The position numbers were made by a program, and so were the translations under genes. Shown here one piece after another: positions 1 through 47,642 of a stretch of DNA of 47,642 nucleotides (position 1 is its first letter; every line of letters starts with the position of its first letter). Below the pieces are notes generated by a model that was not told where the DNA came from, ran no database searches, and saw only the letters and a list, made by a program, of their open reading frames with translations. The stretch is taken from assembly GCA_022360445.1 (NCBI GenBank), contig JAKSCV010000066.1:1-47642 (forward strand). Reading direction: 5' to 3'. The stretch comes from Gammaproteobacteria bacterium (lineage in GTDB: Bacteria > Pseudomonadota > Gammaproteobacteria > UBA5861).

Positions 1-612
1 GAGGATTCCGATAATTTCATCAATGTTGTTAAGTGCTTTGGCAACTTTCAGATAACGGCTGGCGTAATAATCGGGAATGGACATGGTGAAGACTTTGAAG
101 GGCTCTCCCCAAAGTTCGTCAATACCCTCTTCGCCGCTGTAGTGTTTGACGGTGCGGCCGAGTTCCAGTGCTTCTGCAAAGCATTCACCGCACATGACCA
201 TTAACTCATCATTGGTGCTGATGGTGATACCTTTTTCTTCCAATTCCACTAATGCCGTAAAAATATCGGCGGCCCGGTTGAATAAAGCGCCAGCAAGCAT
301 GGCCCCATTCACGCGCTTTTTGGCCAGGTCTGTTTGTTTTTCGTAGGCTTCTCTGGCCATTTCCAAACGAAACCCTGGTGTGTTAATGCCGTTTTCCGTG
401 TGGTGAAAAAGCCGCTTTTTCAGGTTATCGATGAGTTGTTTTTTAGACGCTAGTGTATCGGGAATAGGTTCGTAGTAGCGTACCCATTGGCCTTCGTAAT
501 AGATGCACTGTTTTTCACCCAGAGAACGAATGGTGCCATTAACTGGGATGCTCGTGTTTTTTTGTTCGTTAGGCTCAGAGTGATCAATCATGTAGTGTGG
601 CTGTGTATTCAT
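1..612 (-). CDS. Unrecognised soluble protein, 3' part beyond the window
   Basis: An open frame reads on the minus strand from an ATG at 612-610 to the left edge without a stop, giving about 204 residues of a longer protein. I do not recognise the family. It has no signal peptide or membrane segment. The N-terminal ~25 residues are polar and probably disordered; a Tyr-rich stretch (YYEGQWVRYYEP) follows, and then a mainly helical region containing an MCGECF motif with two cysteines near residue 140. It lies 51 nt downstream of murU on the same strand and could be the last gene of an amgK-murU transcript. Coding character is supported by the long uninterrupted frame and by the conserved-looking acidic and aromatic segments. 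The function is unknown. Confidence 0.7.
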   Translation of the reverse strand, partial: MNTQPHYMIDHSEPNEQKNTSIPVNGTIRSLGEKQCIYYEGQWVRYYEPIPDTLASKKQLIDNLKKRLFHHTENGINTPGFRLEMAREAYEKQTDLAKKRVNGAMLAGALFNRAADIFTALVELEEKGITISTNDELMVMCGECFAEALELGRTVKHYSGEEGIDELWGEPFKVFTMSIPDYYASRYLKVAKALNNIDEIIGIL

Positions 613-663
613 CGTAAGTTTGCTTCTCTATTGAGGTTGACACAAAAGTTACGTTATACAAAT

Positions 664-1353
664 TTAGGTTCTTGTTTGGGGCTTTGGTTCAAACAGGCTC
701 TTTAAGTATTCGAGTCGTTCTGGTGTTCCGACATCGAGCCAGTGGCCGCTGTAGTATTCACCGCAAACCTTTTTCTCGGAAATAGCTTGTTTGAGCAGCG
801 GTGCCAGAGGGCGTTTTTGGATCGTTTGGTTGGCAAACAGGGCTGGCGAATAGAGGCCAATGCCGCTGTAGGTGTATCGAGTGGGCTGGTCTGTGAGGTA
901 GCCTTGAGCATCCATACCGAAATCACCTTTCAGGTTATGACTTGGATTATTAACAAGCACGAGATGTGCCAGTGCATACTTTGGTGTCTTTTTTGTTATA
1001 AGTTGAGTCAGGTTATAGTCAGTCCAGACATCTGCATTCATCACAATGAAAGGTTCTGAGCCAAGTAGCGGAAGCGCATTGGCGATACCGCCGGCTGTTT
1101 CCAGTGCGTCTGGACCTTCATCGCTGTAGGTGATATTGACGCCATAGCGTGCCCCATTGCCCAGTGTGCGGTGGATTTGTTCCGCCAGGTAAGAGGTATT
1201 AATAACGATTTCCTGAATGCCTGCTTGTTGAAGCGCATGCAGGTGGAACTCAATCAAATGCTGCCCATTGACCTTTAATAATGGTTTAGGGCAGTGATCC
1301 GTGAGCGTTTCCATTCGTGTTCCGCGGCCAGCAGCCAAAATCAGGGCTTTCAT
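664..1353 (-). CDS. murU: N-acetylmuramate alpha-1-phosphate uridylyltransferase MurU
   Basis: This 229-residue nucleotidyltransferase opens with the sugar-nucleotidyltransferase signature LILAAGRGTRM (residues 4-14), followed by KPLL and the metal-binding NADVW segment near residue 110. In the cell-wall recycling route known from Pseudomonas, MurU converts MurNAc-1-phosphate and UTP to UDP-MurNAc, bypassing de novo synthesis and lowering fosfomycin sensitivity. Its ATG overlaps the amgK stop by 4 nt (1350-1353), so the two are translationally coupled. The pairing with an AmgK-type kinase is what separates MurU from generic glucose-1-phosphate nucleotidyltransferases of the same fold. Family assignment is firm; substrate is inferred from context. 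Confidence 0.92.
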   Translation of the reverse strand: MKALILAAGRGTRMETLTDHCPKPLLKVNGQHLIEFHLHALQQAGIQEIVINTSYLAEQIHRTLGNGARYGVNITYSDEGPDALETAGGIANALPLLGSEPFIVMNADVWTDYNLTQLITKKTPKYALAHLVLVNNPSHNLKGDFGMDAQGYLTDQPTRYTYSGIGLYSPALFANQTIQKRPLAPLLKQAISEKKVCGEYYSGHWLDVGTPERLEYLKSLFEPKPQTRT

Positions 1354-2402
1354 ATTGAGAGTGGCTGTCTCTGTTTTGGTGTGAAGACACTTGGATCGTA
1401 CTGCTCACACGCGTGCTTTCTAAGAAGGGTTAAAAAGTCTTCCAGTGGTTTGTAACGGTGGCAGGTGTCAAAAAGATAACGAAGGACTCTCGGTATATCG
1501 TTTAGGTAATCTGGTTTCCTGTCGCGCAAGTGCAGGCGGGCAAAAATACCAATGGCTTTTAGATGTCTTTGTGCTGCCATGAGATCAAACCACATTATGA
1601 ACTGATTGTGTTGTAAAGCAGGACCACCTGATGATTCCAACTGCCGAATATAGTATGTTATCCAGCCGTTTGTACGCTCTTTTGGCCAATCGATATAGCA
1701 ATCTTTAAGTAAGGATGCCAGGTCATAGGAGACTGGGCCGTGAACGGCGTCTTGAAAGTCCAGAATACCGGGGTTGTTGTGCGGCATCACCATAATATTG
1801 CGTGAATGATAATCCCGGTGTACAAAAAAGCAAGGTTGTTGTAAGGCGCTTTCCTTTAAAAATTCAAATGTCTTAACTAAAGTCGCGTTATCTTGCCGCG
1901 AGAGGGTTAGGTTCAGGTGCTTTTCAAGAAACCATTCTTGGAAGAGGTACATTTCCTTGTGCAAAAGCTCTCCGCTATAGAGAGGTAATTCCTGGCTGGG
2001 GGTTTGTGTTTGTATTGTTACGAGAGTATCCATAGCCTGGTGATACAAATGATCCGCAGAGACTTCGTTGAGCGCCTGTAAATAGGTGGTGTTGCCAAGG
2101 TCGCTCATTAGCAAAAAACCCTTTTGAAGGTTTTGCGCGAAAAGGGAAGGCACATGGACGCCTGCGGCCTGCAATCGTTTGGCTACGCGGATAAAGCTGG
2201 GGTTATCTTCCTTGTCGGGTGGCGCATCCGCAGCAATCATCGTCCCCTTTGCATGATTCACCCGGAAATATCGGCGAAAGCTGGCATCGGCCGAAGCAGG
2301 CTCAAGGGAGAACGGGCCTGGGACAAGGGCGTGAAGTGGCGCCGACTGTAACCACTGTTCGAGTTGGATCCGCCGAGTATCTGTCTTTGTGTTTTTTTGC
2401 AT
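1350..2402 (-). CDS. amgK: Anomeric N-acetylmuramate/N-acetylglucosamine kinase AmgK
   Basis: This 350-residue protein has an aminoglycoside-phosphotransferase fold. The catalytic loop HRDYHSRNIMV lies near residue 200 and the metal-binding ILDFQDAVHGP follows about 20 residues later. AmgK phosphorylates the anomeric hydroxyl of MurNAc (and GlcNAc) released by peptidoglycan turnover, giving the substrate of MurU, whose gene overlaps it downstream. An early SADASFRRYFRV segment is typical of this family. In pseudomonads this pair usually lies back to back with lptD; here the divergent neighbour is a YfaZ-like gene instead. The ATG at 2402 is the first start in a frame of the usual family length. 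Confidence 0.92.
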   Translation of the reverse strand: MQKNTKTDTRRIQLEQWLQSAPLHALVPGPFSLEPASADASFRRYFRVNHAKGTMIAADAPPDKEDNPSFIRVAKRLQAAGVHVPSLFAQNLQKGFLLMSDLGNTTYLQALNEVSADHLYHQAMDTLVTIQTQTPSQELPLYSGELLHKEMYLFQEWFLEKHLNLTLSRQDNATLVKTFEFLKESALQQPCFFVHRDYHSRNIMVMPHNNPGILDFQDAVHGPVSYDLASLLKDCYIDWPKERTNGWITYYIRQLESSGGPALQHNQFIMWFDLMAAQRHLKAIGIFARLHLRDRKPDYLNDIPRVLRYLFDTCHRYKPLEDFLTLLRKHACEQYDPSVFTPKQRQPLSI

Positions 2403-2545
2403 TCTGATTGTGAAAGGGTGAGGAAGTTTACTGAACGTTCATTGTACGAAATGTATTAAATTAATTGGAATTTTTAGATAATAGTCAGTACGATCCCTGT
2501 CAGAAAAACGATTACAAAATCGCCAATCGATCTTTGAGGAATTAT

Positions 2546-3148
2546 ATGTTTAAGCGGATAACAAGTGTTGTACTTTTTTTAGCTGTTAGTAACGCAGGGG
2601 CGACAGGTCTGGATATCAGTATCAGTGATGAGACGGCCGAAGTCATGTTTCTCACACATACGTCAACACTTGGGCTTACAAAAAGAGCCGCCAATGCAGA
2701 TACCCAGGAGCGTATTGAAGGTGCTGATATTGCTTTTGGCGCATTTTTCAACAGTAATAATGACTACCTCGCGCAGGCGGAAGTGATGGTAAAAAGTCGC
2801 CCGGTTTCAGCGGAAGGCGCCGTCCAGTTTGGCTTAGGTGTTCGCGCCAGCTATGGTGAACTCGATGTTGAGGACAGCCTGGCTAACCTTTCTATTGGCG
2901 GGGAAATCAATTTTCGGCCCTACTTTGCTCGAAAAATGACGGTTGGCGGAGAACTGTTTTATTCACCGGTTATTTTAAGCTTTATGGATTCAGAAGAATT
3001 GCTTGAATATGCTGTGGACGTAAAGCTTGAATTGGTCCCTTCCTCCATTCTTTATTTCGGTTACCGAAAAGTCACGGTAGATACGCCCACTATCTCTGGT
3101 CTTGAGCTGGAAGATAACTTTCACGTTGGCGTTAGACTCACGTTCTAA
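2546..3148 (+). CDS. YfaZ-family outer-membrane beta-barrel protein
   Basis: About 200 residues. The start chosen is the ATG at 2546, which has a GAGGA ribosome-binding site 6 nt upstream and begins a clean signal peptide (MFKRITSVVLFLAVSNAGA, cleavage after residue ~19). An in-frame ATG at 2465 would put a charged extension before the signal sequence and is unlikely. The mature part alternates polar and hydrophobic residues, contains short Gly-rich strands (FGLGVRASYGEL) and ends with an aromatic C-terminal strand (FHVGVRLTF), as expected for a small outer-membrane barrel. It resembles the YfaZ family, whose function is unknown. mazG begins 9 nt downstream on the same strand. Confidence 0.75.
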   Translation: MFKRITSVVLFLAVSNAGATGLDISISDETAEVMFLTHTSTLGLTKRAANADTQERIEGADIAFGAFFNSNNDYLAQAEVMVKSRPVSAEGAVQFGLGVRASYGELDVEDSLANLSIGGEINFRPYFARKMTVGGELFYSPVILSFMDSEELLEYAVDVKLELVPSSILYFGYRKVTVDTPTISGLELEDNFHVGVRLTF

Positions 3149-3157
3149 GGCGCTGAC

Positions 3158-3964
3158 TTGGATGCCGTAAAGCACTTACTGGGTATTATGCGCGCCCTGC
3201 GCGACCCTGAAGCAGGGTGCCCTTGGGATCTTCGTCAAACCTACAGTTCACTTGCGCCCTATACCCTCGAAGAAGCCTATGAGGTGGTTGATGCCATTGA
3301 ACGGGACGATACTGGCGACTTACGTGAGGAGCTGGGCGATTTACTTTTCCATATTGTCTTTTATGCGCAGATTGCGCAAGAATCTGGTCACTTCACTTTC
3401 TTCGATGTGGCAGAAACCATCGCAGAGAAAATGAAGCGGCGACATCCTCATGTTTTTTCAAATGAATATACGCGTGCTGACGAAGCTTCCATCGCACAGG
3501 CTTGGGAGAAGATAAAAGCTGAGGAACGTCGGGAAAAGTCGGATGGACAAAAAAGCAGTCAGCTGAATGGTATTACCGAGGCATTGCCTTCGCTAATAAG
3601 CGCCGAAAAGATACAAAAGCGCGTGGCTCGTGTCGGTTTTGACTGGGGCTCGGCCGAGCCAGTTTTTGATAAAGTTCAGGAAGAATTAGAGGAAGTGCGT
3701 GCTGCGGTGTCCAAAGAGGGAGGCGCACCTGATCGGGTGGCTGAGGAAGTGGGTGATCTGTTGTTTGCCGTCGTTAATTTGGCGAGGCATCTTAAAGTGA
3801 ACCCCGAGGTGGCTTTGCGGGCCGGTAACAAAAAGTTTGTTAAACGTTTTCAGGCTATGGAAATATTGATCGACCAACAGGGCGAAGTGCTTGAGGAGCT
3901 GTCGTTGGACGCTATGAACGGCTATTGGAAAGAGGTCAAAAAGGCGCTTGATAAGGGCTTGTAA
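3158..3964 (+). CDS. mazG: Nucleoside triphosphate pyrophosphohydrolase MazG
   Basis: This 268-residue protein has the tandem MazG layout of the E. coli enzyme. The N-terminal unit starts LLGIMRALRDPEAGCPWD and carries EEAYEVVDAI and EELGDLLFH; the second unit, in the C-terminal half, has EELEEVRAA and EEVGDLLFAVVN. These acidic clusters bind Mg2+. The enzyme hydrolyses (d)NTPs to monophosphate and pyrophosphate, so it cleans nucleotide pools and in E. coli can affect ppGpp levels. It follows the yfaZ-like gene by 9 nt and converges on rsxE with 27 nt between stops. The start has only a weak ribosome-binding site, but homologues begin at the same point. Confidence 0.95.
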   Translation: MDAVKHLLGIMRALRDPEAGCPWDLRQTYSSLAPYTLEEAYEVVDAIERDDTGDLREELGDLLFHIVFYAQIAQESGHFTFFDVAETIAEKMKRRHPHVFSNEYTRADEASIAQAWEKIKAEERREKSDGQKSSQLNGITEALPSLISAEKIQKRVARVGFDWGSAEPVFDKVQEELEEVRAAVSKEGGAPDRVAEEVGDLLFAVVNLARHLKVNPEVALRAGNKKFVKRFQAMEILIDQQGEVLEELSLDAMNGYWKEVKKALDKGL

Positions 3965-3991
3965 GCCACATTACCGGTTGGCTTTAACGTA

Positions 3992-4681
3992 TTAAGACGT
4001 GTGAACAGGCCCCAGTGCATCACCACTGACGGGCAAGCTTCGTTTTCGCTTAATTCGGTCGTCAATAATATTTTTCAACGCGATGAGTAATCCCAGCGAA
4101 ATAAAGGCGCCTGGCGGTAAAACAGCGAGTAGAAATCCCTGATATTGATTGCCGAGAGAAAGCTCCAGGGAGCGGGCCGTTTCACCAAACATCAGGTGAG
4201 CATTGGCGAAGAGAGTGCCTTCTCCGATCAGTTCGCGCATACCGCCAATACAAACTAATACCAAGGTGAAGCCAATACCCATGGCCAGTGCATCAATCAC
4301 GGCGTCGGTCACTTTGTTCTTTGCCGCAAATGCTTCGGCTCGGCCAATGATCAGGCAATTGGTGACAATCAAGGGTACAAAAATGCCCAAAATTTTGTAC
4401 AGGTCGTAAAACCAGGCATTCATCAGCAATTCAATCGCTGTCACTGTGGAGGCAATAATCAGCACAAAAACCGGAATCCGGACATCTGATTTCACATAGT
4501 CTCTGACGAGGGAGACCAGAACGTTGGAGACCAACAGCGTCGCTAATGTTGCCAGCCCCATGCCTAAACCGTTGATGACCGTGCCACTGACTGCTAATAA
4601 GGGACATAACCCCAGTAGCTGCACAAGCCCTGGGTTATTATCCCAAAGTCCATTTTTTATGATTGTTGTGTAGGCATTCAT
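3992..4681 (-). CDS. rsxE: Electron transport complex subunit RsxE (RnfE)
   Basis: This 229-residue integral membrane subunit has about six hydrophobic helices. Hallmarks are [22 protein letters not shown] at the N-terminus (positions ~4560-4660), [22 protein letters not shown] mid-protein and [11 protein letters not shown] near the end. RsxE is paralogous to RsxA, and the two form the membrane core carrying an intramembrane Fe-S centre, each contributing a conserved Cys (LCPLL and TNC here). The complex couples NADH:ferredoxin-type electron flow to ion movement and in E. coli keeps SoxR reduced. The start is the ATG at 4681, matching homologues; an ATG 33 nt upstream is also in frame. An opposite-strand PilZ gene separates it from rsxG, so it probably needs its own promoter in 4682-4774 or inside that gene. 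Confidence 0.95.
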
Positions 4682-4774
4682 TTTTTTAGTTGGCTTTCGA
4701 TATGAGAATTGCAAAAAACAAGGGTAAATCTAAACTCTAAGTTAAGCTCATTTTGAAGCAGGCAAGAGATTGTT

Positions 4775-5182
4775 ATGTCCACGAGTATAAAGACTAGAGG
4801 GCCTTTGATACAGCGAAGAAGCATTGACGAGCGTCGAACGGATGGACGTTTTCTGAACCAGTCTCGTCTTTACGTGCAGATTGCCCACTCCCGGGAAGAC
4901 CTTTCGTTGAGAGGTCAGACGTTTGTCAGCAGCACAATCGATATTTCCCCGAAGGGGCTCCGGTTGCGGGTTGACCACCCGGTAATGATGGGGTGTGGAC
5001 TGGACCTGTGGATGAATATCGAAGGGCATCATGGCAAGTTCTTTCTTCATGGGGTTGTTAAATGGACAATGCCGTCCAGCAAAGAGGCGGATTATCTGAT
5101 TGGGATTGAACTGGTTGATGTACCCAAAACAGATCACCAAAAATGGCAAAACTGGCTGAGTAAATTTGCAAAAAACTATTGA
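4775..5182 (+). CDS. PilZ-domain protein (c-di-GMP effector)
   Basis: This 135-residue single-domain protein has an Arg-rich N-terminal motif (RRSIDERRTDGR, residues ~14-25) corresponding to the RxxxR c-di-GMP-binding segment. The second PilZ signature, (D/N)xSxxG, is present as DISPKG near residue 60, followed by LRLRV and a later KWTMPSS/YLIGIEL barrel portion. Both binding motifs are intact, so dinucleotide binding is likely; the target is unknown. The gene lies on the opposite strand between rsxG and rsxE, and its 3' end overlaps the rsxG 3' end by 7 nt. It is not the PilZ of the pilus cluster, which lies 30 kb away. Confidence 0.88.
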   Translation: MSTSIKTRGPLIQRRSIDERRTDGRFLNQSRLYVQIAHSREDLSLRGQTFVSSTIDISPKGLRLRVDHPVMMGCGLDLWMNIEGHHGKFFLHGVVKWTMPSSKEADYLIGIELVDVPKTDHQKWQNWLSKFAKNY

Positions 5183-5814
5183 TCATTTGCCGTTTCTGCA
5201 TTCAGGAGTCGCTCTTGATTGTTCTCAAAAAATTGCAACGATCGGTAAACGGCACCCACAACTGCGCGAGGCGTAATGGTCGCTCCTGTAAATTGGTCGA
5301 AGACGCCCCCATCTTTTTTGACCGCCCAGTCGGAAGGGGACAAATTGAATAAAGACAAGCCATTAAACCCCAGTATCCAATCGGACTTTTCGGCCTCGAT
5401 GGCATCACCCAGCCCCGGCGTTTCTTTATGCTGGATAACGCGCACACCAGAAATTGTGCCCTCTGCTTGTATACCGACCAAGAGCTGGATTCTGCCGTTG
5501 TAACCATTGCGGGCGGTGGCTGTCAGAATAACGGCAACGGGTTGACCGTCCTGGGTGGCTCGGTAAGCAGGAACAGGTGCTTTGCTACCCAGTAATTCCG
5601 GTGAGTGAACGGGTAGCGCGCTGGTGATAAGGTCATTGTCCCACCCGCTTTGAGAGACAACTTGTGAGAGTCTGGCGAGTAGTTCCTGGCGTTCATTTCC
5701 CTTAATTTGGTCACGTGTTTGTTTATGAGTCAGGGCAACCAACGCTGTGCCGATGACGGCAAATAAACAGAGGATAAGTGCAGAACCTAGGACTTGTTGT
5801 AGAGGTGTCTTCAT
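5176..5814 (-). CDS. rsxG: Electron transport complex subunit RsxG (RnfG)
   Basis: This 212-residue protein has an N-terminal membrane anchor (residues ~7-30) and a periplasmic FMN-binding domain. The covalent flavin site is FTGATITPRAVV near residue 173; the Thr after GA is the residue that carries FMN by a phosphoester bond. An ETPGLGD motif upstream is also conserved in the family. The start overlaps the rsxD stop by 1 nt (TAATG). In its 3' end the last 7 nt are shared with the convergent PilZ gene. RsxG passes electrons within the Rsx complex on the periplasmic side. Confidence 0.95.
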   Translation of the reverse strand: MKTPLQQVLGSALILCLFAVIGTALVALTHKQTRDQIKGNERQELLARLSQVVSQSGWDNDLITSALPVHSPELLGSKAPVPAYRATQDGQPVAVILTATARNGYNGRIQLLVGIQAEGTISGVRVIQHKETPGLGDAIEAEKSDWILGFNGLSLFNLSPSDWAVKKDGGVFDQFTGATITPRAVVGAVYRSLQFFENNQERLLNAETANDQ

Positions 5815-6839
5815 TAGTGACCAAATGTACGGGGTTGGTAAAAGTGATCAATAGTGGGTGCGGCCAGATTCATAATCAGCACGGCAAAGGCGATGCCATC
5901 AGGGTAGCCTCCCCATGCGCGAATGACATACACCAGTACACCGATACCCGCAGCATAAATTAATCGGCCTACCGGGCTGGTGGATGCGGTTACAGGGTCA
6001 GTTGCAATAAAAAAAGCAGCCAGAATAACGCCGCCACTGGCGAGATGAAACAGGGGAGGCGAAAAGTAGGTGCTATCAATGAGAGCAAACAGGCTTGCAA
6101 CCAGTAACAGACTGCCGAGAAAAGCAACCGGAATATGCCAACTGATTACGCGCTTGTAGAGTAACCAGAGCCCCCCCAGTAAATAACCGAGAGAAACCCA
6201 CTCCCAACCGCGAGCGCCAAGCCAGCCATAACTGTCATGCGAAGCGAGTGTTGCCAGGTCATCACCGAGCCGTAATTGGGTCTTAGTGTAATCCAATGCC
6301 GTAGCCATTGTGATCCCGTCAAGGCGCACGGTCTCAGGCAGTATGCCCGTGAATAAAAACCGGACGGTTTCTGTAACACTGAGCGTGTGCGTGAGCATGT
6401 CACCGGGGGCTGGCCATTGGCTTAACTCCCGAGGAAAGGAAATCAGCAACACAACATAGCCTACCATGGCCGGGTTAAAGGGGTTGTGTCCCAACCCGCC
6501 ATAAAGGTGCTTGGCCACAAGGATGGCTGATAAAACCCCAATGACGGGGATCCACCACGGAGCAATGGGGGGGAGTGACAGGGCCAATAAGCAAGCTGTC
6601 ACCAATGCGCTGTAGTCTAAGAGCGCAGGCGCGACCGGGCGACGTCGGAGCTTCATCACCACCGCTTCTGCAACGATGGCTGTCACACAAGCAATGGCCA
6701 GATTTATGAGCACTCCCCAGCCAAATAGCTCTGTCGAAATAAGTACGCCAGGCACCAATGCATAGAGTACATTTTTCATGAGTGTGCCGGTGTGCGCCGC
6801 ACTGCGGGTATGCGGGGACATTGCCGATTGAAAGTGCAT
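5814..6839 (-). CDS. rsxD: Electron transport complex subunit RsxD (RnfD)
   Basis: This 341-residue polytopic subunit is homologous to NqrB. The N-terminus has the SPHTRSAAHTG segment; NPFNPAMVGYVVLL lies in the middle and FFIATDPVTASTSPVGR toward the C-terminus. The covalent-FMN motif is DGITMATAL (residues ~177-185); its second Thr is the flavin attachment point in the family. About nine hydrophobic helices are visible. It sits 2 nt after rsxC and overlaps rsxG by 1 nt, as in the standard rsxCDG order. Together with RsxG it forms the flavin path through the membrane. Confidence 0.95.
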   Translation of the reverse strand: MHFQSAMSPHTRSAAHTGTLMKNVLYALVPGVLISTELFGWGVLINLAIACVTAIVAEAVVMKLRRRPVAPALLDYSALVTACLLALSLPPIAPWWIPVIGVLSAILVAKHLYGGLGHNPFNPAMVGYVVLLISFPRELSQWPAPGDMLTHTLSVTETVRFLFTGILPETVRLDGITMATALDYTKTQLRLGDDLATLASHDSYGWLGARGWEWVSLGYLLGGLWLLYKRVISWHIPVAFLGSLLLVASLFALIDSTYFSPPLFHLASGGVILAAFFIATDPVTASTSPVGRLIYAAGIGVLVYVIRAWGGYPDGIAFAVLIMNLAAPTIDHFYQPRTFGH

Positions 6840-6841
6840 GG

Positions 6842-8770
6842 CTAGGAGGGGCCTCTATGTGCCGAAGATTGGCGCTTCTCTGCCCGTCGTTTAGCGGCTG
6901 CGGCTGCACGTTCGGCTGCTGTTTTGGGTGCGAGCGCGTCGTCCGTCGGATTTGTTGAAGCACTCTGCTGGGCTTTTTTCTCTGCCCGGCGCTTGGCGGC
7001 TGCCGCTGCACGTTCGGCCGCTGTTTTGGGTGCGGGTGCGTCGTCCGTCGGGTTTGTTGCAGGACTCTGCTGGGCTTTTTTCTCTGCCCGGCGTTTGGCG
7101 GCTGCCGCTGCACGTTCGGCTGCAGTCTGGGGTGTGGGTGTGTCGTCCGTCGGGTTTGTGGCCGGTTCTGAGGCGGGTTCTGTGACCTTGGGGGCGTCTT
7201 GTGCGTCCTTTTTCTTTTTTACGCGGGCCAAGGCGGCTTGGATGGCATCTTGTTTGGTGCCTCCGTCTGTATGTTGTTCTTTTGTTTTCTTTTCCAGTTG
7301 CTGGCGCTTTTTGGCGAGCCGGTCCTCTTTTTCTTGTGCGAGCGCTTCTTCTCGTTTCGTTTTACTTTCGAAGCGTTGTTTTGCAATCTCAGCGGCAGCC
7401 ATTTCCTGCTCGCGCGTTTTGATTTCAGATTTGGTGTAACGGTAATGTTGAACCAAAGGGATATGGCTGGGACAGACGTAATCGCAACATCCGCACTCAA
7501 TGCAGTCAAAGAGGTTATGCTTTTTAGCTTTTTCGTGTTCGCCTGATCGGCTGTACCAGAGTAGCTGTTGGGGTTGCAGTTGCGCGGGACAGACTGCTTC
7601 GCAAGCACCACATCGGATACAGGGGATTTCTTGTTTGATCTCCGGGGTTTTAGGCGTAACGAGAATGCAGTTGCTGGCCTTAACAATGGGAAGTTGGTCG
7701 TGTTCGAGTGTGAAGCCCATCATCGGGCCGCCCATGATGAGTTGGCCGGTGTTTTCTTGGTAGCCACCGCATGCCTCAATGAGTTGATGAATGGGAGTGC
7801 CAATCAGAACTTCCAGGTTTGCCGGGTTGCGAACGCCTTCACCTGTGATCGTGACAAGGCGGGAAATAAGGGGGTTGCCCTGCATCACCAGCTGGTGAAT
7901 CGCATAGACGGTCCCAATATTTTGGCAAACGACACCCACATTAGCCGGTAATCCTCCACTGGGCACCTCCCGACCTGTGAGTAGTTTGATCAGTTGTTTT
8001 TCACTGCCGCTTGGATAGCGAGTGGGGACGACCGTAAGCTTGATGCGGTCATCTGGTTTGGCTTTGAGGGCATGTTGCAAGCTTGTGATAGCGTCTGGTT
8101 TGTTGTCTTCAATACCAATAATGCAGTGTGGGGCCCCCAGTAATCTCAGCAGGATATCAATACCGCGGATAATTTCGTTGGCAAAGTGCTGGGTGAGTAT
8201 GTCATCGCAGGTGATGTAGGGTTCACACTCAATCGCATTGATGATCAAGGTGTCGATGGGGTGAGTGGGGGTGAGTTTTGTTGCAGTGGGAAAAGCTGCG
8301 CCTCCTAATCCAACGATGCCACCTTCGCGAATGGCTTGGCGCAGGGTTTCTGCAGGTAGCTCGGAGTAGCGATTGCCAATGGGTGCGCGGTCGGCCCAGG
8401 TATCTTTGCCGTCAGTGGCCAGAGTGATGCAGGCTGCCGGCAACCCTGAAGGGTGTGGGATGGTACGCTCATCAATGGCGACGATTTTTCCTGATGAGGG
8501 GGCATGAATGGGTGCGCCGACAGGGTTTTTGCTGTCTGCAATTTTTTGTCCCTTCAGCACAGTATCACCGACTTCCACAAGCGGTGTGTTGACGCCTCCT
8601 GCCTGCTGTTGCAAAGGAATGACCAGCTGTGGAGGGAGGGCCGCTTTTTTCAATGGGTGCTGCTTTGAAAGCGCCTTATGGTCAGGCAGCACTAAGCCCC
8701 CATGAAACGACCAAGCCGTATCATGCGCTATTTGAGTATTTAGCGATTTTCTGCGTCGAAAAAAGTTCAA
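6842..8770 (-). CDS. rsxC: Electron transport complex subunit RsxC (RnfC), with repeat tail
   Basis: This 642-residue peripheral subunit binds NADH and FMN. The N-terminal barrel has [11 protein letters not shown] and LKGQKIA; the Rossmann-like part has [12 protein letters not shown] and [14 protein letters not shown]; the ferredoxin region has two [4Fe-4S] motifs, [12 protein letters not shown] and [12 protein letters not shown]. After about residue 440 comes a Lys/Glu/Ala-rich tail that ends in three near-identical 34-residue units (NPTDD...[13 protein letters not shown]). The start overlaps the rsxB stop by 4 nt. The catalytic part is standard; long charged tails are known in proteobacterial RsxC and vary in repeat number between strains. 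Confidence 0.96.
6860..7156 (-). repeat. 102-bp tandem repeat in the 3' end of rsxC
   Basis: Three direct copies with an exact 102-bp period, marked by the core GTCGTCCGTCGG at 6938, 7040 and 7142. Each encodes 34 residues beginning NPTDD and including [20 protein letters not shown]. The third copy, at the C-terminal end, is cut short and diverges after AEK. The period is a multiple of three, so slippage or recombination would change tail length without breaking the frame. Confidence 0.95.
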
Positions 8771-9333
8771 TTTAAGTGTGTCTTTGATTTCGCTTGAGTG
8801 GAGTGATCAGGTTTCGGCCACTTCCAGGTCATCACTGTCTGCTTAACCGGTTCCATTGTAATACAGTCAACGGGGCAAGGCGGAAGGCATAACTCACAGC
8901 CCGTGCACTCATCTGCAATGACAGTATGCATTTGTTTGGCAGCCCCCAAAATGGCATCGACCGGGCAGGCTTGAATGCACAAAGTGCAGCCAATGCATGT
9001 GCTTTCGTCAATCACGGCAACCGCCTTGGGCTTGACTTCTCCATTCTCAGCATTAAGAGGAATGACCTCTCTGTCCAAGAGAGCGGCCAGTGCCTGGATG
9101 CCAGCCTCTCCTCCCGGTGGGCACTGGTTGATTTCGGCTTCTCCGTTGGCGATCGCTTCCGCGTAGGGGCGGCAGCCCGGGTACCCACATTGTCCGCATT
9201 GTGTTTGCGGTAAAATATTGTCGATCTGATCGGCGATCGGGTTTCCTTCGACTTTAAATCGGATCGCGGCATAGCCCAGCAGCAGGCCAAAAGCCAGTGC
9301 CAGGGCGCAAAGGATTGCAACGGCGATAACCAT
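8767..9333 (-). CDS. rsxB: Electron transport complex subunit RsxB (RnfB)
   Basis: This 188-residue iron-sulfur subunit has an N-terminal membrane anchor (residues ~3-25). A four-Cys cluster domain follows ([16 protein letters not shown], with NQCPPGG), then a two-cluster ferredoxin domain ([16 protein letters not shown] and [16 protein letters not shown]). It feeds electrons from RsxC toward the membrane subunits. It begins 4 nt after the rsxA stop and overlaps rsxC by 4 nt. The length and cysteine set match the family with nothing missing. Confidence 0.96.
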
Positions 9334-9337
9334 TTTG

Positions 9338-9919
9338 TTAGGCCCTCACCAGGCCGGTAAAGCCCATAAACGCAAGTGACATCAGTCCGGCTGTAATCAT
9401 GGCGACAGCATTCCCCTTGAAGGGGGCTGGCACATCGGCAACTTCGATCCGCTCGCGCATGGCAGAGAATAAAACTAACACCAGAGAAAAACCGATCGCG
9501 GCGCCTGCGCCATAGAGGGCGCTCTCAACCAGTTTATGTTGTTCTTGAACATTCAAGAGTGCCACACCCAAAACGGCGCAGTTAGTCGTAATCAAGGGAA
9601 GAAAGATACCCAATACATTATAAAGCAGAGGACTGGTTTTGCGTACGACTGCTTCTGTGAATTGGACGACGGCTGCAATGATGAGGATAAACACCAGAGT
9701 ACGCAGGTAGGTGATTTCAAACGGTTTCAGTAAGTAGGTGTTGGCCAGGTAGCTGCAAACCGAAGACAGTGTGAGTACGAACGTCGTTGCCAGGCCCATA
9801 CCGAGTGCCGTTTCCAGTTTGCGGGAAACGCCCATGAACGGACACAGGCCCAAAAATTTCACCAGCACAAAGTTATTGACAAGAATTGTGCTCAATAAAA
9901 TAAGAGCATACTCTATCAT
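9338..9919 (-). CDS. rsxA: Electron transport complex subunit RsxA (RnfA)
   Basis: This 193-residue integral membrane protein has six predicted helices and is paralogous to RsxE in inverted topology. Signature segments are [20 protein letters not shown] near the N-terminus and [20 protein letters not shown] in the middle, holding the two cysteines that help bind the intramembrane Fe-S centre. It is the first gene of the rsxABCDG run. The transcript should start in 9920-10142, where a strong hairpin (9961-9988) would fall in the leader or the promoter region. Confidence 0.96.
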
Positions 9920-9960
9920 TGCATTCCATTAAGTCGTAAAGTTAGCCGCTTTCCAGGCGA

Positions 9961-9988
9961 GGATAGAGGGGATTTCGCCCCTCTATCC
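9961..9988. other. Perfect 11-bp hairpin upstream of rsxA
   Basis: GGATAGAGGGG at 9961-9971 pairs with CCCCTCTATCC at 9978-9988 across a 6-nt loop. No T-run follows on either strand within 10 nt, so it is not a standard intrinsic terminator. It lies in the folB/rsxA divergent gap, 42 nt upstream of the rsxA start. It could act in the rsxA leader or be an isolated palindromic repeat. Confidence 0.6.
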
Positions 9989-10142
9989 GTTGCCAAAGCA
10001 GGCAAAAGCCTAATTTTATCAAATCATGCGTGTTGATGTATTTGACGATCGATTCTATCAATATAACTGAATTCATTGGCGTGTATGTTGTCTGGTTTGG
10101 CGGCTTTGGTTTTTATTCCTATCGGACCAGGTAATCAATTGA

Positions 10143-10505
10143 ATGGATAGACTCTTTATTAACAATTTGCAGTTTGATGTCATTATTGGTGTGTACGACT
10201 TTGAACGCACACAAAAGCAGCGGGTCATTGTCGATATTGAGATGGTGGTAGATACTCGTGAGGCAGCCGCTACCGACGCCTTGGACAAAACCGTTGATTA
10301 TGATGGCGTGGTTCAGAAAATTGGGGCGCTGATGTCCGCCAATCAGTGCCTGTTGATTGAAGCACTCACAGAAAAAGTTGCTGACCTTGTTTTAACGGAA
10401 TTCGACATCAGCTGGACAAAGGTCACGCTGAAAAAACCGGGCGCCTTACCGGGCGAGGCCTATGTGGCATTATGCATAGAACGCGGTTGCAGCAGGCCGA
10501 ATTAG
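10143..10505 (+). CDS. folB: Dihydroneopterin aldolase FolB
   Basis: This 120-residue protein has family hallmarks including the N-terminal LQFDVIIGVYDFERTQKQ, DYDGVVQKI near residue 58 and LIEALTEKVADL near residue 76, which holds the active-site Glu. A late KKPGALPGE segment precedes the C-terminal strand. It converts 7,8-dihydroneopterin to 6-hydroxymethyl-dihydropterin plus glycolaldehyde in folate synthesis. It is divergent from rsxA and its stop overlaps the convergent MocR-type gene by 4 nt. A pteridine-reductase-like SDR lies 5.5 kb away and may act on related pterins. Confidence 0.95.
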   Translation: MDRLFINNLQFDVIIGVYDFERTQKQRVIVDIEMVVDTREAAATDALDKTVDYDGVVQKIGALMSANQCLLIEALTEKVADLVLTEFDISWTKVTLKKPGALPGEAYVALCIERGCSRPN

Positions 10506-12016
10506 CGTGAGCAAGCGGCGAATGTATCCCGTAATTTTTTTGCAGATGTTTCTATCGCTTCCGGTTCAAACGGCGCGTAGCCCAGAATAAGCCCCGGCTT
10601 TTGGTTGCTCTGTAAGTCAAACTCCGAGAGCGGCAGCAGATCAATGGCGGCTTTTTGTGCTGAAAATAACAATGCTTTTTCATCCACGCCACCTGCTAGC
10701 CAGCCAATCAAGTGCAGGCCACTGTCTTTGGCTTCAATGCTGATCACATCATTTAGGTATTTTTTCGCGGCGCTCACAAGAGATGCCTGGCGGGTTGCAT
10801 AAAGTGTTCTCATCCGGCGCAAGTGCCGGGCAAAATGTCCTTGATTAATAAAATCAGCCAACACTGCTTGCTCAAGAGGTGGCGAATGGCGGTCCACTAA
10901 CCAGCGAAGTGTGGACAGGGGTTTGATAAATGTTGAAGGAACAATCATGTAACCAATACGAAGGGCGGGGAAAAGCAGTTTACTGAAGCTGCCGAGATAG
11001 ATGACTTGACCACTGTCTGCGGTGGTATGCAGGGTGGTCAGAGGGCGGCCACGATACTGGTATTCACCATTGTAGTCATCTTCAATGATCAATGCGCCAC
11101 ACTGGCTGGCCCACTGCGCCAGCGCTTTTCGCCTTGTTTGATGCAAACTGACGCCCAATGGGTACTGGTTCGCGGGTGTTACATAGATGAGCTTTGCCTG
11201 TTTTATCCTATTCGCTAAAAAGTCGACGTTTAAACCGTGCTGGTCGACAGGAATGGGAACAACTTTTGCGCCGGCCAATTGGAATACAACTGTTGCGGGT
11301 GTGTACCCGGGGTCTTCGACGCACACGGTATCTCCCGGATTAATTAACAGTTTTGCCAGAAGAATAATGGCTTGCTGAACACCCGCTGTTACAAAAACCT
11401 CTTCGGGAGAAGTCAGCATGTTGCGTGAGGCACCCAAGTAACCTGCAATAGCTTCTCTTAGGTGCTTATTTCCTGCGGGTGAATGCCTTTCCAGCCAGCT
11501 GCGGGGCATTTTTCGCAAACGGCGGGTTGTCAATTGCGTCCATATGTGTCGGGGAAATTGATCACAGGCAGGTGTGTGTGGCCGGAAAGGACGGAGGGGT
11601 AGGCTGTCTTTATTGGGTATCAAGCGTTCAATCGGCGTAAGGTGCTGTAAATGGTGGGCAAAGACAGAGGTATCTTCAGATGTGTTTGTGAGCGTTTTAT
11701 CGCGAGTGACAGGAATATTTTTTAAAGGGGGCGGGAAGTTTTTTGCTACGGAGGTGCCAGAACCTTTATGAGTATGAATGAAGCCTTCAACGGAAAGTTG
11801 TTCGTAGGCACTGACAACGGTATTGCGAGCAATGCCAAGCTCGCTGGCCAGTTGCCGGGTTGATGGCAGGCGTTCCCCAGGCTTTAAGCGACCCTGCCAG
11901 ATAGCGTCTCTTAGTTGTTCTTCTAACTGCCGGAATATCGCAACAGTCCCTGATCTTTTGAGCCTTAATGATTCGACCGGGAAGCGTTGCCGAGGCTTAT
12001 TATCTCGTGTTTTCAC
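10502..12016 (-). CDS. MocR/PdxR-type transcriptional regulator (GntR-aminotransferase fusion)
   Basis: This 504-residue protein has an N-terminal GntR winged helix (residues ~25-90; LPSTRQLASELGIARNTVVSAYEQL) fused to a fold-type I aminotransferase domain. PLP-site features are VEDPGYTP, IEDDYNGEYQYRG and YLGSFSKLLFPALR, whose Lys should form the aldimine. These regulators sense PLP or amino compounds. The start is GTG at 12016 with no visible Shine-Dalgarno sequence; no better start lies upstream in frame. It is divergent from an exported DJ-1/PfpI gene, and the gap holds repeated GTGG boxes, so local control is likely. Linkage to pyridoxal synthesis is not shown here: no pdxST is nearby. 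Confidence 0.92.
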   Translation of the reverse strand: MKTRDNKPRQRFPVESLRLKRSGTVAIFRQLEEQLRDAIWQGRLKPGERLPSTRQLASELGIARNTVVSAYEQLSVEGFIHTHKGSGTSVAKNFPPPLKNIPVTRDKTLTNTSEDTSVFAHHLQHLTPIERLIPNKDSLPLRPFRPHTPACDQFPRHIWTQLTTRRLRKMPRSWLERHSPAGNKHLREAIAGYLGASRNMLTSPEEVFVTAGVQQAIILLAKLLINPGDTVCVEDPGYTPATVVFQLAGAKVVPIPVDQHGLNVDFLANRIKQAKLIYVTPANQYPLGVSLHQTRRKALAQWASQCGALIIEDDYNGEYQYRGRPLTTLHTTADSGQVIYLGSFSKLLFPALRIGYMIVPSTFIKPLSTLRWLVDRHSPPLEQAVLADFINQGHFARHLRRMRTLYATRQASLVSAAKKYLNDVISIEAKDSGLHLIGWLAGGVDEKALLFSAQKAAIDLLPLSEFDLQSNQKPGLILGYAPFEPEAIETSAKKLRDTFAACSR

Positions 12017-12033
12017 AGTGAATTTGAGTGTAT

Positions 12034-12086
12034 CAAGTGGACCAGCTATTTACTTCAAAAGTGGCTCTTTTAATAGAGCCACTAAA
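12034..12086. promoter_or_regulatory. Operator-like repeat cluster for the MocR regulator
   Basis: Three GTGG boxes lie in the divergent gap. CAAGTGGACCA is at 12034-12044; AAAGTGGCTCT is at 12058-12068; the inverted copy AGAGCCACTAAA is at 12075-12086. The second and third form a perfect 8-bp palindrome (12061-12082), and the first two AAGTGG cores are 24 bp apart in direct orientation. From memory, PdxR-type MocR regulators bind repeated AAAGTGG-like sites in two-direct-plus-one-inverted patterns, which this resembles. It starts 18 bp from the regulator's GTG, consistent with autoregulation. A TACTAT -10 candidate for the divergent gene is at 12090-12095. Confidence 0.6.
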
Positions 12087-12200
12087 TTTTACTATGTTCC
12101 TGCGGGTTTGCCACTTGCTTATTCTAGGCTTGGCCTCTCGCTTTAGTATTTTTTTCGTGTGTTTTATCCCTCATATTTATATACAAAAAAGGAAATCATC

Positions 12201-12923
12201 ATGGTTAATTGGTATCAATCAGGAAAAAGAAAAGCCGGAGGCTTTTTTTCGGTTGTTGTTGCTTGGTCATTGTTTATTCTTCTTTCAACTCTGTCACTTT
12301 CTGTCCGTGCGGCTGACTTAAAGATTGGCATTATTGCCTTTGATGATGTCTTGACGAGTGATATCACGGCCCCTATCGAAGTATTTGGTGCTGCCAGTAA
12401 AAAAGCTTGGTTTTCAGACTACGAGGTGATTGTTATTTCGGCAACAAAAAGTAAGGCGTTGGAGTCAGAAGAGGGGCTTAAAATTTTAGCAGACAACACC
12501 ATTTACGATGCGCTTGCACTGGATGTTTTGATTGTCCCGAGTGCCTATGATATGTCGCCTTATTTGAAAAGTGCCGACCTGATTGGGTTTATCCAACGGC
12601 AGGGGGAAAAGGCCTCCTGGATGGCCAGTAACTGTTCTGGCGCCCTGTTGCTGGGGGAGGCAGGTATTTTGGACGGTAAAAAGGCCACGACTTGGGCCGG
12701 AGGTGAAAAAAACCTAGTTAAGTCATACCCTGCTGTCCGTGTTCAGTATGATCAAAATGTTGTCATTGATGAAGGTGTGATCACGTCTAACGGTGGGCCG
12801 GTAAGCTATCAAGCGGCTTTCGAACTGTTAGCGAAGCTCAGCTCAGAACCGTTTGCCAAAGAAATTTCTGAACAGATTCAATTTAATCGACTGAAGCGGG
12901 CGTTTTTAAACGCATCCACCTAA
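12201..12923 (+). CDS. Exported DJ-1/PfpI-family protein
   Basis: About 240 residues starting at the ATG at 12201, which has an AAGGAAA ribosome-binding site 6-7 nt upstream. The N-terminal hydrophobic segment ends in SVRA-AD near residue 38, indicating Sec export. The rest is a DJ-1/PfpI domain: LKIGIIAFDDVLTSD at its start, DVLIVPSAYD mid-domain and the nucleophile elbow MASNCSGALLLGEAGIL, where the Cys is the conserved reactive residue. It resembles the amidotransferase-like half of GlxA/FtrA proteins without the AraC domain. It is divergent from the MocR-type gene, which may control it. The activity is unknown. Confidence 0.85.
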   Translation: MVNWYQSGKRKAGGFFSVVVAWSLFILLSTLSLSVRAADLKIGIIAFDDVLTSDITAPIEVFGAASKKAWFSDYEVIVISATKSKALESEEGLKILADNTIYDALALDVLIVPSAYDMSPYLKSADLIGFIQRQGEKASWMASNCSGALLLGEAGILDGKKATTWAGGEKNLVKSYPAVRVQYDQNVVIDEGVITSNGGPVSYQAAFELLAKLSSEPFAKEISEQIQFNRLKRAFLNAST

Positions 12924-12941
12924 TCTTTATGGTTGGAAAGG

Positions 12942-12968
12942 CTTGGTTGACTCAGCCAAGTCTTTTTT
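12942..12968 (+). terminator. Intrinsic terminator after the DJ-1/PfpI gene
   Basis: CTTGGTTG and CAGCCAAG (12942-12960) pair around a 3-nt loop with one G-T pair, followed by TCTTTTTT. It ends the DJ-1-like transcript before the ubiU promoter region. Confidence 0.85.
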
Positions 12969-13037
12969 ACACGGCGCAAGCCATTGTTAGTTTTTACCGA
13001 AAACTTTCCAAGCTATGCGGATTGGCTCTGAAGGGCC

Positions 13038-13051
13038 TTGATCTACATCAT
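13038..13051 (+). promoter_or_regulatory. FNR/Anr-type box upstream of ubiU
   Basis: TTGATCTACATCAT matches the FNR consensus TTGAT-N4-ATCAA at 9 of 10 fixed positions. Its centre is about 107 bp upstream of the ubiU ATG. E. coli ubiUV is known to be activated by Fnr without oxygen, so the box fits the gene's role. No strong -10 follows at the class II distance; the nearest is a weak match around 13074-13080. Confidence 0.65.
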
Positions 13052-13151
13052 CGATATCCAGTTTGTCTTCTGCCAATGTTAGCGCCGGTGACAGCAAATA
13101 CTTCCTGAGTATGTGTTGTAAGTGTGTCCTTTGTCATGTTGTGAGACGGGT

Positions 13152-14150
13152 ATGGAGCTGGTTTGTCCTGCGGGTAATTTGCCCTCACTCAAAGCTGCTG
13201 TTGATAACGGCGCTAACGCGGTGTATGCCGGCTTCAAAGATCAGACTAATGGACGGCACTTTGCCGGTTTGAATTTTGATGACCAGGCGCTGAGTCGAGG
13301 GATTGAGTATGCACACAGGCACGGTGTCCGCGTGTTTTTAGCAATCAATACTTATCCTCAACCCAGTACCTGGCCCCGCTGGCAACAAGCGGTTGATCAC
13401 GCAGGTGAGCTGGGTGTTGACTGTTTGATTATTGCCGATCTGGGAGTGATGGACTATGCGCGCAATCGATGGCCTGATATGGACTTACACCTCTCTGTTC
13501 AAGGCTCTGCGACTAACTACGAAGCAGTAGAGTTTTTCCGGCGCCACTTTGGGATTAAACGCGTGGTTTTGCCGCGCGTGTTATCAGTCAAACAGATTCA
13601 ACAGGTCATTGTCCACACTCAGGTCGGCATTGAGGTGTTTGGGTTTGGCAGTCTTTGTGTCATGGTCGAGGGGCGTTGCGCCCTGTCATCTTATGTGACA
13701 GGTGAGTCGCCAAACACCTACGGAGCTTGCTCCCCGGCTCAGTCGGTTGAATGGGTTGAGCGATTGGATGATGGCATGGATACCCGTTTGAATGGTTTGT
13801 TGGTTGATCGGTTTAACGCTAACGAAAAAGTGGGTTATCCCACCTTGTATAAAGGCCGTTTTGATGTGGCAGGTAATACTTATCATGCTATGGAAGAGCC
13901 AACCAGTTTGAATACATTGGCAATATTGCCTGATTTGTTTAAGGTGGGGGTAAAGGCAATTAAGCTAGAAGGCCGACAGCGGAGCCCTGCTTATGTGGCG
14001 CAGGTCACTTCTGTCTGGAGGGCGGCTATTGACCACTGTCAAAAAGATTCCGGCAGGTATCTCACGCGGGCGGATTGGTTATCTCAACTGGAAAAGGTGT
14101 CGGAGGGAGCTCAGACAACCTTGGGGGCGTATTGCCGGCCTTGGCAATAA
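13152..14150 (+). CDS. ubiU: O2-independent ubiquinone hydroxylation protein UbiU, cluster ligand altered
   Basis: This 332-residue U32-family protein aligns end to end with E. coli UbiU (MELVCPAGNL... to TTLGAYCRPWQ). The start is the ATG at 13152; an in-frame ATG 30 nt upstream would add a non-conserved extension. UbiU and UbiV form a heterodimer that, with UbiT, hydroxylates the ubiquinone ring without O2 using prephenate. Each partner carries a [4Fe-4S] cluster. The E. coli ligands are Cys169, 176, 193 and 232. Here C169, C176 and C193 are kept at the same numbers, but the fourth position is Tyr233 (YPTLYKGRF, codon TAT at 13848-13850). UbiV, 14 nt downstream, keeps all its ligands. A single-base change or sequencing error cannot be excluded. 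Confidence 0.95.
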   Translation: MELVCPAGNLPSLKAAVDNGANAVYAGFKDQTNGRHFAGLNFDDQALSRGIEYAHRHGVRVFLAINTYPQPSTWPRWQQAVDHAGELGVDCLIIADLGVMDYARNRWPDMDLHLSVQGSATNYEAVEFFRRHFGIKRVVLPRVLSVKQIQQVIVHTQVGIEVFGFGSLCVMVEGRCALSSYVTGESPNTYGACSPAQSVEWVERLDDGMDTRLNGLLVDRFNANEKVGYPTLYKGRFDVAGNTYHAMEEPTSLNTLAILPDLFKVGVKAIKLEGRQRSPAYVAQVTSVWRAAIDHCQKDSGRYLTRADWLSQLEKVSEGAQTTLGAYCRPWQ

Positions 14151-14164
14151 GGGATAAGAAAGTG

Positions 14165-15046
14165 ATGAAACTGTCTGTCGGCCCTAATTTTTACTATTGG
14201 CCAAAAGAAAAAACTCTGGAATTCTACCGGCGGCTCATCGATTTACCGGTCGATATTATTTATCTTGGTGAAACCGTTTGTGCGAAGCGTAAGCAGATGC
14301 GCACAGAAGATTGGTTAGTGTTGGCAGAAGAGCTGGCTGCAGCGGGGAAGGAGGTTGTTTTGTCAACGCTCGCACTTTCCGGATCTGAGTCTGATATGTA
14401 CACGCTCAAGCGGATCTGTAACAACGAGCAATTCGTGGTTGAGGCCAATGATTTCGGCGCGATTGGTGTCTTAGAGGGTCGGCCATTTGTCGCCGGCCCC
14501 GGTGTCAATCTTTACAATCATAAAAGCCTGGCTTGGTTGGCGCAGGTAGGGCTTAAGCGGTGGGTGCTCCCAGTTGAACTGGGTTGTGAAACACTTACGG
14601 CTCTGCAATCACACCGACCTGACAACCTAGAAACGGAAGTTTTTGCGTTTGGTCGGCTCCCGCTGGCCTATTCTGCCCGGTGTTATACCGCTCGTGCCCA
14701 CCAGTTACAGAAAGATCAGTGTCAGTACCGGTGCTTGGAATATCCCGAGGGGATGTTGCTATCAACGCAAGAAGAGCAGGTGTTTTTGGCGATCAATGGT
14801 ACGCAAATGCTCTCTGCGCAGACCTACGATGTGATCGCAGAATTGGCGGCGCTGGAAGCCTTGAGTGTCGATGTTCTGCGTTTGAGCCCGCAACCTGAAT
14901 ATATGGATCACGTGATCAATACCTTCCATATGTGTCTCACCCATAGATTGGCACCGGCAGAGGCGGCTACAAGGCTGAATGACTGGGTGTCTTCTGGCGT
15001 GTGTAATGGGTATTGGCATGGGGATGCGGGTATAAAAAGTATCTGA
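14165..15046 (+). CDS. ubiV: O2-independent ubiquinone hydroxylation protein UbiV
   Basis: This 293-residue U32-family partner of UbiU begins MKLSVGPNFYYWPKEK at the ATG at 14165; an in-frame GTG/ATG at 14075 lies inside ubiU and is rejected. Cysteines at 39, 173, 186 and 190 reproduce the family spacing (the last three as C-x12-C-x3-C), so its [4Fe-4S] site looks complete. It is in one transcription unit with ubiU and faces ubiT 61 nt away. The set supplies ubiquinone under anaerobic conditions, for example for denitrification or other anaerobic respiration; no respiratory genes of that kind are in view besides Rsx. Confidence 0.95.
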   Translation: MKLSVGPNFYYWPKEKTLEFYRRLIDLPVDIIYLGETVCAKRKQMRTEDWLVLAEELAAAGKEVVLSTLALSGSESDMYTLKRICNNEQFVVEANDFGAIGVLEGRPFVAGPGVNLYNHKSLAWLAQVGLKRWVLPVELGCETLTALQSHRPDNLETEVFAFGRLPLAYSARCYTARAHQLQKDQCQYRCLEYPEGMLLSTQEEQVFLAINGTQMLSAQTYDVIAELAALEALSVDVLRLSPQPEYMDHVINTFHMCLTHRLAPAEAATRLNDWVSSGVCNGYWHGDAGIKSI

Positions 15047-15107
15047 GATGAGGCAGGCTAGTTTGGACAGCCGCTGTTGATCTTTAGCAATTGCTGAGCA
15101 ACGCCTG

Positions 15108-15605
15108 TCAGGGGTGTTGGCGGATGGACCCCAATGTTTCTACGAGCCGACTGGTTTTGTCGGCTAACGACTGTAAATATTTCCATTGGCGCGTTAAGTC
15201 CAATGCATCAAGGAAGTTTTTCACGTATAGGCCCAGCTCGGTGTCTCCGCTGAGTTTTAATCGACGGTTAAAAAATAAGGTATCTGGGTCTTCTCTGCGA
15301 CTGGCTAACAGCAAAAAGTCATAAACTGTGCCTTGCATGGTTACATCCGGACGGACTTTTTGCCGAGGTACCATGATTTTTTGGTTGATCAGCGTGACGT
15401 ACAGAGTGAGCTCTAAATCGTTCACTTGCAGGGCGATGACTTTCTTCTGTAGAAAAGATAACTCATCATTGAGCCGCTCTTTTTTAAAGAGCTGATTAAG
15501 AGCCTTCACAAATACCTGATTATGTGATGCCACAGGGATTAGTTGACACGGCAAACGAAAAAAAACAGGCAGTCGAGGGCTTTTTTTAAGGGGTTGGGTT
15601 TTCAT
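15108..15605 (-). CDS. ubiT: Anaerobic ubiquinone accessory protein UbiT (SCP2 domain)
   Basis: This 165-residue SCP2-type lipid-binding protein is recognised by DPDTLFFNRRLKLSGDTELGLYVKN (near residue 107), almost as in E. coli UbiT. UbiT is the accessory factor that works with UbiU-UbiV in the O2-independent pathway, probably by presenting the polyprenylated intermediates. It converges with ubiUV, so the three genes form two transcription units rather than one operon. The ATG at 15605 has no Shine-Dalgarno sequence, and an FNR-like box is centred 42 bp upstream, which would place the transcription start almost at the ATG if it acts in the class II position. Confidence 0.9.
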   Translation of the reverse strand: MKTQPLKKSPRLPVFFRLPCQLIPVASHNQVFVKALNQLFKKERLNDELSFLQKKVIALQVNDLELTLYVTLINQKIMVPRQKVRPDVTMQGTVYDFLLLASRREDPDTLFFNRRLKLSGDTELGLYVKNFLDALDLTRQWKYLQSLADKTSRLVETLGSIRQHP

Positions 15606-15640
15606 GTCAGGCGTTATGGCATGAGTGACCGGATTTAGCC

Positions 15641-15654
15641 TTAATCTAAATCAA
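15641..15654 (-). promoter_or_regulatory. FNR/Anr-type box upstream of ubiT
   Basis: Read toward ubiT, the site is TTGATTTAGATTAA, matching TTGAT-N4-ATCAA at 9 of 10 fixed positions. A CATAAC -10 candidate lies at 15619-15614, about 22 bp downstream of the box edge, giving near class II spacing. The predicted start site falls at about 15606-15608, next to the ATG. Confidence 0.65.
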
Positions 15655-15721
15655 GTCGAGACGGGTAGTGTTGAGGAGCCTCTGATCAAGTCCCTGCTGT
15701 TTCTGTGTGATCTGACGCGTG

Positions 15722-15905
15722 GCGTTGCACGGCGCAAAGCGAAGGCGATGGCCTTGTCCTTGGCGAGATTTGCAACGCAGCAAATGTGCGCTTCAGGCCT
15801 CACCCTTCGGGGCTTACCAATTTTTCCGTGTTCTTTGTTGTGGCTTTTCACAAGGGCTGAACATTGTTTCAAACCTACGTCTCGACCACAAAAAATCGGT
15901 AAGCC
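15722..15905. repeat. Structured intergenic element with two inverted repeats
   Basis: The ubiT-SDR gap (15606-16000) has no convincing gene. Within it, GCGTTGCA (15722-15729) pairs with TGCAACGC (15771-15778), enclosing the smaller AAGGC/GCCTT stem. Next, GGCTTACCAATTTTT (15811-15825) pairs with AAAAATCGGTAAGCC (15891-15905) with one mismatch over 15 bp. A 106-codon frame (15625-15945) crosses all this but lacks a ribosome-binding site and reads through both stems; I treat it as spurious. The element resembles a small non-autonomous intergenic repeat or a structured RNA. Only one copy is visible in this window. Confidence 0.5.
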
Positions 15906-16000
15906 AGAAGTAGTATGGACTGAATCAGAGGTTTCTTTATATTAAAAGTGCCCAACGGGTTCGGTTTTTAGCTGATAAGGGTTCCTTAAATCATCTGGCT

Positions 16001-16762
16001 TTAGGGAAGAGAGAGCCCACCATCAACGGCGATAATTTGACCGGTGATGTAGTTGGCGTCATTCGCTAAATACACGACCATTTTTGCGATATCTTCCGGT
16101 GCTCCCATCCGTCTCAAAGCGGTTTTTTCGATGATCTGAGTCTTCATCGCCTCGCTGAGTGATGACTGCCCTTCTGGCCAGATGATGCTCCCAGGTGCAA
16201 TGCCATTGACACGTATGTGAGGTCCCAGCTCCATCGCCAAACACTTTGTCAGCATGGCGAGGCCCGCTTTCGCCGCGCAATAAGTGGTGTATGTTTTGAG
16301 AGGTCTCTCTGCATGAATGTCCACGATATTGATGATATTGCCATGGCTCTGTTTCAACCAGGGAGCTGCTGCCTGGCTGAGAAACAACGGGGCTTTAAGA
16401 TTGGTCCCGATCAGGTCATCCCACATGGTCGGTGTAATTTCGCCGACGGGTGTGGAGTAATAGGTCGAGGCATTATTGACCAATAAGTCCATTCTTCCCC
16501 ACGGTTTTGTGCTTTCGTCCACGATTTGGAGCATATCCTCGTGGTTCAATAGATCTCCGTAAAGTACGTGTGCCGAGTTTGCCCGAATAGCATTCAACGT
16601 TTCTGCGAGCGCAAGAGCCTCTTCTTTGGAGTGGTTGCAGTGAATGTTAATGTTCATGCCCACAGTGTGCAGTTGCCTTGATATTTCTGCACCTACACGC
16701 CTTGCTGAGCCTGTTACCAGAGCCACTTTGCGATGGATATTTTTCGAGTTATTTGTGCCCAT
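16001..16762 (-). CDS. Short-chain dehydrogenase, pteridine-reductase-like
   Basis: This 253-residue SDR has the NADPH motif TGSARRVG (residues 17-24), whose Arg pair is typical of pteridine reductases and FolM rather than the TGxxxGxG of classical SDRs. NNAS lies near residue 97. The catalytic YCAAK lies near residue 163, but the usual Ser of the triad is replaced by Asp (IVDIHAERPL), which is also seen in PTR1/FolM-type enzymes. The C-terminus GQIIAVDGGLSLP is standard. Likely role: NADPH-dependent reduction of dihydropteridine such as dihydromonapterin or dihydrofolate. folB lies 5.5 kb away. Substrate is inferred from motifs only. Confidence 0.85.
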   Translation of the reverse strand: MGTNNSKNIHRKVALVTGSARRVGAEISRQLHTVGMNINIHCNHSKEEALALAETLNAIRANSAHVLYGDLLNHEDMLQIVDESTKPWGRMDLLVNNASTYYSTPVGEITPTMWDDLIGTNLKAPLFLSQAAAPWLKQSHGNIINIVDIHAERPLKTYTTYCAAKAGLAMLTKCLAMELGPHIRVNGIAPGSIIWPEGQSSLSEAMKTQIIEKTALRRMGAPEDIAKMVVYLANDANYITGQIIAVDGGLSLP

Positions 16763-17009
16763 TTCTCTAAAGTAAGACGTTAATCAAATTAATGGAAAAG
16801 AAGTTTGGTTCAGTTTTATTGCTATGCTATTGTTCTCGCCGAATTTCCTTCACTCAGTGCGTATTGTTTGTACTCAGCTGTAAGTTTACACGTCAATAAT
16901 TAACCTTCCCAGACTTTGGTTAGGCTTTATTGTCTCTTTGACTGACGATAATTTTACTATTAACAAATGACTTTATAGCGCTATTTAATAATAAAGGAAG
17001 CTGCTAAAA

Positions 17010-17816
17010 ATGATGGACTTTGCTCAAATCGCCTGGCTTGCAGTTCTTCAAGGTCTCACTGAGTTCTTACCGATTTCCAGTTCAGCCCACCTTATTCTGG
17101 TTCCTCCCATTGTGGGTTGGCAAGATCAAGGTCTTGCCTTTGATGTTGCTGTGCATGTAGGGACTTTGTCAGCGGTCATTTTTTATTTCCGCTATGAAAT
17201 TGGCCGTATGTTTGTGGATTGGAGCTTGTCTTGTGCGGGGAAGGGGTTAACAAACGATGCTGTTATTGCCTGGGGTGTGCTTATTGGGACAGTTCCTGCA
17301 GGTATTGTAGGGTTATTATTTAAGGACTATATAGAAATCTATTTTCGTTCTCCAACCATTATTGCTGTCACAACAATCGCATTTGGCATTTTATTATGGC
17401 TTTCGGAGCGCTTGGGGAAAAAGGCGTACAGTGAAACGAAAATGGGGATGAAAGAGTTTTTCGTCATTGGTTGTTTTCAAGCGATAGCACTGATTCCAGG
17501 AACCTCACGTTCGGGTATTACAATGACAGCGGGGTTACTCTTGGGATACACCCGGGAAGCCGCTGCGCGTGTTTCCTTCCTACTTTCTATTCCGATTATT
17601 ACCCTTTCAGGAGCGTTGGTTACAAAAGATCTCATTGAGTCACCTTTACGAGTTGACTGGATTGCTTTAGGTTTGGGATCTGTTATTTCATGTGTTTGTG
17701 CATTCCTTTGTATCCATTATTTTTTGAAGTTTATATCAACCATTGGCATGTTGCCTTTTCTTATTTATCGAATTGTGCTCGGCGTTTTCCTGTTTGTGTT
17801 CTTTGCGAGCCCTTGA
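17010..17816 (+). CDS. uppP: Undecaprenyl-diphosphatase UppP (BacA)
   Basis: This 268-residue membrane protein has the two signature regions of the family: LQGLTEFLPISSSAHLIL near residue 14 and PGTSRSGITMTAGLLLG near residue 168, which hold the catalytic Glu, Ser and Arg residues. About eight hydrophobic helices are visible. It dephosphorylates undecaprenyl diphosphate to recycle the lipid carrier for peptidoglycan and other envelope polymers and gives some bacitracin resistance. The start is the ATG at 17010 with AAAGGAAG 9 nt upstream; a second ATG follows immediately. It stands alone in its own transcription unit. Confidence 0.96.
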   Translation: MMDFAQIAWLAVLQGLTEFLPISSSAHLILVPPIVGWQDQGLAFDVAVHVGTLSAVIFYFRYEIGRMFVDWSLSCAGKGLTNDAVIAWGVLIGTVPAGIVGLLFKDYIEIYFRSPTIIAVTTIAFGILLWLSERLGKKAYSETKMGMKEFFVIGCFQAIALIPGTSRSGITMTAGLLLGYTREAAARVSFLLSIPIITLSGALVTKDLIESPLRVDWIALGLGSVISCVCAFLCIHYFLKFISTIGMLPFLIYRIVLGVFLFVFFASP

Positions 17817-17997
17817 AGAGTAAGGTATTGTTTTTATTTATTTAATCCTAGTTAATTTTTTGTCTTTTGAGTTCCAGATTTTTTTCTATTAGAGTGTATG
17901 TTTACTCATTGACAGCCTGTAAGCCTCACCCTTTGTAATAGGTTATTTTCATATCGCTAAGGTCGTTTCATACGCTATTCTTGATATGTCCGCTTAT

Positions 17998-18049
17998 CCA
18001 AAAAAAATTTTTTTGGAAAATTGTAGTTATTTGTTTGACTAGCTATAAT
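17998..18049 (+). promoter_or_regulatory. Sigma-70 promoter with an A-tract for the MvaT-like gene
   Basis: TTGTAG at 18021-18026 and TATAAT at 18044-18049 are 17 bp apart, giving a start near 18056 and a ~66-nt leader. Just upstream is a symmetric A8T7 tract (CCAAAAAAAATTTTTTTGG, 17998-18016), in the position of an UP element and likely to be bent. The rest of the 305-bp gap after uppP (17817-17997) is AT-rich with no gene or clear terminator. Confidence 0.7.
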
Positions 18050-18121
18050 TGCTTGGTATAAGAAATTTGGAATGTGCTTTCTTAGCATAGTATTTATTTT
18101 TTGTTTTAGTGGTAATTACTT

Positions 18122-18526
18122 ATGAATAAACAACGTCAAAAAGAGATTGATGGCTTGCGTGCGCGCATTGAAGCTTTGCAAGCAGAAGAGCAACGAGAAG
18201 CCGAACAACAAAAAGCAATTGAAGATTTGCATGCCCAGTTAGAAAAAGGCTTAGAGAAGGTGGGTGTTTCGTTAGATGAATATATTAAGGCTAATATCAA
18301 GGTGTATAAAAAAGCCATTGCTCTGGCTGAAAATAAATCAGTAGCCAAAGTCAAACGAAGCAGTGGTCCTTCTATCAAGATACCGGCAGGCCGATATAGC
18401 AATATTCCCTCTGCACCGGGTAAAGTATTCCAAGTTAAAGAAAAAGGCCCCAGACCGAAAGCCGTGAAAGCTTATGCAGAAGAGGTGGGTGTCGATGTCT
18501 TTTTATCTCAGTGCAAGCTGGGATAG
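18122..18526 (+). CDS. Small coiled-coil protein, probable divergent MvaT/H-NS-family nucleoid protein
   Basis: 134 residues, highly charged. Residues ~1-50 form a predicted coiled coil rich in Glu, Gln and Lys (IDGLRARIEALQAEEQREAE). A basic linker (~70-90) follows, then a compact C-terminal part. The C-terminal segment can be aligned by eye with MvaT (YxN..S..G.V...K..G...K.VK.Y....G), and the overall oligomerisation-linker-DNA-binding layout matches the H-NS/MvaT class. MvaT's Gly-Asn in the AT-pincer is not present; the same place reads KGPRPK. I infer a DNA-binding nucleoid or silencing protein; direct homology needs a profile search. A strong promoter precedes the gene and a terminator follows, so it is monocistronic. 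Confidence 0.6.
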   Translation: MNKQRQKEIDGLRARIEALQAEEQREAEQQKAIEDLHAQLEKGLEKVGVSLDEYIKANIKVYKKAIALAENKSVAKVKRSSGPSIKIPAGRYSNIPSAPGKVFQVKEKGPRPKAVKAYAEEVGVDVFLSQCKLG

Positions 18527-18565
18527 ATTATAAATATTTAAACAAAATAAATTATTCTCGTAATA

Positions 18566-18597
18566 GGGCTTAGCCAGCTATTGGTTAAGCCCTTTTT
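18566..18597 (+). terminator. Intrinsic terminator after the MvaT-like gene
   Basis: GGGCTTAGCC (18566-18575) and GGTTAAGCCC (18583-18592) form a 10-bp stem with one mismatch and a 7-nt loop, followed by five T. Confidence 0.9.
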
Positions 18598-18601
18598 ACT
18601 T

Positions 18602-18631
18602 TTGCTTACTGCCTTAGGGCTTGCGTATAAT
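18602..18631 (+). promoter_or_regulatory. Predicted sigma-70 promoter of typA
   Basis: TTGCTT at 18602-18607, an 18-bp spacer and a perfect TATAAT at 18626-18631. The transcription start should be near 18638, giving a leader of ~30 nt, immediately after the preceding terminator. This rules out any typA start upstream of 18638. Confidence 0.7.
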
Positions 18632-18668
18632 CGCTGTCCGATTTAATGCTTCTCCCGGAGATATGACA

Positions 18669-20495
18669 TTGGCTAAAAACCTTCGCAACATTGCCATCAT
18701 TGCACACGTAGATCATGGCAAAACCACATTAGTCGATCAGCTTTTACAGCAGTCGGGGACTCTGGGAGAGCGAGCAGAACCGCAAGAGCGGGTGATGGAT
18801 TCCAATGACCTCGAGAAAGAGCGGGGCATCACCATTTTGTCGAAAAATACCTCAATTGTTTGGGGTGATTACCAGATTAATATTGTCGACACCCCAGGAC
18901 ATGCGGATTTTGGTGGTGAAGTCGAGCGTGTTTTGTCCATGGTAGATTCTGTCCTATTGCTGGTTGATGCGGTTGAAGGTCCAATGCCGCAAACACGGTT
19001 TGTTACGCAAAAGGCATTTGCGCTTGGCTTTAAACCCATCGTTGTGATTAACAAGGTCGACAGGGAAGGCGCGCGACCAGACTGGGTTTTAGATCAGACG
19101 TTTGATTTGTTTGACAATTTAGGAGCGAGTGATGAGCAGCTAGACTTTCCTGTGGTCTATTGTTCAGCCATCAATGGTTACGCGGGTACTGAGTCGAATG
19201 TTCGAAGTGGTAACATGGAGCCGCTTTTCCAGACAATTGTTGAACAGGTTTCTCCGCCTGAAGTTGATGCGGGCGGTACCTTTCAAATGCAGATTTCCAC
19301 TCTGGATTACAATAGCTACCTGGGTGTGATTGGTATTGGTCGGATCACGCGCGGTAAAGTGCAAACAAACACGCCAGTTAAAATTATTGACAAAGATGAA
19401 GCCGTACGCAGTGGACGTATCCTAAAGATAATGGGTTTTCATGGCCTTGAACGCATAGAAGTCCCTTCATCAGAAGCTGGTGATATCGTTGCTGTAACGG
19501 GCATGGACCCACTCGATATCTCAGATACCTTATGTGATCCTAACAGTATCGAAGCGCTACCCGCGCTAACGGTTGATGAGCCGACCATTAGTATGATTTT
19601 CCAGCCGAATACGTCGCCTTTTGCCGGACGAGAAGGCAAGTATGTTACGAGCCGCAATATCCGTGATCGCCTAGACCAGGAATTGAAGCATAATGTTGCC
19701 TTGCGCGTTGAGCAGATGGATGATGCAGAAAAATATCGGGTTTCCGGGCGGGGTGAATTACACCTATCGGTATTGATTGAGACGATGAGGCGAGAAGGCT
19801 ATGAGTTGGCCGTTGGACGTCCTCAGGTTGTGGAGCGAGAAGTCGACGGCAAACGAGAGGAACCCTATGAGCAGCTCACAGTAGATCTCGAATCCGAGCA
19901 TCAAGGTGTGGTGATGGAGCAGCTGGGTATTCGGCGCGGAGAGTTAAAAAATATGATCCCGGATGCGAAAGGACGCGTTCGGCTCGAGTACGTCATTCCT
20001 TCACGTGGCCTCATTGGTTTCCGCAGCGAATTTTTGACGTTGACTTCAGGTTCAGGGCTTATGTACAGCGTCTTTGACCACTATGGCCCAGCACTACCCA
20101 TGCAACTGGGGCAGCGCCAGAATGGCGTGTTGATCAGTAACAGTACAGGCAAGGCACTGGGTTATGCACTGTTTAATTTACAAGAGCGGGGCCGACTCAT
20201 TATTGGCGCTAATGAAGAAGTATATGAAGGCCGAGTGATTGGCATTCATTCGCGTGATAATGACCTCACGGTGAACCCGCTAAAGGCCAAACAATTAACA
20301 AATATCCGCGCAGCCGGGACCGATGAAAATATTATTTTAACCCCCCCTGTTTGCATGACATTAGAGCAAGCGCTGGAGTTTATTGACGATGATGAACTGG
20401 TCGAAGTAACACCCGAGTCGATTCGAATACGCAAAAAGCATCTGACAGAAAATGAACGAAAGCGGGCATCTCGCCAGCCTAAGGTGGAGGCTTGA
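18669..20495 (+). CDS. typA: Ribosome-associated GTPase TypA/BipA
   Basis: About 608 residues. G motifs: AHVDHGKTT (G1), ERGITI (G2), [14 protein letters not shown] (G3) and NKVDR (G4). The EF-G-like domains II, III and V follow, then the BipA-specific C-terminal domain ([39 protein letters not shown]). It acts in 50S assembly and stress or low-temperature growth. I favour the TTG at 18669, which is 8 nt after the GGAG ribosome-binding site and gives [11 protein letters not shown], aligning with Pseudomonas and E. coli starts. The in-frame ATG at 18663 is only 2 nt from that site. It is monocistronic and converges with ribF. Confidence 0.96.
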
Positions 20496-20509
20496 TAGCA
20501 GTCCAATGA

Positions 20510-21463
20510 TTATTTGTGAGGGCTCGCCTTAAAATGGTGTTTTTTGAAAAATTCCAGGGCATCTTGCTTGTCTTGCCTTAATGCGTCAGAGAGTTCATTA
20601 AGGCCTTTGAATTTTCTTTCTTCACGTATTTTATGGCGGAAAACGATTTCAAGGTGCTGGTCATATAAATCGTGCTGACAATTAAACAGATGTGTTTCTA
20701 ACAGCTGTTTTTCGCCGCCAATCGTGGGGCGGGTGCCGATATTGGCCATACCTTCGTAGACCGTTTTCTGCTCATCAACAACATGAACGGCAAAAACACC
20801 GCGCAAGGGCACGTTTCGATGCTTCAAGGCGATATTGGCCGTTGGGAATCCTAATGTGCGCCCCAATTGATTGCCGTAGGTGACTCTGCCACTAATCGAG
20901 AAGGGTCTTCCCAGTAGTGTTGCTGCATTTTTGAAATCGGCTTTTTCCAGTAGTGCTCGTATTCGGGTGCTACTAACTCGCTGTCCATCCATTTGATAAG
21001 TCTGCGTGGATTCGACGCCAAAGCCGTACTGAGCGCCGGCTTGTTGGAGGAATGCGAAGTCTCCCGTTCGCTGTTTACCAAAGCGAAAGTCATCACCTAC
21101 GATTAGATGCTGTGTGCCAAGGCCTTGGTGCAAAATATCGTCAACAAAAGTTTCGGGCGGCAGGTCAGCCAACTTCCGACAAAACCGTAAAATAACCAGC
21201 AGATCGATACCCAGTTTTTCAAATAAACGTGCTTTTTCACGAAAGCGTGTTAAACGGGTAGTTTCTTTTTGGTGAGCAAAGTATTCATGAGGCAACGGCT
21301 CAAACGTGATAACACAAGCGGGTACGCTCAGGTGTTGAGCTTGTTTATTCAGTCTATTGATGACTGCTTGATGCCCTTTATGAACCCCGTCAAAATTGCC
21401 AATCGTAACAACACTGCCACGGTGCTTGGGCTTTAAGTTGTAATTTCCTCGGATGATTTCCAA
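20510..21463 (-). CDS. ribF: Bifunctional riboflavin kinase/FAD synthetase RibF
   Basis: 317 residues in two domains. The N-terminal FMN adenylyltransferase domain has GNFDGVHKGH (residues 22-31), VGDDFRFGKQRTGD and VSSTRIR. The C-terminal flavokinase domain has GRVTYGNQLGRTLGFPTANI and the metal and substrate loop GMANIGTRPT, with LETHLF downstream. It makes FMN from riboflavin and then FAD. In many gammaproteobacteria ribF sits with murJ, rpsT, ileS and lspA; none is in view here, since the next gene upstream on this strand is tesB. It supplies the flavin cofactors used by the Rsx subunits, among others. Confidence 0.96.
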   Translation of the reverse strand: MEIIRGNYNLKPKHRGSVVTIGNFDGVHKGHQAVINRLNKQAQHLSVPACVITFEPLPHEYFAHQKETTRLTRFREKARLFEKLGIDLLVILRFCRKLADLPPETFVDDILHQGLGTQHLIVGDDFRFGKQRTGDFAFLQQAGAQYGFGVESTQTYQMDGQRVSSTRIRALLEKADFKNAATLLGRPFSISGRVTYGNQLGRTLGFPTANIALKHRNVPLRGVFAVHVVDEQKTVYEGMANIGTRPTIGGEKQLLETHLFNCQHDLYDQHLEIVFRHKIREERKFKGLNELSDALRQDKQDALEFFKKHHFKASPHK

Positions 21464-21578
21464 TGGCCGGCTTCTTTAATTATTGATGTTTCTGAATATT
21501 ATACCGACTAATTGAGCCAAGCAGGATCATGTATTCCATTTTTACAGGCAGGCAATAGCAGCATTTTTATCGGCTTAT

Positions 21579-22457
21579 TTACTGCATGTATCGGATGAGC
21601 CCTTCTTGTGCGGTGGATGCTACAAGTTCTCCGGAACGGTTATAGAAAAAGCCACGGGCCAGTCCTCTACCTTGGGCGGTGTTTGGGCAATCATGGACGT
21701 AAAGCAGCCACTCATCTACTTTTACCGGCCGGTGAAACCACATGGCATGGTCAAGGCTCGCACCCTTCACAGATCCATTAAACCAGCTCAAGCCATGCGG
21801 CTGAAGACAGACAGTGAGAAACTCTAAATCTGAAATGTAGGCCAACGCGGCAGTGTGAGTGGCCGTATTGTTAGGCAAAGCGCTCTGGGCCTTAATCCAC
21901 ATCATTTGTTTGGGAGGGCGAGGTGCTTCGCTCAGCTCTTGTAACCCGCCAATGCGCTTTGTTTCAATTGGCCATTCATAATCAATCAGCCACTCCGAGA
22001 CGTATTGATAAGGGGATTCACCTGCTGTAGCTTTTATAATATCCAGCCTTGCATCTCTGTCAGATAAGAGCTCTTCGGGTTCTGGGATGTCTAGCGGCAT
22101 GGGTATATGAAAATCTGGCCCTGGCTCCTTGGCATGGAAAGAAGCGGTCATCTCGAAGATAGGCTTTGCATGCTGTATAGCAACGACGCGTCTTACGCAA
22201 AAGCTGCGGCCATCTTTTGTGTTGTTGACCTTGTATAAAATTGGGGCGCCCACATCGCCAGTGGATAGGAAGTAAGCATGCATGGAGTGAGGCGCCATAT
22301 CATTGACGGTTTTTGCTGCTGCGGCCATTGACTGGCCAAGCACATGGCCTCCATACACTTGGGGCAAGGGAATGTGAGATTGTTCCCCTCGGAAAAGATC
22401 AATATCAATTTCTTCCAAGTCCAAAAGGCGGGCAATATCGGTTGGTGTTGCTTTCAT
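21579..22457 (-). CDS. tesB: Acyl-CoA thioesterase II TesB
   Basis: This 292-residue double hot-dog protein has N-terminal features EEIDIDLFRGEQ and PQVYGGHVLGQSMAAA, where the conserved VYGG-x-x-x-Q segment lines the CoA site. In the C-terminal half are ISDLEFL, SLDHAMWFHRP (with the catalytic Asp of this family), and ARGFFYNRSGELVASTAQEGLIR. It hydrolyses medium- and long-chain acyl-CoA to free acid and CoA. It has its own leader with an AAAGAG ribosome-binding site and is 254 nt from crp on the same strand. Confidence 0.95.
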   Translation of the reverse strand: MKATPTDIARLLDLEEIDIDLFRGEQSHIPLPQVYGGHVLGQSMAAAAKTVNDMAPHSMHAYFLSTGDVGAPILYKVNNTKDGRSFCVRRVVAIQHAKPIFEMTASFHAKEPGPDFHIPMPLDIPEPEELLSDRDARLDIIKATAGESPYQYVSEWLIDYEWPIETKRIGGLQELSEAPRPPKQMMWIKAQSALPNNTATHTAALAYISDLEFLTVCLQPHGLSWFNGSVKGASLDHAMWFHRPVKVDEWLLYVHDCPNTAQGRGLARGFFYNRSGELVASTAQEGLIRYMQ

Positions 22458-22634
22458 AGGTACTCTTTAAAAGTTAATAAATAAGAAACCATGGTAGCGC
22501 GAATATCTAATGGAGGCACCTACTGCCAGAGGCCATGTGATTTGTGCTGCTCCCGTTATGAAGCGCGGTAGATATTTGTCAGAAGTAAGTAGGTTCTGGG
22601 TTTGAAGTACTCAATGGCATATGAGGCCATAAGC

Positions 22635-22676
22635 ACTTAGGGAGTGGAGCCGCGTTTGTGCCACCACTCCCTAAGT
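22635..22676. other. Perfect 13-bp hairpin between crp and tesB
   Basis: ACTTAGGGAGTGG (22635-22647) pairs exactly with CCACTCCCTAAGT (22664-22676) around a 16-nt loop. It lies 36 nt past the crp stop on the minus strand. There is no T-run after the stem on either strand, so standard intrinsic termination is doubtful. It may stabilise the crp 3' end, act as a factor-dependent terminator, or be a REP-like palindrome. Confidence 0.65.
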
Positions 22677-22711
22677 TGGGTCAGTTTGCTTGAGAGGTCA
22701 GTGTGTGAGCT

Positions 22712-23350
22712 TCAACGGGTCCCGTAAATGACCATGGTTTTGCCGCGAGCAGTGATCAGCCCTCTTTCTTCAAGATCTTTTAACACGCGTCCAACCATTT
22801 CTCGGGAACAGCCGACAATGCGAGCGATCTCTTGGCGGGTGATTCTAATTTGCATCCCGTCGGGGTGAGTGATGGCATCGGGCTCTTTGGCTAGCTCCAA
22901 CAGAGTATGCGCTACTCGGCCAGTGACATCCAAAAAGGCCAAATCACGGACTTTGGAACTTGTTCTTTTCAGACGATTTGAAATCTGTCCTGCCACAGCA
23001 AAAAGAATATCAGGCTCTTCTTTCGCGAGCCGTTTGAACTGATCGTAATTAATTTCGGCCAGTTCGCACTTAGTGCGCGCGATAATCCAAGCGCTTCTTT
23101 GAGCTTCGCTATCAAAAAGTCCCATTTCGCCAAAAAAATCACCTTTATTCAGGTACGCTAATACAATCTCCCGGCCTTCACTGTCTTCCATGACAACACT
23201 GACAGAGCCATCGATGATGTAATAAAGAGTATTAGGCTCATCACCAGAATGAATGATTGTCGACTTAGATGGGTATTGGCGGCGATGGCTGTGACGTAAG
23301 AAAGTGCTTAGCCATTCAGGTTGTTTCAGATTTTCTCTAACAGGTAACAT
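22712..23350 (-). CDS. crp: CRP/Vfr-family cAMP-responsive regulator
   Basis: This 212-residue protein has a cyclic-nucleotide-binding domain (residues ~20-125) with [20 protein letters not shown], where the Gly-Glu and the Arg-Ser of the phosphate-binding cassette are present. A long C-helix (residues ~130-155) follows, then a helix-turn-helix with [30 protein letters not shown]. No FNR-type N-terminal cysteine cluster is seen, so it is a CRP/Vfr protein, not Anr. In Pseudomonas Vfr affects virulence and type IV pili, which may matter for the pilus block here. It is divergent from an OsmC-family gene, an arrangement also seen at E. coli crp-yhfA. Confidence 0.93.
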
Positions 23351-23418
23351 GAGTATGGGCTCCCCTTTCCTTGGTAAGCCCTGATACTATCGTATTTTTA
23401 TTGACTTGGGAAAGTATT

Positions 23419-23847
23419 ATGTATTCACGTGTGAAGTGGTTGGATTATATGACATTTGTTGGCGAGACAGGAAGTGGCCACTCCGTAGTGATGGACGGCC
23501 CTCCTGAGACCGGTGGGCGGAATTTGGGAGTCCGTCCAATGGAGATGTTGCTGATGGGAATGGGCGGATGTACCGCTTTCGATATTGTCATGATCCTTAA
23601 AAAGTCACGGCAAGCAGTAACGGATTGTATTGTGGAGTTGAAGGCTGAACGCGCAGAGTCTGACCCGAAGGTTTTCACGAAAATCCATGTGCATTATGTC
23701 ATCACAGGGCGAACACTCAGTGAAAAACATGTCCAGCGAGCGTTAAAGCTTTCTGCGGAAAAGTATTGTTCTGCGTCCATTATGCTGGGGGAGACGGCAA
23801 CAGTAACGCATGACTACGAAATTATTGAGGATGAGTCGACACGATAA
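23419..23847 (+). CDS. OsmC-family protein (YhfA-like)
   Basis: 142 residues from the ATG at 23419 (ribosome-binding site GGGAAAG). The OsmC fold is shown by VRPMEMLLMGMGGCTAFDIVMIL, with the first redox Cys in GGC, and by LSAEKYCSASIML, with the second. These two cysteines form the peroxidatic pair in the family. The length and sequence type match E. coli YhfA, encoded next to crp; hydroperoxide reductase activity is likely but untested. An in-frame ATG at 23371 falls in the presumed divergent promoter region and is not preferred. Confidence 0.9.
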   Translation: MYSRVKWLDYMTFVGETGSGHSVVMDGPPETGGRNLGVRPMEMLLMGMGGCTAFDIVMILKKSRQAVTDCIVELKAERAESDPKVFTKIHVHYVITGRTLSEKHVQRALKLSAEKYCSASIMLGETATVTHDYEIIEDESTR

Positions 23848-23882
23848 CGAGTGTTTGTTGTGATCAGTTCTCTTTCAAAAAA

Positions 23883-23900
23883 ATGGGGCCTAAGCCCCAT
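23883..23900 (-). terminator. Minus-oriented hairpin with T-run downstream of osmC
   Basis: ATGGGGC (23883-23889) and GCCCCAT (23894-23900) pair around CTAA. A run of seven A at 23877-23883 gives the T-run of an intrinsic terminator on the minus strand; on the plus strand no T-run follows. No minus-strand gene is visible upstream of it in 23901-24460, so it may stop an unannotated antisense transcript or serve as the osmC mRNA 3' stem. Confidence 0.4.
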
Positions 23901-24004
23901 ACCAGATTTCCAGTAATACTGTTGAATTTTATAGTTATAGTATTCGTTTCGTTTTTTGCTAATCAGTCTGCATAAAAAAAATCTGCAAGCTATAAAATTC
24001 TCTA

Positions 24005-24100
24005 CTATATTTATTTGAAGATTTCAAGCAGATGATTTCTTTCCTCCTCCATCCTCCTTTGGTGGTTTAGGCGCGGTCCTCTATACCGCGCCTCTTTTTT
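24005..24100 (+). ncRNA. Candidate small RNA with a C-rich loop and strong terminator
   Basis: Between osmC and the glycine riboswitch there is a terminator with no gene in front of it. GGCGCGGT (24070-24077) pairs with ACCGCGCC (24085-24092), followed by TCTTTTTT. Upstream are possible -10 sequences TATAAA (23991-23996) and TATATT (24006-24011), a short TTGAA/TTCAA hairpin and an unpaired C-rich tract (TTTCCTCCTCCATCCTCC, 24041-24058), complementary to Shine-Dalgarno sequences. This layout fits a trans-acting sRNA of ~80-100 nt, or one processed from the osmC 3' UTR. No reading frame of note is present. The 5' end is approximate. Confidence 0.45.
24069..24100 (+). terminator. Strong intrinsic terminator before the gcv leader
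   Basis: A 9-bp GC-rich stem (24069-24077 with 24085-24093), a 7-nt loop and six T at 24095-24100. It separates the osmC/sRNA region from the gcvTHP leader. Confidence 0.9.
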
Positions 24101-24232
24101 ATCAGGCTTTTTCTTTCGGTGCAAGTTCCTGACTCAGAGAAACTTGCTTTAATCGCGGTAATTTTAGGCAAGCCGATTGATTAAGATGGCAACAAGACGA
24201 TTCTTAGCGTATATTTACTCTTTCGACGATAA

Positions 24233-24428
24233 GCTCTGTGGGAGACGCCCCTATCCACTGGGGGACCGAAGGCGCAACAGCCCGGAAACGCTCAGGTAAA
24301 AGGACCGCAAAGCCTTGTCGACTCTGGAGAGTAATGCCGAAGCATTCACCCAAGGGGTAAAGGTGGAAACACCCATCTAATCTCTCAGGTTTCAGGACAG
24401 AGGGGTGCGCCCAAGAAAATATTGGGCC
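24233..24428 (+). ncRNA. Tandem glycine riboswitch in the gcvT leader
   Basis: Two glycine aptamers lie in series. Aptamer 1 (about 24237-24309) has P1 strands TGTGG/CCGCA and the core segments GACCGAAGGCGCAAC and GCTCAGGTAAAAGGAC. Aptamer 2 (24322-24402) has P1 strands CTCTG/CAGAG, the core GGGGTAAA...GGAAAC and TCTCTCAGGTTTCAGGAC. A short stem follows, GCCCAA (24409-24414) with TTGGGC (24422-24427), ending 28 nt before the GGAG of gcvT; it may be part of the expression platform. There is no T-run, so control is more likely translational or through RNA stability. Glycine should switch on the glycine-cleavage operon. A -10 candidate TATATT is at 24210-24215. Confidence 0.92.
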
Positions 24429-24462
24429 GTTCGTTATGCTGCCTGCTAAGAGACTTGGAGTG

Positions 24463-25551
24463 ATGACACTGAGAACCCCACTGTACGATTCCCATATTTC
24501 CCTTGGTGCAAAAATGGTTGATTTTGCTGGCTGGGACATGCCTGTGACTTATGGTTCCCAAGTCGAAGAACATCATTCCGTCCGGCACAATGCTGGTGTG
24601 TTCGACGTTTCTCATATGGGCGTGGTGGATCTGGAAGGAGCGCAAGTACAAGCGTTTCTGTGCTTTTTACTGGCGAATGACGTACGTAAATTGGACAAGC
24701 CCGGCAAAGCACTCTACAGCTGCCTGTTAAACGAGCAAGGCGGAATTCTGGATGACTTGATTGTTTATTTTAGAGACTTCAACAGATATCGCGTGGTTGT
24801 CAATGCTGCCACTCGGGAAAAAGATTTAGCCTGGATGGCCCGTTACGCATCCCGATTTGGTGTTACTGTGAGCCCCCGCAAAGATCTTGCAATGCTGGCT
24901 GTACAAGGCCCTCTTGCTATTGAAAAAGTTCAACGCGTATTAGAACCATCCTATGCGGAAACGGTTTCCAAGCTGTCACGCTTTTACTCTGCTGCGCGAG
25001 CAGAGTGGTTTATTGCACGGACGGGGTATACCGGGGAAGATGGCCTGGAGATTATTTTACCATCCCATGAAGTTGTAGACTTGTGGGATCAAATTTTAGC
25101 ACAGGGGGTGCCCCCCGTTGGTTTGGGCGCGCGTGATACGCTCCGATTGGAGGCGGGAATGAGTCTCTATGGTGCCGATATGGATGAAACAATCACACCG
25201 TTTGAGTCTGGCCTGGGGTGGACGGTGGTTTTGGATAGCTCTCGAGATTTTTTAGGGAAAAACGCGTTGGTCGACCAACGCAAGCAAGGAGTCACACAAA
25301 AAATGGTGGGTTTATTACTCGAAGGTCGAGGCGTTCTTCGCCACAATCAACGAGTGCTTACTTCCAATGGCGAAACTTTAGGATGCGTGACCAGTGGGAG
25401 TTTTTCGCCCACCCTGCAACGGAGTATCGCGTTGGCGCGTATTGACAAGAGCCTGGAAGGTGGCGGTTGTAAGGTTGAAATAAGAGGTAAGCAAATCCCC
25501 GCTAAAATTGTAAAGTATCCTTTTATTAAGGGTGGAACAGCTAATATTTGA
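24463..25551 (+). CDS. gcvT: Glycine cleavage system T protein (aminomethyltransferase)
   Basis: This 362-residue tetrahydrofolate-dependent enzyme of the glycine cleavage complex releases NH3 and makes 5,10-methylene-THF from the aminomethyl-lipoyl group on GcvH. Visible features are DFAGWDMPVTYGSQVEEH near the N-terminus, FDVSHMG, the TGYTGEDGLEI motif near residue 195, and GLGARDTLRLEAGMSLYG, which contains conserved folate-site residues. The start is the ATG at 24463, with GGAG 3 nt upstream of the GTG before it; an in-frame ATG at 24436 lacks a ribosome-binding site. First gene of the riboswitch-controlled gcvTHP operon. Confidence 0.96.
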   Translation: MTLRTPLYDSHISLGAKMVDFAGWDMPVTYGSQVEEHHSVRHNAGVFDVSHMGVVDLEGAQVQAFLCFLLANDVRKLDKPGKALYSCLLNEQGGILDDLIVYFRDFNRYRVVVNAATREKDLAWMARYASRFGVTVSPRKDLAMLAVQGPLAIEKVQRVLEPSYAETVSKLSRFYSAARAEWFIARTGYTGEDGLEIILPSHEVVDLWDQILAQGVPPVGLGARDTLRLEAGMSLYGADMDETITPFESGLGWTVVLDSSRDFLGKNALVDQRKQGVTQKMVGLLLEGRGVLRHNQRVLTSNGETLGCVTSGSFSPTLQRSIALARIDKSLEGGGCKVEIRGKQIPAKIVKYPFIKGGTANI

Positions 25552-25569
25552 TCTGAACTGGAGAGAAAA

Positions 25570-25956
25570 ATGAGTAACTTGCCGGAAGAGCTAAAATATG
25601 CTGAAACACACGAATGGGCTCGCGAAGATGAGAAAGGCAACATCATTGTCGGGATTACTGATCATGCCCAGGAGTCATTGGGTGACCTGGTATTCGTCGA
25701 GTTACCCGAAGTGGGTGATGAAGTTGAAGTCGGGAGTGCTATTGCAGTTGTAGAGTCCGTCAAAGCCGCATCAGATATTTATGCCCCCGTGAGTGGAGAA
25801 ATCATTGCAATTAATGAGCTGCTGGAAGATGAGCCGCAGCTCATCAACTCAGGACCCTACGATGAAGGGTGGTTGTTTGAGATACAACCGTCCAATATCA
25901 GTGAGTTGGAAGATTTAATGAGTGCCTCAGAATACCAAACGAGCACTGAAGAATAA
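25570..25956 (+). CDS. gcvH: Glycine cleavage system H protein
   Basis: This 128-residue lipoyl carrier has its lipoylation site at Lys65 in [19 protein letters not shown]. It shuttles the aminomethyl group between GcvP and GcvT and reducing equivalents to the L protein. It begins 18 nt after gcvT with the ribosome-binding site TGGAGAG. The other family anchors, YAETHEWAR at the start and [13 protein letters not shown] near the end, are intact. Confidence 0.97.
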
Positions 25957-26073
25957 TTCTGCTCTCAAGCTGCTACAAACATTTTCATAACGGTGAGGAG
26001 GCTTTCTCCTCAGGTTTCTATTCCTAACGCAAAATACCGAATACCGTCCTGTCATTTTTCAAAGAGTTATTTC

Positions 26074-28926
26074 ATGGTTGAAACACATCAAGACTATTCT
26101 TCGTTTGTTCGTCGTCACATGGGGCCTTCTGATCAGGGTATTCAAGAAATGCTCAATGTGCTCGGACTCGATTCCCTGAACAGCCTGGTCGAAGCGGTTG
26201 TGCCGGAAAGCATCCTGGATGTTTCGAGCCCTCATTTGCCAACAGGGTGCTCAGAAGAACAAGCCCTCGAACTTATTCGACAGCTGGCCATGAAAAATCA
26301 GGTCAAAAAATCACTCATAGGGCAAGGTTATTACGGTACGTATACGCCGACCGTGATTGCGCGCAACCTGCTGGAAAACCCGGCTTGGTACACGGCTTAT
26401 ACTCCCTATCAGCCTGAAATTTCACAAGGCCGTCTTGAAGCGCTGTTTTATTTCCAAACCATGGTGGCCGAGCTCACGGCAATGGACATCGCCAATGCCT
26501 CATTACTGGATGAAGGTACGGCGGCGGCTGAGGCGATGGCAATGTGCTGGAAGGCTGTCAAGCAGAAGAAAAAACGTTTTTTGGTGGCACGTGATTGTCA
26601 TCCCCAAACGATCGATATTCTCAAGACAAGAGCCGAACCACTGGGTATCGAACTGGGCTATGCAGATCTGGGTACTGAATTGGACTGGCGCGATGTTTTT
26701 GGCATTTTGTTCCAATACCCGGCCACAGACGGCCATGTGCGGGACTATTCTTCACTCTCAGAGCAGGCCCGCGAGGCAGGCGCCCACACAGTGTTTGCAG
26801 CTGATTTACTTGCGTTGACACTCCTGAAGCCCCCAGGGGAAATGGGCGCGGATATTGTCATTGGGAACACCCAACGTTTTGGTGTCCCCCTTGGCATGGG
26901 TGGCCCACACGCAGCCTACATGGCAACAACGGAATCTCTAAAGCGCTCCATGCCTGGCCGTTTGGTGGGGGTGTCCGTTGACGTCTCCGGTCGCCCGGCC
27001 TACCGCTTGGCTTTGCAAACACGTGAGCAGCATATTCGGCGCGAGAAGGCGACGTCCAACATCTGCACGGCTCAGGCGCTATTGGCCAATATCGCCGTCA
27101 TGTACGCGTGTTACCACGGTCCGGCCGGTTTAAAAGCGATTGCCCAACGGACCCATCAGCTTGCACTTAAATTGGCTCAAGCGCTGCAAGCCCAGGGTTT
27201 TCACGTCGATACCCCGTTTTTTGATACGGTTAAAGTGGCAACCGGTGAGCAAAGTGCGGCTATTCTTCATACCGCTGAGCTAGCGGGATATAACCTGCGG
27301 CGGTTAGACGAGCAGCATATCTCCATTGCCTTCGATGAGACCTGTTCAGATGTGGATGTTGAACAACTGTTGGGCTGCTTTGAGGTGGTAGGTCCGCTCG
27401 ACAAGGCCTCAGCAGAAACCTTTGATGACATTCTTCCTGTGGGCTTGCTCAGGACAAGCCCTTTCATGAGCCAGTCTGTTTTTCATGACTATCATTCTGA
27501 AACCGAAATGATGCGTTATCTGAGGCGTTTGGCAGATAAGGATTTGGCTCTGGATCGTGCCATGATCCCCCTCGGCTCTTGCACCATGAAGTTGAATGCC
27601 GCCGCCGAAATGGCACCGATCTCCTGGCCCGAATTCTCCCAGCTGCACCCATTCGTGCCGGCCAGTCAGCGGCGAGGATATGATGAACTGATACAGCAGC
27701 TTGAGGCTTGGTTGTGTGCCTGCACAGGCTATGCCGCTGTATCGCTTCAACCAAATGCTGGGAGCCAGGGTGAGTATGCCGGTCTTCTGGCCATCAAACG
27801 CTATCATGAGAGCCGGGGTGAAGGCGCAAGGAATGTTTGCCTTATTCCCAGTTCGGCTCATGGCACCAACCCGGCGAGTGCGCAAATGTGCAATATGAAA
27901 GTGGTGGTGGTTGCGTGCGACAAACAAGGTGATATTGATCTGGATGATCTGGACCAAAAGTTGGTGCAGCATGGCGAAAAAATCGCTGCGATTATGATCA
28001 CCTATCCGTCGACTCACGGCGTGTTTGAAGAGAGAATCACAGAGGTGTGTGAAAAAGTCCATCGTGCCGGGGGGCAAGTCTACATTGACGGCGCGAATTT
28101 GAATGCACTGATTGGCCTTGCCAACCCCGGTCAGTTTGGTGGTGATGTGTCACACCTGAACTTGCATAAGACGTTTGCGATCCCTCATGGCGGTGGCGGG
28201 CCGGGTGTTGGGCCTGTCGCCGTTGCCGAACACTTGGCGCCGTTTTTACCGGGGCACCGCATATGGGATGAAGACGACACGCGCGGGGTTGTCAGTGCTG
28301 CGCCCTGGGGCAGTGCCGGTATTTTACCCATCAGTTGGATGTATATTCGCATGATGGGGGCGTCAGGGTTAGCGCAGGCCACACGAGTGGCTATTTTAAA
28401 TGCGAATTATTTGGCCAAACGGTTAGAGGCACATTACCCGATCTTATATAACGGCAAGCAGGGCTTTGTTGCTCATGAGTGCATTATCGATATTCGAGGG
28501 TTTAAAGACACTGGCGTGACGGTGGATGATATTGCCAAGCGGCTGATGGATTTTGGTTTCCATGCGCCAACCATGTCGTTTCCGGTGGCAGGGACTTTGA
28601 TGATTGAGCCCACTGAAAGCGAGTCCAAAACAGAGCTGGATCGTTTTTGTGATGCAATGATTGTGATTCGTGAAGAAATTCAGCAGATCATTGATGGCCA
28701 TATTGAGCACCCACAAAGTGCCTTGGCCCAGGCACCTCATACGGCAGAAGATGTACTGGTAGACGAGTGGCAACGGCCTTACAGCCGCCAGTCTGGCGCA
28801 TTCCCGGCGGGCGATGCTGCTGCAGGAGTGAAATACTGGCCGCCCGTCAGTCGGATTGATAACGCACATGGGGATCGAAACCTTGTCTGCTCATGCCCGC
28901 CGATGGAAACCTACCAGCAAGAGTAA
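26074..28926 (+). CDS. gcvP: Glycine dehydrogenase (decarboxylating), P protein
   Basis: A single-chain P protein of 950 residues, the long form in which both halves of the clostridial two-subunit enzyme are fused. The N-terminal half has [29 protein letters not shown] and [14 protein letters not shown]. The C-terminal half has [11 protein letters not shown] and the PLP lysine, K699, in [16 protein letters not shown]. It decarboxylates glycine and moves the aminomethyl group to GcvH. The ATG at 26074 gives the conserved start; an in-frame ATG at 25993 would add 27 non-conserved residues. The gcvH-gcvP gap is 117 nt with nothing evident in it. Confidence 0.96.
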
Positions 28927-29023
28927 CTTAATGATTTAACTTTTATACCGCACAGCCGTTAATCAATCGAAAGCCATAAACATCTTTCAATGGCTTTTGA
29001 ACAAGTGAATGACTGGGTTGTGT

Positions 29024-29881
29024 ATGTATCAAAAATTTTATGGTTTAGCGGAAACCCCCTTTTCGCCTTATCCCGATGTTGATTTTTGGTATCAGAGTGC
29101 CCGTTATCAATCGGCACTTGAAAGCGTGCGGTTATCGCTGGTTGAACAAGCAGGGGTTGTGGTTCTGACTGGGCCTGCGGGGATAGGTAAGTCCACTGTG
29201 GCAGGGCAGTTCCTATCCAGTTTGTCTTCTGGGGTAACGGCAGGGTATTTATCCAATACTATTTACCGGGATGTGGAAGAGCTTTTAAAGTGGATTCTCT
29301 TGTCATTTGACTGTGACTACCGCATGGAAGATCGGGTTTCTCTTTTTCATATCTTTGCGGACTTTTTGATCAAACAGCACCAGGAAGGTCAAAAAGTTGT
29401 ATTGGTGCTCGACGAAGCGCATAGGCTCTCACACCGGGCATTTAATCAGCTCAAGATGTTGACGAACATCAATGCAAACAAGCGCCAACTGCTCCGGCTT
29501 GTATTGATTGGCCAGCCTGAGTTGATGGATCTGCTGAAAGATGCACGTAACAGTTTTTTTACTCAGTGTGTCACCGTTGAGCGACAACTATTCCCACTCA
29601 ACTCAACAGAAACGGTTGAATACATCCATTATCGGATTCGGAAAGCCGGAGGGGATCCATTTTTCTTTCCGGAGGATGCCTGCGAAATGGTGTGGCAACA
29701 GGCCTCTGGTCTTCCACGTGTGATCAATGCGTTGTGTGATGCCAGCTTGTTAAAAGCGCACGCTGAGCATAGTGAGGTGGTTGATCCTAAGACGGTGGAA
29801 GGGGCTGCCAGTGAACTGTCTGTGAGCCTTTACGCCGCTGAACATATCTGTGGAGCTTTGAAGGTTGCACAAAGTTCATGA
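29024..29881 (+). CDS. ExeA-like AAA ATPase
   Basis: 285 residues starting [18 protein letters not shown], the N-terminal pattern of the ExeA/GspA and MshM family. Walker A is GPAGIGKST (residues ~50-58) and Walker [10 protein letters not shown] (~130). Sensor-type residues follow in LVLIGQPEL, and [16 protein letters not shown] is typical of the family's C-terminal part. ExeA proteins usually act with a peptidoglycan-binding partner to help assemble secretin or pilus machinery. Unlike full-length ExeA, this one stops after the AAA domain, with no PG-binding domain and no ExeB neighbour. Its last 6 nt overlap rimO. An in-frame ATG at 29009 is possible. Confidence 0.85.
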
Positions 29882-31207
29882 GTGGAGCGGTTTCCCCCAC
29901 AGGTCATAGTCGCCAGCAGCATCAATTTCGCAGTCAACCCAACTGCCGGGTGATGTTTGAGTCAACCCATCCAGAAAAACTTTGCCGTCGATTTCGGGTG
30001 CATCGGCATAGCTTCTGCCAATGGCCCCTTGTTCGTCAACTTCATCAATCAGGATCTGCATCTGCGAGCCGACTTTTTCCTGTAGCCGTTGGGCACTGAT
30101 TGCCGCTTGTACTTCCATGAATCGAGCATAACGTTCCTGCTTGACTTCCTCGGAAACCGGGTCGGGTAATTGATTGGCCTGAGCACCATCGACAGCGGAG
30201 TAAGTAAAGCAACCGACTCTATCCAACTGCGCCGTTTGAATAAAGTCCAGTAGCGCTTCGAAGTCTTCTTCGCGCTCGCCAGGGAAGCCGACAATAAAAG
30301 TGCTGCGCAGGGCGAGTTCGGGGCATTGCTCGCGCCATTGGTGGATCCGAGAGAGCGTATTTTCAATACGGCCTGGCCGCCGCATGAGCTTGAGAATTTT
30401 AGGACTGCCGTGCTGAAAAGGAATATCCAGGTAAGGTAAAACGGCACCTTCGGCCATGAGCGGGATAATGCGGTCCACGCTCGGGTAGGGGTACACGTAG
30501 TGGAGACGAACCCAAATGCCCAGAGAGCCTAGTGCTTTGCAAAGGTCCTCTAATTGAGTCTTCAGTGGGCGACCGCCCCAAAAGTCCATTCGGTGTTTCA
30601 TGTCGGTACCGTAGGCACTGGTGTCTTGCGAGATCACAAGAAGTTCCCGCACACCTGCCGCAGCCAGCGCTTCCGCTTCTTTCATGACCTCTCCAATCGG
30701 GCGACTGTGGAGTTTGCCGCGCATGGAAGGAATAATGCAGAAGCTGCATTTGTGGTCACAGCCTTCACTGATTTTCAGATAAGCGTAATGCCTCGGTGTC
30801 AATTTAATGCCTTGAGGGGGAACTAGGTCTGTAAAAGGGTCATGCGTATGGGGCTTTGGCGCATGAGCGTGCACAGCGTCCAACACCTGCTCGTAGGCCT
30901 GGGGTCCTGTAACACTGAGGATATCGGGAAACCGGGTCTGAATGGTTTCTGCATCGCTGGCGCCCATGCAGCCGGTGACAATGACTTTACCATTTTCAGT
31001 CATGGCTTCCTGGATCGCTTCCAGCGACTCTGCTTTGGCCGCATCAATAAAACCGCAGGTGTTGATAATAACGACTTCAGCCTCATCGTAGCTGGATGTG
31101 GTCGCATAACCTTCTGTACGAAGTTGCGTCAGAATTCGCTCCGAATCGACCAGGGCCTTGGGACAACCAAGGCTCACGAAACCAACATGTTGCTTAGATG
31201 CTGACAT
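29876..31207 (-). CDS. rimO: Ribosomal protein S12 methylthiotransferase RimO
   Basis: 443 residues. The N-terminal UPF0004 domain has [13 protein letters not shown] and [13 protein letters not shown], giving cysteines for the auxiliary cluster. The radical-SAM motif is CDHKCSFC near residue 150 within [21 protein letters not shown]-terminal TRAM domain follows (residues ~375-440; [16 protein letters not shown]). It methylthiolates Asp88 of ribosomal protein S12. It is convergent with the ExeA-like gene (6-nt overlap). The 227-nt gap upstream to cysK (31208-31434) has no gene. Confidence 0.97.
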
Positions 31208-31400
31208 GAAATAAAACCCGCAGGATAGATTATTTAAAGAGAGGGCATTGTACTGGAAGTGATCTTTAGGCGCTATTTCAAGCTGAAATCAAGGGTTGAT
31301 TTCCGTGCGATTCCAGCATGTAAGTAATACGTGATCAGTGAACGCTAAGCTCTGCGCGGAGAAGCGGACAATATACTGACATATCACCTTGATTGGAGTA

Positions 31401-31427
31401 AACGGGCTACCCGGTCAGCAGCCCGTT
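31401..31427 (-). other. Hairpin just downstream of cysK
   Basis: AACGGGCT (31401-31408) pairs with AGCCCGTT (31420-31427) around an 11-nt loop, 7 nt past the cysK stop on the minus strand. The following bases on that strand are not T-rich, so termination would be weak or factor-assisted. Confidence 0.5.
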
Positions 31428-31434
31428 ACCTTTG

Positions 31435-32346
31435 TTACCCTTGCATGCTCAGATAACGTTCGCCGGTGTCGCAAACCACTGTCACAACCGTTTTGCCAGC
31501 TCCTAATTGTTTTGCAACCCGCAGTGCAGCCACGACATTGGCACCTGATGAAATCCCGCCCAAAATACCTTCTTCCTGACTGAGACGAGCACGCATCGCA
31601 AATGCCTCCTGGGTGTTGACCTTTTCAACGCTGTCGAGAATGGACGTGTTGAGGTTGGCAGGAATAAAGCCGGCACCAATACCCTGAATTTTGTGAGGGC
31701 TGTGTGCGCCCCCTGAAATGACGGGCGACTCCTCGGGCTCAACCGCGATGGCTTGGAAGTCGGATTTTCTGCTTTTGATGACTTCACCCACGCCTGTGAT
31801 GGTGCCTCCAGTGCCAACGCCGGCAACGAAAGCATCAATAGCACCCTCCGTATCGCGCCAGACTTCTTCAGCGGTGGTTTTGCGGTGAACCTCTGGGTTG
31901 GCCGGGTTTTCGAACTGCTGTGGCATAAATGCGCCCGGTGTTTCTGCGATCAATTCTTTTGCTCGCGCAATCGCGCCGCTCATGGCTTGAGCGCCGGGTG
32001 TTAATTCAATCTTGGCACCGAGAATCGATAACATATGCCGACGCTCGACAGACATGGTGTCCGGCATGGTGAGAAGGCACTGATAACCACGTGCTGCGGC
32101 AACCATGGCCAGTGCAATACCGGTGTTGCCAGAAGTTGGCTCGATAATGGTCCCACCGGGTTTTAATTGGCCGGATGCCTCTGCGGCTTGAATCATGGCA
32201 AGGCCAATCCGATCTTTCACGGAAAAGCCGGGGTTGCGTGATTCCAGTTTGACATAGACATCAGCAGAGCCGGCTTCCGCCAAGCGCTGGAGCTTAACCA
32301 GGCTGGTATTGCCAATCAGGTGGGTAATGTCGGCTGAAGTGTGCAT
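31435..32346 (-). CDS. cysK: Cysteine synthase A (O-acetylserine sulfhydrylase)
   Basis: This 303-residue PLP enzyme has the aldimine lysine in [11 protein letters not shown] (residue ~44) and the PLP-phosphate and substrate loop [25 protein letters not shown] and [16 protein letters not shown] are standard. The second-domain [14 protein letters not shown] motif is the CysK rather than CysM type. It makes cysteine from O-acetylserine and sulfide. The start has a good ribosome-binding site (GAGGAAA). nadE lies 54 nt upstream on the same strand. Confidence 0.93.
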
Positions 32347-32400
32347 ATTGATTTCCTCTCTTTATCGTCGATGTGGGTCCAGATCGAACTGGACTTTTCC

Positions 32401-34041
32401 TTAAGTACCCCGGGTACGGGCCCACTCAAACCGGGATGTAATGGGGTAGCGCCGATCGCGGCCAAATGCGCGTTTCGTAATGCGAACACCCGGTGCTGCC
32501 TGGCGCCGCTTGTATTCATTCCTCGCGACCATTGCAACAACGCGTTTCACTGTGGCTTCATTAAAACCCAGTTTGACAATCTCTGCAATTGACCGGTCTT
32601 CCTCGACATAGGCCTGCAAGATGGCATCCAGCTCTTCGTAGGGAGGCAACGTATCTTGGTCTTTCTGGTCGGGAGCTAATTCGGCTGATGGTGGGCGGTC
32701 TATCACAGCTTGTGGGATGACGGTGCCCAGTGAGTTCCGATACTTTGCCAGTTTATAAACCAGTGTTTTAGAGGCATCTTTCAAAGGCGCGAAGCCCCCG
32801 GCCATATCACCGTAAAGCGTCGCATAGCCAACAGCGACCTCACTTTTGTTACCGGTTGTCAGCAGTAAGTAGCCTTTTTTATTGGAGATCGCCATGAGTA
32901 ATACACCGCGTATCCGGGCTTGCAGGTTTTCTTCTGTGGTATCGCTCTCCAGCCCGGCAAACTCATCGGCTAAGGCACCGTTAAAGGCATCCAGCATCGG
33001 CCTGATGGCGATCGTTGAGTAGTGTAGGTTTTGCTTTTCCGCCTGGTTTGCGGCTGCATCAAGGCTGAGTTGTGATGTGTAATCTGAAGGCATCATCACG
33101 GCTTGTACATTATCACTGCCCAAGGCATCCACCGCAATGGCCAGCGTTAAACTGGAATCGATTCCGCCGGATAGCCCGATGACCGCGCCTTGAAATCCGT
33201 TTTTATAGATATAGTCGCGTGTACCACAAACCATTGCCTGGTAGATGAGTGCTAGTGGTTCGGTCGTTTCCTGAATCGGGGAGGGTGTTGTGATCTGGCG
33301 CTGTGAGTCAACTTCCAGCAAGACGAGTTTTTCTTCAAAGATCGGGGCCAGCTCGGTGAATGTGCCCGTTGAATGGATTACCATCGAGCCACCATCAAAG
33401 ACGAGCTCGTCCTGGCCTCCCACTTGGTTGACGTAAATAATCGGTAAGCCGGTTTCCTGAACGCGTGCGGTTAATACCGCCTTACGTTCAGCCTGCTTGT
33501 TGGCGTGGAAAGGTGAGCCATTCAGGTTGAGGATGATTTCGGCGCCGGCTTCCAGGCTTTGCTGTGCTGAATATTTAAACCAAATATCTTCACAGATGGT
33601 GATCCCGGCGCGTATCCCCTTCACGTCGATCACCAAGGGCTGGGTGCCAGCCTGGAAATAGCGCAGTTCATCGAAGACACCGTAATTGGGCAACTGCTGC
33701 TTATCGTAGCGCACCTGTATCTTGCCATCGGATAACACATAAGCGGCGTTATAAGTATTACCGGCTTCGCGTGCAGGCGCACCGATGACGGCCACAATGC
33801 CGTGTGTGTGCCCGGCGATTTTAGACAATGCCTGATCGGCCATTTCGTAGATATCGGGTCTGAGTAAGAGATCTTCGGGTGGGTAACCTGTCAGTGTTAA
33901 TTCGGGGAAAACGATCAGGTCAGCTTTCAATTTATCACGCGCCTGGCCGATCCAGTCAATGATGCGGTGTGTATTACCGCCAACATCGCCAACAATCGGG
34001 TTGAACTGCGCTGCTGCAATGCGGAGTGTTTTTTCAGACAT
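32401..34041 (-). CDS. nadE: Glutamine-dependent NAD+ synthetase NadE
   Basis: 546 residues in two domains. The N-terminal nitrilase-type glutaminase domain (residues 1-~270) has VFPELTLTGYPPEDLLLR with the Glu, the KQQLPNYGVFDE lysine and ICEDIW with the Cys of the catalytic triad. The C-terminal ATP-pyrophosphatase domain has the P-loop GLSGGIDSSLTLAIA, then TTGNKSEVAVGYATLYGD. It amidates nicotinic acid adenine dinucleotide. The start is the ATG at 34041 (MSEKTLRIAAAQFNP), as in homologues. The frame stays open for another 333 nt upstream, but that part overlaps pilS on the other strand and is not conserved. Confidence 0.96.
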   Translation of the reverse strand: MSEKTLRIAAAQFNPIVGDVGGNTHRIIDWIGQARDKLKADLIVFPELTLTGYPPEDLLLRPDIYEMADQALSKIAGHTHGIVAVIGAPAREAGNTYNAAYVLSDGKIQVRYDKQQLPNYGVFDELRYFQAGTQPLVIDVKGIRAGITICEDIWFKYSAQQSLEAGAEIILNLNGSPFHANKQAERKAVLTARVQETGLPIIYVNQVGGQDELVFDGGSMVIHSTGTFTELAPIFEEKLVLLEVDSQRQITTPSPIQETTEPLALIYQAMVCGTRDYIYKNGFQGAVIGLSGGIDSSLTLAIAVDALGSDNVQAVMMPSDYTSQLSLDAAANQAEKQNLHYSTIAIRPMLDAFNGALADEFAGLESDTTEENLQARIRGVLLMAISNKKGYLLLTTGNKSEVAVGYATLYGDMAGGFAPLKDASKTLVYKLAKYRNSLGTVIPQAVIDRPPSAELAPDQKDQDTLPPYEELDAILQAYVEEDRSIAEIVKLGFNEATVKRVVAMVARNEYKRRQAAPGVRITKRAFGRDRRYPITSRFEWARTRGT

Positions 34042-34177
34042 TTGGAATGGGTGCAAACAATGTATCGGAGAAAGGAATTTTCCGGGATACCGCCGCGAAG
34101 TGCAAAGTTTTTGTTGATTGAGAGGACTCCTGAGGCGAGTTGTCCTGGAATTTTGCAGAGGAGAGAGGTATTGACCA

Positions 34178-35812
34178 TTGACCAGAACCGTCTTTAAATT
34201 ACCCGACAGCCTCTTGCAGGTGTTTTTCCCGGCCATAGAAACCGCCGAGGTGAACGAAACCCGCTGGGCATCGTTGTACACCCTAACCACCTTTCGCCTG
34301 TTTTTGGTTCTGGTTTTGGTGGTGATGTTTTTTGCCGCTGATGACCCGGGGTTACTGGGCTCCAAGCAACCCATGATGTTTGCTTGGATCAGTATTGCTT
34401 ATACTTTTACGAGCATTGGTTTTTCGCTGCTGAGAACGCACGTTACGATCCCGTTTAAGCAACAGGTTTACCTGCAAGTGTACGTCGACATCACGGCGAT
34501 TGTGTTGCTTATGCATACCAGCGGAGGTGTGGGAACGGGGCTGGAAATTCTGCTGCTATTGATTGTTGCTGTGACAGGCCTTTTGATGGAAGGTCAATTT
34601 GTCATGTCTTGTGCACTTTTGAGTTCGGCGCTGGTCTTGCTGGAGCAAACGTATATTGATTTTACAGGCTCGGGCTACAGTGCCTACTCCCAAGCCGGTG
34701 TGCTTTGCGCCGCTCTATTTGCCGTGGCGATTTTTACTTTGTTCTTGTCGCGCCATCAACGCGCGAGCGAGGCATTGGCGGCACAAAAAAGCCTGGCATT
34801 GGAAAAAGCATCCGAATTGAATCGTCAGATTGTCCAGCACATGGAGCAAGGAATTGTACTGGTAGACGATGAGGGAACCATCCAACTTTTTAATCAGGGT
34901 CTCATGCAGATGATGCCAACACCCGGACTGGTTGAGTCTGCATCGCTTGGGAACACGTTTCCTGAGCTGCATAGTGCGCTTGAGCGTTGGAAAGCGCATC
35001 TTGATACGTCTGCTCAGCTGGTAGATATCCCGGATACGGCACTGGAATTACGCGTCCGGTTTACCGCCCTGCCCACGCTGGGTACTTTGTTAGTTATTGA
35101 AGATAATGCTGCTCTTTCACAACAAATTCAACAGCTTAAACTCTCATCGCTGGGACGTTTAACCGCCAGTATTGCCCATCAAATCCGCAACCCATTAGGG
35201 GCCATCAGCCACGCCGGGCAGTTGTTGGGGGAATCGAAAGCGCTGACCGACGCAGACGGGCGACTTTGCCAGATTGTGCTTGATAATGCCCGGCGGATGA
35301 ACTTGATTGTGCAAGAAATTTTGCAGCTCACGCGGCAATCACACGGCCAGCCTGGAAAAATGAATTTGGTTGAAGAACTGAAGACTTTCATCGAGCGCTT
35401 TTCCCGCGAGCAGCAGCTTGAAAGTACTGCGTTTGAATTGTACAGTACATTCCATCCCAATGTTGACTTTGACGCAGGACATCTGCATCAAATACTGGGC
35501 AATTTGTGCCTCAATAGTCTGTATCACAATTCGGGAGAGGCTATTCAATTGACCTTTGTCGTGGCGCTGGCGGCGGATGATACTACTGTAATATTGGATA
35601 TTGCCGACAATGGGGCCGGAATTCCAACCGGAAAAAAGCACAAGGTTTTTGAACCGTTTTACACCACATCGCACACAGGGACGGGTTTAGGTCTCTACAT
35701 TGCGCGTGAGCTCTGTCACTTCAATGGAGCTAAGCTGAGCTTACTGACAACACGCCAAGGCACATGCTTTCGGATGGCCTTTGCTGAAAAATCACAGGAA
35801 GCGCATGAGTGA
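34178..35812 (+). CDS. pilS: Two-component sensor histidine kinase PilS
   Basis: 544 residues. Six hydrophobic segments fill residues ~35-195, as in PilS of Pseudomonas. A PAS-like linker follows (MEQGIVLVDDEGTIQLFN), then the phosphoacceptor H-box SIAHQIRNPLGAISHAGQLL and an ATPase domain with LGNLCLNSLYHN (N-box), DIADNGAGIP and GTGLGLYIA. It controls the phosphorylation of PilR and so pilin transcription. The start must be TTG at 34178, because TGA occupies the codon two places upstream in frame; a GAGAGAGG ribosome-binding site lies ~8 nt before it. The stop overlaps the pilR ATG by 1 nt. Confidence 0.95.
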   Translation: MTRTVFKLPDSLLQVFFPAIETAEVNETRWASLYTLTTFRLFLVLVLVVMFFAADDPGLLGSKQPMMFAWISIAYTFTSIGFSLLRTHVTIPFKQQVYLQVYVDITAIVLLMHTSGGVGTGLEILLLLIVAVTGLLMEGQFVMSCALLSSALVLLEQTYIDFTGSGYSAYSQAGVLCAALFAVAIFTLFLSRHQRASEALAAQKSLALEKASELNRQIVQHMEQGIVLVDDEGTIQLFNQGLMQMMPTPGLVESASLGNTFPELHSALERWKAHLDTSAQLVDIPDTALELRVRFTALPTLGTLLVIEDNAALSQQIQQLKLSSLGRLTASIAHQIRNPLGAISHAGQLLGESKALTDADGRLCQIVLDNARRMNLIVQEILQLTRQSHGQPGKMNLVEELKTFIERFSREQQLESTAFELYSTFHPNVDFDAGHLHQILGNLCLNSLYHNSGEAIQLTFVVALAADDTTVILDIADNGAGIPTGKKHKVFEPFYTTSHTGTGLGLYIARELCHFNGAKLSLLTTRQGTCFRMAFAEKSQEAHE

Positions 35813-37146
35813 TGGGCGATTTTACGGCATTGGTTATTGATGATGAGCCCGACATCCGGGAATTGCTGGATATTACCCTGGCGCGCATGAATATCGACTG
35901 CCACGTGGCCGCGAACCTCAATGAAGCCCGGCATCTGCTGGAACAGACATCCTTTGATTTATGTTTAACCGATATGCGGCTCCCTGACGGTAACGGACTC
36001 GACTTTGTTGATCATGTTCAGGCGAATTACAGTCAACTTCCGATTGCGGTGATCACCGCCCACGGAAATGTCGAGGCGGCTGTGCGTGCACTCAAAGCGG
36101 GTGCGTTTGACTTTATCTCCAAACCGGTTGATCTTACACAGTTACGTGCACTGGTTTCATCGGCATTGTGGCAGGCAAAAGCGGACCGGCCTGTGAAAGA
36201 GCAATCGAAACTGGAGGCAGAGCTGGTCGGCCAATCCCGCGCGATGCAACACGTCAGGGATACCGTTAGAAAACTCTCACGCAATCAGGCGCCTGTCTGG
36301 ATCAGTGGGGAGTCTGGCACAGGGAAAGAGCTGGTCGCCCGGCTGATTCATCAGGGCGGCAGTCGTGCACAGAAAGCCTTTGTGCCGGTTAACTGCGGAG
36401 CCATTCCCAGTGAACTGATGGAGAGTGAATTCTTTGGGCACGAAAAAGGCAGTTTTACCGGTGCCCATGCGCATAAAGAGGGGTTATTTCGTGCGGCAGA
36501 AGGCGGCACACTGTTCTTGGATGAGGTGGCCGACTTGCCTTTGCCCATGCAGGTCAAACTCTTGCGCGCGATTCAAGAGAGAGCCGTTCGGCCTGTTGGG
36601 AGCCAGCGGGAACAGGCCGTGGACGTGCGAATTTTAAGTGCAAGCCACAAAGACCTTGCTGAAGAAGTTCAAGCCGGCCGGTTCCGGCAGGATTTATTCT
36701 ATCGGCTCAATGTCATTGAATTAAAAGTGCCGCCACTGCGTGAACGAAAGGAAGACCTTCCCCTGCTGGTTGAGCATCTCCTTACACGCATGAGACAGCA
36801 ATACGGCAAACCCAATATAGTCTTTGAAGCCCCGGCACAGGATAGGCTGGCGACTCACGCCTTCCCGGGGAATATTCGTGAGCTGGAAAATATCATTGAA
36901 AGAGCGGTCGCGCTCAGTGAGCATGACCACATTGGCCTCCCTGACGTGCATTTGCCCGAGCCCCCGGTGGCTGAGGGGCGTTGCGATGATAATACAGATC
37001 TTGAGCAGGGGCCGCAGCCAGTGTCAGAGAAAAGCGCCCTGCTTGGTGCACTGGAGGCCAACCGCTGGAATAAAACAGCAACAGCAAAAGTGCTGGGCCT
37101 CACCTACCGGCAGCTTCGGTATAAACTTCAAAAATTTGATCTGTGA
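35812..37146 (+). CDS. pilR: Sigma-54-dependent response regulator PilR
   Basis: 444 residues from the ATG at 35812 (TGATG overlap with pilS; a GTG 3 nt earlier is also possible). The receiver domain has phospho-acceptor Asp54 in LTDMRLPDGNG. The AAA+ domain has Walker A GESGTGKE, the sigma-54 contact loop GSFTGA, a Ser variant of GAFTGA, and Walker B GGTLFLDEVADLP. The C-terminal Fis-type helix-turn-helix has NRWNKTATAKVLGLTYRQLRYKL. It activates the sigma-54 promoter 165 bp downstream, upstream of the pilins. Confidence 0.96.
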   Translation: MGDFTALVIDDEPDIRELLDITLARMNIDCHVAANLNEARHLLEQTSFDLCLTDMRLPDGNGLDFVDHVQANYSQLPIAVITAHGNVEAAVRALKAGAFDFISKPVDLTQLRALVSSALWQAKADRPVKEQSKLEAELVGQSRAMQHVRDTVRKLSRNQAPVWISGESGTGKELVARLIHQGGSRAQKAFVPVNCGAIPSELMESEFFGHEKGSFTGAHAHKEGLFRAAEGGTLFLDEVADLPLPMQVKLLRAIQERAVRPVGSQREQAVDVRILSASHKDLAEEVQAGRFRQDLFYRLNVIELKVPPLRERKEDLPLLVEHLLTRMRQQYGKPNIVFEAPAQDRLATHAFPGNIRELENIIERAVALSEHDHIGLPDVHLPEPPVAEGRCDDNTDLEQGPQPVSEKSALLGALEANRWNKTATAKVLGLTYRQLRYKLQKFDL

Positions 37147-37150
37147 CGGA

Positions 37151-37189
37151 AAGTGACAAGGGAAAGCGCCGTTTTGTCAAAAAGTGACA
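37151..37189 (+). promoter_or_regulatory. Probable PilR-binding sites upstream of the pilin promoter
   Basis: TGACA at 37154-37158 is followed by the inverted pair TGTCA (37175-37179) and TGACA (37185-37189), 5 nt apart. They lie 120-160 bp upstream of the -24 element, the usual distance for an enhancer-binding activator. PilR of Pseudomonas binds TGTCA-type repeats upstream of pilA. Confidence 0.6.
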
Positions 37190-37310
37190 CATTTTGTTAA
37201 AACCACTGTTGACTATTTTCAGTTCAAAATGTGCCCGGATCGAAAATAATCAAAATGCAAAGTATTAAGAAATAAAGACTTTTTTCGTTTGGCGTAAAAA
37301 AACTAAACCT

Positions 37311-37326
37311 TGGCACGTCCTGTGCG
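37311..37326 (+). promoter_or_regulatory. Sigma-54 promoter of the first pilin gene
   Basis: TGGCACGTCCTGTGCG has the required GG and GC with 10 nt between them (-24/-12). The transcript would start near 37337 and have an ~80-nt leader before the AGGAGA ribosome-binding site. pilR, the expected activator, ends 165 bp upstream. Confidence 0.85.
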
Positions 37327-37418
37327 ATAACTATTATGAAGCCAATAGCATTTCAACAGGCTCTTGCATCATTTGGCTGACTTTAACGTGATATGTTACC
37401 CATCAGGAGATATTGAGT

Positions 37419-37820
37419 ATGAAGAATTCAAAAGGTTTTACACTCATCGAATTAATGATCGTCATCGCTATTATCGGCATCCTTGCGGCTGTGGCTGTTC
37501 CACAGTATCAAACGTACACAAAACGTGCGCAGTTTGCGGAAGTCGTGTTAGCGGCAACTCCGTTTAAAACGGCCTTTTTATTAGCCGCACAACGCGGTCG
37601 GCTTTCTGCCTTGGCGGACGCAGATGCCGGCACTCACGGGATTCCTGCTGCGGTAGGCGCTTCTGGTGTGGTTACCAGCGCGACGATGGCTGATGGTGTC
37701 ATCACAGCTACAGGCACAGCGGCAGTCGATAGCGCGACTTACACACTGACAGCAAATGGTGTGACACCTCCGGTTCAATGGACTGAAGGCGGAACTTGTC
37801 TGACAGCAGGCATGTGCTAA
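37419..37820 (+). CDS. pilA: Type IV major pilin PilA, copy 1
   Basis: This 133-residue prepilin starts at the ATG at 37419, 8 nt after the AGGAGA ribosome-binding site. The 6-residue leader MKNSKG ends in Gly and is followed by [21 protein letters not shown], with Phe+1 and Glu+5 of the mature pilin. PilD should cleave and methylate it. The globular part is Ala/Thr-rich, and only two cysteines occur (residues 127 and 133), 5 residues apart at the extreme C-terminus. This gives a much shorter disulfide loop than the 12-30 residues usual in type IVa pilins. It lies behind a sigma-54 promoter, and a terminator follows before the second copy. Confidence 0.93.
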
Positions 37821-37840
37821 TCAAGCGGCTCAGCTTGTAA

Positions 37841-37868
37841 AAAAAGCCCCTTTTACAGGGGCTTTTTT
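37841..37868 (+). terminator. Intrinsic terminator between the two pilin genes
   Basis: AAAAAGCCCC (37841-37850) and GGGGCTTTTTT (37858-37868) form the stem around TTTTACA, with the T-run built into the 3' strand. It should cap the first pilin mRNA and leave pilA copy 2 dependent on read-through or its own promoter. Confidence 0.9.
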
Positions 37869-37896
37869 ATTGAAACAATTAAAAGAGGTATAGGGC

Positions 37897-38298
37897 ATGC
37901 GTAATAACCATGGATTTACGTTAATTGAACTCATGATTGTGATTGCCATTATCGGGATTTTGGCTGCGGTAGCGGTTCCGCAATATCAGACGTATACCAA
38001 ACATGCCAAATTTGCTGAAGTTGTTCTCGCCACCACACCTTTTAAAACAACCTTTTTATTAGCCGCACAGCGTGGTCGGCTCTCTACTTTGGCGGATGCA
38101 GATGCCGGCACTCACGGGATTCCTGCTGCGGTGGGGGCCTCTGGCGTGATTGCCAGCGCGACGATGACTAATGGTGTGATCACAGCCACTGGTTCAGCGG
38201 CAGTCGATAATGCGACTTACACACTGACAGCAGGTGGTGTGACACCTCCGGTTCAATGGACGGAAGGGGGCACGTGTTTAACCAGTGGCTTGTGTTAA
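37897..38298 (+). CDS. Type IV pilin PilA, copy 2
   Basis: 133 residues, the same length as copy 1 and differing at 17 positions by direct comparison (about 87% identity). The leader MRNNHG, the FTLIEL helix and the C-terminal CLTSGLC pair are kept. Differences are clustered at residues 36-64 and 85-104, which would be exposed parts of the globular domain. It has an AAGAGG ribosome-binding site 10 nt upstream but no recognisable promoter of its own. The arrangement is a tandem duplication, and both copies look functional. Confidence 0.92.
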
Positions 38299-38430
38299 TG
38301 GACCCCTATTTTGAGACAACGGATACTTTATGCTTTTTTCTCAGACTAAATATTTTTTTGCTCAGGTCGATGGATGGAAAGGGGGTAAACGTTTCAGTTT
38401 AACCGTTATTTGAATGGAGTATGTTCTCAG

Positions 38431-40137
38431 GTGGTCTCATCAGCACAACAACAGTTAACCGGTTTGCCTCAGCGGCTGGTTGAAGAGAATATACTGTCAG
38501 GTGATCAGGCGCGGGAAGTGCTTGCCGCATCACAAAAAGAAAATAAACACTTTGTTCCTTATGTCGTCGAGAATAAGCTGGCGGAAGCCAGAGAAGTTGC
38601 CCATGTTGCTTCTCATGAGTTTGGATTACCCGTTTTTGATCTGGACGCTTTGGAACATGATGCGGTTCCTAAGGAACTGATCCTTGAAGACCTTATTGCT
38701 AAACACCGGACGCTACCCCTATTAAAACGCATTAATAAACTCTATTTGGCCATCTCGGATCCGACGAATGTGCGGGGTTTGGATGAGTACAAATTTCAAA
38801 CGGGTTGTTCAATTGTCGCCATTTTGGTTGAGGACGATAAGCTAACTGGTCTGATCAGCAAGTTGTTGGACGCCAGTGAAAGCGGGTTTGATACCGACCT
38901 TGATGAAGATCTGGATTCACTCGAGATCGCCTCCGAAGAAGACAATACGCATGAGGAAGAAGCTCCGGATATTGATGACACACCGATTGTTCGGTTTGTT
39001 AATAAGTTGCTCTTGGATGCAATCAATAAAGGCGCTTCAGACATTCATGTTGAGCCTTATGAAAAGCGATTCCGTGTGCGTTATCGGGTGGATGGCGTTC
39101 TGCAAGAAGCGGCTTTCCCACCACTGAATATGTCTGGGCGGATTATTGCGCGCATCAAAGTCATGTCACAGATGGATATTTCCGAGCGACGAGTACCGCA
39201 GGACGGCCGTATCAAAATGAAGCTGTCAGCCAAACGAGCGATCGACTTTCGCGTCAATACCTGTCCGACCTTATTTGGTGAAAAGATTGTTCTGCGGATA
39301 CTGGACCCCTCCAGTGCGCAATTAGGCATTGAGATGCTAGGGTATGAACCCGATCAGGAAAAGCTTTATTTGGATGCACTGGCACAACCTTATGGCATGA
39401 TTCTGGTGACAGGGCCAACCGGCAGCGGTAAAACGGTCTCCCTTTATACCGGGCTGAATATCCTGAATCGTCCGGAAATGAATATTTCCACTGCGGAGGA
39501 CCCGGCAGAAATTAACTTGCCGGGTATTAATCAGGTTAATGTGAACCCTAAGGTTGGGTTAACGTTTGCCGAAGCCCTGAAAGCTTTTTTACGGCAAGAT
39601 CCCGACGTCATCATGGTGGGTGAGATCCGTGACCTGGAAACGGCCAATATTGCGATTAAAGCCGCGCAAACCGGGCACCTAGTGCTTTCAACATTGCATA
39701 CGAACGATGCGCCCCAGACCTTAACACGACTTGCAAACATGGGTGTCCCCCCGTTTAACATTGCTACTGCTGTTTCACTCATCATTGCTCAGCGTTTGGC
39801 GAGAAAGCTATGTGACCACTGCAAAGAAGTTGAAGAAGTTCCTAATGCTGCGCTCTTGCTGGAAGGGTTCGATGAAAGTGAGGTGGGTAGCTTTCAAGTG
39901 TATAAGGCCGTGGGTTGCAACCAGTGCAATGCTGGTTACAAAGGGCGAGCCGGTATTTTCCAGGTCATGCCCGTTTCTGAAGCTATGGGAAAAATCATCA
40001 TGGATGGGGGTAACTCCATGCAAATTGCCGAACAGGCCGCGCTCGAGGGTGTGACGGATTTGCGCCGCTCGGCACTCAATAAGGTCATGGCTGGTATCAC
40101 CAGCTTAGAAGAAGCAAACCGTGTAACAAGAGACTGA
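38431..40137 (+). CDS. pilB: Type IV pilus assembly ATPase PilB
   Basis: About 568 residues. The N-terminal MshEN/N1 region (residues ~1-140) precedes an acidic linker (DTDLDEDLDSLE). The GspE-type ATPase domain has SDIHVEPYE, Walker A GPTGSGKT (near residue 327), STAEDPAEI, Walker B DPDVIMVGEIRD and the His box. The zinc site has CDHC and CNQC. PilB powers pilus extension. I favour the GTG at 38431 (GGAG 11 nt upstream); an in-frame TTG at 38410 has no ribosome-binding site. pilC follows after 5 nt. Confidence 0.96.
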   Translation: MVSSAQQQLTGLPQRLVEENILSGDQAREVLAASQKENKHFVPYVVENKLAEAREVAHVASHEFGLPVFDLDALEHDAVPKELILEDLIAKHRTLPLLKRINKLYLAISDPTNVRGLDEYKFQTGCSIVAILVEDDKLTGLISKLLDASESGFDTDLDEDLDSLEIASEEDNTHEEEAPDIDDTPIVRFVNKLLLDAINKGASDIHVEPYEKRFRVRYRVDGVLQEAAFPPLNMSGRIIARIKVMSQMDISERRVPQDGRIKMKLSAKRAIDFRVNTCPTLFGEKIVLRILDPSSAQLGIEMLGYEPDQEKLYLDALAQPYGMILVTGPTGSGKTVSLYTGLNILNRPEMNISTAEDPAEINLPGINQVNVNPKVGLTFAEALKAFLRQDPDVIMVGEIRDLETANIAIKAAQTGHLVLSTLHTNDAPQTLTRLANMGVPPFNIATAVSLIIAQRLARKLCDHCKEVEEVPNAALLLEGFDESEVGSFQVYKAVGCNQCNAGYKGRAGIFQVMPVSEAMGKIIMDGGNSMQIAEQAALEGVTDLRRSALNKVMAGITSLEEANRVTRD

Positions 40138-40142
40138 TTATT

Positions 40143-41366
40143 ATGGCGACGATATCCAAAGTATCCTTGCAAACCTTCTTATGGGAAGGCAAAGACCGGA
40201 AAGGAAATCTGGTTAAGGGTTCTGTAAACGCAAAGTCAATCGTATTGGCTAAGGCGCAATTAAGAAAGCAAGGCATTATGCCTAAGCGGGTTAAAAAAGA
40301 AGCCAAATCGCTTTTTAGTGCCAGAGATAAAAAAGTCACCCCGGGTGATATTGCTGTGTTTGCACGGCAATTGACCACTATGATGACCGCCGGGGTCCCA
40401 TTGGTGCAGTCCTTTGACATTGTTGCCCAAGGACAGGAAAACAAAACGATGCAGGCACTGGTGTTTAACATTAAGGCTGACGTCGAGTCTGGTGCGTCGA
40501 TGAGCGCAGCGCTGCGAAAGCACCCAGCACATTTTGATGATTTGTTTTGTAGTCTGGTTCAGGCGGGAGAGCAGTCAGGCACGCTCGAGACCCTACTCAA
40601 TGAGATTGCAACATATAAGGAGAAAACAGAAAGCTTGAAAGCCAAAATCCGCAAGGCGATGTTTTACCCTATTGCCGTTTTAGTGGTTGCATTTATCGTG
40701 ACCGCAATTTTGCTGATTTTTGTTGTTCCGCAGTTTGAAAGCCTGTTCCAAGGTATGGGATCGGATTTGCCGGCGTTTACCAAACTGGTTGTGAGTCTGT
40801 CGGAATTCATGCAGGCGTGGTGGTATGTCATTTTTGGGGGGATTGGTGGGGCCGTGTTTGGACTGATCCGGTTGAAAAAAAACTCTCAACCTTTCGCCGA
40901 TGCACTTGACAAAATCAGCCTGAAATTACCGGTCGTTGGTGACATTATCAACAAAGCGGCCACTGCGCGTTTTGCCCGTACTTTGGCAACCATGCAGTCG
41001 GCAGGGGTGCCTTTAGTAGAGGCAATGGATTCCGTCTCCGCCACAGCGGGCAACAGTGTTTATCGCCAGGCGATATTGAAAATGCGTGATGACGCTTCGA
41101 CTGGTCGGCGGCTACAGGAATCAATGAAAGAAGCCAGTCTTTTTTCCCCGATGGCGGTGCAGATGGTGAGCATTGGTGAAGAGTCCGGGTCACTCGGAAA
41201 TATGTTAGCCAAAGTTGCTGATTATTATGAAGAAGAAGTGGATAATGCGGTTGACTCGCTAACGAGCCTGATGGAGCCTGCCATCATGGCATTTCTGGGT
41301 GTTGTGGTGGGTGGCCTGGTCGTTGCCATGTACCTGCCCATTTTCAAAATGGGTGATGCATTCTAG
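40143..41366 (+). CDS. pilC: Type IV pilus inner-membrane platform protein PilC
   Basis: This 407-residue GspF-family protein has two repeated T2SSF domains. The first has FARQLTTMMTAGVPLVQSFD (positions ~40356-40420) and MFYPIAVLVVAFIVTAILLI; the second has ARTLATMQSAGVPLVEAMDS and ends in MEPAIMAFLGVVVGGLVVAMYLPIF. Three membrane helices are visible. It sits in the inner membrane and couples PilB ATP hydrolysis to pilin polymerisation. The 5-nt gap after pilB indicates a shared transcript. Confidence 0.96.
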   Translation: MATISKVSLQTFLWEGKDRKGNLVKGSVNAKSIVLAKAQLRKQGIMPKRVKKEAKSLFSARDKKVTPGDIAVFARQLTTMMTAGVPLVQSFDIVAQGQENKTMQALVFNIKADVESGASMSAALRKHPAHFDDLFCSLVQAGEQSGTLETLLNEIATYKEKTESLKAKIRKAMFYPIAVLVVAFIVTAILLIFVVPQFESLFQGMGSDLPAFTKLVVSLSEFMQAWWYVIFGGIGGAVFGLIRLKKNSQPFADALDKISLKLPVVGDIINKAATARFARTLATMQSAGVPLVEAMDSVSATAGNSVYRQAILKMRDDASTGRRLQESMKEASLFSPMAVQMVSIGEESGSLGNMLAKVADYYEEEVDNAVDSLTSLMEPAIMAFLGVVVGGLVVAMYLPIFKMGDAF

Positions 41367-41419
41367 CGACCTGCCTGTTAACGTTGCACAGGGATGAGTC
41401 TGGCTCGGTATTCAAATAA

Positions 41420-42301
41420 ATGGACGGTTTGCAGTTACTTCAAGAAAACAGTGCGCTCTTTTTAAGTATCATTTTTGTCGTCGGGCTCCTGGTAGGTAGC
41501 TTTTTGAATGTTGTTGCCTACCGCTTACCGGTGATGATGAACCGGCGCTGGCGGCAGGAGTGCCAAGACTATCTGGGGCAGAAAAGCGAGACTGATCCAC
41601 CCGAACAGGTGGAGCCTTTTAACCTTATGTGGCCCCGCTCTCGCTGTGGGCACTGTGGGCATATGATCTCGTGGTGGGAAAATATACCGGTGCTCAGCTA
41701 CCTCTTTTTGCGTGCTAGGTGTCGGGGTTGCCAGCAAAAAATTTCAGTGCTTTATCCCTTAGTGGAGGTGATAACGGCGGTGATATCTGTCGTTGTTGCC
41801 TGGCGTTTTGGGTTTTCTCTAGAGACGGTTGCGGCTCTGTTATTGACCTGGGCATTGATTCCCGCATGCTTGATTGATTTAAAATACATGCTCTTGCCGG
41901 ATAGTATTCTGCTGCCCTGGTTGTGGCTGGGATTGCTACTGAATGTCGCGGGAGTCTTTACATCACTGGAAAGTGCTGTTGTCGGTGCCGCTAGCGGCTA
42001 TTTGATCTTATGGTCCGTTTATCAGGTGTTTAAAGCGTTGACCGGTAAGGAAGGCATGGGTTTTGGTGATTTCAAATTATTGGCATTGATTGGTGCCTGG
42101 GTAGGCGTGGAATACCTGCCCATGGTGATTTTGTTTTCGTCCCTGTCGGGGGCTATTGTTGGATTGTCGTTAGTCGTATTCCGCCGCCATTCCCGGGAAA
42201 TCCCCATACCTTTTGGTCCTTACCTTGCCATGGGGGGGTGGGTTGCACTAATCTGGGGGCCGGAGATCAGTCAAAAATATCTGCAAATTTTGCATTACTA
42301 G
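41420..42301 (+). CDS. pilD: Prepilin peptidase/N-methyltransferase PilD
   Basis: This 293-residue polytopic aspartic peptidase has an N-terminal VGLLVGSFLNVVAYRLP, then the cytoplasmic zinc region CGHCGHM...CRGCQQK, a complete tetracysteine set. The two catalytic Asp residues are in DLKYMLLPD and GMGFGDFKLL. It removes the 6-residue leaders of the two pilins and methylates Phe+1. It follows pilC by 53 nt and lies 88 nt before coaE, the order known from Pseudomonas pilBCD-coaE. Confidence 0.96.
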   Translation: MDGLQLLQENSALFLSIIFVVGLLVGSFLNVVAYRLPVMMNRRWRQECQDYLGQKSETDPPEQVEPFNLMWPRSRCGHCGHMISWWENIPVLSYLFLRARCRGCQQKISVLYPLVEVITAVISVVVAWRFGFSLETVAALLLTWALIPACLIDLKYMLLPDSILLPWLWLGLLLNVAGVFTSLESAVVGAASGYLILWSVYQVFKALTGKEGMGFGDFKLLALIGAWVGVEYLPMVILFSSLSGAIVGLSLVVFRRHSREIPIPFGPYLAMGGWVALIWGPEISQKYLQILHY

Positions 42302-42389
42302 GGCTTATTCATATTCATTAATTCGATCCTGTCAATTCATGAATATGAACAGGCCTAACAAACATTAAAAATAGTTCGGATGGTTGATT

Positions 42390-42995
42390 ATGTACACAGT
42401 CGGGTTGACGGGTGGAATAGCCAGTGGGAAGACAACGGTTTCGGATTTATTTACAGAAATGGGTGCCGGTGTGGTGGACGCCGATGTTGCGGCACGCAAG
42501 GTTGTTGAGCCTGGCCAGAGTGCCCTGGCGGAAATTGCGGATGTCTTTGGCCCTGATGTGTTGGATGAGCGGGGGGAACTGAATCGTAGAGCGCTGCGGG
42601 AGCGTGTGTTCGCTGATGAGCAAGCCCGCAAAAAGCTGGAAGCCATTTTACACCCTGCTATTCGTGAATATATGGCCGGATGGATCGCTCGCCTGGAATC
42701 TGAAGGTGCTCCCTACTGCATTCGTGTTGTGCCTTTATTGGTGGAAACCGGGCAGCAACACGATGTGGACAGGGTGTTGGTGGTTGATGTGCCGCGTGAA
42801 ACACAAGTGACGCGTGTGGTTATGCGCGATGGTGGCAGTGACGCGCAGGCGGATCAGATTCTTGCCACTCAAGCCAGTCGGGAAGAGCGCCTGGCTGTTG
42901 CCGATGATGTGATTCAAAACACGGGTGAAATCGGTGAATTAAAAGCGCAAGTCGAGTTATTACACCAGCAATACTTAACGCTTTCGTCGGGTTAA
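42390..42995 (+). CDS. coaE: Dephospho-CoA kinase CoaE
   Basis: This 201-residue P-loop kinase begins MYTVGLTGGIASGKTTVSDLF, with the Walker A motif GGIASGKTT at residues 8-16. DADVAARKVVEPG, RALRERVFADE and LHPAIREYM are family landmarks. It phosphorylates dephospho-CoA to CoA. The start is the ATG at 42390; an in-frame TTG lies 6 nt earlier. In many gammaproteobacteria yacG follows coaE, but here the next gene is convergent and unrelated. Confidence 0.96.
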   Translation: MYTVGLTGGIASGKTTVSDLFTEMGAGVVDADVAARKVVEPGQSALAEIADVFGPDVLDERGELNRRALRERVFADEQARKKLEAILHPAIREYMAGWIARLESEGAPYCIRVVPLLVETGQQHDVDRVLVVDVPRETQVTRVVMRDGGSDAQADQILATQASREERLAVADDVIQNTGEIGELKAQVELLHQQYLTLSSG

Positions 42996-43003
42996 GTGAC
43001 TCT

Positions 43004-43606
43004 TTACTGACCGAAGCGCTTGCCGCCACTTTCCAGATAGGCGACTTCGGCAGCAGTTGGAGTGCGCTCGAGCACGGCATTGCGGTGAGGGAAACGCCCG
43101 AATTCAGCCACGATATCCCGGTGTTCAACTGCAAACGCGTGGAACCCCCGCATCTTTTCTTTTAAAGCTCCCGAGGTTGTCTCGACCAGTTGTTTGAAGA
43201 GTGCAACGCTTCGGTTTTGGTGATCAAGGCTTTCCGAATGCTCCAGCGGTAAATAAAAAAACACGCGTTGTATGGGGGCAAGCTTTTGATCCAATCCCAG
43301 ATCAAGCCCTGTTAGACAAAGTTCGAGCCCGTGGCCTGCAAGGTCATATGCTTTTCGGGTTTTGCGGTAGATATTTAACGGAAATTGATCAAATAAAATA
43401 ATAAACGCCAGGTAATGTTCGGCCGAGGCTTCCCAGGATGATAAGTCTTCCAGGTTGGCTTTCAGCAGTGTTTCTTCAAAGCGCGTTTTAATGGTTGCGT
43501 CAATATCCGGTTGACCGCTCCACCACAGCTTATTGAGGTCTGAGGTGACATCCCCGTTAACGATTTCACCAAACCAGAAATCTAAAATTTCACGATGGAT
43601 TTGCAT
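43004..43606 (-). CDS. DUF924-family protein
   Basis: 200 residues from the ATG at 43606, which has AAGGAAG close upstream; an in-frame ATG at 43627 has no ribosome-binding site. DUF924 landmarks are ILDFWFGE near the N-terminus, LAFIILFDQFPLNIYR near residue 75, VFFYLPLEHSESLDHQ, and EFGRFPHRNAVLER near the end. The fold is all-helical and TPR-like, and the function is unknown. It overlaps the preceding AI-2E-type permease gene by 17 nt, so the two are probably translationally coupled. Converges with coaE at 8 nt. Confidence 0.88.
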   Translation of the reverse strand: MQIHREILDFWFGEIVNGDVTSDLNKLWWSGQPDIDATIKTRFEETLLKANLEDLSSWEASAEHYLAFIILFDQFPLNIYRKTRKAYDLAGHGLELCLTGLDLGLDQKLAPIQRVFFYLPLEHSESLDHQNRSVALFKQLVETTSGALKEKMRGFHAFAVEHRDIVAEFGRFPHRNAVLERTPTAAEVAYLESGGKRFGQ

Positions 43607-44726
43607 GACTTCCTTTTTCTGAGTCATTTGGGAGTGCAGGGGTGTCGGGTATGGGCGGAGTGGGTTTGTCTGCTATTATGCGCTTTGTCTGAGTTAGGAT
43701 TTCAGGACCCAGGAGAATGGCGATCCAGCGTGTATTTTCCCGGACCTCTAAGATAATTTTAATTGTCATAGTCAGCGGGACCGACAGTAACATGCCCACC
43801 GGTCCAAGTACCCAGCCCCAAAACACGAGTGAGAGAAACACCACTAACGTGGATAGCCCAAGCCCTTTTCCCATAAAGCGGGGCTCGATCATATTACCAA
43901 TAACGGTATTGACGATGACATAACCAGCTGCTGTTAATAAGCTGTAAGTTGGCCCTAGCTGAACGAGTGCGAGGAGTGTGGGAGGAACTGCTGCAATAAA
44001 TGAGCCGATATTAGGGACAAAATTAAGTAAAAAAGCCAACAGTCCCCAGAGCAACGGGAAGTCCACGCCCAGAATATAGACCCAAAGTGCCAGAATGGTA
44101 CCGGTACCGAGGCTCATAACTGTTTTAAGTGCAATGTAGTGTTCAACCGTTTGAGTGATCCGGCGGTAGTGTCGCAGGCTGGCTTCCGGCCGGTCACTTA
44201 ATGTGCGCAGTTTATTCGGAAAGCTGGAGGCCTCAAAAAGAATGAAGATCACCGTGAGTAGAATCAGGAAGCCGTTGGTGAGTACAACACCGAATCCGCT
44301 CAAGGTATTCGCCACCAGCGTCAGCGCGGAAGACGGGTTGAAGTATTCCTGAAAGAGGTCTGCGTTGACAGTCACGCCATGGTCACCCAGCCAGCTGATC
44401 ACGCAGGACGATTGTGATTGTAATTGACTCGAGTATTGTGGAATGTTGCGGGTAAAGGTCTCCACCGAACTTCCTACAAGAGAGAAGATCGCCGTACTAA
44501 AAACAACAATCCCTGCAATAATGATGAGCATCGCCAGCACTTTGGGTACTTTATGCTTTTCCATCCAAAACAACGGAGGGGCGCTGATGATGGCAATAAA
44601 TACGGAGAGGATAAAGGGGCTGACAATTTCAGCCGCCGCTTTAATGCCCGCGATGATGACGATAATACAGGTCATGATCAGTAAAACCTGCATGCTGGAA
44701 GCACTGGTTTTTTTGCGTCGCCTCAT
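43590..44726 (-). CDS. AI-2E-family transporter (UPF0118/PerM-like permease)
   Basis: 378 residues with about eight hydrophobic helices, split in the usual 3+5 pattern around a ~110-residue soluble part. Family segments are FAIISAPPLFW-type helix 2 (IAIISAPPLFWMEKHKVP), LLAFLLNFVPNIGSFIAAVPP and VFWGWVLGPVGMLLSVPLT. Members have been linked to AI-2 export, Na+/H+ exchange or small-solute flux; the substrate here cannot be told. The C-terminal tail is Pro-rich. The start is ATG at 44726 (GAGTGAG upstream); GTG at 44735 is an alternative. Confidence 0.9.
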   Translation of the reverse strand: MRRRKKTSASSMQVLLIMTCIIVIIAGIKAAAEIVSPFILSVFIAIISAPPLFWMEKHKVPKVLAMLIIIAGIVVFSTAIFSLVGSSVETFTRNIPQYSSQLQSQSSCVISWLGDHGVTVNADLFQEYFNPSSALTLVANTLSGFGVVLTNGFLILLTVIFILFEASSFPNKLRTLSDRPEASLRHYRRITQTVEHYIALKTVMSLGTGTILALWVYILGVDFPLLWGLLAFLLNFVPNIGSFIAAVPPTLLALVQLGPTYSLLTAAGYVIVNTVIGNMIEPRFMGKGLGLSTLVVFLSLVFWGWVLGPVGMLLSVPLTMTIKIILEVRENTRWIAILLGPEILTQTKRIIADKPTPPIPDTPALPNDSEKGSHANPS

Positions 44727-44830
44727 TACACTCACTCAGTATTTTTACAAGGGTGGTTACGAACAGAACTACGCGTCATGTTACAGTAATCATCTTAAAT
44801 GCATAAGAGTCCAACAGGTATTTCTATCAT

Positions 44831-46063
44831 ATGAATAAACAACGAGTAGGCGTCTGGGTATTGATGGTAGGCAGTCTTCTTATGGGGGGGTGTGCTGCGG
44901 AGTTATCGTCATGGCATGAGCCCGTCAATGAATATAAAAAAATCGACTATCAAACCACGTCCTTTTCCGATTACATAAGCCAGATGCGCGCAATGATTCA
45001 ACAGCATAATCCGCGCGCAGATCTGCAAACGGGCGCGGGCCTAAGTGTACTTGACGCTGTTTCGCCGTTTGATTGGGAGCCGGATGTTACTTGTACAAGT
45101 GGTGGTACTAAAAAAGGTGTCTTATTGATCCATGGTTTGAGCGACAGCCCCTTTCTGATGCGAGACGTGGGCAAGTTTTTATTGGAACACTGCTACTGGG
45201 TACGCTCACTGTTGTTACCGGGGCATGGCACGGTTCCGGGTGATTTACTGGAGGTCCATGTGGACGAATGGGTTGAAGCCACGGCGTTTGGTATCCATCG
45301 CTTCGCGCAGGATGTTGATCAGTTGACAGTTGCTGGTTTTTCCACCGGTGGTGCTTTAGCATTACATTACGTCTTAAGCCAATCAAAACAAGCACCAGAG
45401 GTCGATACACTGATCCTTTTTTCGCCCGCTATTCGAATTAATACCCGTTTTGCTTTTATGAGTACCTGGTTGAATCAGCTGGGCACACTCATCCCAAGGC
45501 TTAAATGGGTGCAGGTTATGAATGACGATGATTTGGTCAAGTATGAGTCACTGACTATGAATGCCGGTGCCCAAATTTATGCTTTGACTCAACGCTTGGG
45601 TGACTTACGAGAAGGTTCTCTCGTGCCTATTCCTGTTTATGTAGCTGCGGCTGTTGAAGATACCACCATTGATTCGTATGCAACGGAGACATTTTTTAAA
45701 TACCGGACGAACGGCCAGAGCAGGTTACGTTTGTATCAAGGGCATGCCGAGCCCCAGTCGATAGCTTCCAGTTCAGACGTGACACCGGTTAGCATTTTGA
45801 GCCAATCACATGTATCCATCCCGGTGCACCCTCAGAATGGTCACTATGGTGAGAAAGGACAGTATATTAATTGCTTGCATTATTTTTCTGGAGAACCGGA
45901 TCAATATGCAACATGTCTGGAGCAGGGAAAAGTGCCGTATTTTTATGGTGAAAATACGAAAGATAATCAACGTCGCGGTGTATTGCGGCGCTTAACTTGG
46001 AACCCTGAGTTTGAATCAATGATGGAAGACGTTGTGTTGTTCCTTTCGGCACACACGGAATAA
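44831..46063 (+). CDS. Alpha/beta-hydrolase lipoprotein
   Basis: This 410-residue protein has a lipoprotein signal peptide ending LLMGG-C21, with Ala at +2, so sorting to the outer membrane is likely. The hydrolase core starts at GVLLIHGLSDSPFLM (the oxyanion HG), then LLPGHGT, the nucleophile elbow GFSTGG with Ser171, a candidate Asp in AAVEDTTID and His in QSHVSIPV. This order matches an esterase or lipase of the monoglyceride-lipase type. A C-terminal ~80-residue extension carries a Cys pair (YINCLHYF, YATCLEQG). The substrate is unknown. It is a single-gene unit ended by a strong terminator. Confidence 0.85.
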   Translation: MNKQRVGVWVLMVGSLLMGGCAAELSSWHEPVNEYKKIDYQTTSFSDYISQMRAMIQQHNPRADLQTGAGLSVLDAVSPFDWEPDVTCTSGGTKKGVLLIHGLSDSPFLMRDVGKFLLEHCYWVRSLLLPGHGTVPGDLLEVHVDEWVEATAFGIHRFAQDVDQLTVAGFSTGGALALHYVLSQSKQAPEVDTLILFSPAIRINTRFAFMSTWLNQLGTLIPRLKWVQVMNDDDLVKYESLTMNAGAQIYALTQRLGDLREGSLVPIPVYVAAAVEDTTIDSYATETFFKYRTNGQSRLRLYQGHAEPQSIASSSDVTPVSILSQSHVSIPVHPQNGHYGEKGQYINCLHYFSGEPDQYATCLEQGKVPYFYGENTKDNQRRGVLRRLTWNPEFESMMEDVVLFLSAHTE

Positions 46064-46077
46064 ACTTTGTCCGCCAT

Positions 46078-46107
46078 AAACAAGGCAGCTGAAAAGCCGC
46101 CTTGTTT
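46078..46107. terminator. Bidirectional intrinsic terminator
   Basis: AAACAAGGCAGC (46078-46089) pairs with GCCGCCTTGTTT (46096-46107) with one mismatch around TGAAAA. The A/T ends of the stem provide T-runs on both strands, so it can serve the hydrolase gene and the convergent OmpA-like gene. Confidence 0.85.
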
Positions 46108-46120
46108 ATTTTGGTCTGTT

Positions 46121-47023
46121 TTACCGCTTTAAGACCAATTCAACCCGACGGTTTTTGGCTCGACCACTTGTTATTGCATTGTTGGCAATAGGTTTTGTAG
46201 GGCCATAGCCTTTAGCCGTGAGTCGGTCGGCAGCAACACCTTTGTTGACAAGGTAACTCCTCACCGCTTCAGCACGGCGTTGTGAAAGCGCAATGTTCCG
46301 GCTGAGACTACCGGTGCTGTCGGTATGACCGGCCACTTCAAATTTTAAATGACTATTGCTGATTAAGGTATTGGCAATGATATTTAGCTCGGTTTGACTA
46401 CTTGCGCTGAGCGCAGCGGTTCCGGTTCTGAATTGGATATTTGAGAGGTCAAGACTGGCCTTCAACTCACATCCGCGCAGGTTAGTCACCATACCTTTTG
46501 GAGTATTCGGGCAGGCATCGCGCGAATCGAAGACGCCGTCATTGTCGCTGTCTTTCGGGCAGCCTTGACTATCAACGCTTATTCCTTGTTCAGTATTTGC
46601 GCACTGATCCAGATTATCTTTGACACCATCATTATCAGCATCACCAATCAGAGCGCAGCCTTCACCATCGACAGCAGTACCTGCGGGTGTGCCTGGGCAC
46701 TTATCACTTTTATCCAAGATGCCATCATCGTCTTGATCGGTTTCGATCACACAGCCGGCTGCGTCTACATCTGAACCTTGGGGTGTATCAGGGCATTGAT
46801 CTTTTTGGTCAATAACACCGTCACCATCCGTGTCACCTTCGCAAGTAGGAACAGCGGTATCTGGTGTCCAATGGATTGTACGCCAGCATTTCCCCTGAAT
46901 CGTTTTTAAGTAACCGCCAGAAATGTCGTGATAGTAGGCATTGCTTGTTTCTGCGTTAGCAGAGGAGATACCCCATGCGCACAAAGCAATGAGTGGCACC
47001 ATATGTTTTATATTGAGGGTCAT
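46121..47023 (-). CDS. OmpA-family protein with thrombospondin type 3 (calcium-binding) repeats
   Basis: 300 residues. A signal peptide (~24 residues, ending SSANA) is followed by the GKCWRTIHWTPDTAVPTC segment seen in many OmpA-like proteins of gammaproteobacteria. Four type 3 repeats follow with calcium-binding Asp clusters (DTDGDGVIDQKDQCPDTP, DQDDDGILDKSDKCPGTP, DADNDGVKDNLDQC, DSDNDGVFDSRDACPNTP). The C-terminal OmpA domain has FEVAGHTDSTGS and the NRRVELVLKR end, expected to bind peptidoglycan. There is no N-terminal beta-barrel, so it is probably periplasmic or outer-membrane-associated. Confidence 0.93.
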   Translation of the reverse strand: MTLNIKHMVPLIALCAWGISSANAETSNAYYHDISGGYLKTIQGKCWRTIHWTPDTAVPTCEGDTDGDGVIDQKDQCPDTPQGSDVDAAGCVIETDQDDDGILDKSDKCPGTPAGTAVDGEGCALIGDADNDGVKDNLDQCANTEQGISVDSQGCPKDSDNDGVFDSRDACPNTPKGMVTNLRGCELKASLDLSNIQFRTGTAALSASSQTELNIIANTLISNSHLKFEVAGHTDSTGSLSRNIALSQRRAEAVRSYLVNKGVAADRLTAKGYGPTKPIANNAITSGRAKNRRVELVLKR

Positions 47024-47221
47024 TATTTTTATCCTTTGATGGGTAAGGTTAATGGTTAGGTCAAGTCAACCATCAGCTAAGGGAGAATCTACTGTGATAT
47101 ATAGCTGGGTCGATCAAAAAGCAGATGAGCGCATTCATTGTATCGATAAATGGTTGATTTTTCACTAAAGCTTCTGAATGACCTACTCTTGTTTAATAGG
47201 CACGAAAAAGACTAGAAGGCG

Positions 47222-47642
47222 TTAAATAGTCAGGAGGTGGTTGAGCGTATGGACGGGTTTTGGTGTTCCGAAATAATAGCCTTGGAAATAGTGACAGCCT
47301 TGAGCTTTGAGTAATTCAAATTGCGCTTTCGTTTCCACGCCTTCGGCAAGCACGGATAAGTCCATGTTGCACCCCATAGAAATGATGGTCGAGATGATTT
47401 CCCTATCACCCATATTTTGGGGGAGGTCTTTCACGAAACTGTGGTCAATCTTTAACTTGTCAATGGCATAGTGCTTGAGGTAAGAAAGAGATGAATAACC
47501 GGTACCGAAGTCGTCGATGGCGATGGAGATACCCAGGCGCCGCAGGCTATTAATGATGACAATGGCATCGCGGCCTGTCTCCATCAGTGCGGATTCGGTA
47601 ATTTCGATTTCAAGCTGTTCAGGGTTGAACGAGGTACGCGCC
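47222..47642 (-). CDS. EAL-domain c-di-GMP phosphodiesterase, C-terminal part only
   Basis: The frame runs off the right edge; about 139 C-terminal residues are visible. They contain EAL-domain motifs EIEITESALM, AIDDFGTGYSSLSYLK (metal-binding DD and loop 6), LKIDHSFVKDL, and the C-terminal LAEGVETKAQFELLKAQGCHYFQGYYFGTP, with the conserved Glu and Gln. The catalytic residues in this part are intact, so phosphodiesterase activity on c-di-GMP is likely. The EAL signature itself and any sensor or GGDEF domain lie beyond the window. Confidence 0.93.
   Translation of the reverse strand, partial: ARTSFNPEQLEIEITESALMETGRDAIVIINSLRRLGISIAIDDFGTGYSSLSYLKHYAIDKLKIDHSFVKDLPQNMGDREIISTIISMGCNMDLSVLAEGVETKAQFELLKAQGCHYFQGYYFGTPKPVHTLNHLLTI

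What the first reader, a model, noticed from the sequence alone, without database searches (positions are those of the whole stretch)
13848..13850. UbiU has Tyr in place of its fourth [4Fe-4S] ligand
Cys169, Cys176 and Cys193 are at the same positions as in E. coli UbiU, but the residue matching Cys232 is Tyr233 (TAT). The surrounding YPTL-KGR is conserved. UbiV in the same operon keeps all four cysteines. Either the cluster is held by three Cys and another ligand, or UbiU works without it, or the gene is decaying. A single-base sequencing error is also possible (TGT to TAT).
Basis: partly seen in the sequence, partly recalled or inferred. Interest (0 to 1): 0.7.

Follow-up and report, generated by a model that had tools for sequence, protein, structure and literature searches.

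The report
UbiU missing one iron-sulfur cysteine
In this bacterium a protein needed to make ubiquinone without oxygen has a tyrosine where every relative examined, including its nearest sister species, has one of the four cysteines that hold its iron-sulfur cluster; this looks like a recent single-letter mutation that probably weakens or disables the enzyme, not a new kind of cluster.

Summary
The window's ubiU (13152-14150, +) has TAT/Tyr233 at 13848-13850, aligned with E. coli Cys232; Cys169, Cys176 and Cys193 and all four UbiV cysteines are present. The column is Cys in all 72 other UbiU sequences aligned. The only congener held (94% identical, syntenic) has TGT. A Tyr version of the motif occurs in none of 368 other genomes of the class sampled, and a scan of about 85,000 species for 12 non-Cys residues in the motif found no UbiU. 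So this is a single, recent G-to-A change in one lineage (or one assembly). The rest looks maintained: no frameshift, pairwise dN/dS 0.09, ubiUV adjacent, ubiT convergent, FNR-like boxes before ubiU and ubiT conserved in the congener. A second change at an otherwise invariant site (Ala34Gly) also lies on this branch. UbiH and a UbiF/UbiI-like hydroxylase remain for the aerobic route. Best reading: a recent missense allele that probably impairs the UbiU cluster. A working three-Cys cluster is not excluded: some UbiUs in intact ubiTUV loci, e.g. Acidiphilium, naturally lack Cys169. Sequencing error or a strain polymorphism cannot be excluded without reads.

The parts
13152..14150 (+). ubiU, 332 aa, U32-family O2-independent ubiquinone hydroxylase subunit; only copy in the genome
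   Evidence: NCBIfam NF047963 UbiU equivalog 536 bits, cut-off 440; Pfam PF01136; the other hit in the genome is a 34% identical U32 relative
13848..13850 (+). codon 233 TAT (Tyr) at the position of the fourth [4Fe-4S] ligand (E. coli Cys232)
   Evidence: sequence; alignment with 72 other UbiU sequences, all Cys; TGT in the congener
13656..13658 (+). Cys169 codon TGT, first ligand
13677..13679 (+). Cys176 codon TGC, second ligand
13728..13730 (+). Cys193 codon TGC, third ligand
13251..13253 (+). codon 34 GGA (Gly) where all other intact UbiU sequences aligned have Ala; second change at an invariant site on this branch
14133..14135 (+). codon 328 TGC (Cys), found in no other sequence of the panel (Ser in the congener, usually His); possible but untested substitute ligand
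14165..15046 (+). ubiV, 293 aa, partner subunit with all four ligand cysteines (39, 173, 186, 190)
   Evidence: NCBIfam NF047965 391 bits, cut-off 275
15108..15605 (-). ubiT, 165 aa, SCP2-domain accessory factor, convergent with ubiUV
   Evidence: NCBIfam NF047962 138 bits, cut-off 47
13038..13051 (+). FNR-like box TTGATCTACATCAT upstream of ubiU, one mismatch to TTGATNNNNATCAA, conserved in the congener
15641..15654 (-). FNR-like box (reads TTGATTTAGATTAA on the - strand) upstream of ubiT, one mismatch, identical in the congener

Best explanation
This is an ordinary ubiU gene in an otherwise intact, FNR-box-bearing ubiUV/ubiT locus. It acquired a single G-to-A transition (TGT to TAT, Cys233Tyr) after this lineage split from its sister species. 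Shown here: the codon, its alignment with the experimentally identified ligand, its uniqueness, the intact partner genes and the low overall dN/dS. Inferred: loss of the fourth thiolate leaves the UbiU [4Fe-4S] cluster absent, unstable or reduced in nuclearity, so O2-independent hydroxylation by UbiU-UbiV is reduced or lost, while ubiquinone is still made with oxygen by the flavin hydroxylases. It is most likely a recent, mildly or strongly deleterious missense allele, possibly the first step of losing the anaerobic pathway.
For: The congener has TGT and differs from the window at 58 synonymous but only 19 amino-acid-changing codons in ubiU; its pairwise dN/dS of 0.09 is within the range of neighbouring genes (0.00-0.22), and no coding gap appears in 12 genes compared. 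Cys in 72 of 72 others; no Tyr motif in 368 other genomes of the class; no UbiU among 6 hits in about 85,000 species. Of 59 columns invariant in the rest of the panel the window breaks two (34 and 233) and the congener none; UbiV breaks none of 32. The gene is single copy. Two Ubi hydroxylases above the family cut-off, UbiH and a UbiF/UbiI-like one, remain. In E. coli, UbiU C193A C232A with UbiV holds about half the iron of the wild type, and C176A abolishes function (PMC6747719; PMC10470549).
Against: Overall constraint on the gene is not visibly relaxed: polarised changes are 8 nonsynonymous to 11 synonymous on the window branch against 4 to 8 on the congener branch, Fisher p = 0.72. ubiV and the FNR-like boxes are kept. 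No single Cys232 mutant was reported in the papers read, so the effect of losing this thiolate alone is unknown. Without reads, a base-calling error or a minor allele cannot be dismissed.
Confidence: 0.52

Rival explanations
1. UbiU still works: the cluster is held by Cys169, Cys176 and Cys193 plus a non-Cys ligand (Tyr233 phenolate, solvent, or the lineage-specific Cys328), or the fourth iron is open and may bind substrate, as in other site-differentiated [4Fe-4S] enzymes.
For: The locus is otherwise intact, constrained and carries conserved FNR-like boxes. Other UbiU proteins above the NCBIfam cut-off lack a different ligand, Cys169 (Gly), while lying in intact ubiT-ubiU-ubiV operons: L109 and L110; a UbiU of Acidiphilium multivorum pACMV3 has the same change. 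Cys328 is new in the window.
Against: Cys233 is invariant everywhere else, including in the Cys169-lacking proteins. Tyr is a very rare Fe-S ligand (own knowledge).
Confidence: 0.22
2. Sequencing or assembly error, or a minor strain variant captured by the consensus: the real or majority codon is TGT.
For: One transition separates TAT from the TGT of the congener. The genome is a 110-contig draft. Tyr is found nowhere else.
Against: No frameshift or in-frame stop in 12 genes compared with the congener. A second change at an invariant column on the same branch, Ala34Gly, involves two base differences in its codon, so it is unlikely to be a base-calling error. Isolated consensus errors are rare a priori (own knowledge).
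Confidence: 0.21
3. UbiU has lost its cluster but keeps hydroxylase function in this organism, so that only the UbiV cluster is needed.
For: UbiV keeps all four cysteines and the pair has not degenerated.
Against: E. coli UbiU C176A, reported to lack the UbiU cluster, makes no ubiquinone (PMC6747719, PMC10470549). Three of the four ligands are retained here, which would be unexpected if the cluster were dispensable.
Confidence: 0.05

Closest known systems
E. coli UbiU (YhbU), O2-independent ubiquinone hydroxylase subunit (PMC6747719)
   Same: U32 family, full-length homology, neighbouring ubiV, ubiT close by, three of the four ligand cysteines at the same numbers
   Different: Tyr233 in place of Cys232; one-residue insertion near 202; Gly34 instead of Ala
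UbiU of the congener G001 (L003)
   Same: 94% identical, same gene order, same FNR-like boxes
   Different: has Cys233 (TGT) and Ala34
Cys169-lacking UbiU proteins (Acidiphilium multivorum pACMV3 L121; L109; L110)
   Same: UbiU family members in intact ubiTUV loci with only three of the four ligand cysteines
   Different: the missing ligand is the first (Cys169 to Gly), it is shared by several sequences, and Cys233 is kept

Membership tests
UbiU (NCBIfam NF047963) | full-length match above the curated cut-off | tested here: met
   536 bits against a cut-off of 440, residues 1-332
UbiU (NCBIfam NF047963) | four [4Fe-4S] ligand cysteines (C169, C176, C193, C232 in E. coli) | tested here: not met
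   three present, the fourth is Tyr233; the gene is a ubiU ortholog but is not claimed to be a working [4Fe-4S] UbiU
UbiU (NCBIfam NF047963) | ubiV directly downstream and ubiT nearby | tested here: met
   ubiV 14165-15046, ubiT 15108-15605 on the other strand
UbiU (NCBIfam NF047963) | FNR-type anaerobic control upstream | tested here: inconclusive
   FNR-like boxes before ubiU and ubiT, conserved in the congener; one mismatch each, binding not tested
UbiU (NCBIfam NF047963) | forms a heterodimer with UbiV, binds a cluster and supports anaerobic ubiquinone synthesis | not testable with these tools
   needs protein work and complementation
TrhP (tRNA hydroxylase, U32) | match above the TrhP cut-off | tested here: not met
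   173 bits against a cut-off of 534

The most novel reading that the evidence does not exclude
UbiU in this lineage carries a functional [4Fe-4S] cluster held by three cysteines plus Tyr233 or Cys328, or with an open iron. Together with the Cys169-lacking UbiUs this would show that one ligand of the UbiU cluster is replaceable and that the cluster may bind the oxygen donor or substrate rather than only transfer electrons.
Probability: 0.12. Interest if true: 0.65.

Novelty: new variant of a known kind. Interest (0 to 1): 0.27.

Why it matters
The role of the UbiU cluster (electron transfer or catalysis at an open iron) is unsettled, and no single Cys232 mutant is reported in the papers read. 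A natural Cys232Tyr allele, next to natural Cys169-lacking UbiUs, points to direct tests of which ligands are needed. If the allele is only a recent lesion, it is a small example of early loss of anaerobic ubiquinone synthesis and of how a high-scoring family match can hide a missing cofactor ligand.

Tried and rejected
An established Tyr-type UbiU clade: rejected, no other case in the class sample or in the species-wide pattern scan. Misalignment of position 233: rejected, the YPT-x-x-KGR block aligns without gaps. A second intact UbiU copy in the genome: none, the only other hit is a 34% identical U32 relative. Whole-gene relaxation on the window branch: not significant. Two hits at invariant sites among 8-10 window-branch changes are about what random placement gives (expected 1.4-1.8), so they do not prove relaxation. 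Cys328 as substitute ligand: not testable, since the AlphaFold2 model (mean pLDDT 91) is confident but its coordinates are not exposed and it contains no cluster; Foldseek finds only a partial match to a U32 structure, 5d88, and various barrel enzymes. A maximum-likelihood tree for branch lengths timed out. The literature search for Tyr-ligated [4Fe-4S] precedents gave nothing direct.

Full report
ubiU runs from ATG 13152 to 14150 on the + strand (332 aa). It scores 536 bits against the NCBIfam UbiU equivalog (cut-off 440), is followed by ubiV (391 bits, cut-off 275) and faces a convergent ubiT (138 bits, cut-off 47). Codon 233 at 13848-13850 is TAT. An E. coli UbiU taken from a public record has cysteines at 169, 176, 193 and 232, the four ligands named by Pelosi et al. 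(PMC6747719); in the alignment E. coli Cys232 falls on window Tyr233 inside the conserved YPTL-x-KGR block. The other three ligand codons are TGT, TGC and TGC. UbiV keeps Cys39, 173, 186 and 190.

The substitution is unique and recent. The only congener held (G001, 94% identical UbiU, syntenic) has TGT at this codon and the same neighbours. In an alignment of 74 UbiU loci from the class, all 72 others with a letter in the column have Cys. Searching 369 genomes of the class for the Tyr form of the motif found only the window's genome; the Cys form occurs in 73 of 350. A scan of one genome for each of about 85,000 species for [G/A]-Y-P-T-x-(any of 12 non-Cys residues)-K-G-[R/S]-[Y/F] gave six hits, none in a UbiU reading frame. 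Limits: this pattern misses Arg, Gly, Trp and AGY-Ser replacements and diverged flanks, and the own genome may be left out of that collection.

The rest of the locus looks maintained. ubiU differs from the congener at 58 synonymous and 19 amino-acid-changing codons (dN/dS 0.09, inside the 0.00-0.22 range of the neighbouring genes). There are no frameshifts or stops. FNR-like boxes with one mismatch to TTGAT-N4-ATCAA lie before ubiU (13038-13051) and before ubiT (15641-15654); both are conserved in the congener. FNR sites are the rule upstream of ubiU and ubiT in Pseudomonadota (PMC11707229). Eight such near-matches occur in the window against 2.3 expected, so each alone is weak evidence.

There is a hint, not proof, of weaker constraint on this branch. 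Of 59 columns invariant in the rest of the panel the window breaks two, Ala34Gly and Cys233Tyr, while the congener breaks none; UbiV breaks none of 32. Polarised changes (8 nonsynonymous to 11 synonymous on the window branch, 4 to 8 on the congener branch) do not differ (p = 0.72), and two hits on invariant sites is about what random placement of 8-10 changes would give.

Physiological setting: the genome has UbiH and one UbiF/UbiI-like flavin hydroxylase above the Ubi-hydroxylase family cut-off, no Coq7, no NarG and no MenD above cut-off. So ubiquinone can probably be made with oxygen, and no menaquinone route through MenD is evident (the futalosine route was not searched). Loss of UbiU would then matter only for growth without oxygen (inference).

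Mechanism. In E. coli each of UbiU and UbiV holds a [4Fe-4S] cluster. The UbiU C193A C232A double mutant with UbiV has about half the iron of the wild-type heterodimer, and C176A abolishes function. Loss of Cys232 alone is not reported in the papers read. The simplest expectation for Cys233Tyr is a lost, unstable or [3Fe-4S] cluster and reduced or absent hydroxylation. A working cluster with three cysteines cannot be excluded. While surveying the family I found UbiU proteins that lack a different ligand, Cys169 (Gly), in intact ubiT-ubiU-ubiV operons: L109 (G134), L110 (second copy in G121) and Acidiphilium multivorum pACMV3. A motif scan allowing Cys or Gly at 169 in 398 genomes of the phylum found 111 matches, all Cys, so this form is rare. 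It keeps Cys233, which makes the window's case separate.

Structure: AlphaFold2 with 73 sequences gives a confident model (mean pLDDT 91), but coordinates could not be read, so the distance of Tyr233 or of the lineage-specific Cys328 to the cluster site is unknown. No UbiU relative is solved by sequence; by fold the best match is a partial one to the U32 structure 5d88.

Verdict: a real and unique substitution of an experimentally identified ligand, best read as a recent missense allele in a still largely intact gene (0.52). Rivals are a functional three-Cys cluster (0.22), error or polymorphism (0.21) and a working cluster-free UbiU (0.05). Reads and a C232Y complementation test would decide.

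Noticed in passing
L109 (G134:C36:4412-5377), L110 (G121:C120:1742-2716), L121:1501-2481 (Acidiphilium multivorum pACMV3): UbiU proteins in intact ubiT-ubiU-ubiV loci with Gly instead of the first ligand Cys169 (motifs FGNIGMMAEGRC, FGSVGPMSEGRC, FGSLGTMVEGRC) while keeping the other three cysteines. Shared by several sequences, so more likely a functional three-Cys UbiU form than the window's single case.
   Followed up: partly
window 13251-13253: Ala34 of the TNARHF motif is Gly here, Ala in the congener and in every other intact UbiU aligned; second lineage-specific change at an invariant site.
   Followed up: yes
window 14133-14135: Cys328 near the C terminus is found in no other UbiU of the panel (Ser in the congener, usually His); a conceivable replacement ligand, not tested.
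   Followed up: partly
L014/L027 (G034:C169:1642-2558): ubiU of another genome is split between two reading frames (query residues 1-103 and 127-332), a likely frameshift or assembly error in a low-quality genome.
   Followed up: no
G001 (congener), L113: Only one Ubi-family flavin hydroxylase above cut-off was found in the congener, against two in the window's genome (UbiH at G000:C61 has no counterpart above cut-off); assembly gap or real loss not resolved.
   Followed up: partly
window 5176-9919 (-): Genes of the Rnf/Rsx electron transport complex (rsxG, rsxD, rsxC, rsxB and the RnfA-like 193-aa ORF) lie a few kilobases upstream of the ubiquinone locus.
   Followed up: no
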